Shown piece by piece: positions 1-64,000 of a stretch of 64,000 nt of DNA. The translations under genes were made by a program, and so were the position numbers. Under the pieces are notes generated by a model. The model saw nothing but the letters and a program-made list of their open reading frames with translations, had not been told where the DNA came from and made no database searches. The DNA comes from Polytrichum commune (taxonomy: Eukaryota > Streptophyta > Polytrichopsida > Polytrichales > Polytrichaceae). Every line of letters begins with the position of its first letter. The first letter of the stretch is position 1. The stretch is from positions 15,084,527 through 15,148,526 of the forward strand of contig OX485808.1 in NCBI GenBank assembly GCA_950295325.1. Reading direction: 5' to 3'.

Positions 1-2518
1 GCGCTGGTTATTACCAAAGGCTGGCTGACAGATGACACTGGAGGTCCTACGAGAGTGACCACCAAGTGAGACACTGATTCCCGGCCCGTATCTTTTAGCT
101 TTTGCCGCACCCCCACTTGCCACACAAATGTGCCCGGAATGTTGTTGGACATGCCCACATGTGGGGTCGATTGGAAAAGCCCCAAAAACTCCGGGCACCC
201 GATGGACGTAACATCATGCACAGCCGTTGGCATAAAGAGAAAAACTTGAAAGGCCGCGTTCTGTGTCCAATTGAGGTTACCCTTAACCTCGAGGACCTCT
301 TCTCCAGACTTATTATGAGCTCCGTGGCCGGGCCTCTTCAAACGGAAGGTGAGTGCGCCCCCGGAGAAATTGTAGGGGCCATTAAATGGTTTCGAGTCCT
401 TGATCATGGAAGCCACAGCCGATTTGGTGGAAGCATTTAGATTGCAAAGGCTCCATGAAACATGAGTGTTTGTTGGCTCCACTTTACCACGAGTCACCCA
501 CGGGGTCGGCATCTTCTGATACTTGTACCTGCAGCACATAGAACAAAGTGAATGAGATTCTCCAAGACAGAAATAGTATTACTGGAAAGAAATGTCAAAG
601 AGATTAAGGACCCAAATTGGAGTTATAGATGACACCTGTGTTGGGTGGGTACAAGCATTGGCACCAAATCCCCCGTCGGTTATCAGGGTGGATCTTTAAT
701 TACAATCTTAATTAAGTGGATCACATAGATTCATATCCCCAATGTTAGAAACGAAATCAAGCACAAAAGAAGAAACCTTTTAGAAAACCATCGGTTCTTC
801 GTCACGAAAGCTGCGGATGCTTTGAAATAACTGGGATAGGAGATGATTTTTTTTACTTTTACAAAATTTCAAAACTCCGAAACAGGAGATGCAAAACTTC
901 CAAAAAAGGAAAGAAAGGGGGGGGGGGGGGGGGACAGGAGGCTGGATCTTACTGAAAAAAATCAGATACCGGCATGTGGTGGGGGTAGTGAAGTAAGTGC
1001 GTACCTCAAAAGCGTTGGGTCGAGAGACTGTGCGACGGTCACTGTGACGAGCTTGCCATTCTCGTCATAAAAAGTGAACTTGGTATTGAGCCAGTCTGGA
1101 TCCGGGAGGTCCGTGCGGATGCCTCCTTTCAGCTTCTTCCATTTCACCCACATCCGGTCGACGTTTGCATGGTGAGCATAGAAGATGGGATCGGTGGCCG
1201 AGTTTTTGAAGTCGAGCATGTCTTTAATGTTCACCCACACATGAACTGGCCCATGCGGCTTCACTTCCAGGCTGCCGGCGCCTCGCCCGCCCTGGTCCCC
1301 ATACCTGTGGCAACTCTTCCTCTTAATACAGTTGCTTCTGAACCACTTCTAATACTTCTAATGGATCAACGATTTGTTCATTCACAAAGAGGAGGACATG
1401 CTTGGAAAGAGGGCATTGAGAGGAGTCCATTCAAAAGATTTGTGGTTGAATTAGAATAAATTTGCAAGCATTTCTTCTAAACCAGGCCCCCTAGGTGTTG
1501 AATTTCAGATCTAAGAAATTCTATAAAATTTCTTAGAATTCTTAGTCGCAAAGACGCTCATAGTGCAAACCAAGCAGCTCCTAAAAAAACGTTTCTTAGA
1601 AATGGGTTTAACAGCTCCAAACCAAGTTTTAAAAGACAGCGACCCCTGCAAGTGCTACAGGTACTAGTTGCCACCCCGGGAGTACCTGTACGGCTGCCCG
1701 AAGAACACGGTGGGCGTTACAGGGGCAGTCACGAGCTGTGTGTACATAGCCCGCGCATTCTCGGTGCGCCGAAACTCGTCGGTCTCATTTGGGCAGAAAA
1801 TGAACGCGTTGTTGAGCACCACGAGCTTTGGCCGAGCCGAGCATGGGTTCCGGTCGGAATCATATAGGAACGACGTGTTCCCAAAAGCTCCAAATCCTGT
1901 CTGGTTCGCGTAAACCTTGGGAACCATGTTTCCCTGTGGAGACTCCTGAGACTGGTTGTCCCAGTTCCAATATGGGAGGGCAAACTCGTCATCCCCAAGC
2001 AGCTTCGCGAGGATCCGCTCGTGGAAGTAGAGGAACAGGCGGTGCCATGGCAGGAAAAGCCAGTTGTTGTGAATCTCGAGCGGGTACTCGTGGCCCGGGT
2101 AGAAGAGATGGTTGTCGCAGTACGCGCAATGCACTTTCGCTTGGTTTAGAAATGACCGGCCGTCTGTGTGGGGGAGGGCTCGCATGAGCTCGTAGGCCCT
2201 CTGGTACTTGGCAATGTACTTCTCATCCAGCAGCTGCGCGGGTTGCCGGATCCGCATTCGCAAATTGGTGGGGAATTGGAACAATTTGGGCTCTTCGCCC
2301 TCGACGACAGGCGTGCAGCAGCCTTCCGAAGTGTTGTCACAGCGTCCCAGCTCGGGAGCTGGGAAAGGTGCACAGCTCACCACTGTGATGACCTGTAACA
2401 CCAACATAGCCGCAACGAGAAACGTCATCCCTACCAAAATTCGAGAAATGTTGTGATTAACGTGACACCGCGACGAGCTGCTGCGGCACATCCTGTATCC
2501 AGTATTGTCAGGACACAT
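1..2518 (-). CDS. Polyphenol oxidase (tyrosinase/catechol oxidase), 3' end beyond window
   Basis: This is a type-3 copper enzyme that oxidises phenols or catechols to quinones. Exons are 1686-2518, 1005-1304 and 1-528; introns 1305-1685 and 529-1004 are GT..AG and both phase 2. The first ATG at 2518 gives at least 553 residues. Residues about 26-50 are strongly hydrophobic (ILVGMTFLVAAMLVL), so a secretory signal or membrane anchor is likely and a plastid transit peptide is not. CuA ligands are H130 (HCAYC), H150 (IHNNW) and H159 (PWHR), with C134 as the probable thioether cysteine to H150. CuB ligands are H295 and H299 (HGPVH) and H323 (HHANVDRMW), with the usual gate phenylalanine at F310. 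The DWL domain shows DWL at 348-350 and the linker shows YKY at 379-381. The KFDV-type C-terminal domain is recognisable but its signature is degenerate (FQVFLFM). The stop codon lies left of base 1. A more upstream in-frame TTG at 2524 is less likely. The family call is firm; the preferred substrate is unknown. Confidence 0.95.
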
Positions 2519-3400
2519 AATCAATACAATTCAATCGATCAGTTAATTGCCAAATTCTTGTCACTGCCGGCTTCGCTTCTAGCTAGACTGTAGTACTTCC
2601 CATGGCCCACTTATTATGCAGCTTAATTCTCTGATTCAACATACTAGTAGTAACAAGCTGCTGCTGCAACGGATGAATCAAGAGAGGTTGGGAATCTGAT
2701 AGTGGAAATATTGCTTGCAAGTTCACCCTGGGATCTATCGATGTATCAGGTGACAATCTGATCAGCACTTTGCCACTGCCATGAGATCGATCAACGTTTG
2801 TGTTTGTTTTGATTTCCCCCTTCTCCCCCCCCCCCCCCCCAACCCAAGGAAGGAAAGGCTTAATGCAAGCAGCTCACTAGCTCGATTCTGGAATATTATG
2901 CACTTCACCCAAGTACTGGACAGCTAATGCGCAATCGACAGCTCAACCTAAACTACTCCCCACACAAGCTCGCGGTTACTACCGTCTTTTGGCAGAACTA
3001 CTACCACCTCACAATCTTGGTGCCATCATTTTGGCATGCAGGTGAAGGTCTAGTCAAACTGTTGGAATTTTGCATGACACGCCACTTTGTAGCTTCAGGA
3101 GCTACACGTTCGTTGCTAGCTCAGTCCCCTCTTTCTCCTCAGCCTGAACTGCACCTCGAGTGAGCCCCGTAACTGCTCTGCAACTCCCCTGGATTGCGGC
3201 AGCACCTCCATTATTGGTGACTCTCTGCACTTATGGAAATCGGGTGGAAATCGGGTGGAAATCGGCGACCTGATACTGGTGGCCGGACAGAGAAAACTCT
3301 CCCCTGCCCTTCGCAGCTCTGTCCCTGGGCCCCATGGCTACTGTAGCTAAGAAGCCTTGCAGCTCTTTCAAACCTCGGGCTCCACCGCTTCTTATAGCAA
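2519..3400. other. Upstream region of the PPO gene, no gene seen
   Basis: This should hold the PPO promoter and 5' UTR (transcription is leftward). I see no convincing TATA box. It carries a C-run at about 2825-2840 and a short triplicated segment near 3236-3262. Open frames here are short and look random. Confidence 0.5.
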
Positions 3401-3527
3401 CAGTCTGCCCTCAATAAGTGTTAACATTTCTATTACAAGCTTATTTTTATTTTTATTTTTCTGAAAATCTTCCTTGTAATGGAAATGTTGAAACTTATGG
3501 GGGTAAACACTTATAGAGGGCAGACTG
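3401..3527. mobile_element. Palindromic MITE, pogo/Tc1-mariner type ends
   Basis: About 127 bp with inverted ends CAGTCTGCCCTC, with the arm continuing as ATAAGTGTT; the right side is the reverse complement with a few differences and a small insertion. The right end is followed by TA; the left flank is AA, so the TA target duplication is only half preserved. The CAGTCT start matches the larger pogo-like element at 9214-10313. Confidence 0.7.
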
Positions 3528-3589
3528 TACTGTACTGTGTTGGCATACATAACATTCTCCAGATCCTTAGGCTAGGCCTCTAGCTACCA

Positions 3590-4880
3590 TATCAGTGTCT
3601 GGGGAGATTTTTGGGCATAATCGGTTGAGATCCTGGTGTTTCCATTATCAACCACTTACATGGTGACTTCTTTCGGTTTTTGGTTGCTTAAAATTGGAGA
3701 ATGTTCAGAAATTTTCTCTAAATCGATTGGTAATTTTCTTGAAGTCTTGAATCTCAACAATTTTTCTTTCTTTCTCAAAGGCATTAGGTATAGTGTAACT
3801 ACACTCAATAGTCGTGTTGCTATGGGCCATAGTAATTTTTGTTTTTATCGCCCACGCTAAATCTCATGATGAGAATTGACATGGGCAACATTACTTTTCA
3901 ACCCGCGCTAAATTTCTAGCAAAAACTTAGTGTGGGCCACAATATTTGTTTTCGTAGAAAATTAATGTGGACGATTCTTTGTTTTTGTACTACTTTTGAT
4001 GTAAAGTGACTATTTTATTATATAAAAGGTGTTGGACAAAAATCTTCATGAAGACTAAGGGTAATACCCGAGGTCTTGGACCCACGGTAATTTCACTTGA
4101 CTAGAAAATTAACTTGGCCCATGCTAATTATCTCCAAGATAATTTTTCATCCACACTAATAAACCAAATTCGTGCAGCTGTCGGTTCTCTCCATTCATTG
4201 TACCATATATGTCCGGTTTCTAATCGGGTGATCAAAGCACCGAAATGCTTAGCCCCTTACCAGTACATACAACAAGCCTATCAATAATAACCTCATACTT
4301 AATATGTTGCGAATGGGAAGGCAACTTGGGTTTCAGACCAGTCCAGTGTCCAGGGAGAGTTTTGGGCATATTAATCCGTCAAATTCCTAGTGTTTCGAAG
4401 TCCAACCCAATCCATTTTGTGATCTTGTGGTTTTTCTTTTTTAATTTGAGGTATGTTCTATAGATTCCTCTAAAGTGATCGGTAATTTTCCTGACGTCTT
4501 GAGATTCACCTGCTTATTTGTCAAACTCAGCCAGTTCACCTGTAACTAACAAGCCAGTTCATCTGTAACTAGCTGGTCAGTTCATCTGATTAGAAACTGG
4601 GCATATATGCTACAATATATGTCCAAATTGGTTCTCCCGGTTCATCGGGACCAGTGTTTTGTCTGAGACTTTTGGGCATAATCAGTTGATATCTCAGTGT
4701 TTCCAAGTCCAACCAGTTACATGCTGAGATCTTTCGGATTTTCTTTATTGAACTGGGGTATATTCTATGAATTCCTCCAAAATCTTGGTCACTGCTTTTC
4801 CTAAAGTTTTGAATCTCAACCGCTCAAATCTCAAAGTCAACCAGTTCACCTGTAACTGGCAGGCAGGCAGGCAGGCAGGC
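3590..4880 (-). repeat. Cluster of three R1 dispersed-repeat copies (minus orientation)
   Basis: Copies at about 3590-3745, 4340-4520 and 4640-4860 share, on the plus strand, a block containing GGAGATTTTTGGGCATAATC or a close variant, then a block ending in CTTGAATCTCAAC. The same repeat lies in plus orientation at 5700, 6925, 45405 and 55105. A (GGCA)n microsatellite sits at about 4857-4886. There is no coding potential. The family could be a SINE or a MITE; I could not decide. Confidence 0.55.
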
Positions 4881-4886
4881 AGGCAG

Positions 4887-5699
4887 TTCTCCTAATGCAT
4901 GGGGTTCAAACTCGGACTGTAAAGATCTTGGGATTCGGGCCGAGGTTCGATATGCTTATATATATGGTTCGATATGCTTATATGGTTTACTACTAATACC
5001 TATGGCCCACAGAATATGATTCCTTCGCTGAGGAATGTTAATGATGATGGTAAGATGGAGCTTTCTTCATCTGATTCGATTTTGGAAGTGGCTGAGGCAT
5101 GTATGTTGAACAACTACAAAGGCACGATGGATAATTTGACACTTATGTCGAGGTGATGTTTGATGATGTTGTATTATATCATGCTAAGGTTCTTACCCTC
5201 CTTGGGGTTGTTCCACCATGTTCAACCCGAAGATTTGCCCTGCTCTATGTTTTGGATCTTGGTGACCTTTCATGTTAAATTAAAATGAAAGAAAAGTGTT
5301 CAATTTGTTTTTTTTTCCATTTTAGAAGAAGATTCTCTAAATCAATGTAGTGAGAGCCAACTGAACATTTCTTACCTTGGATAGATTGGTGGGATGAATT
5401 CAAAGAGCAACATATGTGGTGATTTTGTTGTTGTTGTGCTATTCCTAGGTTGCACAATGTCACATGGGATGCGTTTGCGATTTGCAGAGCTTTGCAAAAA
5501 CATGATTCTAGAAAAGAGAATATGAATCCCCCAATTAGTCTAGTGAAAGCCAATTGGGATGAATTAACCACAATTTGATGGAAGTAGGTGTTAATGAGAC
5601 ACCCTTTACCTTGGTAAGATTGATGAGGCTAGCTCCAAGATCAAGATATCTAGCCATGTGGGCCATGTTGTTGTGCGATGCATCAATTGCACCATGCGA
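4887..5699. other. Intergenic, no gene recognised
   Basis: AT-rich sequence with only short open frames that match nothing I recognise. No clear repeat structure apart from a short duplication of a TTCGATATGCTTATAT word near 4948-4984. Confidence 0.4.
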
Positions 5700-5945
5700 C
5701 TAGGATTGTACATCTACAAACGGGGAGATCCAACCGCTAATTGTAGATGGTATGGTTGAGATTGAGAAATAAATGGTTCAAGCTTAAGACTTAAGGCAAA
5801 TCACCAATCGTTTTAAAGGACTCTATAGAATAAACATTAGATTAATAAAAGAAAGTGATAGAAATCAACATGGAAACCGGTTGAACTTGGAAACACTTGG
5901 ATCTCCGCCAATTGTGCCCAAAATCTCACCAGACATTGGTGTAAA
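5700..5945 (+). repeat. R1 dispersed-repeat copy
   Basis: Starts near ACGGGGAGATCCAACCG and ends near CCCAAAATCTCACCAGAC. Its middle contains AAACCGGTTGAACTTGGAAA. It aligns by eye with 6925-7150 and 45405-45640 over about 230 bp with many substitutions, so the copies look old. Confidence 0.55.
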
Positions 5946-6924
5946 CCATAAAAACCGAAAACGGTGAATGATCACTACTAGTGCTCTAGACTAGGGGTAG
6001 AATGATTCTTGTGTGGACCCAAAAATGGCTTATTGTAAACGTGGTGGCCCGAAAAGGGATGTAGTGTTAGGTGGGATGTAGTGTTAAATTAGATAGGAGT
6101 TGTTTCACGCCACTTGCAATCACTTTGGGTGCCATTGAGTTAACCATTTTGTGTACATTTGTGAGTAAAGTAGGTGAATTTGATGCTCAAATTAGGGAAA
6201 CTCTACTATACAAAGTAGGGGATTTGACTTACTTGCCGCTTTGGAAATATGTAACTAATATGAAACAACTTGCATTCCTCATCATTTCCTCTACTCCATC
6301 TCCGAAAAACTATCGCACAAATTACAAGCCACTCTTTCTGACCGAATCAGGCTATTTCCATCATTTTCCATAGACGTACCTTAAGTACATGCGAGTGACA
6401 ACACTTTGCAACAACATGACAACGGAATTAACAGCAGAGACCCCGAATTAGTCTACTCAGATGGCTCCAGTTGAGATGGACTCACCACAAGCCTCTGAAC
6501 ACCCTTTATTTTGAAAAGCTTGAGGGGGGCGGGCTAGCCTGCTCGAAAAGCAAAGATATCGTAGGCCTGTCCGCTGGTGCACGCTGCGTCGGTCATCACA
6601 TTAATGCGACAAGAAGTGGCACAAGGCATGTGCTTCTGAGTGGAAGCTCTTTACAGCAACATGATAGGGCCAGGAAAAAGAACAGGTGTTAAAAAAACAC
6701 TAAAAATGCGAAATAAAATAAACACTCATGTATAGATTGGGTACATCACTGCATTCAGGAGTCCAATTACTGCTGCCAGCCGACATGAATTCTGTGTACT
6801 CAAGTTGACTACTGGTGCAGGTACTAGACCTATGTACGTCAATACTAGCTAACGTATACATATACCCAATTTCTATTGTCCATCAAACTGTAAAGTTTGC
6901 TAACTTCCAAAGAGCCATGGGCCA
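5946..6924. other. Intergenic, no gene recognised
   Basis: A 100-codon open frame at 6071-6373 matches no family I recognise and has no clear codon signature. Nothing else stands out. Confidence 0.4.
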
Positions 6925-7150
6925 TGGCCTACGAACGCAGAGATCCAACGGCTCATTACGAAATGAGGCAGTCGAGTTTAAACGATAACTGGTTCAAGTG
7001 CAAGACTTCAGGCCAATTGTTGACCATTCAAAAGAATCTATAGAAGAGAAGGTACCTTCGATGATTGAAGAAAAATCGGAAGATTTTAACATGTGACCAG
7101 TTGGACTCATAAAGACTTGAAATCTTGGCCGATTTGTCTAAAAGCTCCCA
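6925..7150 (+). repeat. R1 dispersed-repeat copy
   Basis: Begins CGCAGAGATCCAACGG, continues through ACTGGTTCAAGTGCAAGAC, and ends near AAAGCTCCCAGGATGC. It is the same layout as the copies at 5700 and 45405, more diverged. Confidence 0.5.
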
Positions 7151-8185
7151 GGATGCTTGTCACCAGCCCTTCCTATTTGGTGTTTTTAGAAAGTAGTAGG
7201 TTGGGTGCATGCCAAGACCAATAACAATCCCCGTGGTGAGCTTGAGATTTTTTGTGGAGTTTAGGGTGGCTACGTATTGAGATTGGTTACATACAAAATT
7301 TGCACTTGTTCTTTAAACTTCTAGTGGCCTCCAAGTTCAAATAGTTTGCAAATGTATGAGAGGATCAACATGCACATATCACACATTTCAAGCATTTAGC
7401 AACATCTTAGACTACCAACCTTTTAAAAGAACAATGTGCACCCCAATTGAATCAATTTGCACACATATAAGATGATCAGTGTTACAACACCATACACTTG
7501 AAGTACCTAGTGCATTTCTACACCTAGAAAGATTGGACCAGCCTTCTTAAATAAGAGAATACACCCAAAATGAACATCATTGCTTAAAAAAACCACTCAT
7601 ATAATCAAGCATACAAGTACAAATAGATAGTTGGAGGGAGATTGGCCATTGCATTAATGTAATGAATTGTGGTTTCAAAATATTAAGCTACTAATAGGTA
7701 TCAAAATCTCCTACTATTCAAATACAACTCTCAATTCCTCACTTTCGGAATTCCACTCCTTCCTTCCATGAATCAAAACCTCGTCATAAGTGGAACCAAC
7801 AAGGCCGAATTGCCTTTGGAAATATAATACCCACTACAAGCCCCAAATGAGAATCTCCACAAGCCACCTTCAAGCATCACCACTGTGCTCTACTCTGGAA
7901 CTTGATTTTCATCCACAAAATTCTTAAACTTCACTACAATCAAAAGGTGGCACCATTAATCGGCACTACATGACCAAAGAGGTTATAAGGTTCAACCTAA
8001 GAGAGCAAGAGGTTGTCGACCAAAAGGGTGAAGAATTAAGGACAAAGTGGTGACACCACTCAGCCCACTTAACTAAACCCTAGGCATACTGAGCCTTTGG
8101 ATGGGAGGATGGGCTCCATCCACAGCTCATAATGGAGCTTAATGGCATTCCCGATTTTTAGGCGACTCCACTCCGCCCATGAGAA
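7151..8185. other. Intergenic, no gene recognised
   Basis: AT-rich; no open frame longer than 60 codons and no repeat structure that I could pair. Confidence 0.4.
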
Positions 8186-8414
8186 GCTACATTAAATATG
8201 ATATTCAATGTCACTTACTATTTGGAATTACGCAATGCTATATTTATTTATTTATTATACATCTCATATATTACCAACAAATGATAAATTGGTTGTTTGG
8301 ACATTCTAGAACACTAACAACTTTACGTGGTAGAAAATTACATCTGTTATAAAATTATATAGCATTGTGTAAGTCCAAATTATAAGTGACACTAAATATC
8401 ATATTTAATGTAGT
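8186..8414. mobile_element. MITE of family A (CTACATTAAATATGATATT ends)
   Basis: A roughly 230-bp palindromic element. The left arm CTACATTAAATATGATATTC is mirrored at the right end, and the arms run about 55 bp inward, to ATGCTATAT on the left and ATATAGCAT on the right. It belongs to the same end family as 8522-8909, 52351-52687 and 61786-62114. Confidence 0.7.
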
Positions 8415-8521
8415 TGGCACCATGTCTTACCCACAAAGATTGGAGATGGCACCTTACAAACCGAAATTCAATTTGATTTTAACATGTGTGCATAAACCAA
8501 TTTGCTTTACCGTAGCAAAGT

Positions 8522-8909
8522 GGCTACTACACTAAATATGATCTTTAGTGTCATACGGTATTTTATGTCACTATGATCATTTTTCAGATGACACTTCTTA
8601 TGAATAAGTGAACAAACAATGTCATGGATGATAAATGAGTTCATCCATTAGCCAACACCCTACCTTCTCTTGTCAATAACTTGTGATGAAATATTGTCAT
8701 GGACGATTGAAATACGGATGAAAAATCACTTCGTAAGTGACAATAATTGCAACATTATATATCTATAATCTCCGGAAAAATTTACAAGGAACGACAAATA
8801 ATGTTGGGTTAACATGCAGTGTCGGTGACACTACACCACAGTTTACAATTAGTATTTAGCAAGATAATTAGAATTGGTGACGCTAAATATCGTATTTAGT
8901 GTAGTAGCC
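8522..8909. mobile_element. MITE of family A, full-length copy
   Basis: About 388 bp. Left end GGCTACTACACTAAATATG; right end is its reverse complement, reading TATTTAGTGTAGTAGCC. The interior (for example GATGAAATATTGTCATGG) recurs almost unchanged at 52351-52687. No coding capacity. The target duplication is not clear. Confidence 0.75.
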
Positions 8910-9213
8910 GGAAAAAGAAAGGTTGTTGGCCATGGTTGCCTCTTTGCTCCCTTCTAATGGATGTAAGAATGGAAACAGTAGGGATGACGGTGTAGATGAA
9001 TAAAATTCTAGTTTCAAACTGCACGAATTGTAATGGAACAAACTTGGGAGGGGGGAGGACATCCAACTTTAAAGTGTTGATAGTGCACCACTTCTCTTAA
9101 TTAGTGTGGGAATGTGCTTAGTGTGCATAAAACCTAATTAGGGTGGACCACATCGATTTGAGAATGGCTCGGAATTAAGGTGGTTCAAATAAGTCAATCG
9201 GCACTTATCATTA
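8910..9213. other. Intergenic, no gene recognised
   Basis: A short gap between two transposons; nothing distinctive seen. Confidence 0.4.
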
Positions 9214-9439
9214 CACCCTAACCTTGATAATGTCACACCCTCCGTTTCACCAAAAAGTGTGATATAAACAAGGTGTGACATACTTGATAATGTCACATTT
9301 TGTGCATAATGTGATATTATCAAAAAATATGTAGAAAATCAAAATATAATTACAATTTTTTTTTAAAATAACAAATACAAGACTTCAATGTTTTTGAATG
9401 TAAAATCTAATTCAAAATTGTGAATAACAACAAGACCTT

Positions 9440-9810
9440 GCACATTATATGGTGGATCAACATAAATTCAAGCTTGTGGATCGGACCACTATTTCCAAGA
9501 TTCTTCGTTCAAAAGAGAAGTGGATGAACATGGATACATGTGTGCGTGAAGGCAATGTACGACGCGCTCGAGTTGGAAAATGGCCTTAGCTTGAAAAAGC
9601 TTTGGTTTTATGGTTTGGACAGGTCAGAGCACGGAGGGGAGTAGTAACTGATGATGTCATTATGCAAAAGGCTAAGGAATTGAGGGATTCATTTGGCATA
9701 TCTGATACCGAGTTCAAGCTTTCTCATGGGTGGTTGCAAAATTTCAAAACTCGACATGGAATAAAGTGTTATTATCTGCATGGAGAAAGTGGAGATGCAG
9801 ATGGAGTTGG
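9440..9810 (+). pseudogene. Pogo/Tigger transposase N-terminal fragment (psq + CENP-B-type HTH)
   Basis: In one frame there is a psq-type helix-turn-helix piece (DRTTISKILRSKEKW, about 9479-9523). A basic stretch RRARVGKWP follows, then an in-frame TAG at 9587-9589. The frame resumes with LEKALVLWFGQVRARRG and a CENP-B/Tc5-type HTH ending in WLQNFKTRHGI and LHGESGDAD. These domains bind the transposon ends in pogo-like transposases. The DDE catalytic domain is absent, so this copy cannot move itself. A domesticated CENP-B-like gene is unlikely given the stop and the flanking inverted repeats. Confidence 0.8.
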
Positions 9811-10114
9811 AGTTGCATTGGCCATGGCAAAGATCTGTGTGTTTGTGAACTTCCACCTTTGGCCTCAACTTACAGACAACTGCGAGTATGTAGAATTGAG
9901 CATTTGGACTCCGAAACACGTACCAAATTTGAAATTACACAAGGCATCCCACTATGCCGAAAGCATTGAATGAGAGCTCATTCAATGACCCCCAATATGC
10001 TTTGCTTTAGCCCATGCTCACCCATGAACAATAATATCGAACCCATGCCCACCCATACAATCCATCCATACTTGATATTATCACATTTACACTACGAATT
10101 TTGAAAAAAAATAG

Positions 10115-10260
10115 TGACATTATCAAGGGTGATAGGGATAATAACGAGGGAGTTTTACACTATGAAAATCGGTTTCAAACTTTTAGGTGACATTATCAAG
10201 GGTGATAGGGATAATAACGAGGGAGTTTTACACTATGAAAATCGGTTTCAAACTTTTAGG
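10115..10260. repeat. Tandem duplication, 73-bp unit x 2
   Basis: Two nearly identical units starting TGACATTATCAAGGGTGATA at 10115 and 10188, with a partial third start at 10261. It lies inside the right half of the pogo-like element and carries its subterminal motif, so it may multiply transposase-binding sites. Confidence 0.85.
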
Positions 10261-10313
10261 TGACAATATCAAGGTGTTCTATTAACAAGGGTGACATTAT
10301 CAAGGTTAGACTG

Positions 10314-11233
10314 TACTCATGGCTAGCATCAATGACTCTTCACCTCCAAAACAATAATGTGCTTGCAATCAATAAATCAATGCTTCCAAGTCACTCAAGA
10401 GTCACTCATGCATGAAGTTGATAACTCCCCTTTCATGTGCTTGCCCGTTTTAGAATATTGCCATTATGTAGTATAACAGTCTATGAGTAGAATGGACACA
10501 AAATTTGCAAAATTGTGCACTCAACTTGCAAGCGTCAAGGTCAATGTTCATGAGCATGCATGGACATAGAAATGTGACATTGTCAAAGCCGTGATCATCA
10601 AACATAAGAGCATTGAATCATTAATACACCAAAGTGTAAGAAAACTTCAACGTCCTTATTTTGATGTCACCACTACAATTCTTACAACCCATTGATAAGT
10701 TATCATAATTCTTAGTATGCTCAACAGTTTTTACATTATATAAAACATGACTCATTTATATGATATAGAGTTAATGACATGAGAATTAGAGAGAAGGATA
10801 TTGTCTTACTAAATGTTTACTTCATATAGGGGGGTTTTTGTGATAGTTACATATTTGGAGTCACAGTCCCTACGAAACATGTATATGGGTTTATCATTTT
10901 CAACTTGTGCAGTAAAAATGTACAATATTCTCTTCAAAACTGCATGAATATAGTATGGAATATAAAATTGATGATATTCTTTAAAGAATATTTCATCATT
11001 TTAGAAAGGATAACTGAAAGATATCAACATGTAACCGGTTCGACCTTGGAAAACTAGGTTCTCGGCCGATTACGCCAAAAATCTTCCTGGATATTCTTCC
11101 TTGCTTGCCTAGTGTAGAAAAATACTAATATGGAGTACGACAGTCTATGACCACAGTGGACATAATCTTGAATCAATACGGTATACGCAAGTTACATGGA
11201 TTCTCATGACCTATTAAGGAAATAGCAGGCTAA
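10314..11233. other. Intergenic with a partial R1 copy
   Basis: A fragment of R1 lies at about 11015-11095 (ATGTAACCGGTTCGACC). No gene recognised in the rest. Confidence 0.4.
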
Positions 11234-11762
11234 TGCCCCCTCCCCACCTGACTTTACCAAATAACCAAAGTTTTTCTTAAAACCCGGGTAAAGCTCCCTC
11301 GGTTATAGGGGAGGCATCCGGTTATCCCAATGCACCTACAAGAACTTGCTCCGGAGATTTTTGAGTAGGTTTTAGTTAATAAGTAGCTTTCACACATGTT
11401 CATGGTTTTATCTGCCAAGCAATGAATGTTGGATAGTTTTTGTCTCATCCCCAAATCCCTTACTACTCATCTACGGTATCTTACCATCGGTTTTTGTTAA
11501 TGGAGCTCCTCGTGCCCTCATAGCTAAGACTAAAAAGCAACCAATCGCAAGGGCAGGAGGCGACACTTTTAAAAGTCCTATATTCTTGCCTCATGTCTAG
11601 GTACCGATGGGAGGGTCGGTGCTTGAGGCTTAAAACCCCCACTTTTAAGCCATGCCACATCATTTGCCAACTAGGCTCGGCACTAGATAATGTCGATGGT
11701 GTGGAGGCTGTGTTTTTAGAACCAACTTTTAGGCTTCACTAAAGTCAGGTGGGGAGGGGGTA
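11234..11762. mobile_element. PIF/Harbinger-like non-autonomous element
   Basis: About 529 bp. The ends TGCCCCCTCCCCACCTGAC and the reverse complement of TACCCCCTCCCCACCTGAC form the inverted repeat. TAA flanks both sides (11231-11233 and 11763-11765), the 3-bp duplication expected for PIF/Harbinger. The interior has no transposase. Confidence 0.75.
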
Positions 11763-11827
11763 TAATTAACAAAGGCCTCACATTGACGACCTGCAAGTCC
11801 CATTGGAGAACCACTGAACTTTGCTGC

Positions 11828-12016
11828 AAAGGTTAAAATGATTTAGCATTATTCATATTCATAACAATGTTATGTGGGATTGACAATAGTCCATGAATAT
11901 TCTTGAATATTTCTCACATTTAATTTGAATGTGGGGAATATTTCATGGAATATTATGAGTCTCACATAACATTGTTATGGATCTTAATAATGTTATGAAA
12001 ATCTTATTTACCCTTT
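11828..12016. mobile_element. Palindromic MITE (superfamily unclear)
   Basis: About 190 bp, nearly all palindrome. Ends AAAGGTTAAAATGATTT and the reverse complement of AAAGGGTAAATAAGATT; inner arms share CATAACAATGTTATGTG. No target duplication I can be sure of. Confidence 0.65.
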
Positions 12017-14043
12017 AATGTCCACAAAGCTCATTTGGAGCGGCATGAAAGGTCTTGACGCACCTAAACTGGTCCATATTTCTTGGCCAAAATTTGTATG
12101 CGACTTAATGATACATCATCTCCATGCGCTCATTATGGGTTACCTTGAAATGTGAAGTATGTGGATTTATTCAGGACTTTAGGGAGACCCCAAAAGATCA
12201 TACCACCCCTCACCACCCCCAAGACCACCTTAAGATAGATGGTTTTTAATTCATTAAATGTTTGACTACCCCCACGCTTGCTAGGATGTGGAAACACGTG
12301 ATTGTTGTAGGCTGTTAGCAAATTGGGCAGAAAATGCCCAATAATTGATATAATTTCATTAAAAAAATCTTAGGTGGTCTGTAAAACTAATAATGAAAAA
12401 TTAAGCAAACATATATATACACATACATACATACATTGTGTAGGATAGGTGGGAGGTGGTGACGTGCAACGTCGTCACCAATCTTGAAATACCACTCTTT
12501 CGTCTAAGGATGTCTAACTGCCGAAAAAGAGGCGGGACATTGCATACATACATATGTGTGTGTATATATGTATATACATAACATATCCTACATACAAATT
12601 CATGTGTTGTAACTTATTTTTCATTCATTCATGACGGCAAAGTACGCAATTTTACTCTTTAGGGTTTAGGTTAAGTCTTCTTAGTTTGCTAACTAAAGTT
12701 GTGAATGGTCTTTTCTGTTGTTTTGTGCTCATGTTCGGTAGACGTTGTTTGGATATTTGCAAGCATGGCTAAAGACAGAGGCAAATTAGTCATGTGTTCC
12801 ATCCCATTGACAAGGATGTGAGGTTATTGAGTTTTGCAAATGATATTGAAGTTTTGAATGCCCAAGTTTTGAATGCACCAAATTTTCTAGTATATAGACA
12901 TTTTGATGATATTTTTCTCCTTTCATTTAGGCCATCTAACCCAAATAATTTCCGATAAATTTAGGCTTAAATATTTTTAATTATGTATTTGCCCAACCTG
13001 CTATCAACCTATGGTTATGCTTGCAATGGTCAACATCCAAATTGAGGTTGTAGCCACTCTCCTCATAATTGTTGGAGCTTATATGAATATTTGTATTGTT
13101 GTCAAAGTGAAGATTCTCGTGCTCATTAAATATCCATATAGGTCCTCCCAATTAAGTTGACTATTGATTCTAGAATTGTTGCATCTAGCCCAATCTCTTA
13201 ACAAACACACATGTTTTGGTTCGACAACTAGTTCCACGTAGAGGGAAGCTAGACATGAGTGATGAGCGGTGAGAAATAACATGTGAGCAATATGGCCAAA
13301 TATAGAAAATGAACATCAATTTAGGGTTCACATTTTTAATTTATCCCTACATTAATTTCAAATATTCAATCATAAAGTACTTTAACATTTTGAATGGACA
13401 AGAGTGAAGGGGGCCTATTACCATGGATCATTAAAAACAATTTAGTCCATTGTTGAATTTTCTTATAACAATCCATACCAAACCAATTTTGTGTTGTTTA
13501 TTCACATCCTTAAACATGCAAATGATACAACACATGGTAAACAACTTGCATTGTACAACACCGACAAACTCAAGAAGTTGCACGACCTTGTTATAGGTAT
13601 ATGTTGGAGCGTGAATGAACTTGTCACTATTGTAGTCCACCTTGAACAATATGCAATGATCGAAACACATGATAAATATATATGCAGTACATCTTGTAAT
13701 AAAGAAAAAATAGTCAGGATAACATTTTTGCTTTGCCAAGAAGTTTTTAAGTGTGAAACTGGCTTATAGTGAACTTAAACACTAAAAGATTATAAGTATG
13801 AACGGCCAATGACCTAGAGATACCAAAAATTGGAAGGCTATAGCCTGATTGTAAAAGGTGTCAGAGGGGAAGAACCTGTTTCTGGGAAAGAGTATAAGTA
13901 GGTAAAAAAAAGAGTTATTCAAAGAGGATAGTTTTTCTTCTTCTTGAGCCTTAAGAACAAAAACATATGTGAAGGCTATTGTCTGGAGATAGTGATTGTT
14001 TTTGAGTGATACATATAACTTCAGGCTATAGCCTGATTATATA
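12017..14043. other. Intergenic, no gene recognised
   Basis: Contains CATA/TA microsatellites around 12408-12440 and 12540-12580 flanking a small hairpin (GTGACGTGCAACGTCGTCAC). Overlapping open frames on both strands at 13431-13769 are probably chance; neither matches a family I know. Confidence 0.4.
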
Positions 14044-14263
14044 CTCCCTCTGTTTCAAAATAAAATTGTGGTTTCTATTTCAGTGCGGGATTAAGAACAG
14101 TGACCGGATTTGAACCACAATGCGCTTTTTAACCAAAATTGGGAGCTGCCGAAAAGTTGCCGACGTCTCTGTCATGCCCGGAGGAGGTCCGTAACGAAAC
14201 CATGGTTTTATTCTGGCACGGAGTTTATGCAGAAACCATGGTTTTATTGTGAAACAGAGGGAG
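14044..14263. mobile_element. Stowaway-like MITE (Tc1/mariner)
   Basis: 220 bp with inverted ends CTCCCTCTGTTTCAAAATAA and the reverse complement of CTCCCTCTGTTTCACAATAA, flanked by TA on both sides. The CTCCCTC(T/C)GTTTC end is the classic Stowaway signature of plants. The word AACCATGGTTTTATT occurs twice near the right end. Confidence 0.9.
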
Positions 14264-16209
14264 TATATAAGAAGCCTCCAGGGGGTTTGTATTGGAGTGC
14301 GGAGATTTTACTTTGATACTATCATTCCCTATGGTGTGTTTTCCAAGTGTTATTTCATTTTGAATTTAGTCTTGTTGTGTGATGAGATTCTGTGTCATCA
14401 TATGGACATAGACCATTGCCTGGTGGAATATGAGAAAGTAATTGTGAATGAGTGAATCATTTATGACACAGTACTTGTATTGGGTTTAGTCATTGTCATA
14501 AGGAGAACATGAACTGCCAATTTACCAAATAATTGGATTGCCTTGAGTTGATAGAATTGATTTGCTATGCGCTATTGAGAATGTATTTGATCTAGTTGTA
14601 ACTAATTATATTTGTTATGGAGAATTATCTGGAGTACAATGAGCTAGAGTAATAAGGAAGAGGCTATAGTTTGTGCATCACATTATTCCTAACCATGATG
14701 AGATGAGGTATGGCCATAGCCTGGAAAGATTGGAGAGGTAAGAGATATCGTTGCAGTTGGATATCGCTTGAGAGTAGGTTTTATACATAACCCAACTGTA
14801 AAAAGGGAACCGAAAAGACAATGGCCCTGGCAAGGTGAAAGGTTATTCCTCAAAGGACTGTTGGCTGCCAAGAGAAGTGGGGTAGATCAATGAAGAAAAG
14901 AAGAGGCAAGCCTAGGACAAGAAGTAAGATCACTCAATGATTTGTTTGGTGTAATGATTTAACCATAAATTTATATCAAGAACTAAGTATCTAATTTGGA
15001 ATGAATTACAGGTATAAGCTTAAAGGATAATTAAAGATGATAGACTCTAGATAATGTTGTATTTCCAATTAATTAAAGAGGCCGTGCCATGTAAAGATTA
15101 ATATTTATGCTGCTCTTGCTATATTTAGAAACAGTAAATAATAAAAGCCTATTGCCTATACCAAATGCCCTTGGCTTTGGTACAACAAGACTATAATGCC
15201 CTACTTATGCAAGATTATTGCCTATGGTTGTGCCTATGATTGAGCATCGCACTTGGTCCAATTAAAATGAACTCATTGCCAGACTATTGCCTGGTAAATT
15301 AGAGTGAGCAAAGAGAGAGACTGTCACATTTGCATGTACTGACATGGAGAGCTTTTTAGAAGTTCTTATCCCTTACCCATGAACCAATTGTCAGTCTTAC
15401 CCCAACAAAAAAATGAAATACCCTTGTGTTTTCCATAACAAAACTTATTTGAGACACCTAGATGAGATAAAAGTCACCTTTTAAGTCTTCCCTGATTGTT
15501 TCCCTAGGTTTGTTGGTAACCAAAACTACGACTACACATCCATTTCCTTTTCCTTTGAAAAGTCTAAAAGGACATCTTTGTGAAGTCCACACACATCACC
15601 ATGGGATGTCACCAATAGTAACACAATAGGAGATGTCCTCCTTAGAGATGTTGACTTTCACTTCAAATCCTAGATCATAAATGAAATGGGTGACTATGAA
15701 ATAAATCCCATGTTATTAAATGATAATACTATAAGATATCCTATATTATCATACAAGAAATACAAAGGTGTACGTACTAATGGTATGCTAGATAATAAAC
15801 TCGTGTAATTTATACAAAGGGTTTGAATTTAATTTGGTAATTTCCTTGACTATATACACAAAATATATGTGGTTGACCTAGATTTTGTTTTTGACTCCCA
15901 ACAAACCCTACAGTGTATGACAGAGGAGGCTAAAATTCAAGATCTTACCCATCTTGATGACTTTGACCAGTCATTGCCTTGCATGCCAATTCTAGAGTTA
16001 GTGGTGTAAGCACTAACACATGTGGCATATGACGTGAAGTCCACATTGGTGAGTGTTGAGATTATGGCTAGATACTTGTTGACCAAAGAGAAACTAAGGA
16101 GAGATCTGAAACTAACAACCTTGGAAGATCATCCAAGAGCAAAATCCACAACCTATTTGCCAACTTTTCAAAAAGTCACCTCATGTGTACCATACATATT
16201 CAAAATTGT
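14264..16209. other. Intergenic, no gene recognised
   Basis: AT-rich. A CTATAGCCTG-like word recurs several times between 13840 and 15300 (also as ACTATTGCCTGG), suggesting a decayed short repeat. No coding evidence. Confidence 0.35.
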
Positions 16210-16332
16210 TGCCAAGAAAGGGAATCTAGTATAATGATCATCCCCAATCACAAGCCTCTAAAAGGATGGTGCCAAGCAAGGGAATCCAGTTTAAAGATCA
16301 TCCCCAATCGCAAGCCTCTAAAATGAAGTCAT
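16210..16332. repeat. Tandem duplication, about 61-bp unit x 2
   Basis: The segment containing GATCATCCCCAATCACAAGC occurs twice in direct succession with a few differences. Confidence 0.8.
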
Positions 16333-19300
16333 TGTTTTGACCTCATCTGGCCATCAAGCACTATTGGCTGGAGGCATTCAAATACTAAGTGCCAATGAAG
16401 AAGGAAAATAATAAATAATAATAAAATAATAAAATTTCATTTGTTCTAGTTGGGGATTGAATTGAATGAACTCAAGTTATGTTGGGGATCTGGCGAACAA
16501 TTGAGGGGCATTGTGGGTGGTAGCAAGTGAGTACGTGAGCAACATTATGTGCAAAATGTGGATTGGTTCACGCAAAGCCACCACTTACCAAAGCGACTCA
16601 AATTTGTAGGTTGTTGCTTGAGCCATTAGCTTAGTTGAGTGTCATTGAGTTGATACCCTATGTGATTCTTACTACGATGTGGAGGTGAACTACAAAATTG
16701 GTTTGTTTGAGGAAATGCAAGAGTACAAACGTCTAGCTGCTTATTAAATTGTTTTGGGTAGGATTTTAGGCAGAGGTCGGGGTAATGTTCTTGGCAAATT
16801 GTATAGTTTGGGGTGTTGGGGTTAAAAGTTAGGATTTGGACTTCATGTCTTGAGCACAGGAAGTTGGAGTGGTTTTAGCCACTTGAACTTGAACAATGAC
16901 AAAAGTTGCTTCATATCTGAATGTGTAAACCCTAAACAAACTTTGTCGATTATGTTCCAATGCTACATGTATTTATGAAATTGTGTTTTTAGAAATTGTA
17001 TTTTGAAAGCATTTGCATGTGTTTATAAGTACCAAAAATTTATCACCATTTCATGTGTGTATGTTTTGAATGAATAGAGTGCATACTGTGTAGCTAAATT
17101 GTGTGCATGTTGTTGCGTTAGATTCTACATGATAACAACAAAACTTATCATTTATAACTACTATATGCCCATGTAAAAGAAGAATAAATACCAAGTTAAT
17201 CTATCCATATCCTCAAAAATAATGAATGTTAGAAAATTACATTATAGTAGGGTCCACAAAATTTACCTTCTCCAATATAATAACCCCCAAAATTAGCTTG
17301 TGTTCTCACATGTTCCCACTAAATACAAGAGAGTGATGACCCCCCCCCCAAAAAAAAAACCAAGGAACCAATAAGGTCTAGCATACACATAAATAAGGTC
17401 TAGACATTAAACAAATTATGCTAGACACTTAGCATGGGATAGATTCTTCATACCACATAGAAACTAATGTGAGTGTAAGAAGGGGTATTTCTTGAGGCAG
17501 TAGTGTAAATAAGATACATAAGGGAGAGGTATCATTTTTCTCTAGTGTGTACCTTTCAAAAGGCTATTAAGAATTTTGAAGTAAAGGTAGATGTACAAAA
17601 GGGGACCCTTAGGTTTAAAGAAAAAATTTGACAATAGATGTGTTAGTTTCATCCAATACACATAATCATCAATTGTTGTCATATGGTAATAGTCCTTAAT
17701 GACCACTTTGTCCATTATTGTTGGGTTTTGCATTTGAATTCTAGGTTTTTACCCATGAGGCTCTTGAAGCACTCGTGGGCTCCCTTGATATTTTCTCTAC
17801 AGATTAAGCCTAGATTAATTGTGCTCTTGCTTGCATTTTTTTGATACAATTATTGAGTTACATGTATGGCTGAAAAAATATTCAATGACTTTTTCATTGG
17901 AAATTGAAATTAGATTCTATGTGTAAGAAAAAATTGTTTAATTGATGATTCATATTTTGTGTACTTAGTGGAGCCTTAGTATAACAAATTAAGGAACTTA
18001 GAATAAATACATGAGTCCATTTTTAGTATGTTGTTAGTACGTATACATTTATTTTTCTCTAGAAAGCTCTTGTATATAGGGCGTTTAGTTTCATAGTGAC
18101 CCCACGCACATCATTTGGGTTTTCAATGAAGAGTCCACCCTTGGGACACTCAACATCATTGCTATTCAATGCATACGACTTGGAGGCTGGTTGATATGTC
18201 ATTATATTGGTTGATACATTTAAATCTACATCTATCCACAGAGTCTAAAGCATCATATTCGTACTTCAAAGAACCTCTAGCTTTAGGAAAACAATACAAT
18301 ATGACTATAATGTTGCAACTAGACCCAATTTTCTTCCCATTGGATGATGGTTTGTCTACAAGGTCGACATGATGTCACGATATTCCCCATCTTGATCCAG
18401 CTTTTGTTCACATCTTCTATACTCTTCCTATCCAATAGGATCCCACATCCTCTATTGTTGCGACACTAGCTATAGTTGCAATTCTACCCTTTGTTTCTTT
18501 CCCACATCATTTGTAGGATATTTTTTCAATGTGCTCTACCTTTGCACAATGTATACTCTGCATGAGAGGGAGGGGTTGGAATGGAGCCCCATTAGAGATT
18601 CAGGGAGGTCATGCCTCCCTCCCTAAGGGTTTCCTTCAATGGATGGAATATTGAATGTTATGAATGAAATTAGTCTCATTATTTGGGATAACATGATATA
18701 GGGATATAGATCATTCTCAATAGGTAGATAGCATAAGGTCTTCCTAAGGTCTATACAACATTTGGGCCTTTGTTGGCATTCTTCAAAAAACACTCTCTCA
18801 ACAAACTTTTAGTTTTTCTCTTGGGATATTTTTTCACATATGTTACATTAAGTACTTCATTTTTATTCACCTAATAACTAGTAGGCTAAGTTTCTTTAAC
18901 CTAAGTATTAGGTATAAAGACCATCCTTTGTTAATTGTAACTTTAACATAATCTTTACTTTTGAAAAATAAATTTCACCCTATGTTATACTCCTCCCCCT
19001 TTGGAAAATATTGGAAGTGTGCCCCCATGGGTTAATCTTGGAAGCATGGTGGAAAGTCTTTTTTTTGAAAACTGAGCCGAAGTTTGAAATTTAGCATGGC
19101 TCCCCTCCTCTTGTGCCCTTTCTAGTGTATCCTAAGATTTGTACATTATACATTTTTGCAAGCATGTTACTCTTAGATATTGTGATGGTGTTTCTTTCGT
19201 GTTTTATTTTAGGAACTAAGAGAGAACGTGAAGCTTTGAAGGCAATCGTATTCATTGCCTTTCTACCAAACTTGTCAACATGGACAAAAGGTGGCAATCT

Positions 19301-20687
19301 TTGCAAATTCTCTTATTCATAGTTGAAAATATGTGATGTTGACACTTTGGATTGCCCATAGTTTATTGATTGCCCTCTAACATTTACATGCCGTAGGAGA
19401 AGACAAAGAGGTTCAAAGTAGAGCTCCCCAACATACCCAATAATCGTCGGTTATAGTGGTTGATGATACAAAGTTGCCATAGCACCAATTCAGAAGGGTG
19501 GTGATGTAGTTGATCCAATGGTTGTTGGATTTATGGCATTGTTTGTCTGTGTCACTCAAGAGGGCATTGGAAACACCCTCTCACAAAAGTTGGGTGCAGG
19601 TTGGAAGATGCTTAGCTTGTGTGGTATGTCATGACTCCTAGAACTTGTCTTCCTTTGTTGGGAGCCATTGGAGCCACGTGCATGGTTGTCCCCGACCCCC
19701 CCCCCCCCCTCCTTGTAGAAGGTAGAGCATTAGTTGCTTGTAGTTAATAGAAATGTAATGAAAGAGGCATGAGAAACAATAAGGCTATATTAAGGCCACA
19801 ACGCTAGTCCGAAGAGGAGTAAGACTTATCCCATAGTGTTTGTATGAACCAAAGAAAAGAAAAGAGCAATAAAAGGCAAAGCAGGAAGAGCATGAGGCCA
19901 TCTCACTCCAAGTATTGTACATATGCCTTTGTGTATGTGTATATGCTTGTGCAATCTCGTTTCTAAACCTACTGACTTCCAATACCCCCACATCTTATAA
20001 AACAACCTAAAATCCAATTGAGATCCCCAAATTAATTGCAGCAAAAATCAAGCATGGTAAACATGGCAAATCCCTTCGATCATGGAATGTAATTCACAAT
20101 CTCAAACTAGCAAGCATGCATTGTCGCTTCATAGTATTGTCTATTGGACAACACATTGACAAATGAGTTGCTTTCCTTAGCCAGTGACGAATATCCTGAC
20201 TGCACATTGCCAAATGTTGAGGCTTGAAGCTCAACACTCATTGCCACTCGCCACAAACTCATTTACAATCAACCTCGGAAATTAAACCTCAACCCACAAC
20301 AAACAATTATTAGAATATTACAAAGACCGAGAAAATTGCCTTGGTGAATGGCTACCATAGTTGCCTCCCTACCAGAAGATGATGTAGAGCTTCTCTCACC
20401 TTCTAAATATTATTGAATTCAAGAGGAATTCGACGGCCTCACTTGTTATCAGGGTTTCGTGCATGTTGTTGCATTGGGACCCAACATCTTGTTGTAGAAA
20501 GTTCAAAGCTTAAGGTTGAGTGCATTCTGTTAGATAATTAGAATCAATCTAATTAGGCAATCTGATGTATTAGTTAAGACCAGCAATGTTATATGAGCCT
20601 TAAGGTAGAAATGGCCATTTGAGCCTTAGGGTAGATACCCTGGTCCAGGGGTATAGGTATAAGACATTAGTAGTTAACTTCATACAG
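16333..20687. other. Long intergenic stretch, no gene recognised
   Basis: AT-rich; open frames of 60-72 codons scatter over both strands without conserved motifs. Poly-C tracts occur near 17341 and 19696. No paired inverted repeats found by eye. Confidence 0.4.
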
Positions 20688-20820
20688 CCCCGGGTATCCC
20701 GAGGATATCAGCCAACAGGGATTAACACTAGAGATTAGTCCCCGGATATCCCGGGGGTACCAGACTATATTAGACTTAAACAGATACTAACCCCGGTTAT
20801 CCCGAGGGTATAGACCTAAC
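20688..20820. repeat. Tandem repeat, about 52-bp unit, 2.5 copies
   Basis: CCCCGG(G/A/T)TATCCCG recurs at 20688, 20740 and 20791. The GC-rich core is the best conserved part and contains CCGGGTATCCCGAGG-like semi-palindromes; the intervening AT-rich parts are more diverged. Confidence 0.7.
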
Positions 20821-21246
20821 CATGACCGGATATCGGCTTGGGCAGGTATGGCTAGCCTTACCGGTGAAGGCAGATGATGACAAGTGGCAGACTTATTATT
20901 TTATTAATTTTACTATTATACAACTCCCTCTTCTACCACTCTCGGTAGTTCTAGAGAATTACGCCAATATACTGTCCAATTACTATCTGCCTTATTATCC
21001 TCTCACAACACATTCAATCCTCTCAAACATTGTAGAAAGGTGGCAAGACCTCGCTTGCTCATTGCTCTCTAAATTGGTCATCTTCACTCCATGTATCATC
21101 AACCTTACCGTCTGCCTCAAGCTCCATTTTGTTGTTCATTGGAGCTCACATCCACATCATTCATATTGAGTTTCTACAATTAGTTTTGATTCAAGCAAGA
21201 GGCCCCAAACCTCAAACTCGATGACTGTCAATTGAGAAGAACTTCA

Positions 21247-21624
21247 ACTAAGGTAGGGGTGGCAATTTCCGTCCAAAGTTCAGATGTGCCTAGTTGGGAT
21301 GCTGAAACTATTTTTTTTATAAATTTTGAGCGCTCTGCAAAGTTGGTGCAAGAGCAACTATGAAAAAATCAAAAATTTCCAGCATGTTTGTGATTTCCTA
21401 CATTTGTAGAGTGACCAACACTCGCACATAGGGTACGTGGTATATCCACAGGGTGGATTTCTAAAACCAACCGTTGGCAGCCAATGAAATGCTGGCAGCG
21501 CTGTGAACGGTAAAAGCACCTTGATAGGTGCTTTTGTAAACCCAAGTAAAAGCACCTTAAAAGGTGCTTCCGACATAGGGGTCGACTTTAGGACCTGCAC
21601 GGAAATTGCCACCCCTACCTTAGT
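21247..21624. mobile_element. hAT-like non-autonomous element
   Basis: 378 bp bounded by a 26-bp perfect inverted repeat, ACTAAGGTAGGGGTGGCAAT continuing TTCCGT. TAGGGGTGGCAA is a typical plant hAT terminus; if the element proper starts there (21254), the outer ACTAAGG/CCTTAGT is a symmetric flank and not a direct duplication. The interior contains AAAGCACCTT.AGGTGCTTTT hairpins in tandem. Confidence 0.65.
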
Positions 21625-24548
21625 GCAGTTGCTCTTCAATAGATCTGGATGATGATGGTCATTGATTGTTCTTGGACCAAGAATCCAATGTTCATGGATC
21701 ATGGACAATGAATTCATTGTTCATGGATTGTGCTTGAATGGTCAACCCATCAATTATAAATTGTAGCAGATGTAACCCTAAACCCACCTTTCGATTGACG
21801 CATAGTTAACCATTGCTTTGCCTTGGATCGAACTCAATCAGGCTTGCAATGAAGCAATCCTAAAAATAAAGTAGTGTGGCGGTGCTGCAAAAATAGGGTT
21901 TCATTTAATGCCATTATCTAAATTAGGGCACAATTACCATAATTAACCTTCCACCCAAATCTTTGGATGTCTTTTCAAAACACACTATAGGATACTTGAA
22001 TAGTTTTATGAATATCATAAACTCATTTTCTTAAATCTATATAGTCTTGTTTTCTCAAAATAAATTTTTGCACACATTTTGTCACCAAGAGCCTCATTCT
22101 AGACAAACACAACAAAACTCTCCAATACCTCAAAGAAGTGATCTTCACCCACCATTGCACAAGATGGAAATGCCTCGTCCACGGTAGCTTCACCATCTTT
22201 GGGCCATCCAATCATTCAGTCCCCTTGTAGATCCTTCCTAGGAATTGCACATGCCCATCCCTTCCTTGCAAATGCCCTAAACACCTAATTTTTGAGATTT
22301 CAACACCTTTATCATGTTGGGGTTAATCCAAAAATAGCCATGTTGTGTTCATCTTGGGACATGCTTCCTATGTTTGAATGTACTGCAAGCACATAGCCGG
22401 TATGGAAAATTTATGCCAGTTAATAAATTATTAATTAATATTCCAAAAATCAATTCGGCATTAACATAATTGGCATTTTTAATGTTGGGTTTTTATTGAT
22501 TTGGCTTCTTCACAAATTCCCAAATCAAAACACATTGATTCAACTATAAGATTTGGGAGGAACACCTTTCCCTCTATACAAGTACAGTGGGAGTAGTGTA
22601 GAGTAGTGTACACAATCCATTTGGGATATGTAAATTGGAGAGAAAGCCCTGGTAGTGTCGGTATATAAATTTGTTCATATCTCTCCCATAACAATTTCAA
22701 ATCACAATAATGTTCGGGGTGGTACTCTATTTGATTGTTTAGGTTATCTTAGTTGGACAAAACTCCAAAATCCAATCAAGTTTACGTTCTATTTGAAATG
22801 GAGGTCCAAAAAATTGTTAAGGATTTAGACCAAGTTCTATAGTCTTGTAATTCCATGTTAACACATATCCTTTGCGGTGAGTTAAGATGAACTTGAGTAT
22901 GAGGTGAACCCTTTCTCTACCTAATATTCTACAACAATTTACCAACAAACATCTGCAAAGTTGAGTAGGTGAGATTTATACCATATTTTGGCAATCATTT
23001 AGATTAAATTTGCCAAATATGCAAGTATTTTTAAAATAATAAGGAATATATTTTTAGTATTATTGGTGTCATATTGGCTATCTACTTATGGTATGTGTGT
23101 GTGTGTGAGAGAGAGAGAGAGATTATTGCAAATGATGTAACCTCAACCTGGGGGTGCACTAGATTTCCTTATATGTAGTACATGGGTGTGCATAAGGGGT
23201 GCTAATTGTGATTATGAATTACATAACATACATAGGCTAAGGTGTTCTTCTTTTGGCAATGTAGATATATTATGGGTATCTTATGCTTTATGAAACATTG
23301 GACATGTACATAAATTTATATCAAGGACATACATATATAGGAGATTGGGTAGGGCTTACATCGGATATAACCATCCAACCTATAATCATTTGGTGCATTG
23401 ATGGCTCATCCACCGTCATTGCAAGTCATTAGAGCCATTAGTCATCAAGCATTGGTATCTGGGAAGGGGATGCACCAGGAGATTCCAAGTAAGTGGGTAG
23501 AGTATAGATCCAATTGACCTCATGAACCGACCTTTGAATACGGAAGTCAAGATTATGGCAGTATCAAAAGTCAAATGGATCAACATACACTTATGTTCTC
23601 ACCAACCACACGGTGGTAGACTTGACATAGTAATTGCATTGGCTACAATGACATTTCAGATAGGAGCCGTTTGTACAAATCACATTAATGGAGAGAAAAA
23701 CCTTTCATGACTTCATTAAGCAATAATGTAGTATTTTGTTCGTACAATTTATTGGATGCCTATTTTCTTGCAAGGAGTTATTTCTTGTATACATAGGATT
23801 GTATGGTAGAAGGTAGTTCTTTAAGTTCTTTAAGTAATTTGTGTATTGTATATACTTCTTGCTATTTTCTTTGCTATCACTTTGTATGTATTTTTTTCTT
23901 AACTATGAAAAAACTATATATAAGGGTATTGAAATCAAAGCAACGAATGCACCTGACATATGCTTCTAGTGAAGGCCCCCTATGAACATCAAGAAACCAC
24001 CATAGGCACATCAAGTTTGTGAGACGCAATTATGATCTTGTTTTGATTTGGATGAAACAAGTAGGGATGTGCAAATGGACAAGACGTGGCCTTTGGCCAT
24101 TATATCCTTCCATGATGAGATATGGCAATTCTTGACATGTAATTCTTAATTGAAGAAATTCTTTTAGTAACATGTTCAAAATGGTTGTTTTCTATTTGTG
24201 GTCAAGTAGCAGTCAACTTTAAAAGGGAGCTCAAAGAATGTGAACCATTAATTCTTGTTGATTGCAAGATTTAAAAAAAAACTGATATATATATATTTTT
24301 CAATTTTCAATTTTTTGCTACCAACAATCAATTTGGGGCAAAAGAAACATGAAAGAGGTGGAAGAAAGGAAAAATGGTGGGCTTTCTTATTTTTTGGTTA
24401 TTTTTTGCCCAACTTGCTATCAACCTACGGTAGTAAGAATGATGTTGCATATCATCATGATAGATGGCCTCAATGAAAAGAGTTGTCTTCTCATTTGGGA
24501 TAAACTTCAAAGGTCTCATAGAATTGCCTTATAAAATGCTCTTAATAC
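21625..24548. other. Intergenic, mostly unrecognised
   Basis: Contains a GT/GA microsatellite near 23096-23122. A coding-like remnant lies at 22020-22290 (listed separately). Nothing else is assignable. Confidence 0.35.
22020..22290 (-). pseudogene. Coding-like remnant of unknown family
   Basis: One minus-strand frame reads FARKGWACAIPRKDLQGD, stop, MIGWPKDGEATVDEAF, then CAMVGEDHFFEVLESF, a further stop, and NEALGDKMCAKIYFEKTRLY. The residue composition looks protein-like, but two in-frame stops interrupt it and I do not recognise the family. It may be a decayed exon or transposon piece, or chance. Confidence 0.2.
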
Positions 24549-24721
24549 AACATTATTAAGTAGTGGGTGTTTGTTCATGTGGGCCCTTAGAATATAACCA
24601 TGGGATGCCCCAACTTAGTGCAGATTCATATTGAATTTGAGTTCCCTTGCACTAGGTTGGGGCATCCCATGGTTATATTCTTAGGGTCCACATGAACGAA
24701 GACACACTGCGTAATAATGTT
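24549..24721. mobile_element. Palindromic MITE of family B
   Basis: 173 bp: two arms of about 75 bp (AACATTATTAAGTAGTG... and its mirror ...CGTAATAATGTT) around a short loop. Inner arm words include CCATGGGATGCCCCAAC and GTTGGGGCATCCCATGG. The same terminal arm occurs once, without its mirror, at 55618-55690, next to another repeat also seen at 40340-40570. Confidence 0.75.
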
Positions 24722-27700
24722 ATGAAGCAGATTGTTGACCAACATGCATACATAGATAGCTTATTGTGTTGAGTTTGACTAGATGTGGGTTGCCCACACC
24801 CATTGCTTATTTGTAGTATTTACGAGTTTGTTTTTGCATGGTATGCCATCATGCTCCAAGAACAAAAACTAAGATAGTTGAGCCTACAATAAACACTTTA
24901 AGAAACTTTTGCTAATTTGGGCAAGTTAGATAGCTTGGAAAATTCTCAAGAAAAATTCATAGATCAGCAAATATGCACAAACTCTAAATTATTATTTTTA
25001 AAAAAATTATAAATTCATATGCAACCTACAAAATAAGCCTTTTACTCTCCACTAAGGGGGTTCATTGATGTTGGATTGCAAGGTGAGAATCAACACAAAT
25101 CGGCCTTATTGTGGGCACTGAGGGTCTTTTAATAAATGAAGGTGTTGTCCCTCTTTTGTGGATCACTTTGTAGCCTTGTTGAGTGGATAAATCCCCAATT
25201 GGCCTTTATGATTGGCCAAAGTTGGTGTTCATCTTAAATTGTTCTTGCATCCTTCTTACACTGCTACTATGAGTGGCTAAAGTGGTGTTAATTTATTGCT
25301 TAATCGTTGTTAGCAATGGCTACTTGATGGCACAATTGCATTCACTTGTTGATGGCTTAAGGATGAAATACCAAAAGGAAAGTGTTACTTTTAGGCATTT
25401 CAACTTTATATGTTGATTCTTTTGGTTGGTCCAAGGGTGTTTCTCTAAGTGATTATGGGTTGGGGTCAGAAGTCCACATGTTTGAGTTGGGCCCCTACCA
25501 TTATTACCCAAAGAGAAAACGTAGTCCATAATATATATACATATCATCATCATCATCATATGCCTTGAATCAATCTACAAAGGCCCCACTTGACATTAAT
25601 TAACCACCAAATCTATAGAGGTCAAGTTTCTACAAAACCCTCCTTACTTTAGAAATAGTGGTGGGGGCCCAACTCAATTAGCAATTGCATATAAGAAAGG
25701 TTGTCATGCCAAGTTTCATAATTGGAGTTCAATTACAAAGTTAGAAGAGGTCAAAATAAAAACGTTCTTTTGGTTTAAATGATTGCAAAGGCCTTCTCAG
25801 TTTTGATATCTATGAGTTGACCATGACATGTGTCTTTTTGGTGTCCATTCTTAATCACAAGCACATCACACTCCTTGTCATATGCCACTCAAATGTAGGT
25901 GTGCAATGAAGAAGAACCAACACATGAGGCCCTTTCTAAGACCCCATAGTGTATATCTTCAAGGGGCCCCACGCAAGTGTAACGAGGCTTATAAAATATA
26001 ATTTTTGAACATCATGCCCAAGGCATAACATCATTCAATTACATAATTGTGTTCCATTTTATATATTAGGATCCGACATGGGCCTCCGCCATCTTATCTT
26101 CATGGGAAGAAACTTAGAAAATAGGAAAAACTAACACCGTTACAAATAATGAATAGTGCTAGATTGAATCGTAAGAATATTGTGAATGGTGTCGGTATTT
26201 CCAGTGATCATTCAATTATTAATAGTAATTCAAATGAACAATAAAGGGATAAAAAGTGTTTCATGTGAATATACATGGGATGAACAGTAATTCCTACACA
26301 TAGTGCCAAGAGTATAACTCCACCCAAATTTCCAAGTTATGCCTAAATTTATGAATAGTAAATGGATATTCCTAGTTTGTTCGAGAGGCCCATAGAATAT
26401 AATTGACATATTCTAGGACCATGGAACCAACCCACATGGCTAAATAATGTTTCGAAAGTTACAAGATTATTGGGCACCTTAATAGAAAGTAATGGGCTCA
26501 CACTACAATAGATTAGGGGGTAAACATACATATAACAAGCCATATTCTATTGTGATAATTGATGCCGCTAAATAATAATGAAAATGTTGTCCTTAAATCG
26601 TTGTCAACATGATATGTCTTCTTAGACCTAGTCTTGTTGTCATTGTTTGCGGGTGGTAGCCAATGACTCTCATACCCTCAACATTTTTGAGTTCCACATT
26701 TGAAGAGGAAATGAAGGTAATGTGGTTGCTCATGTGGGATTCCCACTATGCACCCGATGTTTAACATCCACGGAATCCAAAATTTCATTTACATCCAATC
26801 TTACAAGGTGTTTGGTGTGTCTTTGAAAAACTTTATAGATCATTCGCACAAGTCTTTGTCTTGAGTAGAGATATGATAAGGTGAGTGGGCCTAAAACCAA
26901 TATTTTATATTTGCACCTATTTTTCAAACTAAACATTCAATTGCAACAAGATGATCAGCAAATCGAAGTCAAGGTCATAGTCTGGGGGTGTTATCATGTG
27001 AGTGGTGAAGGGGGAAAGGATGTTGGATTCACACACACTTGTATCCTATAAACTATGGATTATTAACATGAAATATATGAATACTCCCTATGAAAACATG
27101 AAATGGGGGTTGAAATTTTTTTGTACATACTTTATTGATGTACATTAGTGACATGACATACATAATGCTTAGGTTGTTTCTTAAATTCAAAAACTCAATA
27201 GCAGTGGCCAACACGTTGTTAAAGTAATGCTACGCCAACATAAGCACCTTTATGGATAAATTGATTCAATGATGAAAGACTTGAAATCCATGAAGACCAA
27301 GTTATTTTAAAATTTTAAAAACAAATCCCAAAGCATTGCAATCATTCAGCAATCTCCACATTGCATCTAACAAAACTAAAAAAAATTCTAATCAAATCAA
27401 GTATAAAATCAGATCAAGTGTATTCAAATACTACACTCCTATGTTGCCTCTAAGAGGAAATAATTCTCCATGTGTGACAAGATTCTTCTTGTTCTCATAT
27501 GAGGTTGCGGGTGTGGACAAGGAGAAACTCATATGCTCAAATGAGTCTTCCAAACTTTTTTTTTTTTGACATCTTCTTTCTCACGGCCATGGATTGTGGT
27601 TGGTGTTTGCACTCAGGGGGGGCAGTGTGTTAAAAAGTTAAGGATATAGGTGCGAACAACCACTATTTTATAGGGGGGTATTACTTTCAATTCTCTTCTT

Positions 27701-29929
27701 TTTTTCACATGCTATCATTATGTAAATTTCTACTTTGGGTTAATAGAAAAATGGCTTGTATTACTTATAATTCCAAATTACCTATTATTCCATACCCTAT
27801 AGTACTTTAAAGATGTCCAGTGCCATTTTTGATACCCTATATTACTCTTAAGTCCATTTATAATATTTAGCCCCCATGTTTTTAAAATACCCTATCATTT
27901 GTTCGCACGTATATTGCTACTCCAACCAATGACTACCCCCCCCCCCCCCGAGTGTTTGCACTCTAAGACATTGAGTAGATAATGTACAAAGTGGAGCGAG
28001 AATTTTTGAAAGAAATGGAAGTCCGCCTCATATGCAACAAGATGACAACCATTGTACAAACACACATGAATAGAAGCACCTACAAACACCATTGATATAA
28101 ATCAATATTAACAAATGTAACTAGTTAATTATGTTACAACTAAGAGAATGTATTTGTCAATGCAGTGATATCTACAACCTTTCCGCTAGGCTAAGTAAAT
28201 GATCCGATAAACATCTGGTGTAAGAGTGAATTCTTCTCTCAAGCACCCCGCAATGATCCCAATCCATTCATCAATACAACCATGATAATTGCAATAAAGA
28301 ACTTCAAAAAAAACACTCAAATGTGGTATTAAACTTCAAATTACCTATACAATTGAAAGCTTTCTTTATAGCTATCCCTCCAAAAGGGAAGTTTAAAAAC
28401 TTGATGCCCTTAGAGAACGGAGGTACTACATGTACCAAAGTGAAGAATGTTTTTCCCAAAGCATAATACACCATACCTTGACATAATCAGAAGCCTTGAG
28501 AACATCATCCCTCCATTTAATTTTACCCAACCCTTTCTTGATATTTTCAAATTCATTTTCAACCTTCTCCTCCTCCAACTAAGGATGTGTAAATGGATGT
28601 GATGTAGCTCCCAGCCGTTATGTCGCATCATGCTATGGCCGTTATGTTTGCAATTTTTCCAACGTCGTCTCAAATTCTGGATTGGAGCTCCAATGCGTAT
28701 TGACCTGGGAAAATAATTAAACAATAAATATGTATATTATGGCACATAAAGAAAGGGAATTTCAAATGAGAACTAAATTTACCTTTCCAAGAAATCCACG
28801 GTGCTTCAATAATAAGCAATTTTTCAAACTCCCTAGTTCTAATACTTTTGATAATTTTTATATGTGACTTTAATGTCACTGCCCTAAGCCCTATTCCAAC
28901 TTGTCCTTGGAAGGTGTAGTATTTAATAAATCTTACAAGCCTTGCCAATAACTGCAACAACCCCACGTTGCAAATACAAACACATTAAAGACTTAAATTT
29001 TGAACATGAATGGAAAAACAAACATACATAAACTAAACAAGGATTGTGGAATGATATTATATAAGAATTTTGCACATGCGTCAATGCTTAATGCATATCA
29101 AGGCAAATAAAAAAAAATAAAAAATTGCTATTTTTGTAGTTGTGAGCTGAAATCTATGATTTGAAATCCTCGAGAGGTGAACACCAAAAATGATGAATGC
29201 AATGATATTTATAGATAGGATTGGTCTTTAGATGATCATTCTCAATGGACTTGGAAGTAATGAACAAAAAGATTAATCAAAACGGAAAAAATGATTAAAA
29301 AAACTTAAAAGGAACCAAATATGCAAAGAATACATGTTCACATTGCTTTGAGGACTCCAATATTTCCCAAATGCATCCAAGCATATGCAATCACAACATA
29401 ATGTTATTTTGGATCATTTGTTTCAGCTCAAATGATTTTCATCGCAAATAAAAAACATTTTGTCTCACAAACAGGCATATTTATCATCAACAATAATTTT
29501 CTCCTCACAAGAAGCATTAGTGGCATGCTAATGAACGCTTTTAAGTTTTTTTTAGCAATTGATCCAAATTGATTACCCAATTCATTAAAAAAAAATTGAT
29601 ATGTGGAAAACCATTTGCCTTTTCTATAACCATTGATAAAAAAAATTTGTGAAAAATTTCACATCAACATGAAGATTAGGCCTAACCACACCTAATGATA
29701 CCATCCAATATATAGAGTTAGAATTTCTTGAATTTCTTGATGATTTATTGTGCAAGTTGCTAATAACCGAATTGAAATTTTTCTTCTTTGGTTTCTACAT
29801 GTTATTGACAACCTCCTTAACATCCTCCAATGATTCAACATTTTTATTGTCATCGTCAATATTACATGCGTGTAAATCATGAATCCAAAAATGTATCAAA
29901 TCATTTATGACAATATATTAAGACTCAAT
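24722..29929. other. Long intergenic stretch, no gene recognised
   Basis: AT-rich. Poly-T and poly-C tracts at about 27560 and 27936. The minus strand near 28330-28570 has protein-like frames (for example VENEFENIKKGLGKIKWRDD) broken by frameshifts; the family is not identified. No clear transposon ends. Confidence 0.35.
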
Positions 29930-30580
29930 CATTTAAGCGGTAATGACACCAACAAGAATCAAGTATATAAGAATTTGATTATGTAAGATTCAAGTATGTA
30001 AGAACTTAAATATGCAGCATTTAGGCATGTAAGAATTTATAGATTAAAAAAATGTAAGAGTCAAGCATGCAACATTTTAGTATGCAAAAAATCAAGCATG
30101 ATAATTTAAAAATATAAAAGCATTCAAGTATGAAAGATTTAAGTATACAAGAATCAAGAATGCAAGAGCTAAGAATGTTAGAATTCAAACATACAAGAAT
30201 CAAGAATTTCAATATGCAAAAATTCAAGTAAATATAATATAAAAATATGTAAAAATTAGAATATAGAAGATTCAAGTATGGGTGTATGTGTAAAGCTAAG
30301 TATGTAAGATATAAGTATGCTAGAGTCCAAGCATACAAAAATCAATAACTCGAGTATGGAAAAATTAAGCATGCAATAATCATGTATGTAAAAATCCGTG
30401 TGTGCTAGATTCAAATTTACAATGTACATGAATCAACATGCAAAATGTAAGTAAATAATAATCAAATCTTGTGATATACGAGTACGCAATCATACAATAT
30501 GCAAATATAAACTAACACAACATCCAAGTATGTTCGAGCATACAACATCTAAGTTTGAAGACTCAAGTGTGAAGACACAC
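29930..30580. repeat. Degenerate minisatellite based on AAGTATG(T/C)AAGA
   Basis: About 650 bp in which TCAAGTATGTAAGAAT-like words of roughly 14-18 bp recur dozens of times with heavy substitution. The open frames on the minus strand (FCILKFLIL-like strings) are by-products of the repeat. Confidence 0.7.
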
Positions 30581-31992
<1,412 letters not shown>

Positions 31993-32125
31993 AATTGTGG
32001 TTTGATTTTGTGAGAACCACAGTTATGAATCAAGTCTAGTTATTTGATTGGGTTTTGATTTTATGAGAACCACGGTTATGAATCAAGTCTGGTTATTTGA
32101 AAATTTGAGAACCATGGTTATAGTT
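31993..32125. repeat. Tandem repeat, about 59-bp unit, 2.5 copies
   Basis: GTTTTGATTTTATGAGAACC and TATGAATCAAGTCT(A/G)GTTA recur in direct order; a third truncated unit (TTTGAGAACCATGGTTAT) follows. Confidence 0.75.
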
Positions 32126-33199
32126 TGGAAAAACCACCCTAATAACCAGAGAGGATTTCATGCCAATTTTCATACCCCACCAACATTGGTATAAACGTAG
32201 CACACCTAAACAAAATGCAAAGACATAGACCTCAAGAGTAACCAAGACATGTGAATATTAGACCATGGTGTCATTATATGCACATTTTGTAAGCATATAA
32301 CGTTGATTGAGGATGTGTACTAGTCTGGACACTGCAAAAGGCTCTTGAAGAATACACATATGCAAAATTGTCGAATACAATCTCACAAAAATAAAAAAAT
32401 TACTTGATAAACAAAATACACCTTAAATAATAATTGGGGCCTATAAAGGTAGTGAATGTGATTGTAGTGTTGTCACATGAATGTTTTCTATATCAAAGTA
32501 ATAGATAATCCTTTATATTTGATTTAAATTGGTATTTGTGGCTCTAAAAGGTGGTGATAGAATGTTATTGAAGGAATTTAACAAGCTTAAACCTCAATTT
32601 TATAGGGGTGTTTAATAAGGGGTTGGAGGATGTATAAAAGAGCTATCAACTTGTAAATTTCAAAAAAACAAAAAGTCAAACCTCTCTACAATTTGATTTT
32701 ACAAGTATCAAAGCAATACAAAGGGTATGTCATGTTATTGTTTCGACAAAATTCTTTAGATTTCTTTAAAATGAGTTAACAAATGTTGGGAATTCAAAGT
32801 GATAAATGGAAACATTACTAGAAATAACATTTTGAGTTTGTAAAAAGTGTCCTAAAAAATCATGGTATTGAAGTTACACCAAGCTCACAAATGGGTCTCG
32901 GTAACAATTTGTGCATGTGGCTACCATATAGGTAGTGTAAAGTAGGTGGCCTTAGGACTATACATTACTACGTAAACATACGTTAACAATTTTATGTTAA
33001 GCAATAATGTCACATTCTAGGCTCACATAAAATAAATCTCCATGTCATCTTACCACAACCAAACCAATTCTTTACATTACCCCCGGCACGTCATATATTG
33101 TGCTTCTTTAATCATATGACCAATTACAATGCATATCTTTTATACAAAATGATTAACAATGAACAAATTTGTTTATCATCAAAATGTAAATTTCTAGTA
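32126..33199. other. Intergenic, no gene recognised
   Basis: AT-rich with no long open frame and no paired repeat seen. Confidence 0.4.
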
Positions 33200-34340
33200 A
33201 TTTCTCACCTTCCCAAGAGCCCTATAGTATTATCTCGGGCCGTAAAATAAGACTGCCAAGAACCACATTCACATCCCTCAAGTTCTTCATCCCATCTTCC
33301 CCACCCCAACCCAACCCCTTGGCCTCCCCCTCTCCACATGCAAATCGGGCTCACCACGTCAAGAGAGTAATTGTAGTGTAGTATTTCCCCAAATTTCCAA
33401 GTACCAAACGTTTGTTTTTGATGTGCGTAGTCTAGAATGCTCACCATTCCAAACACTTGGGGGAAAAATCTCCAAAATTGTCAAAATAATACGAATTTCA
33501 AGCATTTTCTTGCCTTTACAACGTCCTTGCAGTGCCAGGGGTAATTATAGTCCCATTTTTGCCTCCCTTCTAAGCTCCCCATTGCACCTTCCCACCACCT
33601 TGGCCTCTGCTTTCCCCTCAAAAATGAGGCTTTCCTACTTCATGTGAGCACTTACGGTATAAACAATTCTCAAAAGTATAGTTTCTTTGATTTGATGTAA
33701 ATCTTTTGGAGTGCTCATCGTTCATATTCCCTAGAAAACAATGTCAAAACTAACTTAAGTTTTAGCAAATTTTCGCCTTTCCAAGCACTAGGATGTGTTG
33801 TTTTAGGCCCCGTAAGAAGACTACCAGCAACAACAAGCCCATTTTGGCCTCCCTTTCACGCTTTGCATTCCACCTTCCCACTCCCTTGGCCTCCCCCTCT
33901 CCCCTCGCACATTGGGCTTTTAGTGTGATGTGAGCAGTGACTATGTGAACAATCCTCCAAATTTCAAAACATAAATCTTTTTTTAATGCACATTTTGGAG
34001 TGCTCATTGTTATGATCACCTAGAAAATTTTCAAAAGATTCAAGCAATCCAAGCAATTTTATTATTTTCTCGGTTTTTCATAGGCTAGGAATGTTATTTT
34101 AGGTCCCAAAATGGAATTGCCAGCAATGGCAATGGCAATGGCACTTTGGGCTCCTTTTCAACCTCCCCATCCTAACTTTGAGTCCCCTTCACCTCCCCTT
34201 TTGCCATCCCAAATCGGCTAAGTACTTCTTTGTGTGAGCATTGGCCTCCAAATAATTCTCAAAAATTCAAAATATCAAACAATGTTTTTTGGTACGCTCT
34301 TTCAGATTGCTCATCATTACAATCACAAGGAAAAATAAAA
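33200..34340. repeat. Tandem array of four diverged ~285-bp units
   Basis: Three anchors recur in the same order: a CCTTTCCAAG-like word (about 33209, 33511, 33774, 34071), a CCTTGGCCTCCCCCTCTCC-like pyrimidine block (about 33319, 33599, 33884, 34180), and GGAGTGCTCATCGTT-like (about 33427, 33704, 33993, 34299). Spacing is 263-306 bp. The units are strongly diverged, so the array is old. The four pyrimidine blocks make it richer in C than its surroundings. Confidence 0.8.
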
Positions 34341-36569
34341 AATAAAAAATAAAATCTAAGATGTACCATCGGTGCAATGTACCAAAATTGTAATTACAAA
34401 AATTAGTTTTTGGATTGTGCCCATCCTAATTTGTTTGTGGTCACCATCACTTAAAACATTATTGGATTATAGGTATATGTACATAAAACAAACAAATTAC
34501 AGGCATAAGAAAATAAAAACTTGGTCATTGAGGGGTGGGGGTGGGGTAGAGCCACGGATAAGCAACCCCAATTTCATGAGCTAGTCACAAAATGACATTT
34601 CTCCAAGCATCGTAAATAGATAACACGAGTGCATGATATTCCACCATCTTAGTAACCTCTACTCTCCACTCTTTGCAAACTAACCTAAGTGCTTGAAAAG
34701 CACTTAACTCATTTATATGGGTGCAAGCACGGTAAAGTGGACAACACTTGATCATTGCACAGGTTTAACTGAGAGTGATTCAAAACAATATACTAACTTT
34801 GAGTTTTTTGTAAGACGAATCATTAAAATTAAAAAAAATATTGATCTACAAAGCCAAGCAATTTATGTTGACCAAAAAATATAAAAAAATCTGCATATTT
34901 TAGAAGACAATGCACGTGGGTGTGCAAGCGGTCATATTGAATAAGTATTTGTCATAAAATTGTCTAAAATATGATAAAATTACATTGAATTCATGATTTC
35001 CTAAAAGATTATTTGATGATGACCTCAATTGTATAATGAATTCAAGGAACATAAAGAACTCAAGTTCAAAATACTTTGTGTCCGAAACCGGATCTAGCTG
35101 TTTGCTTTTGAGCATTTCTCTTAATGATACGTTTGAAGATTTCTCTATGGCGATCTACATTTGAGTGCTTCACACAACAGAAACATCACCATGAATAAAA
35201 AATTGATTTAAAAAATATTTTGCTACTAATTTTAGGCCCCAAAAATTATGATTTTAAGATACCGGTGCACTTTTTTGGCCCACTTTACCATGCCTCGACC
35301 CATATTCTTTTGATGTGCCAGTGTCTAGTTTACGCCTTTCATGTTCTTCCGAAATAGATAGAAAATGTATTCTCTCACAACTTTCCCAAAAATCTTTCGT
35401 AGAGCATCCATCACTCTTACAATTTGCAAAACGTATGGTGCAACTCAAATCACAAGCACACTCTACCGATTGTGTTGACAATACAATCTTGTGTGGAACT
35501 TATGGAGTAAGTCTCCCGCCAAATCCACCAAATCCTCATTAAATTATTCACAAATAAAGTTCATGGTTATTTTAAATTCTACTTAATAGACAATCAAAAC
35601 ATGATTATTACGACTTGATTAACCTCAACCGCAACACCTTAAATCATATTTAAAAAGTGAAAAGTATGCAAGCATGAACAAAAGTACGAATTACTTGCAT
35701 GGTTTCTTAGACCAAGGCTATCTTGAACATAAATTCCTATATCAAAGTGTTCTTGTCATCTTGCATCTTGCATTGATTTCAATTACAACCACCATCAAAT
35801 TGTTCTACCCTTTCCCACCTACCCAACCTATCAACCCTCCAATCTCACATTAAAATCACATAAAACATTAATCCTAGACTATGGTCTAACATTATTTGCT
35901 AATGCACGCCCATCCACTGTATATCCAACATTAGTGATGTCATTAACTTTTCGATGTTGGTGCAACCTAGGAATGGGTTGCCACCTAATATTTGATGGGG
36001 TTTGCAACCCGCTAGGTGGCAATCTACGTGGATGAAAGATATCTATTGGTGTAGGGTGGTGCCCACTATCATGTGGGCCAAAATAACATAAAGACCTCAT
36101 ATTCCAAGCATGTAGGATTTTTGTTAGTTCAACATTGCTTTTTTGGGGAGGCAGTCTCATGAGTTGCCCACATGTAAGAGCCAAATTTAGGAACCAATAT
36201 CTTTCATATATGATGCCCAATTCGGTTGGGGTTTTTACCCTTAGGACAAGGTGATGGTTATGCATAACTTGATTGGATAGATGTGGAACAATATTAGTGC
36301 ACATGTTACTTGCTCCATTAAAAAGAGGAAATCTCCCAAAATGGCCTCATGTGGCCCTCCAACTTTAAAGGTGACGGACTTCATTTAAATTTGCTAAAAA
36401 AAACCCCAAATTTTTGGATGCAGCTCATTTGTCATCCACATAATATATTATGGCACATTTTCCAACTACCAAAAATTTGTGGCATGACCAAAATGGTCAA
36501 TAAACAATTTTTTTTAGAGTTTTCTCTAGGTACCCCCTGGATGAATGCCCTATTCATATGTGACCTAAC
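34341..36569. other. Intergenic, no gene recognised
   Basis: A 141-codon minus-strand open frame at 35879-36304 has no motif I recognise. The rest is AT-rich without structure I could pair. Confidence 0.35.
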
Positions 36570-37005
36570 AAATGTGGTCCACTCACGGGAAGGTCACTCC
36601 ATTGTCAAGTTGTACACCACGTGCGAACAAAGTTTGCTACCCCTATATTACATGCCATAGATCATTTTAAATTTTATAAAAAAATATAAATATAAATAAC
36701 CACTGATAGTATTTTTTTTGAAATTTTTAGTCATCTTCGTTTTTGTAGTAATTTTTTTAGTTCAATTCTACGTCACTCTAGTTAGAAACGGTATGTTTTA
36801 TTTTTAAAAAATCATCAAATTTAGTTACCATTTTTTACTATGTAATAGGTACTGTGTATATCTACTCATGAAAAAAATTTGATAAAAGTTTGACCCATTT
36901 TGGTGATGCTTTATGTAAAAAGTAGGATTTTTTACATGTGAAGTGTTCGCATGTGGTTGTTCAACTTTACAATGGAGTGACCTCCCTGTGGGTCCACTTG
37001 ATTTC
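36570..37005. mobile_element. Inverted-repeat element, probable MITE
   Basis: Arms of about 60-75 bp at 36575-36632 and 36927-37001 share GGTCACTCCATTGT(C/A)AAGTT and ATGCGAACA/GTGCGAACA, around an AT-rich centre. Superfamily not determined. Confidence 0.5.
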
Positions 37006-38736
37006 AAATTTTGATATCAAGAATACATAGTAGATTAGTTCACATCCGCATGGTTGGATTTCATGAAAACAAAGTCTTATTTTCTACATAACAAATATTT
37101 TTAGCATTGGTGCTAGAAATGCCGGAAAATGGAATGTGAAGGCTTGAGCGTTTAGGGGGTTAAAGAATCAGGCAAAGGTGGCAACCTAGTATATTGTTCA
37201 GTGGCCAGGTTGAAATATATCATAATCAATATGTGGATCAACTCCTTGCCTTACTTTCCTTCCTTGTTCTCCAATGTTTTCCCAAATATAGCCCAAACAA
37301 GGTAGAACGTGAGTGGTGGTGGGGCACAACTACTTTATATAGCATGTGGGTGACAACACACGCCTTGATATCGGCGGACGTTAAGTTCCCCCCACGAACT
37401 TTTTTGGGGAGGAATATTCGGGCAGGGGCAGCCGCCCGACAGATTTTCTGAACCCGACCGAGAACTATTGCATGCCGCCCGACTTCGAAAAAACTATTGT
37501 CCTTGCATTCTTGAAGGCCGCTTATCCACAAATCCCATATTGAGTGCACTTCATTTTCAAGGTCCCAAATCCAATATATATGTTCACTTCCATTAAGTAA
37601 ATAAGCGATTGATTGGATTTCATTCACAAAGTGAAACCTAATAAATTTTGATTAATTTTGATTAATTCTAATTAAGCCCAATTAAATAAAAAAGAGTGCT
37701 AACCAAAATAATTAAGCCTAATTAATTATAAAATGTACTTACTAGAATTAATCACGATTTATTAGAATTAACTCCAGTAAATATAATTTATAATTAATTA
37801 GGCTTAATTAATTTGGTAAGCATATTTTCTGATTTAATTCGGCTTCATTAGGATTAATCAGAATTAATTAGAATTAGTTACATTAAATCACATTTATTTT
37901 ATTTATTTTCATATGAATACTTTGTGAAAGTAGAAGTTATTAACTAGACTATTATTTTTAACATACAAAAAAAAATCATTAATTCTAGTTTCATTTTAGA
38001 ATGAAAAACACCCTTTCAATGGTAAGTCACAAAAATTATAACCTCAATGCTAATGAGGATTTCGTAATATTTTTAACTTCCAAGTTAATTACATGTTTTA
38101 TTGGCGGTTTCACTTTGTGAATGAAATCCAATCAATCGCTTATTTACTTAATGGAAGTGAACATATATATTGGATTTGGGACCTTGAAAATGAAGTGCAC
38201 TCAATATGGGATTTGTGGATAAGTGGCCTTCAAGAATGCAAGGACAATAGTTTTTTCGAAGTCGGGCGGACGAGCAACAGTTTTCGGTCAGGTCCAGAAA
38301 ATATGTCGAGCGACTGCCCCTGCCCGAATATTCCTCCCCCAAAAAGTTCGTGGGGGGAACTTAGGGCCCATTTCTAGGGCCCATTTCCAAACCCTAGGCA
38401 TCAACCAATGAGAGTGCTTAGATTGCCCAAATGGACCCTAATATGGGCCCAAGGGCTTTATATTGAGAGTCGGCCCACTTCTCCTAAAGCTTGCGTGGCG
38501 GGTGACATGGTGGTGTTTTGGAGGGAAAGAAGTGGGCCGAAGGCAAAAAAATGGGTCGAGGGTTTATGGAGACCCACTTCGCATCTACGGCCCACTTCAC
38601 CCAACTTCCGTCATATAGTCATTTATGACTTTATGACTTTATGACTTTAGTTCAAGCAAGGGCATAATTCATTTAAGACAAAATGGGCCATGGATTGGGC
38701 CTTACAATATAATGTCCCTAGGCCCATTTGGAAGGC

Positions 38737-39577
38737 CAGGGTTGTCTATTGTGTCGTGACGGAGGCTAATCCCGACATAATGTCGTGGCGTCACGACACG
38801 TATCTGTCACGACATTATGCCGGATGCCGTCTTTATCCTGACGAACTTGAATTTTACCGTATTTTTTTGTGTAATTACATTACCCCAATTAGGACACGTA
38901 GGATTTACGATGTCCACGTATGGTGCCATGTCAGCAAAGTAGAGGTAAAGTGGGAAAAAAATTATTAGCGCCCGTCCCCCCCCCCCCCCCGTTCCCCCCG
39001 CTCCCTACGTTCCCCTCCCCCATCCGGCACCCCATCCGCCCCCCCCCCCAATCCGAACCCGGCCCCCCCTCCCCCCCCCCATCCGAACCCGCCCCCCCCC
39101 TAATCCGAACCCCCCCCCCCCCCCATCCGAACCCGGTCCCCCCGAATCCGAACCCCCTCCCCCCCCAATCCGAACCCCAATCCAGCCCCCATCCGTACCC
39201 CATCCGGCCTCCATCCGGTACCCCATCCGGCGTTCCCCCCGTCCGCATCCGTTCCCGCCCCCGTTCCCGTCCCCGTCCGCTCCGTTCCCCTGCCCCCCAC
39301 ACCCTCATTTGTCATATTTTACTACTTTGATTTTAACAGAATGATAAACACAAAGGCAAAATGATTTACCTGGCAAGGGAAATATGCACATCCACGTCGG
39401 ATTTTTCTGCCACATTGGATGCCACCTTGGCAAGAAGGTAAGTATTTTACCCACCCTACTAGCTTCCCCCTAGTATGACCCTACGTGGACCCTATTATGT
39501 CATGACGGAGGGGTCCGCCCCGACACGACACGTCATGACGTCATGACGGTGGCAGGACGTCGCGATAGACAACCCTG
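38737..39577. mobile_element. hAT-like element nested in the Harbinger-like element
   Basis: 841 bp with ends CAGGGTTGTCTAT(T/C)G and their mirror (ATAGACAACCCTG). The flanks TGGAAGGC (38729-38736) and TGGAATGC (39578-39585) form an 8-bp duplication with one mismatch, as for hAT. Subterminal regions are packed with CGTCACGACA / TGTCATGACG words, like hAT transposase-binding sites. The centre is a C-rich array. Confidence 0.8.
38970..39295. repeat. C-rich minisatellite (C-run + ATCCGAACC units)
   Basis: About 325 bp in which long C-runs alternate with ATCCGAACCC or ATCCGGTACC. The complementary strand has many G-runs and could form G-quadruplexes. Overlapping long open frames on both strands here are artefacts of this composition. 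Confidence 0.85.
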
Positions 39578-39786
39578 TGGAATGCCCACTTTAAAGTAGA
39601 ATTTCCAATTTGGGCCCTACAAGTGGGCCTATGGACTTTATATTGCAAGGCCCACTCAACGGCCCACTTTGTAAAGTAGGGCTAAAGTTAAGGCCCACTT
39701 CAAGTCCAAGTGGGCTCAACTCCAAATCGGCCGGCCGCCAAATGGGCCCTAATATAAAGTGCCCCTTAACGTCCGCCCTTGGTATC

Positions 39787-40680
39787 ATTCTGCTACTTGG
39801 CACCCCATCATTTTCCATTTAGATGATCTACAACCAATAAACATGGTTAGTCGACTACTGAGTCTAGATAAGTTGAATGCCAATGTCAATTGATCCCAAC
39901 ATGCTGACTAGTCTATCTCTTATGCTTGCCACAACATGTTGACATGACAAATTGATTTGCCTCGTCGCCATGGTAATCCATGTCGACTTGGCAAGCCGAC
40001 ATGTTAAGCATTGGCATAGACTATCGATTTGGCATTCAACACATCAACATGGCATCCGAATTGTCATGCGATGTTAATTGCAAAGTCGGCATGTTTTGGT
40101 CAATTTGGCAAGACCAATCGGCTAAGAAGATCGACCGGTTTTGTCAAGTCAACTCACATGATAACTAGTTAGATCCCATATCCAACCTTGGCCCCCACCC
40201 ACCCCGGGCTCGGCGTTATCCCAAGGTAGAGTAGACGCACCCATATTCAATCACTTATGGGATTATGCGCTAGATCTGGACAAGTATAAGGCGGTGCAAG
40301 TTTTTCCCATGTAGGAAGATGGACATCAAGAGGATTGTAAATATTTTGGTGATTTTATTCCTTGTATTGAAATTATTGTGAATTTTTGAAACCAAAAGTT
40401 GGCCCAAACATATTACCAATGTCTAGAGTCTGCCATGATTACTGTTCATTTGAATTGTTCATTCGTCCTCACTTAACACTCAAACCAGGGACATGTGTCA
40501 TGACACTATTGATTATGGTCTTATTCAAATACAATCCCTGGCTGATTGAAATTCAATCCCAACCTTATCAAAATCATGACACCCTATAGGCTCTTGAAGG
40601 GGTCCTAATCGGGAATAGGCGCCTCTACTCTAAATCCCAATGGGGGAGAGCCCTCGACGGATGCAAATATCTTTGTGACC
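39787..40680. repeat. Intergenic with a dispersed repeat (family B relative)
   Basis: The segment 40340-40570 recurs inverted at about 55680-55900; shared words include AACATATTACCAATGTCTAG and GACATGTGTCATG. The rest shows nothing recognisable. Confidence 0.5.
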
Positions 40681-40770
40681 TCCCAAACCATTGTGACAAC
40701 TGCAGTGACAATACAATACGATGAGGTTGGACCATGGGTCTCACATCATAGTACCATATTATTGTATAAA
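40681..40770. repeat. Left copy of a ~95-bp direct repeat pair
   Basis: Matches 41654-41746 (TTGTGACAA, GATGAGG, CC.TGGGTCTCA, AAAGTACCA or variants, in the same order). The pair brackets the hAT-like element at 40901-41615 at a distance, so it predates or is independent of that insertion. Confidence 0.6.
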
Positions 40771-40900
40771 TTGAATACAAATATCCAAATTTAAATAGTT
40801 GTGAAGCATATTGTAAAATTTATCATCTCTTCTCTCTCTAATGATGAGTTCAAGTTAGCCAAAAATGCAAAGAAACAAATAGTCCAAGTGCGCACATACC

Positions 40901-41615
40901 CAGTCTTCAAGTTTGAAGTGTGCACATGCAGTTCAATGTGAAGGGCTTCAAAATAAACACACTTCACTCAAACTTTCTGACTGTTTTGCAACACTTCACA
41001 CAAAAGAACTTGATATTGGCCGTTTTGTATTGAATATAGAAATAATATGATGTCTCACTATATTGAAGAAGTACATGCATTAGAATGATGCACTTAAATT
41101 ATTTACATTCCCTACATAATGCGCTTTATCATCATCCAACTCCAAAGGCAAAGCCTTCCGGTTTTTGGTTGATTTCCAAGTGTCAAAAAATTCTAGCCCA
41201 ATCCATATTTTTCATTGAAGACCACGTAATGACACTCGCATCAATGCATCCAATGTTTCAAGTTTCAATCAGCTTCTGCGATCACTCTTCACCCAATTCT
41301 ATTTTGAAAATCCACATTCACATATAGCTGTGCTTGCCAAGCCAATCAGTGCCGAGTCAAAGTCGCAAAGTCAAAGTTGAGTTATTGGAATTTAGAAGTG
41401 TCTGCCAAAGTACCAAGATTGAAGTCCAGTTATGTTTTTCTTTGCAAATTGCAGCCACTGTATTTTGTGATAGGCAGTTTTTGGAGAGGCCTTCACTCTG
41501 ATTAGTGGAAACTTTGCATAACACATTTTTGTGAAGTGCCAAAAAACAAAAAAAAACTTTTTTGATGGCCAAAATGGCATTTGACAGGTGTTGAAGACTT
41601 CAATATTGAACACTG
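40901..41615. mobile_element. hAT-like element, copy 1
   Basis: 715 bp with ends CAGTCTTCAAGTTTGAAGTG and the mirror of CAGTGTTCAATATTGAAGTC. A perfect 8-bp duplication CACATACC flanks it at 40893-40900 and 41616-41623. The interior aligns with copy 2 at 57716-58404 along its length. Non-autonomous; no protein match. Confidence 0.75.
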
Positions 41616-41653
41616 CACATACCTACCACTGTGATATAAACTTCAATCATGCC

Positions 41654-41746
41654 CGCCCAAACCTTTGTGACAATTTCAGTGACAACACAACAAGATGAGG
41701 CTGCACCGTGGGTCTCAAATCAAAGTACCACATCGTTACATGGTCA
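41654..41746. repeat. Right copy of a ~95-bp direct repeat pair
   Basis: See the left copy at 40681-40770; roughly 75-80% alike by eye. Confidence 0.6.
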
Positions 41747-42627
41747 AAATTTAGATATTATTCTCGTCAGAATGAATTCTGTACAAATCTTCTAATTGTT
41801 CTGAGCCTGTCTGCGCTTTCATGGGGTTACACTTTTGGTAAAAAGTTCCTGTAAGAATCCCCACACACTCACTCAATTGCGGTGGCATCGTCTTGCAACG
41901 TAGTAGGGATTGCTTCTGAAGCATTGGAGGTGCTTCGTGAATAATGATGATGATGATGATCACCATCATCATCATCTCGGCTTTTTGTCTTCCTTGGCTC
42001 CGAGGAAAATCTCAGCTCCAGATGTCGCTGCTCTTAACTCTGGAAAAACGAACTGTGACGAAACTCGCAGCTGTCAAGGTTACAGTACGCTGATTATGGA
42101 TCGAGATCCAATACCATGTCCACATCGACGACAAAAACCCTAAACTGCAACCGCAAGAATATCATATCCTTCGATGCTCTTGCGGACATTGTTGTGGTGA
42201 CTTGTCAAGCTGCTGCAGGTCGATGGAGTGTCGACGATGATTCTTCGTAGGACACGATTCTTCTTATCTCGAAGACCACATTTCGTCTCTTAAGGTTTGG
42301 CGCGCTCTTAAGGTTTGGCAATCTCACTCACTCTCTCTCGCTCTGTCTCTCTCTTGCTCGTGCAGGGAGAAGCTGGCCGAGATGCTTGTGATGGATCTTC
42401 TCCATGCTCTGGCAGCAAATTTTCTTCACTCTCGAACAGGCGGGGAAGGGTCGGCCTGCAGAATCACTCTCGATCGATCAGGCAAAAAAGGGGGGGAGGG
42501 AAGGTGCCTGGATAAGGGAAGGGTGAATCACTCTCGAGCAGGCCACTTAGTTAATATGGCCTGCGAAGGGGAAGGAGGGGGGGGGAGGAGGTTCACGAAG
42601 CATGTGCACACTCCAAACCCTAACCCG
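41747..42627. other. 3' flank of the MYB gene, microsatellites
   Basis: Contains a back-to-back ATGATG/CATCAT microsatellite at about 41945-41976, which can fold on itself, and a CTCACTCTCTCT tract near 42323-42358. It should contain the 3' UTR of the MYB gene. I see no obvious AATAAA on the minus strand close to the stop. Confidence 0.4.
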
Positions 42628-45600
42628 TTAAATCTGGTCCAAAAGAGCTTCCAGCCTCTGGATGTACTGGGAAACCCGTGGGACGGAATGTTGCATCACA
42701 TCCTGACCATAGTTCCAAGAAGGGAGCGTGTTCAATGATCCGAAGATGGAGCCGGGTGATGGCTGACCGATGTCTCCGAACATGGATTGCCATCCCATGT
42801 CAATAGGTTGCAGCGGGAAGCAGCTTGTGGTTACAGAGGACGAAACTGTAGGATTCGGGAACAATATGCCACCAGACAAATTCGGGTTAATTCCCCCTCC
42901 CGCAACATCCAGCAGATCTCTACTGCCGGAGTTTTGGTATAATCCCCCCTCGCCATAAGAACTATTGTTGTTAGAAGGAATCTCGGAGTCTTCCACAAGA
43001 TGATGTTGGTGAGGATGATGAGGCTGCTGATGATGGTAATCAGCATGTTGATGATGATGATGGTTGCCAGCAGGCTGAGGAGAGTGACACAAGTCGCTCG
43101 CATTGAAGTGATTCTCCAGACCCATGGTGCTCAGATTCGAGGATAAGTTGTTATTGATGCTGTTGTGATTGTTGTTGTAGAATTGGCTGCTGCTATTATC
43201 ATTATCATCCCCGCCTCCGAACTCCTCCGGTAAGGGACGCAGGCTTAGTATCCTTGAGCTTGACTGCAGATCCTCACCATGGTGGTCTCCGATCGACTTG
43301 ATGGTGTCGGTGCTGGACGATTGCTCCGCATCTTCGTCGATTAATTTGAGCGCATGATGTTCGTGTTGCGCGGCAGGGTAGGTCGCGGAACTAGTTGCAG
43401 GTGGCGACCTGGGCACTTTGAGCAGCACCATGTTGCCATCTTCGCCCTGAAATGCTTTCAGGAGCGCCCTGGGCTTGGAATTACTATTAGGTTTGGCAGC
43501 TGCAGGGGGTTGTTGCTGAGGTTGGGTTTGGGTGGTTTCATTGGCCTTCAATGCTGCGGCGCTGGCGTCTGAGCAGTAGCCGGCCTGATCGTCGCCGTCC
43601 ACTGTCTCTGTGTCTTCGCCTGTGCCGTCCGATTGTTGCTGCTTCCCGGAACTATCCACTGGCAGGTGGGTGGTGGGGTCTAACCCCTGGTTGCGGAGCT
43701 TCTTCTTCAGCCGGGTGTTCCAGTAGTTTTTGATCTCGTTGTCTGTGCGACCTGGCAGCTGAGCGGCAATAAGTGACCACCTGAACTTGCACAACACAGT
43801 AATCATTTCAAAGGGAGCAGTCTGATGACAATCTCCAATTGCCCATATATGGGGTGGTGGACGACGACGACGACGACAACTCTCTGAAGGGCCTGCCACA
43901 CAGACCTTGACCTCAAGCTCAAGCTTGCAAGTATGGTGGGCCAAGGTGAATGAATATGAATCTCTATGTGTGCCTAAAATGGTGGAGCTCAGTTCCTTTA
44001 TTTTGAAGTTCAAGCTGGAACTTGAACTTGTAGTCCTTGGACTTGACATAACTGCAAATTTCGGCTTGAACTTTGAAAATCAATCCAAAATAAGCAGGAA
44101 CCAACCTTGCACTACTAAAAAATGTGGTCCTAGAACACTTAGTTTCCCAATTGACATGGGCAGCTACTAGGACATGGCTCCACTCACATGTGTTGAATTC
44201 GACATACACTTAGTCAAAGATTGCATTCGATTCTTGCCACTGGAGTCATGTCCTAATGACAACCCTTGTCAAATGGAAAGAGTGTTCTAAAACAAGGTTT
44301 ATTAGTAGTGTTGAGACAAAGTTCCACCATCTTAGGCACATGTAAAGCCTAAAGTCCATTTGCATTGGCCCACCAAACTTGCAAGCTTGAACTGAGCTCA
44401 AGTTGTGAGAGGCAACCCCTGATGAGTATCTCTAATTACCCATTCATGGGGTTCACCACAACAAGTCCTTTTGCATTGGCCCACCAAACTTGCAAGCTTG
44501 AACTTGAGCTCAAGTTGTGTGAGGCAACCCCCTGATGAGCATCTCTAATTACCCATTCATGGGGTTCACCCAACCACACCTCTGGTGAGCATCTCAAATC
44601 TCCCAGTCATGGGATTGCCACACACAGCTTGAGCTCAAGCCTGCAAGTTTGGTGGGCTGAGGTGAGAGAATTTGACCCTGAAATGTGCCATCTAAGATGA
44701 TGTAGCTTAATGTGTCAAGGTTGCTTCCCGCTTGTTTAGAATGGTTTTGTTGAGATATCATCAAGTCCGATGACTATAAGTTCAAGTTCAGGCTTGAACT
44801 TGAGAATCAATCTACAAGAAAGGAAGAGTAGAGGAACCAATGCTCGAATGGAACCGCCATTGTAGGCACATGTAAAGATCCAAATTCTTTGACCAAGTTA
44901 CCCCAGAAAAATTGCAACCTTGACCTTGAGCTCAAGAAGCTTAAAAAGTGTGGCTGAGCTGGGGCCTGATTCATCAAAGCCGAAGTTGACTTTCATCTCA
45001 TGGGACATTGGAGTTTACTCTACATCTTGATTGCAAGGACATATAACTACATGAGAAAAAGGAGACATTGAATGAAACTTTACCGGTTGCCAAGCGTCAA
45101 GTGCAGATTGAGGATCAAGTCCTCCTCTGCCTCACTGAAGATGCCCCGTTTCAGGTCGGGCCGCAGGTAGTTGGTCCACCGGAGGCGGCAGCTCTTACCG
45201 CACCGTAGCAAACCTGAAAGGCGATTCAAACCATCTCTCCATGTCATTAAAAAATCATGATTACTGACTAACCTGAATTCAGGGGAACCATTCTTTCAAC
45301 CCACACCTCATGTGGGGGTTACTCACGCACACTCAAGAACGTCATTACTGAAACGATGATCTAACAATATAAGGCCAACGTGGTTAAAGAATATTAGGAT
45401 CTACGAACGGGGAGATGCCACCGCCAGTTACAGATGAGCCGGTTGGCTTAAGAAATAACCGGTTCAAGTTCAGAAACATTAGGCAAATTGCCGATCGTTT
45501 AAAAAAAACAACTATAGAATATACCTTAAATAAATAATGAAAAACCAATGGATATCACCATGAAACCGGTTGAACTTGGAAACACATGGATCTCGACCAA

Positions 45601-46105
45601 TTTTGTTCAAAGTCTCCCTGGGCAATGTTTGGGCATGTCATTTGACATGTACTCAACATTTTGGGAGCTTGAAACGTTGGGGGGATTAGTTTCAAGGCTA
45701 GTCCATCCTTTTTTGGGTAGAAATGTCCATTTTCAACCCCAATGATAGACGGAGGTTTTAAAAGGGACCAACCTCAAAACCAAGTTCCTCAAAGGTTAGA
45801 CGCATATGAAGCAAAAAAAATTTACCTTGGCCTACCGAACATCGTTTCAAAAACGGCGTTTTTAGATGTGTGTAACATCCACATCAGCAATATCCACCAT
45901 GAAAAGATATGGCATGTTAAAAAACAAGACAACGAATTAAATGATGAATGGATGGATGGATGTGTCTGTTACCTGCAAGCTTGGGCACCGCTCGCCAACA
46001 TGGAAGTCCATTGTTGGTGATGTAGGACACCAGTTTTTGGTCTTCTTCAGATGTCCATGGCCCTCTCCGGAGTCCCACTTTCTCACAACACGGTTTCCTC
46101 CCCAT
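42628..46105 (-). CDS. R2R3-MYB transcription factor
   Basis: A nuclear DNA-binding regulator of 471 residues. Exons are 45973-46105 (133 bp), 45084-45213 (130 bp) and 42628-43780; these two short first exons are the standard R2R3-MYB layout, and all junctions are GT..AG. R2 starts [20 protein letters not shown], with tryptophans at 17, 37 and 57. R3 has F70 in place of the first tryptophan, then W89 and W108, and ends in [16 protein letters not shown]. After R3 comes LDPTTHLP. The region resembles the clade around Arabidopsis MYB20/40/85/99 and partly MYB80, but I cannot place it. The bHLH-contact motif is missing a basic residue (DLILN). The rest is low-complexity: poly-Q, poly-N and a His-rich block ([13 protein letters not shown]), ending [12 protein letters not shown]. 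Introns of 1303 and 759 bp contain repeats. Confidence 0.95.
43850..44860. repeat. Repeat cluster inside MYB intron 2
   Basis: A segment with GCCCACCAAACTTGCAAGC followed by CATTCATGGGGTTCACC is tandemly doubled with a 110-bp period (44361 and 44471), and a third partial unit begins near 44580. Diverged or inverted relatives flank it at 43900-44100 and 44630-44860 (CTTGAACTT, AATCAATC). A related copy lies outside the gene at about 56160-56400. Confidence 0.65.
45405..45640 (+). repeat. R1 dispersed-repeat copy inside MYB intron 1
   Basis: The clearest R1 copy: AACGGGGAGATGCCACCG, then AAATAACCGGTTCAAGTTC, then AAACCGGTTGAACTTGG, ending near AAAGTCTCCCTGGGC. It lies antisense to the MYB gene. 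Confidence 0.6.
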
Positions 46106-47969
46106 TCTTCCAGGTTGTTTTTCTCAACTCTTCATTCAAAAATGATCACAGGATTGAGTCTAAGTTTGTACCACTTGAGTTGGAGGCTTGAGTGCTGATG
46201 CTACTCCCTTGGATCCAAAATATTCTCTTAGCCAATTCAAATGGTGTCTTGGAATCCTACAATGCCTCAGTTCTGCACCTATCTGAAGTCAAGCTTTGAA
46301 TCTCCTTGCCTTTTGCTAATCCTGCACCAAAATGGGAGATTCTTAGCTCCAGGTTGACAAACTGCAACATGCAAAGCTCATTTCAGAGACACATAACCAT
46401 CACTCCCATTTGAGCTTGTATTGGAAATGGCAAATTTTCCCTTATTGCTCCAATGACAGCAGATTTTTGGATATACACCATCGTCATGTAGATCTCAAAA
46501 GGGTCGACAAGAATTTCCATGAGCTCAAGACCAAATGCGTCTTGAAGGCCTCGTTGAAGTCTGAATTAACTGCGAAACTAATATACTTGAGGCTTGCGAA
46601 AAAGGGAGAGCATACACGATCCTACTTGTGTATGCAGAAAGTATCACAAGCCTAACATCTGTGATCATGGCTATAACAGATAATCAATAGTTCCTGAAGC
46701 ATCACCACTGATGATGGTGATGTAATTCATTCCTATGGAAATCCCAAGCTCGAAACCCTAAGGTGAATTCGGAAGCTCCGTAGGGAAGAAGATCATCACA
46801 AGAACGTGACCAAACTCATCATCTTCGCACATCGACAAATATCCCACCGACCAAAGTCATGTTGTTAAGCATCCAGCAATCCCCAAACCGCCGGGGGTCA
46901 GAATTTGTCCGAAGATCATCACACGGTGCAGCTGACTAATAGGTAGCACCCGAGACAGCTCCGAACCCGATGAACAAGGAGAAAACAGGTGCAAACAGAC
47001 AGGAGTGAATTACCTTTCGAACCTACCCAGACAGGAGTGAATCGACGGTGGCAAGAGAGTATTTAAGGAATAAAGAACTCTCTGACGGACATCACAGGTG
47101 TGGACATCGAGGAAATCGAGGAAATCACGGAATATGCGGAAGAGGGAGGGACTACCAGGATAATAATTCTGCGGGGAAGGAAGAAAGACAGACGTACAGA
47201 CAGAGAGGCTGTTCGGCAGGAGAATAAATCCTCAGGTTGCTGCATCGAAAGGATCCTTCGAAACATCTAGAAGAGAGGGAAGAAGATTTTTCTGCTACTG
47301 CTGCTTCCCTGCTAAACCTGCTGATGATGGTTTGTTTTTCTAAGGACTTCAACACCTTCTTCTTCTTCTTCTTCTTCCGGGTGGCTTTTAGGTTGCACCG
47401 GCAGATCCTGCATAGTAGATTCAGCCGGACGTGGTGCTACAGTTTTAACAGTCCTCCCAACCCTTCCAAAGTGCTTAGCAACATCATCTAGGGGTGGTCA
47501 ATCCAAAGGGTTTGGATCCTCCCATAAGAAGAATCTGCAACGAGTTGTAACTCTTCGGCTTACTGAACTCTGACCAAGTCGCCTTACTACTTCTGACTAC
47601 TGGTTCCGGAAGGATTCTTGAACAAGCCTGGGGGAAAGAAGTAGAAGAAAGCACTGTAGATCTTTAGAAATCTCTCTCTCTCTCTCTCTCTCTCTCAAGG
47701 GAATTCCCTGAATCTTAGCAGTCTGCTGAACTCCAGAATCTAAGTGATTCAGGGTTATGGCACCAACTCGAAGGATGCGAGAGGGAGCAACAAGAGATCT
47801 GACCAGATGCGAGACAAAGGCGTGTGAGCCAAACAGTGACGCACTCGGTTGGCATCATATGCTACCGATTCAACAACCAGTCTGCAGCAGCAGTCGGCTT
47901 TACACGACCTGCCCTTAAAATCCCCAATCCAAGCCCTCGTCCACCTTGAGTCCCACTCGAATCACTGGC
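46106..47969 (-). promoter_or_regulatory. Upstream region of the MYB gene (5' UTR/promoter zone)
   Basis: Lies directly upstream of the MYB start. On the minus strand a weak TATA-like CTTAAATACTC is at about 47047-47057, and a (TC)n tract at 47668-47697 resembles the pyrimidine patches common in plant promoters. A TTC repeat is near 47360-47380. No transcription start can be fixed from sequence alone, and an intron in the 5' UTR is possible. Confidence 0.35.
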
Positions 47970-48392
47970 ATGGAAATGATCTACTCTAACTCTCCTTTCG
48001 AGGACCACGACGCCGCAGCACCACACACACTACCTCGTAGGAATCCGAAACAGGTGACAAACCAAGGAGCAATCTCCAAGGACGAGATGAAACCAGAACC
48101 CAGATTCCTCCAACAACACAAGCCTACTAGCTACCGCTACTGCTGCAGCAGCAATTCACCAACCAGTCTGCTGCAGCAGCAGCAGTCGCAACTTAGCCCT
48201 AACCTCCTAACCCCAGCAGTGCTCCCGCAGTATCAGCAGCAGCAACAACAACGACAACAACAACAACAACAACAACAAAGCATCTCGACATATCCCCAGT
48301 CACAGCCTGTGGTGTTCGATGTCGATGACGATGCTCGCAGAGCCTCGTCCTTGAATCCCACTCGAATGAATCACTGGAATGGAATGATCTAA
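47970..48392 (+). CDS. Possible 140-residue polyQ open reading frame, doubtful
   Basis: The ATG at 47970 opens a frame with LLQQQQSQLSPNLL, then about 20 glutamines with one Arg (CAG/CAA mix), ending FDVDDDARRASSLNPTRMNH. The mixed CAA/CAG codons and an acidic tail could fit a fragment of a transcription factor, but there is no recognisable domain. The beginning and the end share a duplicated stretch (TCCCACTCGAAT..ATCACTGG), which argues for repeat-driven origin. It may also be part of the MYB upstream region. Confidence 0.25.
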   Translation: MEMIYSNSPFEDHDAAAPHTLPRRNPKQVTNQGAISKDEMKPEPRFLQQHKPTSYRYCCSSNSPTSLLQQQQSQLSPNLLTPAVLPQYQQQQQQRQQQQQQQQSISTYPQSQPVVFDVDDDARRASSLNPTRMNHWNGMI

Positions 48393-50883
48393 TCTAATCT
48401 CCTTCCTAATCACAGTTTCACTAGGCGCAATCTCGGAGGAGCCTCACAAACCTTAGGATTGTTGGAGATTCCTGCGGCAACAAAGTGGGCAGCAACATTT
48501 TATCCAGACGCTCACATATCCGTCTCTACAAATCCACTTCCAAGGACCTCTGATGCACGAAGGCAAGACAAGATGTTACCTGGGTGCGAGACACGATACG
48601 ACCTACGCGGGGGTGGCAGACTCCAGAGTGATGATGATCCTCACAGGAAGGTACAGAAAGTACATGAAATCGTACCGCAGGATGATGATGATGCGATGAT
48701 GGAGATGGGGATGGAGATGGGGGACGGGAAATCGGGAATCGGGATGGGTGTTGCCTGCCTGCCGGATGGGAGGGGAAGGGGAGGGCAGGGGAGGCGAGGC
48801 CGGAGGGAGGCCGCGAGCAGGCGACTTCCGGGAATAAGTTGGCTACGCCTAAGGCGGGATTCGGGAAGCTTGGGTGCGACTCTAGGGCGGCCTTCTCTAG
48901 CTTGCCTAGCCTCTTGGAAGAGCTGGACCCCTAAGCTACCACTAGGCTATTCCACGACTTACAAAAGAATAGGGTGCAAACTAAATATTGAATTTAGCAC
49001 TTCGGCGTTGGCTTGTTGGCCTTCTGTCTCTATATATAATTTGAATTTAGCGTCACCAATGGGGCATGGGGGACGCTAATTTGTCTTGCTCGATACTAAT
49101 AAATTTGATTCATGGAGTTCTAATTGATTCAAGTTTATGTATGGCAGCCTTGTTGAGCTCATCGTTTGACATGATTTTTTTGGCTTGCTCAAGGAAGTTG
49201 GTTTAGATTGTTTTACATCTCATCTATTGAATTCGTTGTGTGGTGAAGGTTTAGGATAAATTCTTTAGATTTCTCTAAAATAATTGGTAATTCTCATGAA
49301 GTTTCAACTCCAACTGGTTAATTCTTAAACTAAACCGGATCATCTGTAACTGACCGCCAGTTCTCCCCGGCCAAGCCCTGATCTGGTTGCGTTCAGAGGA
49401 GGAGGAAAAAAGCAATAGCAAGGCAAAACGATTTTCCCTTTTTTTTTCTCGGGGTAATTTTTTCTCTTGTCTTATTATCATTTCGTTGTAGTTCAAGTCA
49501 ACTTTTCCACTACAAACTTGCTATGTTTTGCAGGACATTCACTGCACAAAGGTTGCCCTTGGTGTTCAGTTTATCCGTTCTACAAATGGGTGGGGCAATT
49601 CCAGACTAAATTGAACTACTCTACATCCTCCTTTCAGTTCAGTCTTCACGGGTGGCAATGCTATAAGTGTCCCGTACACTGCCCGTGTCGTGTCGCCAAC
49701 ATTGAATGCAAACCTAACGTTACTTGACACTCCTTGTGAAAGATTTTCGGTTTTGTAGATTTTTGATGTCGCAAATACTATCACTTACTGAGTTAATTTT
49801 TCCATCCAGGTTTCAATCATCCATGACAGTATTTCCTTATAGAAACGTTAGGATCCATAGTATACCAAACTCTGTTTCAACAATCGGCATGAATCTCATC
49901 CAAATTTTAATCATCTGTGATAGTACTTGTAAACTTCTTCCCTAAGAAGTGTCGTTAGAAAACAATGCCATTTAGTGCCATATGACACTAGAAAGTACGG
50001 TATTTGGTGTAGTAGAAACATGACCATAGGTTTGTGGTTTATTCATCTCAAGAAGGTCCTTTTTGGACTAATTCGGGGGTTTTGATGTTAATTTCAGGGT
50101 AAATTTTCCGAAAAAGAAAAGAAATCTACATGCGTAAAATTTGTCAAAGGATTGTACAGTGTGTAATGGAGGGTGCCTTACATAGTATAATTGCCCGCCA
50201 AAAAACAAGAAGAAATTTTCTCCATAATTGGCCTTGAACCATTGATTGGACCCATGTTCCCATGCTTGAATATCATTTTACATTACATTTTCATTTATCC
50301 ACACTTCATATCACTTAATATTCACTATATACTTATACTTTGTGTGGGACCCACAATGTATGCATTTATTGCTTCTATATTATGACATTTTAAGATCCAG
50401 AGTGTCGTATTAACAATGTCACAATCATCTTATAGAGATAGATTGACTAGAAATTTTGGTTTACAAAAATTTGTGTCATTATATTGAGGTTGTCGCATTG
50501 AAGAGGAAAGACTGTACATAGTGCCTAGTCCCAAATCTACATAGAGGAGGAAGAGGACGAGGAGGACGAGGACAAGGAGGACGAGTTCCCCGTCCTGGAT
50601 CTTTTCCCTTGCTTCCCGCATCTTTCCTGCTCTCCCGGGCTCCCCACTGCCTAGCCATTCCCTACCCTTACGTCCCCCACTTCTTGCTTCAAGCTTGCAC
50701 TCTCTCCCTAATCTTCTGCATCTGCTTAACTAACTACTGATTAAGTCTTGGGCACTAATTGCTAACTGACATTTAAGTATATTTAGACAAGTTACTTATG
50801 CTTAGAGAGGAAGACCACTTGATTACATGCACTATTTGCATGAAATAGCTATACACATTAATAAGTTTAAATCCATTAATTTT
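48393..50883. other. GC-rich patch then intergenic DNA, no gene recognised
   Basis: 48540-48960 is GC-rich with GATGATG and GGGATGGAGATG tracts; its 206-codon open frame is low-complexity and not convincing. A diverged R1 fragment is at about 49245-49375. The end of a family-A-like MITE is near 49975-50015, and a lone pogo-type right end (the mirror of CAGTCTTTCCTCTTC) is at about 50490-50515, followed by TA. Confidence 0.35.
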
Positions 50884-51070
50884 GATGCAGAATACATTTG
50901 TAAATCTAGATCTGGTACATGACATATTTTTAGATTTGGATATGATGCATAACACATTTGTAAATCTAGATGTGGTACATGACTCATTTGTAGGTTTGGA
51001 TATGGTACACAACACATTCCACAGATCTCCGTGCATAACACATTCCATACATTTGGTACATAATATGTTA
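50884..51070. repeat. Tandem repeat, about 60-bp unit, 2.5-3 copies
   Basis: ACATTTGTAAATCTAGAT and GGTACATGAC, TTTGGATATG recur in order at about 60-bp spacing. The open frames on both strands here only reflect the repeat. Confidence 0.75.
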
Positions 51071-51631
51071 GCAGGTGGTGTAGAATTGAGGAGATGGGAG
51101 TAGGGAACATTCCCAACGTCCGGGGAGGGTCCATGGCTTGAAGGATGACTAAGGTCGTTGGAGTTGACTCCGTCCATGGTTTTGTCTGGTCAGGCAAGCT
51201 GCGGGAAACAACATAGGCATGACCGATAAAACCATGGACGGAATGGTTAGGCGGACCTTGTGCTTATTGTGTGCCTAATGTTGAAGTTTACCTCACCTAG
51301 TCTAGTACCTTTTGGTTCATAGGGGCATGTAGTCTACTCCTAGCAATAGACTACGTCCAAGATGACACCACTTCAACATGGCCAAGGCTACCCCCACTTG
51401 GAAGTTGACACATGTTCGAATGGTGTCATTTCAATGTCATTCCAATGTCCCCTTGATCCACCTTTCCCAGTAGTGTTGGCTGGATCTATACTAAGTTCGT
51501 ATCCTACTATTATAAATAGTTCATATTCAAGATTCGAAACCTTCAAAAACCTTCACTCATCAGTTTGGGTTGAAGTTATGATTCTTTGTATCGATACTAG
51601 AAGAGAGCGAGAGAGAGAAAGATAGTCAAAC

Positions 51632-52110
51632 ACTACACCGTTTATGGTATTTAGTGTCACATGTGTAATAGTGTCACTTACGTTATTTTGAGGTGTATGG
51701 TAGGTTACACTATTGATCAACAATTCACCATTAGTGTCATCTCATGACACTTGGCATTCGAGTGTGACTACTAATATCTTGGCGTGAGTATGTTCAATAA
51801 TGTTTGAGGTGCATGCCTACATTACACAACGGTCTACAAGTTGACCAAAGTGTACACAAATGACACATGCCATTAGTATGCTCAATAATACCTTCCCCTT
51901 GCATACTAAAACGCAAAACTATCATCTCAAGCATCCCAATCTGCTACGCTAAATTTCATGTCATAAATAAATCTCACTTATAAAAGAAAACATACATTAA
52001 CTAATAATATCATATTGACAATTAACAAACGTGACACTTTCAGACCTCTAGGTATCTAGTCTAGACCCTTTGCAAATAGTGTATGTGACACTAACTAAAT
52101 ACTATACACG
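51632..52110. mobile_element. Degenerate element with family-A-like ends
   Basis: The left end ACTACACCGTTTATGGTATT is followed by TAGTGTCACATGTG; the right end GTATGTGACACTAACTAAAT is a diverged mirror. The interior has further TGACACT words. Boundaries are approximate. Confidence 0.4.
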
Positions 52111-52350
52111 GGCAATGAAGCAATTTGGTAAGGATAAGGACCGAAATGAATGATCATGAGTCAACCAAGTACACCTACGTCACGGTGGTGGATATATATA
52201 TTTCCACTGCAGGCTCTGCATGTAAGTTAAAGGAAAGGAAAGGAAGGATTTGGTCAGGTGAGACCTAGCTATGACCCACTTTTTAATTCTTGTCACTCAA
52301 GGGCTTGACTGACATGCAAGAGTTTGTAGTGGTCATCCTCAGCTCAAACA

Positions 52351-52687
52351 AGTACACTAAACTTGATATATATTAGTGTCGTATGGTAGTTATGTCGCCT
52401 TGGTAACTTTCCGGATGACACATCTTATGAATACGTGAACAAATGTTGTCATGGATGATGGATGAGTTCATCCATTGGCCAAAACCCTACCTTCTCCTTG
52501 TCAGCAAACTTGTGATGAAATATTGTCATGGATGATTGAAATTCGGATGAAAATCCACTCGGTAAGTGACAATATTGCAACATTGTAAATCTATGATCAT
52601 CTAAGAAATTTCCAAGGATGAACAAATAATGTTGGGTTAACAATTAGTGTTGGTGATACTAAATAGCATATTTAGTGTAGTAGTTAT
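52351..52687. mobile_element. MITE of family A, second full-length copy
   Basis: Interior matches 8522-8909 over nearly its whole length (for example TGAAATATTGTCATGGA, AATAATGTTGGGTTAACA). Right end ATATTTAGTGTAGTAG; left end AGTACACTAAACTTGATATA. Confidence 0.75.
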
Positions 52688-53865
52688 GAAGTATAAGCTA
52701 GGGTCGGAGGCATTTTTGGTTAATTATACTAAAGGGAGGGGGGGGGGTCCACACAGGCTGTGAAATTGTCAGTTTCTCCCACCAACGCCACCTTCCTAAC
52801 ATTCCAAGAGCTAAGTAAAAAGTTGATTCTGCATTGAACCGGCACTTGGGAACTTGGGTTTGCCTTCCCACCAGACTGTAAGCTCTTGAAAAATGATGCA
52901 CGGCCCATCATTTTGGGAGCCAATTAGAATGAAGCATAGGGTCCTAGATGTTTAGAAAAATGTAAATCATTTTTTCATACAATAGTCATCTTTGAGGTGG
53001 GGTGTCACTAAACCAATGAAAACAACGGCTCATTTGCACATGCAGTGTAGCCCAAAGTTTCAAAACATCCGGCTTCATCTCTTTGGTCCGAGATGGCTTT
53101 TTGTGTGGCCTCCACTCGAGAGCACATTACTTACAGCCATGGCAAAGAGAAAACTAAAATACCTCCAAATTTATCAAGTGGTTTCGTGGATGTTGCATGA
53201 TTGGAATATTGGGGTGACCAACCGAAAAGTAGAAACCACATGAGAACAACTATAGGGTGTGTTTTTTTTTAATTCATTGGCAAGAAAAAATATAGAAACT
53301 TTGGATCTACCATAGCCTACTTAAATTGTGAAACATGTGATCATATATAATTTAGCATAAGGGGAAAACCCCCACTTTAGGTTTGAGGTAGAAAGAAATT
53401 AGTATGACAAAACTAATAAAGGATTTTGAAAAAATAGAAAGAGTATATTCACATAAAATACATGCAAAATGGATGAAAATTGAACGATTGGGTTATGATG
53501 TGTACACTTCTTTCATCAATATATAGCAACGTGGATATACGCCATGTCATATTGGAGTCTTAAGTTTGCCTTCATACAGAACGAGTAAAAAAAACTTTTA
53601 TAAGTAACTTAGCATCATTTGAAATAGTCTAAGTTTTCTTTTATAATTCCCTATAGGGGGTGAATATTTGGTGAAGTTGTTTTTTTCTTTCTAAAAAGGG
53701 TTCTCTAAAATCCAAACGAGGAGGTAAATAGCCCCCATTAAAATACCCTTTGTACGCACGTGGTTACAAAATACAAGAGGGAGTGACACCCCCCCCCCCA
53801 AGTTGGAAAATATATATATATGTTGGAATATCATGATCGTGGTTATGGTATATAGCAAGTGTGGC
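52688..53865. other. Intergenic, no gene recognised
   Basis: Contains a G-run near 52736-52747 and a C-run near 53789. Open frames are short and unconvincing. Confidence 0.35.
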
Positions 53866-54055
53866 TAATTTGCAATACACTAAACATCATTTGACTTAGT
53901 GTGGCATTCATATTGGTGTGTTATGTTACCTAGTGTGGCCTTATGACTTGTCATGTAGTAGCAAGTGTCCCATGCCACCTTATGTGGTGGTCATGTAGTG
54001 ATTGCATCAAGATTGGTTTTGTGGTTCAATGATGAATAGTGCGGACCGCCTTTTA
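53866..54055. repeat. Dispersed repeat, pairs with 59080-59235
   Basis: Shares in order TATGACTTGTCATGTAG / TGTGACTTGTCACGTAG, a CAAGTGTC/CAAGTATC word, and GATGAATAGTG(C/T)(G/A)GACCGC with the downstream copy. Both touch family-A-like ends (ACACTAAA..). Confidence 0.55.
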
Positions 54056-54458
54056 ATATAATATGAACTACAAATCAAGCAACTCACTGCAACAAAGAAG
54101 GAATACATGTTTAGGAATGAGGGTGGATTTATACTTGGGTCCAAGACCAAAGTAACTCCAAAAGATAACTGACCAAAGTAACCGTCATTCTAGTGGATAG
54201 GAAAGAGATGCAAAAGCGATGGGAGCCAATCATATGACATTGCCATTACTGTAGGACCTTCGAAACAACACTTTGAAATTGCCATTGTCAAGGTAGATGA
54301 CAACATGGATGCAACAACAAACTAAAGTGTTGTTTTTTTTCCTACTTCACTTCTCTCTCGTCCTATTAACAAGACAATGATTGTCTTATTAGTACGACAA
54401 CTGCAAAATGTTATGTGTGTGAACAAAGCATGAGTCCGCATGACAATAATTTCAGTTA

Positions 54459-54700
54459 CTCCCTCCGTCCCAAAATGATTGTCCTACCTCCCAGATTTTA
54501 ATCGTCCCAACATGATTGTCCGGTGTATCTGCCCCGCTAGAAATTTGACGCTTAAAGTCAATATTTTCGTGCCAAACTTTCATCATCAAGAAGTATTTCG
54601 AAACCGCAACTTCAGGGGGGCGTTTTGGAGTAGTTGGTATTTTCTAATTTACGAGTCATACTTACAACTATTTGGTCAATGATCAACATAATGTGAGCTT
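54459..54700. mobile_element. One-ended Stowaway-like fragment
   Basis: Begins after TA with CTCCCTCCGTCCCAAAATGA, the most common plant Stowaway terminus. No matching right end is found downstream, so the element is truncated or rearranged. ATGATTGTCC occurs twice near the start. The right limit is a guess. Confidence 0.6.
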
Positions 54701-54869
54701 CCATGTAGGCCGCTGACCCACCATATTCTAGTGAAAATGTAGATCTCACATGCACATCCCCACTAGAATCTGGTGGGCGAGCGGCCTACATGAAAAGTAA
54801 GCCGTAGGGGTTGCCAAAACCAGGAAAACCTCCAGATCCAGTAGTTGCTAGGATGGTGCACAAAACGGG

Positions 54870-55080
54870 TATGGAATATAGTGTCGGAATATTCCGTCAC
54901 TAAGTTATATGGTAGTGGTGGAATGTATATATATAGTGGGGCGAGAAGGGTGGCTATTTAGGGGTGCATGGAAGGCGAGGCTAGGGGGGATCGTCGGAGC
55001 GGGGCTCAGTAGCAGCTAGCTAGCTAGCTAGGGGCGGATTGAGCGGCGGGCACTGGACCTCATTTAACCCCCCCCTTTAA
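54870..55080. other. TATA-like motif and (GCTA)n tract
   Basis: TATATATATAG at about 54929-54939 precedes a G-rich stretch and a (AGCT)n tract at 55014-55032. It looks like a plant promoter, but no coding exon follows on the plus strand. Confidence 0.2.
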
Positions 55081-55104
55081 TTTACTGCCACTCCTGCTAG
55101 CGCC

Positions 55105-55315
55105 GCTCCCATCCTATGAACGGGGACAACCGGCTGAACCGGTTGAGTCTCACATGTCACCGGTTGGAAGTTCCAAGACTTCACGAAAATTGTAGAGGAA
55201 TTTGTAGAATATACCCCACGCCCAAGGAAACTTAAAGATGTCAACATGTAACCCGTTGGACTTGGAAACACTAGGATATTGACTGATTATGCCCAAAAAT
55301 CTCCTAGGACACTGC
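55105..55315 (+). repeat. R1 dispersed-repeat copy
   Basis: Shows ATGTAACCCGTTGGACTTGG and ends near GCCCAAAAATCTCCTAGGAC; start diverged. Confidence 0.5.
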
Positions 55316-55455
55316 TAAGATCTAGCTCATGAAAACAAATTAACTAAACAAAATATTAAGGGGATAGCCATAACACCCCCCCCCCCGCCGCCCGCCCCCC
55401 CTCCTTGCCCCCCCCCCCCCCCCCAAACACATACATGTGTGTGTGTGTTAGCTTA

Positions 55456-55613
55456 TAGCCCACCCACACTTACTGGTGCGGGCCACCAATGACCGATTCC
55501 TACCAGCAGGGGCCACATTTAGAGTTGGTTTAGCCAGTGAGAGCCATTGGTTGCAACAAATGCTGGTACTCATTGTTCACTGGTGGCCCGCGCCAATAAG
55601 TGTGGGTGGACTA
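55456..55613. mobile_element. Tourist/Harbinger-like MITE
   Basis: 158 bp, mostly palindromic: ends TAGCCCACCCACACTTACTG and the mirror of TAGTCCACCCACACTTATTG, with GGGCCACCA further in. TTA flanks it at 55453-55455 and 55614-55616, the PIF/Harbinger target duplication. Confidence 0.8.
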
Positions 55614-55617
55614 TTAC

Positions 55618-55900
55618 ACAACATTATTAAGTAGTTTGCGTTCGTTTATGTGGGCCCCAAGAATATAATCATGGATGCCATAGCTAGTACAGATTCAGAT
55701 CGGGGTTGAATTTCGATCGAGTCAAAACCAATAGCGCCATGACACATGTCATGGTTTTGAGTGCTAAAGTGAGGAGGAATGAACAGTTTATATGAGCGGT
55801 TATGGCGGACTCTAGACATTGGTAATATGTTAAGGCCAACTTTTGGCTTCAAAACATCATATTAATTTCAATTCAAGGAATCAAATTACCATAAATATTT
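55618..55900. repeat. Family B relic joined to a dispersed repeat (inverted copy of 40340-40570)
   Basis: The first 70 bp match the arm of the MITE at 24549 (AACATTATTAAGTAGT..). What follows matches, in reverse complement, 40340-40570. So the MITE at 24549 may be a short palindromic derivative of a longer element whose end is seen here. Confidence 0.55.
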
Positions 55901-56034
55901 GAAAATCACTTTGTGAGTGATAGTAAATGCAATATTGTAAATCTACATGGAATGTCAAATACTATTAGGTTTAAATTTAGTATTGAGCAAGACAAATAGA
56001 ATTGGTGACACTAAATACAATATTTAGTATAGTT
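55901..56034. mobile_element. Family A MITE, right-hand fragment
   Basis: ATAGAATTGGTGACACTAAA and the terminal ATATTTAGTATAG match the right end of 8522-8909; the left half is missing. Confidence 0.55.
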
Positions 56035-56159
56035 GTTTGCCGCTTCATAATAAAAAGCGATAGCCCCAATATAAAGTAATAAAAACATGTAACTCCAAAT
56101 GATAACACACACTAATAGGACAAATTAGTGTACATGTATTCATATTATCTAGTGTGGGT

Positions 56160-56400
56160 TGATTTTCAAGATCAAGCCCAAAGCTTGAACTTGTAGGTAT
56201 TGTAAGTAGAAATTTGTAGAAGTTCAATTACTATGAGCTTGGATTTGAAAGGGAATCCAGAAGAGCAGGAACTGGCTTTTTGACAAAGTTCCATCCTTTT
56301 AGCCACATGTAAGCAGGGGCTCAAACTATTTCTTATGTTGGCCCACCAAAATTCCAAAGGTTGATCTCGCTTTTGTGTATAAATTGGTATAAAACATGGG
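56160..56400. repeat. Dispersed copy of the MYB intron 2 repeat
   Basis: Words such as GCTTGAACTTGTAG, ACAAAGTTCCATCC, CACATGTAA and TTGGCCCACCAAA occur in the same order as at 43980-44390. Confidence 0.5.
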
Positions 56401-56864
56401 TCCAAACAACATCTATGAGCGGTCAAGATTTGGCGAGTTAGTTTTCCAAGCACGTTGTTGAACGTATGTTGTTTTCAAATTGTGTTATTATAAGGACCGA
56501 CATGATGTTTTTTTGTTCGTATACGCGGAAATCACCCCAACAAAGAGAAAGCACCCCAACAAAAAACTAAAGACTAAACTTTGAAGTACAACATAACTAC
56601 GTTCGAGCTAGGAAGGGAGGGAGGGGTCGTAGGGCAAGATTGGGTATGTCGATTCAGCAAAGCATTTTCTTTGGCACGTGTTGTTTGGCACCGCATCCCC
56701 CACCAACAATGTTCGTGTTTACGTTGGTCTTCAACCTAGGTAAACTACGTTGCTTCCAAACCATGTTGGTGTAAGGAATTAAGAACCCCGTGATGATTCC
56801 ATACTAAACACACAATTAAGTCACCCCAAAGGTGAAGTGACTCCAAATTACACTATGAAAATCA

Positions 56865-57175
56865 ACAGACGGGGAGAAGCGACTGTGAGAGGACTTGGGC
56901 GAACCAACCCATACATTCGTTCCTTGTTGGATGCCTAAACCCTTGCCTCCAAGGAACCAGTGTACGGGTTGTTTCACCCCAGCCCTGCGAGAGTCACATA
57001 TGAAGCAGTTGAGGTTAAGGAATAACCGGTGGAAGTTCAAGAAAACCATGGATCACTTTGGAGGAGTTTATCATAGAACATACCTCCAAATTCATAAAGA
57101 CGGAAAACCGGAAGGTTTCCACACGTGGCCGGTTGGGGCTGGAAACACAACTTAGGGTGTCGACCGGTTCCGCCG
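56865..57175 (+). repeat. Diverged R1-like sequence
   Basis: GACGGGGAGAAGCGAC, GGAATAACCGGTGGAAGTTC and a second GGCCGGTTGGGGCTGGAAA follow the R1 order but are strongly diverged. Confidence 0.35.
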
Positions 57176-57605
57176 GGAAACTCTACGCGGCCACCGATCG
57201 ATACGGTGGTGGCCGGAGGGAGGTAGGGAGGGAGGGAGGGAGCTTCGGGGTGCGCTTCCTGGAAGGCGGAGGTGGAAGGGGGGGAGGGGGAAAAGCGCGT
57301 GGAGGTAGGACCAGGGGGAGGAGGGACCCAGTAGGCGTGGCCAATCAGGAGGTGCCACGATGTATTCTATTCCTGGGCGCCAGTACTTGCGTGTACCTTC
57401 GACTGTACGGAGCCTGCTTTCCGTGCTTGCATGATGCCAAGGATCCGCGTGGGGCCCGCCCTCCCGTCTTTTGTCCTGTTCCCTGAACTTTCCCTCATTC
57501 GCGCCCCTAATTCCGTCTACAGACCTGGCAGCGTTTTCAACACCCCCCCCACCCCGTTTTCTAGCTCGCGTGGCAAAGGTCACCGCCCGCCGACGGGCCA
57601 CGTCA
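57176..57605. other. GC-rich island
   Basis: About 430 bp of GC-rich, CpG-containing sequence in an otherwise AT-rich region, with GGGAGGGAGGG tracts. Open frames occur on both strands (up to 149 codons) but are low-complexity. It could be a promoter or first exon of a lost gene. Confidence 0.3.
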
Positions 57606-57715
57606 TTAATTTACTGGACCATGGGTCCACACTTTTACTCCAGCTGCGAGTCCATATATTTATTATTGTATTTTATTATTTTCCTTCTGAATTTCAACAT
57701 AGTTTGTGTACCAAG

Positions 57716-58404
57716 AAGTCGTCAAGTTTGAAGTGTGCACATGCATTTCAATGTGAAGGGCTTCAAAATAATCACACTTCACTCAAACATTCTAACTTTT
57801 TTTTGCAACACTTCACCAAAAAAAAAACTTGATATTGGCCATTTTGTATTGGATATGAGAATAATATGATGTCTCACTATATTGAAGAAGTATATGAAAA
57901 TAAAATAGTGTAGATTCTCTACATAATGCACTTAATCATCATCCAACTCCAAAAGCAATGCCCTCCGGTTTTTGGTCGATTTTCAAGTGTCAAAAATTCT
58001 AGCCCAATCTGTATTTTCCATCGCAAGACCGCATTGTGACACTCGCATCAATGCATCCAATGTTTCAAGTTTCAATCAACTTATGCAATCACTCCTCACC
58101 CAATTATGTTTGAAAAATCCACATTCACATATAGTTGTGCTTGTTGAAGTTGCAGAGTCAAAATTACAGGAGTTATTGGAATTTGGAAGTGTCTGCTAGA
58201 GTGCCAAGAATGGAGTTCAATTATTTATATTATTTGCAAATTGTAGCCACTGTATTTTGTGACATGCAGTTTTAGGAGAGGCCTTCACTGTGAAGGGTGG
58301 GAACATTGTATAACACATTTTTGTAAAGTGCCCAAAAATAAATAAAAATTTTGACGGCCAAAATGGCATTTGACAGGTGTCGAAGACTTCAATATTGAAC
58401 ATTG
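57716..58404. mobile_element. hAT-like element, copy 2
   Basis: 689 bp, aligned with 40901-41615 along its length. Ends AAGTCGTCAAGTTTGAAGTG and the mirror of CAATGTTCAATATTGAAGTC; flanks GTACCAAG (57708-57715) and ATACCAAG (58405-58412), an 8-bp duplication with one mismatch. Confidence 0.7.
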
Positions 58405-58412
58405 ATACCAAG

Positions 58413-59079
58413 TACTGATGTAGTGTTCATACAATTGGTGCGTGCCATTAGGTGGCCCCCTAACATATAGATAGATAGAAACTCCAACCCCTTTCAAGCA
58501 AGGGGCCGGCGTGAATAAAGTGTCCGTTCGTAATGCCAATGACCCGATGCCCACTGGACAAGGGGACATTGGGACAAATACTACTCTCCCCTTTCGAGGA
58601 TGGACACTATAGTGACACACTATACAAGTTCCTAGCTAGCCACTAGTGCCTTGAAGATACCGGACATGATATCCCCCCAAAGGGCTTTGAGGTACCCATA
58701 CAACAAGGTCCAAGAACCCCCCACCATAGTTGGGTGGACTAAGGTGGTGAAGCCCCCTGACACTAATAGTTTGACATTCCTTACTATTTTGATAAATGGT
58801 TGAACTTTGAGGCGGGGTCGCTTTTGTCATTTTAGCCAAACTTCACGATGAGGAGCCCTAAACATATACTTTGTATGATATAATGAACCTTTTGTATTAT
58901 GTCTAGAATAGTTAGCAAATTTTGAGCACGTAGTCCGATCTCTTTGCAACACATGTCTTCTTGGTGTCCGTTCTTAGATTCGCAACCAACCATGCACTCA
59001 AGTACAAGTGTTCATTTAAGATTAGAAACCGAATTAGGGTCATCTATCTTAGTGGGGAATTGTAGTTCATTTGCCATAT
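58413..59079. other. Intergenic, no gene recognised
   Basis: No repeat pairing found and open frames are unconvincing. Confidence 0.35.
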
Positions 59080-59235
59080 TGTGATATTAGAGTGGTCTTT
59101 GTGACTTGTCACGTAGCATCAAGTATCGTGTGTCGCCTTCTCTTGTTGCCACCCATTGATTGTGAGACACTTAATGTGGGTTGATGATGAATAGTGTAGA
59201 CCGCACTAAATCATATATTTAGTGTAGCAATATGA
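59080..59235. repeat. Dispersed repeat, pairs with 53866-54055
   Basis: Ends with the family-A-type terminus ATATATTTAGTGTAG. Confidence 0.5.
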
Positions 59236-61785
59236 CTATGCTACATGGGTCCATTCACATTAGAAGCGACCCACACTTGCCCCTTTTTTGGTGTCTCCTC
59301 CCAAAGGACACTAACCAAAAAAAATATGATGACATGGCAGTCATAGGGTATTGGCGGGAATGAAGTTTCGATTTCAATAGTTCAATGGATGCAAAGAGGT
59401 GCACAACTGCGTCCCCGACTTTCAAGCGCAGGGGCTCACCCTGATTCTTAGGATAGGGTCGTCTTCCTCCTACTCATACGGAGTTTTCCTTCGCGTTGTT
59501 CATGGTCCATTGTTGCTTTGCTTGCATGATTTTGATGGGCCTTTGGTGTTTTGCTTTAGACCGCTTCTTGTGTTACAATTTGTTTTTTGGTTGATCATTG
59601 TGTATTGCTAGATTTATGTTGGCATGTTTCAAATGATAGTGTTTGTTGTTTCTAGCATTCCAAGATTGTCGATGGGTTGTTAGCATAGCAAAATGGACAA
59701 GGTTGAGAAATGCTCAAGGCCCATAAGGGCCTTGGACTTCTCAACAAAGTTCCCCTCTTGGGAGGCTGTTGATTATAGAATGCAAAACTATGATCATTTT
59801 ATGGATATGAGGCACTTACATGGTAGTGGGGTGAACCCAAAGAGTAAGCCTGAGTTGGATCCTCACATTTTAAAAGCGGATATTATTGAGGTTTTTGGTG
59901 AAGCATGGAAATATAAAACCACAAATGAAAGTTGCATCCATAAAGCTTGAAAGATTTAGTTAGAGTATGTTAGCTAATTTATGGAATGTCGCACATCACA
60001 AATAATGACTTCCAAGCTTGGGCTGTCAAAGGACACATAAGCTCAAATGAAGGATGTTGAAGTTAATTGGGCTAAGGAATTGGTCCAAAATCATCATAAC
60101 TTTAAGCTTAACATCTTTTTACCCTCAAACATGCTCATGATTTTCATTGTCTTGGATTTTTTTTCATTTCAAGATATAAAATTGAATAAGTGCACTCATG
60201 CAACATCCAAAATGGATAAATGACATGGTGATCAACTTTAAGTTTTTTTCACAACAAGGCAAATCAACATTCATATGTTGACCTCCCCCCCCCCCTCCTC
60301 TATTCGATTTCCATCATCCTTAATTGGATACTATCTTTAAATCAAGAACAATTTACATTCTTTTATGGATTGATCCCACAACTTCATTTTTGGAAGAAAT
60401 GAAATGTTAATGTTGCTTGCACACACATTGACAACTTTGTACCCATTCAGTATATTAAAATTTTCCCAATATTGGAATGTAGTTTTCTCCTAGGTACATA
60501 ATGCAATTGCCTACAATTCCACGTTGATTAACGAGGAATTTATGAAATGACTAAAGTGACAAAAACCTACCTAGATCTAACCAAAACCCCCATGGTAAAA
60601 ACCATGCAGGTGGAGGACCACAAGGGCCAATGACTTGTGGCAATGTTGTGTAATGAAGTTGAAAACATTGGGAACCCCTAATAACTTGGATTTGATTTAA
60701 GGAAAGAAGATTCAACCTGCGAGGGGGGGGGGTTGGTCACTTGGGATTTACTAGGAAAATGTGGGATGTAAAAACAAGGTCCCATTTAGTTCTTGGACCT
60801 AACAATTATATACAATGTAAATAGGGTTCATTAAATTGTAAACTATTTTAGAGGATATCCTAGGCATATACAACACATTTATGGGGTACTAAAATATTAT
60901 ATTTATTACTTAGACCCCCTGAAAATACCTATTGGTCACATGTGGTGTGAACAAATTGAGTATAGTGCAACCCCCAATATTTAATCACATAAATAACATA
61001 AGGAACCCCAACTTCATTCATTGAATGTTACTTAGGTTGAATACTATTCAAGTTGCAATGGTGGCCCAACATAATCCTTGCAAATTTCTCTCTCTCTCTC
61101 TATATATATATACAATGCCTAAAGTGGGGGGTTTTAGCACCATCTACATGACAAGGGGTTTTACCTTGCATTTTCCCCTTAACAACATAAACTTTATAGA
61201 AAGAAAAGGGTAAAAAAAGCTAACAAAACAACGTGGTTTGGTAGGCTAGTGCCAACTTTGCATCAAATGTCACATAAACAACCAACATTGTCGGCAACAC
61301 ATCAGCCATAACAACTCCTCCTTGACATAACTTCAATTTTTGATTTTTTGATTTTTGATTTTTAATTTTGAAAAATGAAACAAACTTTATTTTATTGCCC
61401 CCAAAAAAAAGGCCACCAAAATTTAAAAAAGAGAGTGGGGAGGACTCTCTTGGGTGCTCACAATGGAACCACAAAATATGAAGATGGGTGAAAATCGTAA
61501 GCATGAGTAGCCAAGCCTTTGTTAGGTGCTCTAATATGCCACACAATTCTACCATTCGATCTATGGTAGATAAGCTTCTCCCCCCCCCCCCAAAAAAAAA
61601 CACCATATCGAATATGTCAAGTACATCATCATAAATGGACTCCTTCTTGGACTCCTTAAGCATTTTTTCTTGGAACGTAATTTTGGTTTTAGGAAAATAT
61701 TGCATCCTATCGTCAACTTCAATTTTGGATATAAAAATAAAAAGCTAAATGGCCTCCCTCAATGTGCCCCAACATAGTTTACGAC
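59236..61785. other. Intergenic, no gene recognised
   Basis: An 85-codon plus-strand frame at 59693-59950 and a 161-codon minus-strand frame at 61220-61705 match no family I recognise; the latter carries low-complexity KIKNQKSKNQK. There is a TC/TA microsatellite at 61088-61112 and C-runs near 60287 and 61580. Confidence 0.35.
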
Positions 61786-62114
61786 ACTACACAAAATATG
61801 ATATTTAGTGTTTGATTATATTTAGTTGTTGTTACCACCCTACCATGCTTGACACCAATTTTCAATTCTTTGACAATTAGTGTTAGACATAAATGTGCCG
61901 CTACCTTCCTTACTGCCACCTCCCTTATTATATCCTTTTTTTTTCATATCCTTACTAACACTAAATTCAAACATGTAACTTCCACATATTACCATAGTTG
62001 ATATCTAGTGTTTGAGTTTACATTTAATGCTACTCACTTTCATAGGGTCATTGATATTTAGTGTATGCGTTCGTACTTAGTGTATCAAACACCACATATC
62101 ATATTTTGTGTAGT
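61786..62114. mobile_element. MITE of family A, ACTACACAAAATATG variant
   Basis: 329 bp. Left end ACTACACAAAATATGATATT continuing TAGTGTTTGA; the right end is the mirror with few differences. The interior repeats GATATTTAGTGT-like words. The base before the left end is C (CACTACA), as in CACTA elements, but no 3-bp target duplication is clear. Confidence 0.7.
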
Positions 62115-62489
62115 CTTGAACTTTGCTGTTCCTCACACTGTTTCCCTCCCAGGAACATCGTGGGAAACATCAAAATCCACCCCCATCTTGTACTTTATTA
62201 TTGAGACCCTGTAGGCAACCAAAAGGGGAACATTGATCTACCACGGACACGTATCTTGATCACGAATCGTTTATATAGTGTAAGACTGTAACACCAAACT
62301 ATTACTACTATGTAATACCGAAACATTCAGAAATTACAATTGCCCATGCGATGTCCACAAGGCGGCCACTTTTGCATCATGCTGACAGAGCGCACCATAC
62401 TTAGCACGTGCATGCTTTCCAGACCAGCAGTGACGGCAACTATGTTATCTTGCTTGCTTGGGCTCCATGCGAGTTTCAGGAGCAGCCAA
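62115..62489. other. Left flank of the Mutator-like element
   Basis: No gene recognised. Slightly richer in GC towards the insertion point. Confidence 0.3.
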
Positions 62490-62498
62490 CAAGCAGAT

Positions 62499-63796
62499 GG
62501 GGGACGTTAAATACCCCCCCACGAACTTTTCGGACTGTCAGATCCGGGCTGGGGCAGCCGCCCGTCCAGAAAATCTGGATTTTCTGGACCCGCCCGAAAA
62601 CTGCTGCCCGCCCGCCCGATTTCGAAAAAACCATTGCCCTTGCATTCTTGAAGGCCACTTACTCACAAATCCCATATTGAGTGCACTACACCTTCAAGGG
62701 CCAAAATCCAATATATATGTTCACTTCCAATTGAGTAAATAAGCAATTGACTGGGGTTTCATTATCAAAGAGAAACCGTCAATAAAACATGTAATTAACT
62801 TAGAAGTCCAAAATATTACAAAATCCTCACTAGCACTGAGGTTATAATTTTTGTGACTCACAATTTGAAATTGTCTTTGTCATTCTAAAATGACACTTAA
62901 TTTAGTGTGCTGATTTAGTATGTGTATTTTATAATATTTTAGGTAATGCCGTCTACTTTCACAAGTATTCATACGCATTCATTAATCAATTATTAGAACT
63001 AATTCACTGGAATTAAATTCCAGAAATTAGTTATTATAATTAATTCACTGGAATTGATTCCAGAAATTAATTATTATAATTAATTCACTAGAATTAAATT
63101 CCAGATATTAACTATTAGAATTAATTCACTGGAATTAAATTCCAGATATTAATTATTATAATTAAATCACTGGAATTGATTCCAGAAATTAATTATTAGA
63201 ATTAACTCACTGGAATTAATTCCAATAATTAATTAATTACAGTAAGTACATTTTATAATCAATTAGCTTTACTTAATTTTGTAAGCATAGTTTCTGATTT
63301 ATTTGGGATTAATGAATGCGTATGAATACTTGTGAAAGTAGACGGCATTACCTAAAATATTATAAAATACACATACTAAATCAGCACACTAAATTAAGTG
63401 TCATTTTAGAATGACAAAGACAATTTCAAATTGTGAGTCACAAAAATTATAACCTCAATGCTAGTGAGGGTTTTGTAATATTTTTGATTTCTAAGTTAAT
63501 TACATGTTTTATTGACGGTTTCACTTTGATAATGAAACCCCAGTCAATTGCTTATTTACTCAATTGGAAGTGAACATATATATTGGATTTTGGCCCTTGA
63601 AGGTGAAGTGCACTCAACATGGGATTTGTGAGTAAGTGGCCTTCAAGAATGCAAGGACAATGGTTTTTTTCGAAATTGGGCGGGCGGGCAGCAGTTTTCG
63701 GGCGGGTCCAGAAAATCCAGATTTTCTGGACGGGCGGCTGCCCCAGCCCGGATCTGACAGTCCGAAAAGTTCGTGGGGGGGTATTTAACGTCCCCC
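62499..63796. mobile_element. Mutator-like foldback element, nearly intact
   Basis: 1298 bp with inverted arms of about 485 bp (62499-62986 and 63312-63796) differing at only about a dozen positions by eye. Ends are GGGGGACGTTAAATACCC. A perfect 9-bp duplication CAAGCAGAT flanks it (62490-62498 and 63797-63805). Each arm has a GC-rich outer part with a small hairpin (TCCAGAAAATCTGGA) and an AT-rich inner part. The loop is a tandem array. No transposase, so it would depend on another element. It is the same family as 37373-39777. Confidence 0.9.
62990..63240. repeat. Tandem array, ~41-bp unit x 6, in the foldback loop
   Basis: Units TTAATTCACTGGAATTAAAT.. alternate with CCAGAAATTAATTATTATAA, each unit being itself a small palindrome around GGAATT..AATTCC. 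Confidence 0.85.
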
Positions 63797-63805
63797 CAAG
63801 CAGAT

Positions 63806-64000
63806 GAGGAGTTGCTCACTCAATAAATAAACAGCCTCATCCTCTATGTGAGGCCAGGTCAAAGAAAGGCTGCCTGCCTGACTGACTGATTGCAGCACCT
63901 ATATATATTAGTGCCATGATGCTTGCCCAGCGCTCGTGCCTGTTTCCTTGGTTCCTGAATCCTTGGCTTGCTCGTCAAAGCATGCCTCCTCTCTGTCTCT
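63806..64000. other. Right flank, possible promoter of a gene beyond the window
   Basis: TATATATATTAG at about 63900-63911 followed by a pyrimidine-rich stretch would fit a plus-strand promoter; no start codon context can be judged before the window ends. Confidence 0.2.

Follow-up and report, generated by a model that had tools for sequence, protein, structure and literature searches.

A nest of three DNA transposons in Polytrichum commune and a terminal TTA of a Mutator-like foldback element that is repeatedly occupied by PIF/Harbinger-type MITEs

Results

Three transposons nested at one locus

The window analysed here is a stretch of 64,000 nucleotides on contig C6 of Polytrichum commune (OX485808.1, positions 15,084,527 to 15,148,526), and the genome searched comprises 407.8 Mb in 64 contigs, the bulk of it in seven of them. 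Four long open reading frames are present in the window, one with a Myb-like and one with a tyrosinase domain match, and all four lie outside a nest of three transposons, in which a hAT-type element (full span 38737-39577) resides within a PIF/Harbinger-type element (38364-39765) that resides in turn within an outer Mutator-like foldback element (37373-39777). The names Mutator, Harbinger and hAT are putative assignments, based on ends and target duplications in layers without a linked transposase. Along the plus strand, the nest opens with the left 9-bp target site duplication (TSD) of the outer element, CTTGATATC (37364-37372), followed by the main part of the outer element (37373-38363, with its left arm at 37373-37638), which ends in a TTA (38361-38363). 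This TTA is the first copy of the PIF-type TSD and, as described below, the position in the outer terminal repeat at which insertions recur. Next comes the left part of a PIF/Harbinger-type MITE (38364-38736), which is without its true left terminus (about 16 bp) and closes with the left hAT TSD, TGGAAGGC (38729-38736). The non-autonomous hAT-type element that follows (38737-39577) is 841 bp long with ends CAGGGTTGTC, and is bounded on the right by its second 8-bp TSD, TGGAATGC, with one base changed (39578-39585). The right part of the MITE, with the right terminus intact (39586-39765), leads into the second TTA copy of the PIF-type TSD (39766-39768), the severed 9-base tip of the outer right terminal repeat, ACGTCCGCC (39769-39777), and the right 9-bp outer TSD, CTTGGTATC (39778-39786).

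A sequence-only reading of the window had proposed a three-level nest of this kind, and the nest is real: all three boundaries were recovered in the sequence, and a genome search with each layer found stand-alone copies of every layer elsewhere, with the same boundaries and without the inner inserts. The three TSD lengths assigned in that reading (9 bp for the outer element, 3 bp for the PIF layer and 8 bp for the hAT layer) were borne out at the locus and in free copies. The claim that every layer has matching ends held for the outer element, the hAT element and the right end of the PIF layer, but the left end of the PIF layer proved to be internal sequence; likewise, copies elsewhere generally end as the window copies do, except at the PIF left end, where they extend about 16 bases further.

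The layers and their free copies

Removal of the Harbinger layer had been said to restore the mirror image of the outer element base for base, and with the PIF layer and one TTA removed in silico the terminal 32 bases on the right of the outer element do mirror its other end exactly. Aligned along their 266-bp length, the two arms agree in 254 of 267 columns. The outer terminal sequence is GGCGGACGTTAAG, and free outer copies are foldbacks across most of their length. Besides the window and a twin locus described below, 27 outer copies were listed; the TSD test drew on 20 of them, with 4 left outside the fetched set and three others (L023, L061 and L062) appearing partial or rearranged. A 9-bp TSD was present in 14 of the 20 (8 exact, 6 with one mismatch) and absent in 6, each of the 14 being fitted best by a length of 9. 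From its left inner arm the window copy lacks a segment of about 229 bp that the twin keeps. The window holds a second copy of the outer family (62499-63796), flanked on each side by CAAGCAGAT; its arms are 98-99% complementary and its end TTA is unoccupied. An autonomous partner for the outer family was sought through the MULE domain, and none of the 142 genome matches was tied to outer ends; by eye, no such match lay within any pair among the 100 listed of 159 outer ends.

Identical TNA duplications flank the window's MITE family at 27 of 40 loci (13 TTA, 10 TAA, 4 TGA); both ends were located in 35 loci, 8 of which have non-identical TNA, and 5 loci are without both ends located. The 27 sites give an extended palindrome, W-C-TNA-G-W, as the target motif of the family. 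All 20 first-batch copies have their PIF halves joined without a hAT element, leaving the hAT target uninterrupted, and in all 20 GGGSCNCTTTATATTA precedes GGGCCCATTTCT, which indicates that the window copy, beginning at GGGCCCATTTCT, has lost about 16 terminal bases at its left end. The simplest route for this loss would be a deletion between TTAGGGCC repeats, by which internal sequence was joined to the TTA as the apparent left end. Terminal inverted repeats are present in free PIF copies and not in the window copy, whose left terminus is gone; the twin copy has kept the true left terminus, immediately inward of which one 13-base repeat is missing. At four MITE sites among the 27 (L049, L085, L089, L097) the insert adjoins the apparent end of another PIF-type element, GGCCC or GTCCC standing in front of the TNA, an arrangement that suggests a role for G+C-rich sequence next to CTTA. 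MITE multimers, with which these four sites may be compared, are known in other plants.

An 8-bp TSD flanks all 11 copies of the hAT family, one of them with a single mismatch, and two of the copies (L005 and L006) share one site. Both hAT ends carry short terminal inverted repeats, CAGGGTTGTCTAT, of the CAGGG type that is typical of hAT elements. Within the window copy, the stretch at 38971-39300 is 76% G+C (65% C on this strand) and contains imperfect repeats of the CCCCATCCGAACCC type.

A twin locus fixes the order of events

A twin locus lies 14.5 Mb away on the same contig, at C6:29627900-29632700, and matches the window through both flanks. The duplicated block occupies 34168-40423 of the window on the plus strand, with its duplicate at C6:29626243-29631854, and a further matching segment lies leftward at 22857-26796; the twin side of the two segments together is C6:29619666-29631854, at 95-98% identity. 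The intervening window sequence, 26796-34168, has no counterpart on the twin side except a short inverted repeat match further left. The outer element and the PIF layer are present in the twin and the hAT element is absent, with a single clean TGGAAGGC and no footprint in its place, and the two 9-bp outer duplications of the twin have the same sequences as those of the window, including the A/G difference between them. When 700-bp flanks on each side of the outer element were used to look for an empty target site (40 candidates scored per flank), none was found; the unique flanks matched the window and the twin only, both occupied.

Since the twin has the outer element and the PIF layer without the hAT element, the order of events was outer element, PIF layer, locus duplication and hAT element. 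The insertion order previously read from the nesting holds, and the hAT-less duplicate confirms its last step independently. That reading had also spoken of three superfamilies active in turn, of which the sequence shows an order of insertion at this locus and not separate periods of activity. K2P distances between the flanks of the window and those of the twin are 0.034 (left) and 0.027 (right). At 1.3e-8 substitutions per site per year, the rate that the available text of PMC3903597 quotes, they place the locus duplication at about 1.0-1.3 million years, a figure to be taken for scale only. Between window and twin, K2P is 0.051 and 0.063 in the outer element, about twice that of the flanks, and 0.017 in the PIF layer, below the flanks.

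One terminal TTA is occupied in many outer copies

Two outer copies that had been fetched for their similarity alone, L029 and L032, carry different PIF-type MITEs at exactly the same TTA. In total, this outer-end TTA is occupied by PIF-type MITEs in 14 separate outer placements with both junctions verified and the twin uncounted; besides the window and the twin, the verified placements number 13 (L029, L032, L063, L064, L065, L066, L070, L071, L076, L080, L082, L122 and L124). Verification extended to L032, whose end is too diverged for the search pattern; in L067 and L075 the inner junction alone was found.

A pattern joining the outer tip to a PIF start matched at 12 places, compared with 159 intact ends when the tolerance was equal. 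Verification succeeded for 8 of the 12, the twin among them; of the other four, L068 and L069 have the end junction only and two are the inverted duplicate L072/L073. All 32 matches to a wider pattern were read, and only 14 were verified (twin included); the same pattern reversed, as a control, gave 8 matches. The remaining matches to the wider pattern comprise L121 and L126, which have outer sequence in which the inner junction was not found, L068 and L069 again with the end junction only, L133, L145 and L146, which are intact outer ends, the two members of the inverted duplicate, and nine without outer sequence. Another junction search gave 95 matches, of which 19 were read; outer sequence adjoins the junction in 14 of these and is absent from the other five (L074, L077, L078, L079 and L081).

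Two loci touched by these searches deserve separate mention. The end-pattern matches L072 (C6:7055550-7056900) and L073 (C6:7065400-7066750), 11 kb apart and inverted, resemble a large element, a reading rejected on the absence of outer sequence there; the pair is identical over the 200 bases compared and is apparently duplicated coding sequence. At C3:53812680-53817000 (L069 and L145), two outer-family tips stand about 4 kb apart in inverted orientation with common flanking bases, one intact and the other with a PIF-type start at the TTA.

The inserts of 14 placements were compared (the window, the twin and 12 others), with L122 recognised alongside and standing outside the comparison. Among them (13 inserts if the twin is left out), five families that show no similarity to one another were recognised: the family of the window; that of L029, L064, L066, L070 and L124; that of L032, L063 and L076; that of L065, L071 and L082; and that of L080. 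Two of the families include inserts of either orientation with respect to the outer tip. Counting one event for each family and orientation, at least seven insertions have taken place at this TTA, or eight by a coverage criterion, and a single nested ancestor as the sole cause of the common TTA is ruled out by the five families and the two orientations.

Excision, co-transposition and target motif as alternatives

Two alternatives bear on how many insertions there were and when they occurred. The hAT element might have predated the locus duplication and then been lost precisely from the twin, which we regard as barely credible: the twin has one clean TGGAAGGC with the footprint absent, and according to the available part of PMC2836001 most plant excisions outside PIF/Harbinger leave a footprint or a deletion. 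The common TTA, for its part, might reflect one old PIF insertion that was co-transposed with the outer element, as for the Tourist MITE Os0548, which occurs in 107 rice MULEs in the account given in a portion of PMC3903597, and inserts of the same family and orientation are indeed shared by L029, L064 and L066, by L032 and L076, and by L065, L071 and L082. Against this, the seven or eight events counted above are the minimum for five unrelated families of which two occur in either orientation, and within pairs of the same orientation the inserts are mostly closer to each other than the adjoining outer arms are (95.3% against 83.5% identity in L065/L071, 89.6% against 83.1% in L029/L066, and 81.3% against 75.9% in L032/L076), which favours separate insertions. 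The exception is L082, whose outer arms are nearer to those of L065 and L071 (85% and 88%) than its insert is to theirs (82% and 83%), so that co-transposition may have occurred there. On balance, co-transposition as the explanation of the shared site is quite unlikely, and repeated insertion is the reading we retain.

Whether repeated insertion requires anything beyond the PIF target motif is a closer matter. If the outer tip is a good target in an abundant family, repeats are expected, and the end site, AACTTAACG, has A-C-TTA in common with the motif W-C-TNA-G-W; with a 13-bp matrix the hit TTA and its mirror rank 5 and 6 of 162 TNA sites in the outer element, and the four MITE sites of 27 that abut PIF-type ends raise the possibility that the G+C-rich flank of CTTA is itself favoured. 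With the 7-bp core matrix, in contrast, the same two sites rank only 22 and 26 of 163, and the matrix-expected share of insertions is 2-6% for the end pair against 28-41% for the best internal pair, the matrix representing a single MITE family of the five through its 27 sites. The comparison covers one internal site, AACTAAGTC, and this better-scoring motif has 653 intact pattern matches, counted as matches and not verified singly. A pattern for insertions at it gave 53 matches, and none of the 22 that were read lay within an outer element; the 22 comprise 13 with a PIF-like start, one other and 8 of 39 beginning GGTGC, these 8 loci being a single unrelated repeat, with 31 matches unread. Setting 7 verified placements and 159 intact ends at the tip against 0 and 653 at the internal motif gives a Fisher P of 1.3e-5, a value in which the kinship of the copies overstates independence. 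The motif alone could plausibly account for the recurrence, at somewhat less than an even chance in our judgement. We advance with still more reserve, as a tentative and rather doubtful proposal, that several PIF/Harbinger-type MITE families may prefer the outer tip beyond its local motif, through structure, chromatin or protein occupancy.

Discussion

The sequence-only reading was right about the nest and its order, and missed the recurrence of the PIF insertion point. Taken together, the results very probably reflect a locus history of four events and an end TTA that has been hit repeatedly by five PIF-type families. In this history, a non-autonomous Mutator-like foldback element inserted first, duplicating 9 bp, as its structure and its copies show; the enzyme would be of the Mutator type. 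A Tourist-type PIF/Harbinger MITE, probably moved by a PIF-type transposase, then entered the TTA by the outer tip and duplicated it, cutting the last 9 bases off the outer terminal repeat and probably immobilising the outer copy. The locus was next duplicated within its own chromosome, as the twin attests, and finally, barring precise loss from the twin, a non-autonomous hAT-type element entered the MITE in one of the duplicates. The preference for the TTA would likely be due in part to sequence (A-C-TTA next to a G+C-rich tract) and in part to a further feature of the terminus, which is invoked since by the core motif alone internal sites would be favoured.

PIF at the maize r locus, reportedly described by Walker et al. 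in 1997, is said to show 'strong target site preference', as is seen here; the target there is said to be a gene, and here it is a transposon terminus. FARE of Arabidopsis is reportedly a Mutator/foldback element. Like the Tourist-like MITEs mPIF and mPing, the inserts have a 3-bp TWA-type TSD, G+C-rich ends and a preference that extends beyond the TSD; unlike them, several families here have a single base position within another transposon's terminus in common. Extended targets of 9 bp are described for PIF and mPing in plants in the available part of PMC2836001, and a TWA duplication for Tourist in that of PMC12595863. The closest parallel is Os0548, likewise a Tourist-type MITE at a single site across many MULE copies, which the accessible text of PMC3903597 presents as one insertion amplified with its host, whereas here there are five families, two of them in both orientations. 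The outer element resembles Tm1 of root-knot nematodes in being a foldback with 9-bp duplications, which are the predominant length in Tm1 (PMC3169594, in part); Tm1, in contrast, has composite tandem-repeat termini, and some of its copies carry a transposase (same part of PMC3169594). None was linked to the outer family here. Nested and clustered MITEs have been described in carrot (a portion of PMC3695323), as have insertions nested inside PIF/Harbinger elements in Medicago (a portion of PMC2213677). Several PIF-type families at a common site in a MULE terminus were not reported in the literature searched, a body that takes in few subscription papers.

In plants, DNA transposon nests are commonplace, and the present one is a clean case in which a locus duplication serves as an internal clock. 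The recurrent site is less ordinary: at least five families have taken the same base in a repeat of which more than 100 ends are intact, and a few hundred bases away no insertion was found at a better motif among the matches read. It amounts to a natural replicated experiment on PIF/Harbinger target choice, mildly surprising and testable. If a preference for the outer tip beyond its motif were true, PIF/Harbinger elements would repeatedly disable Mutator-like elements at their termini.
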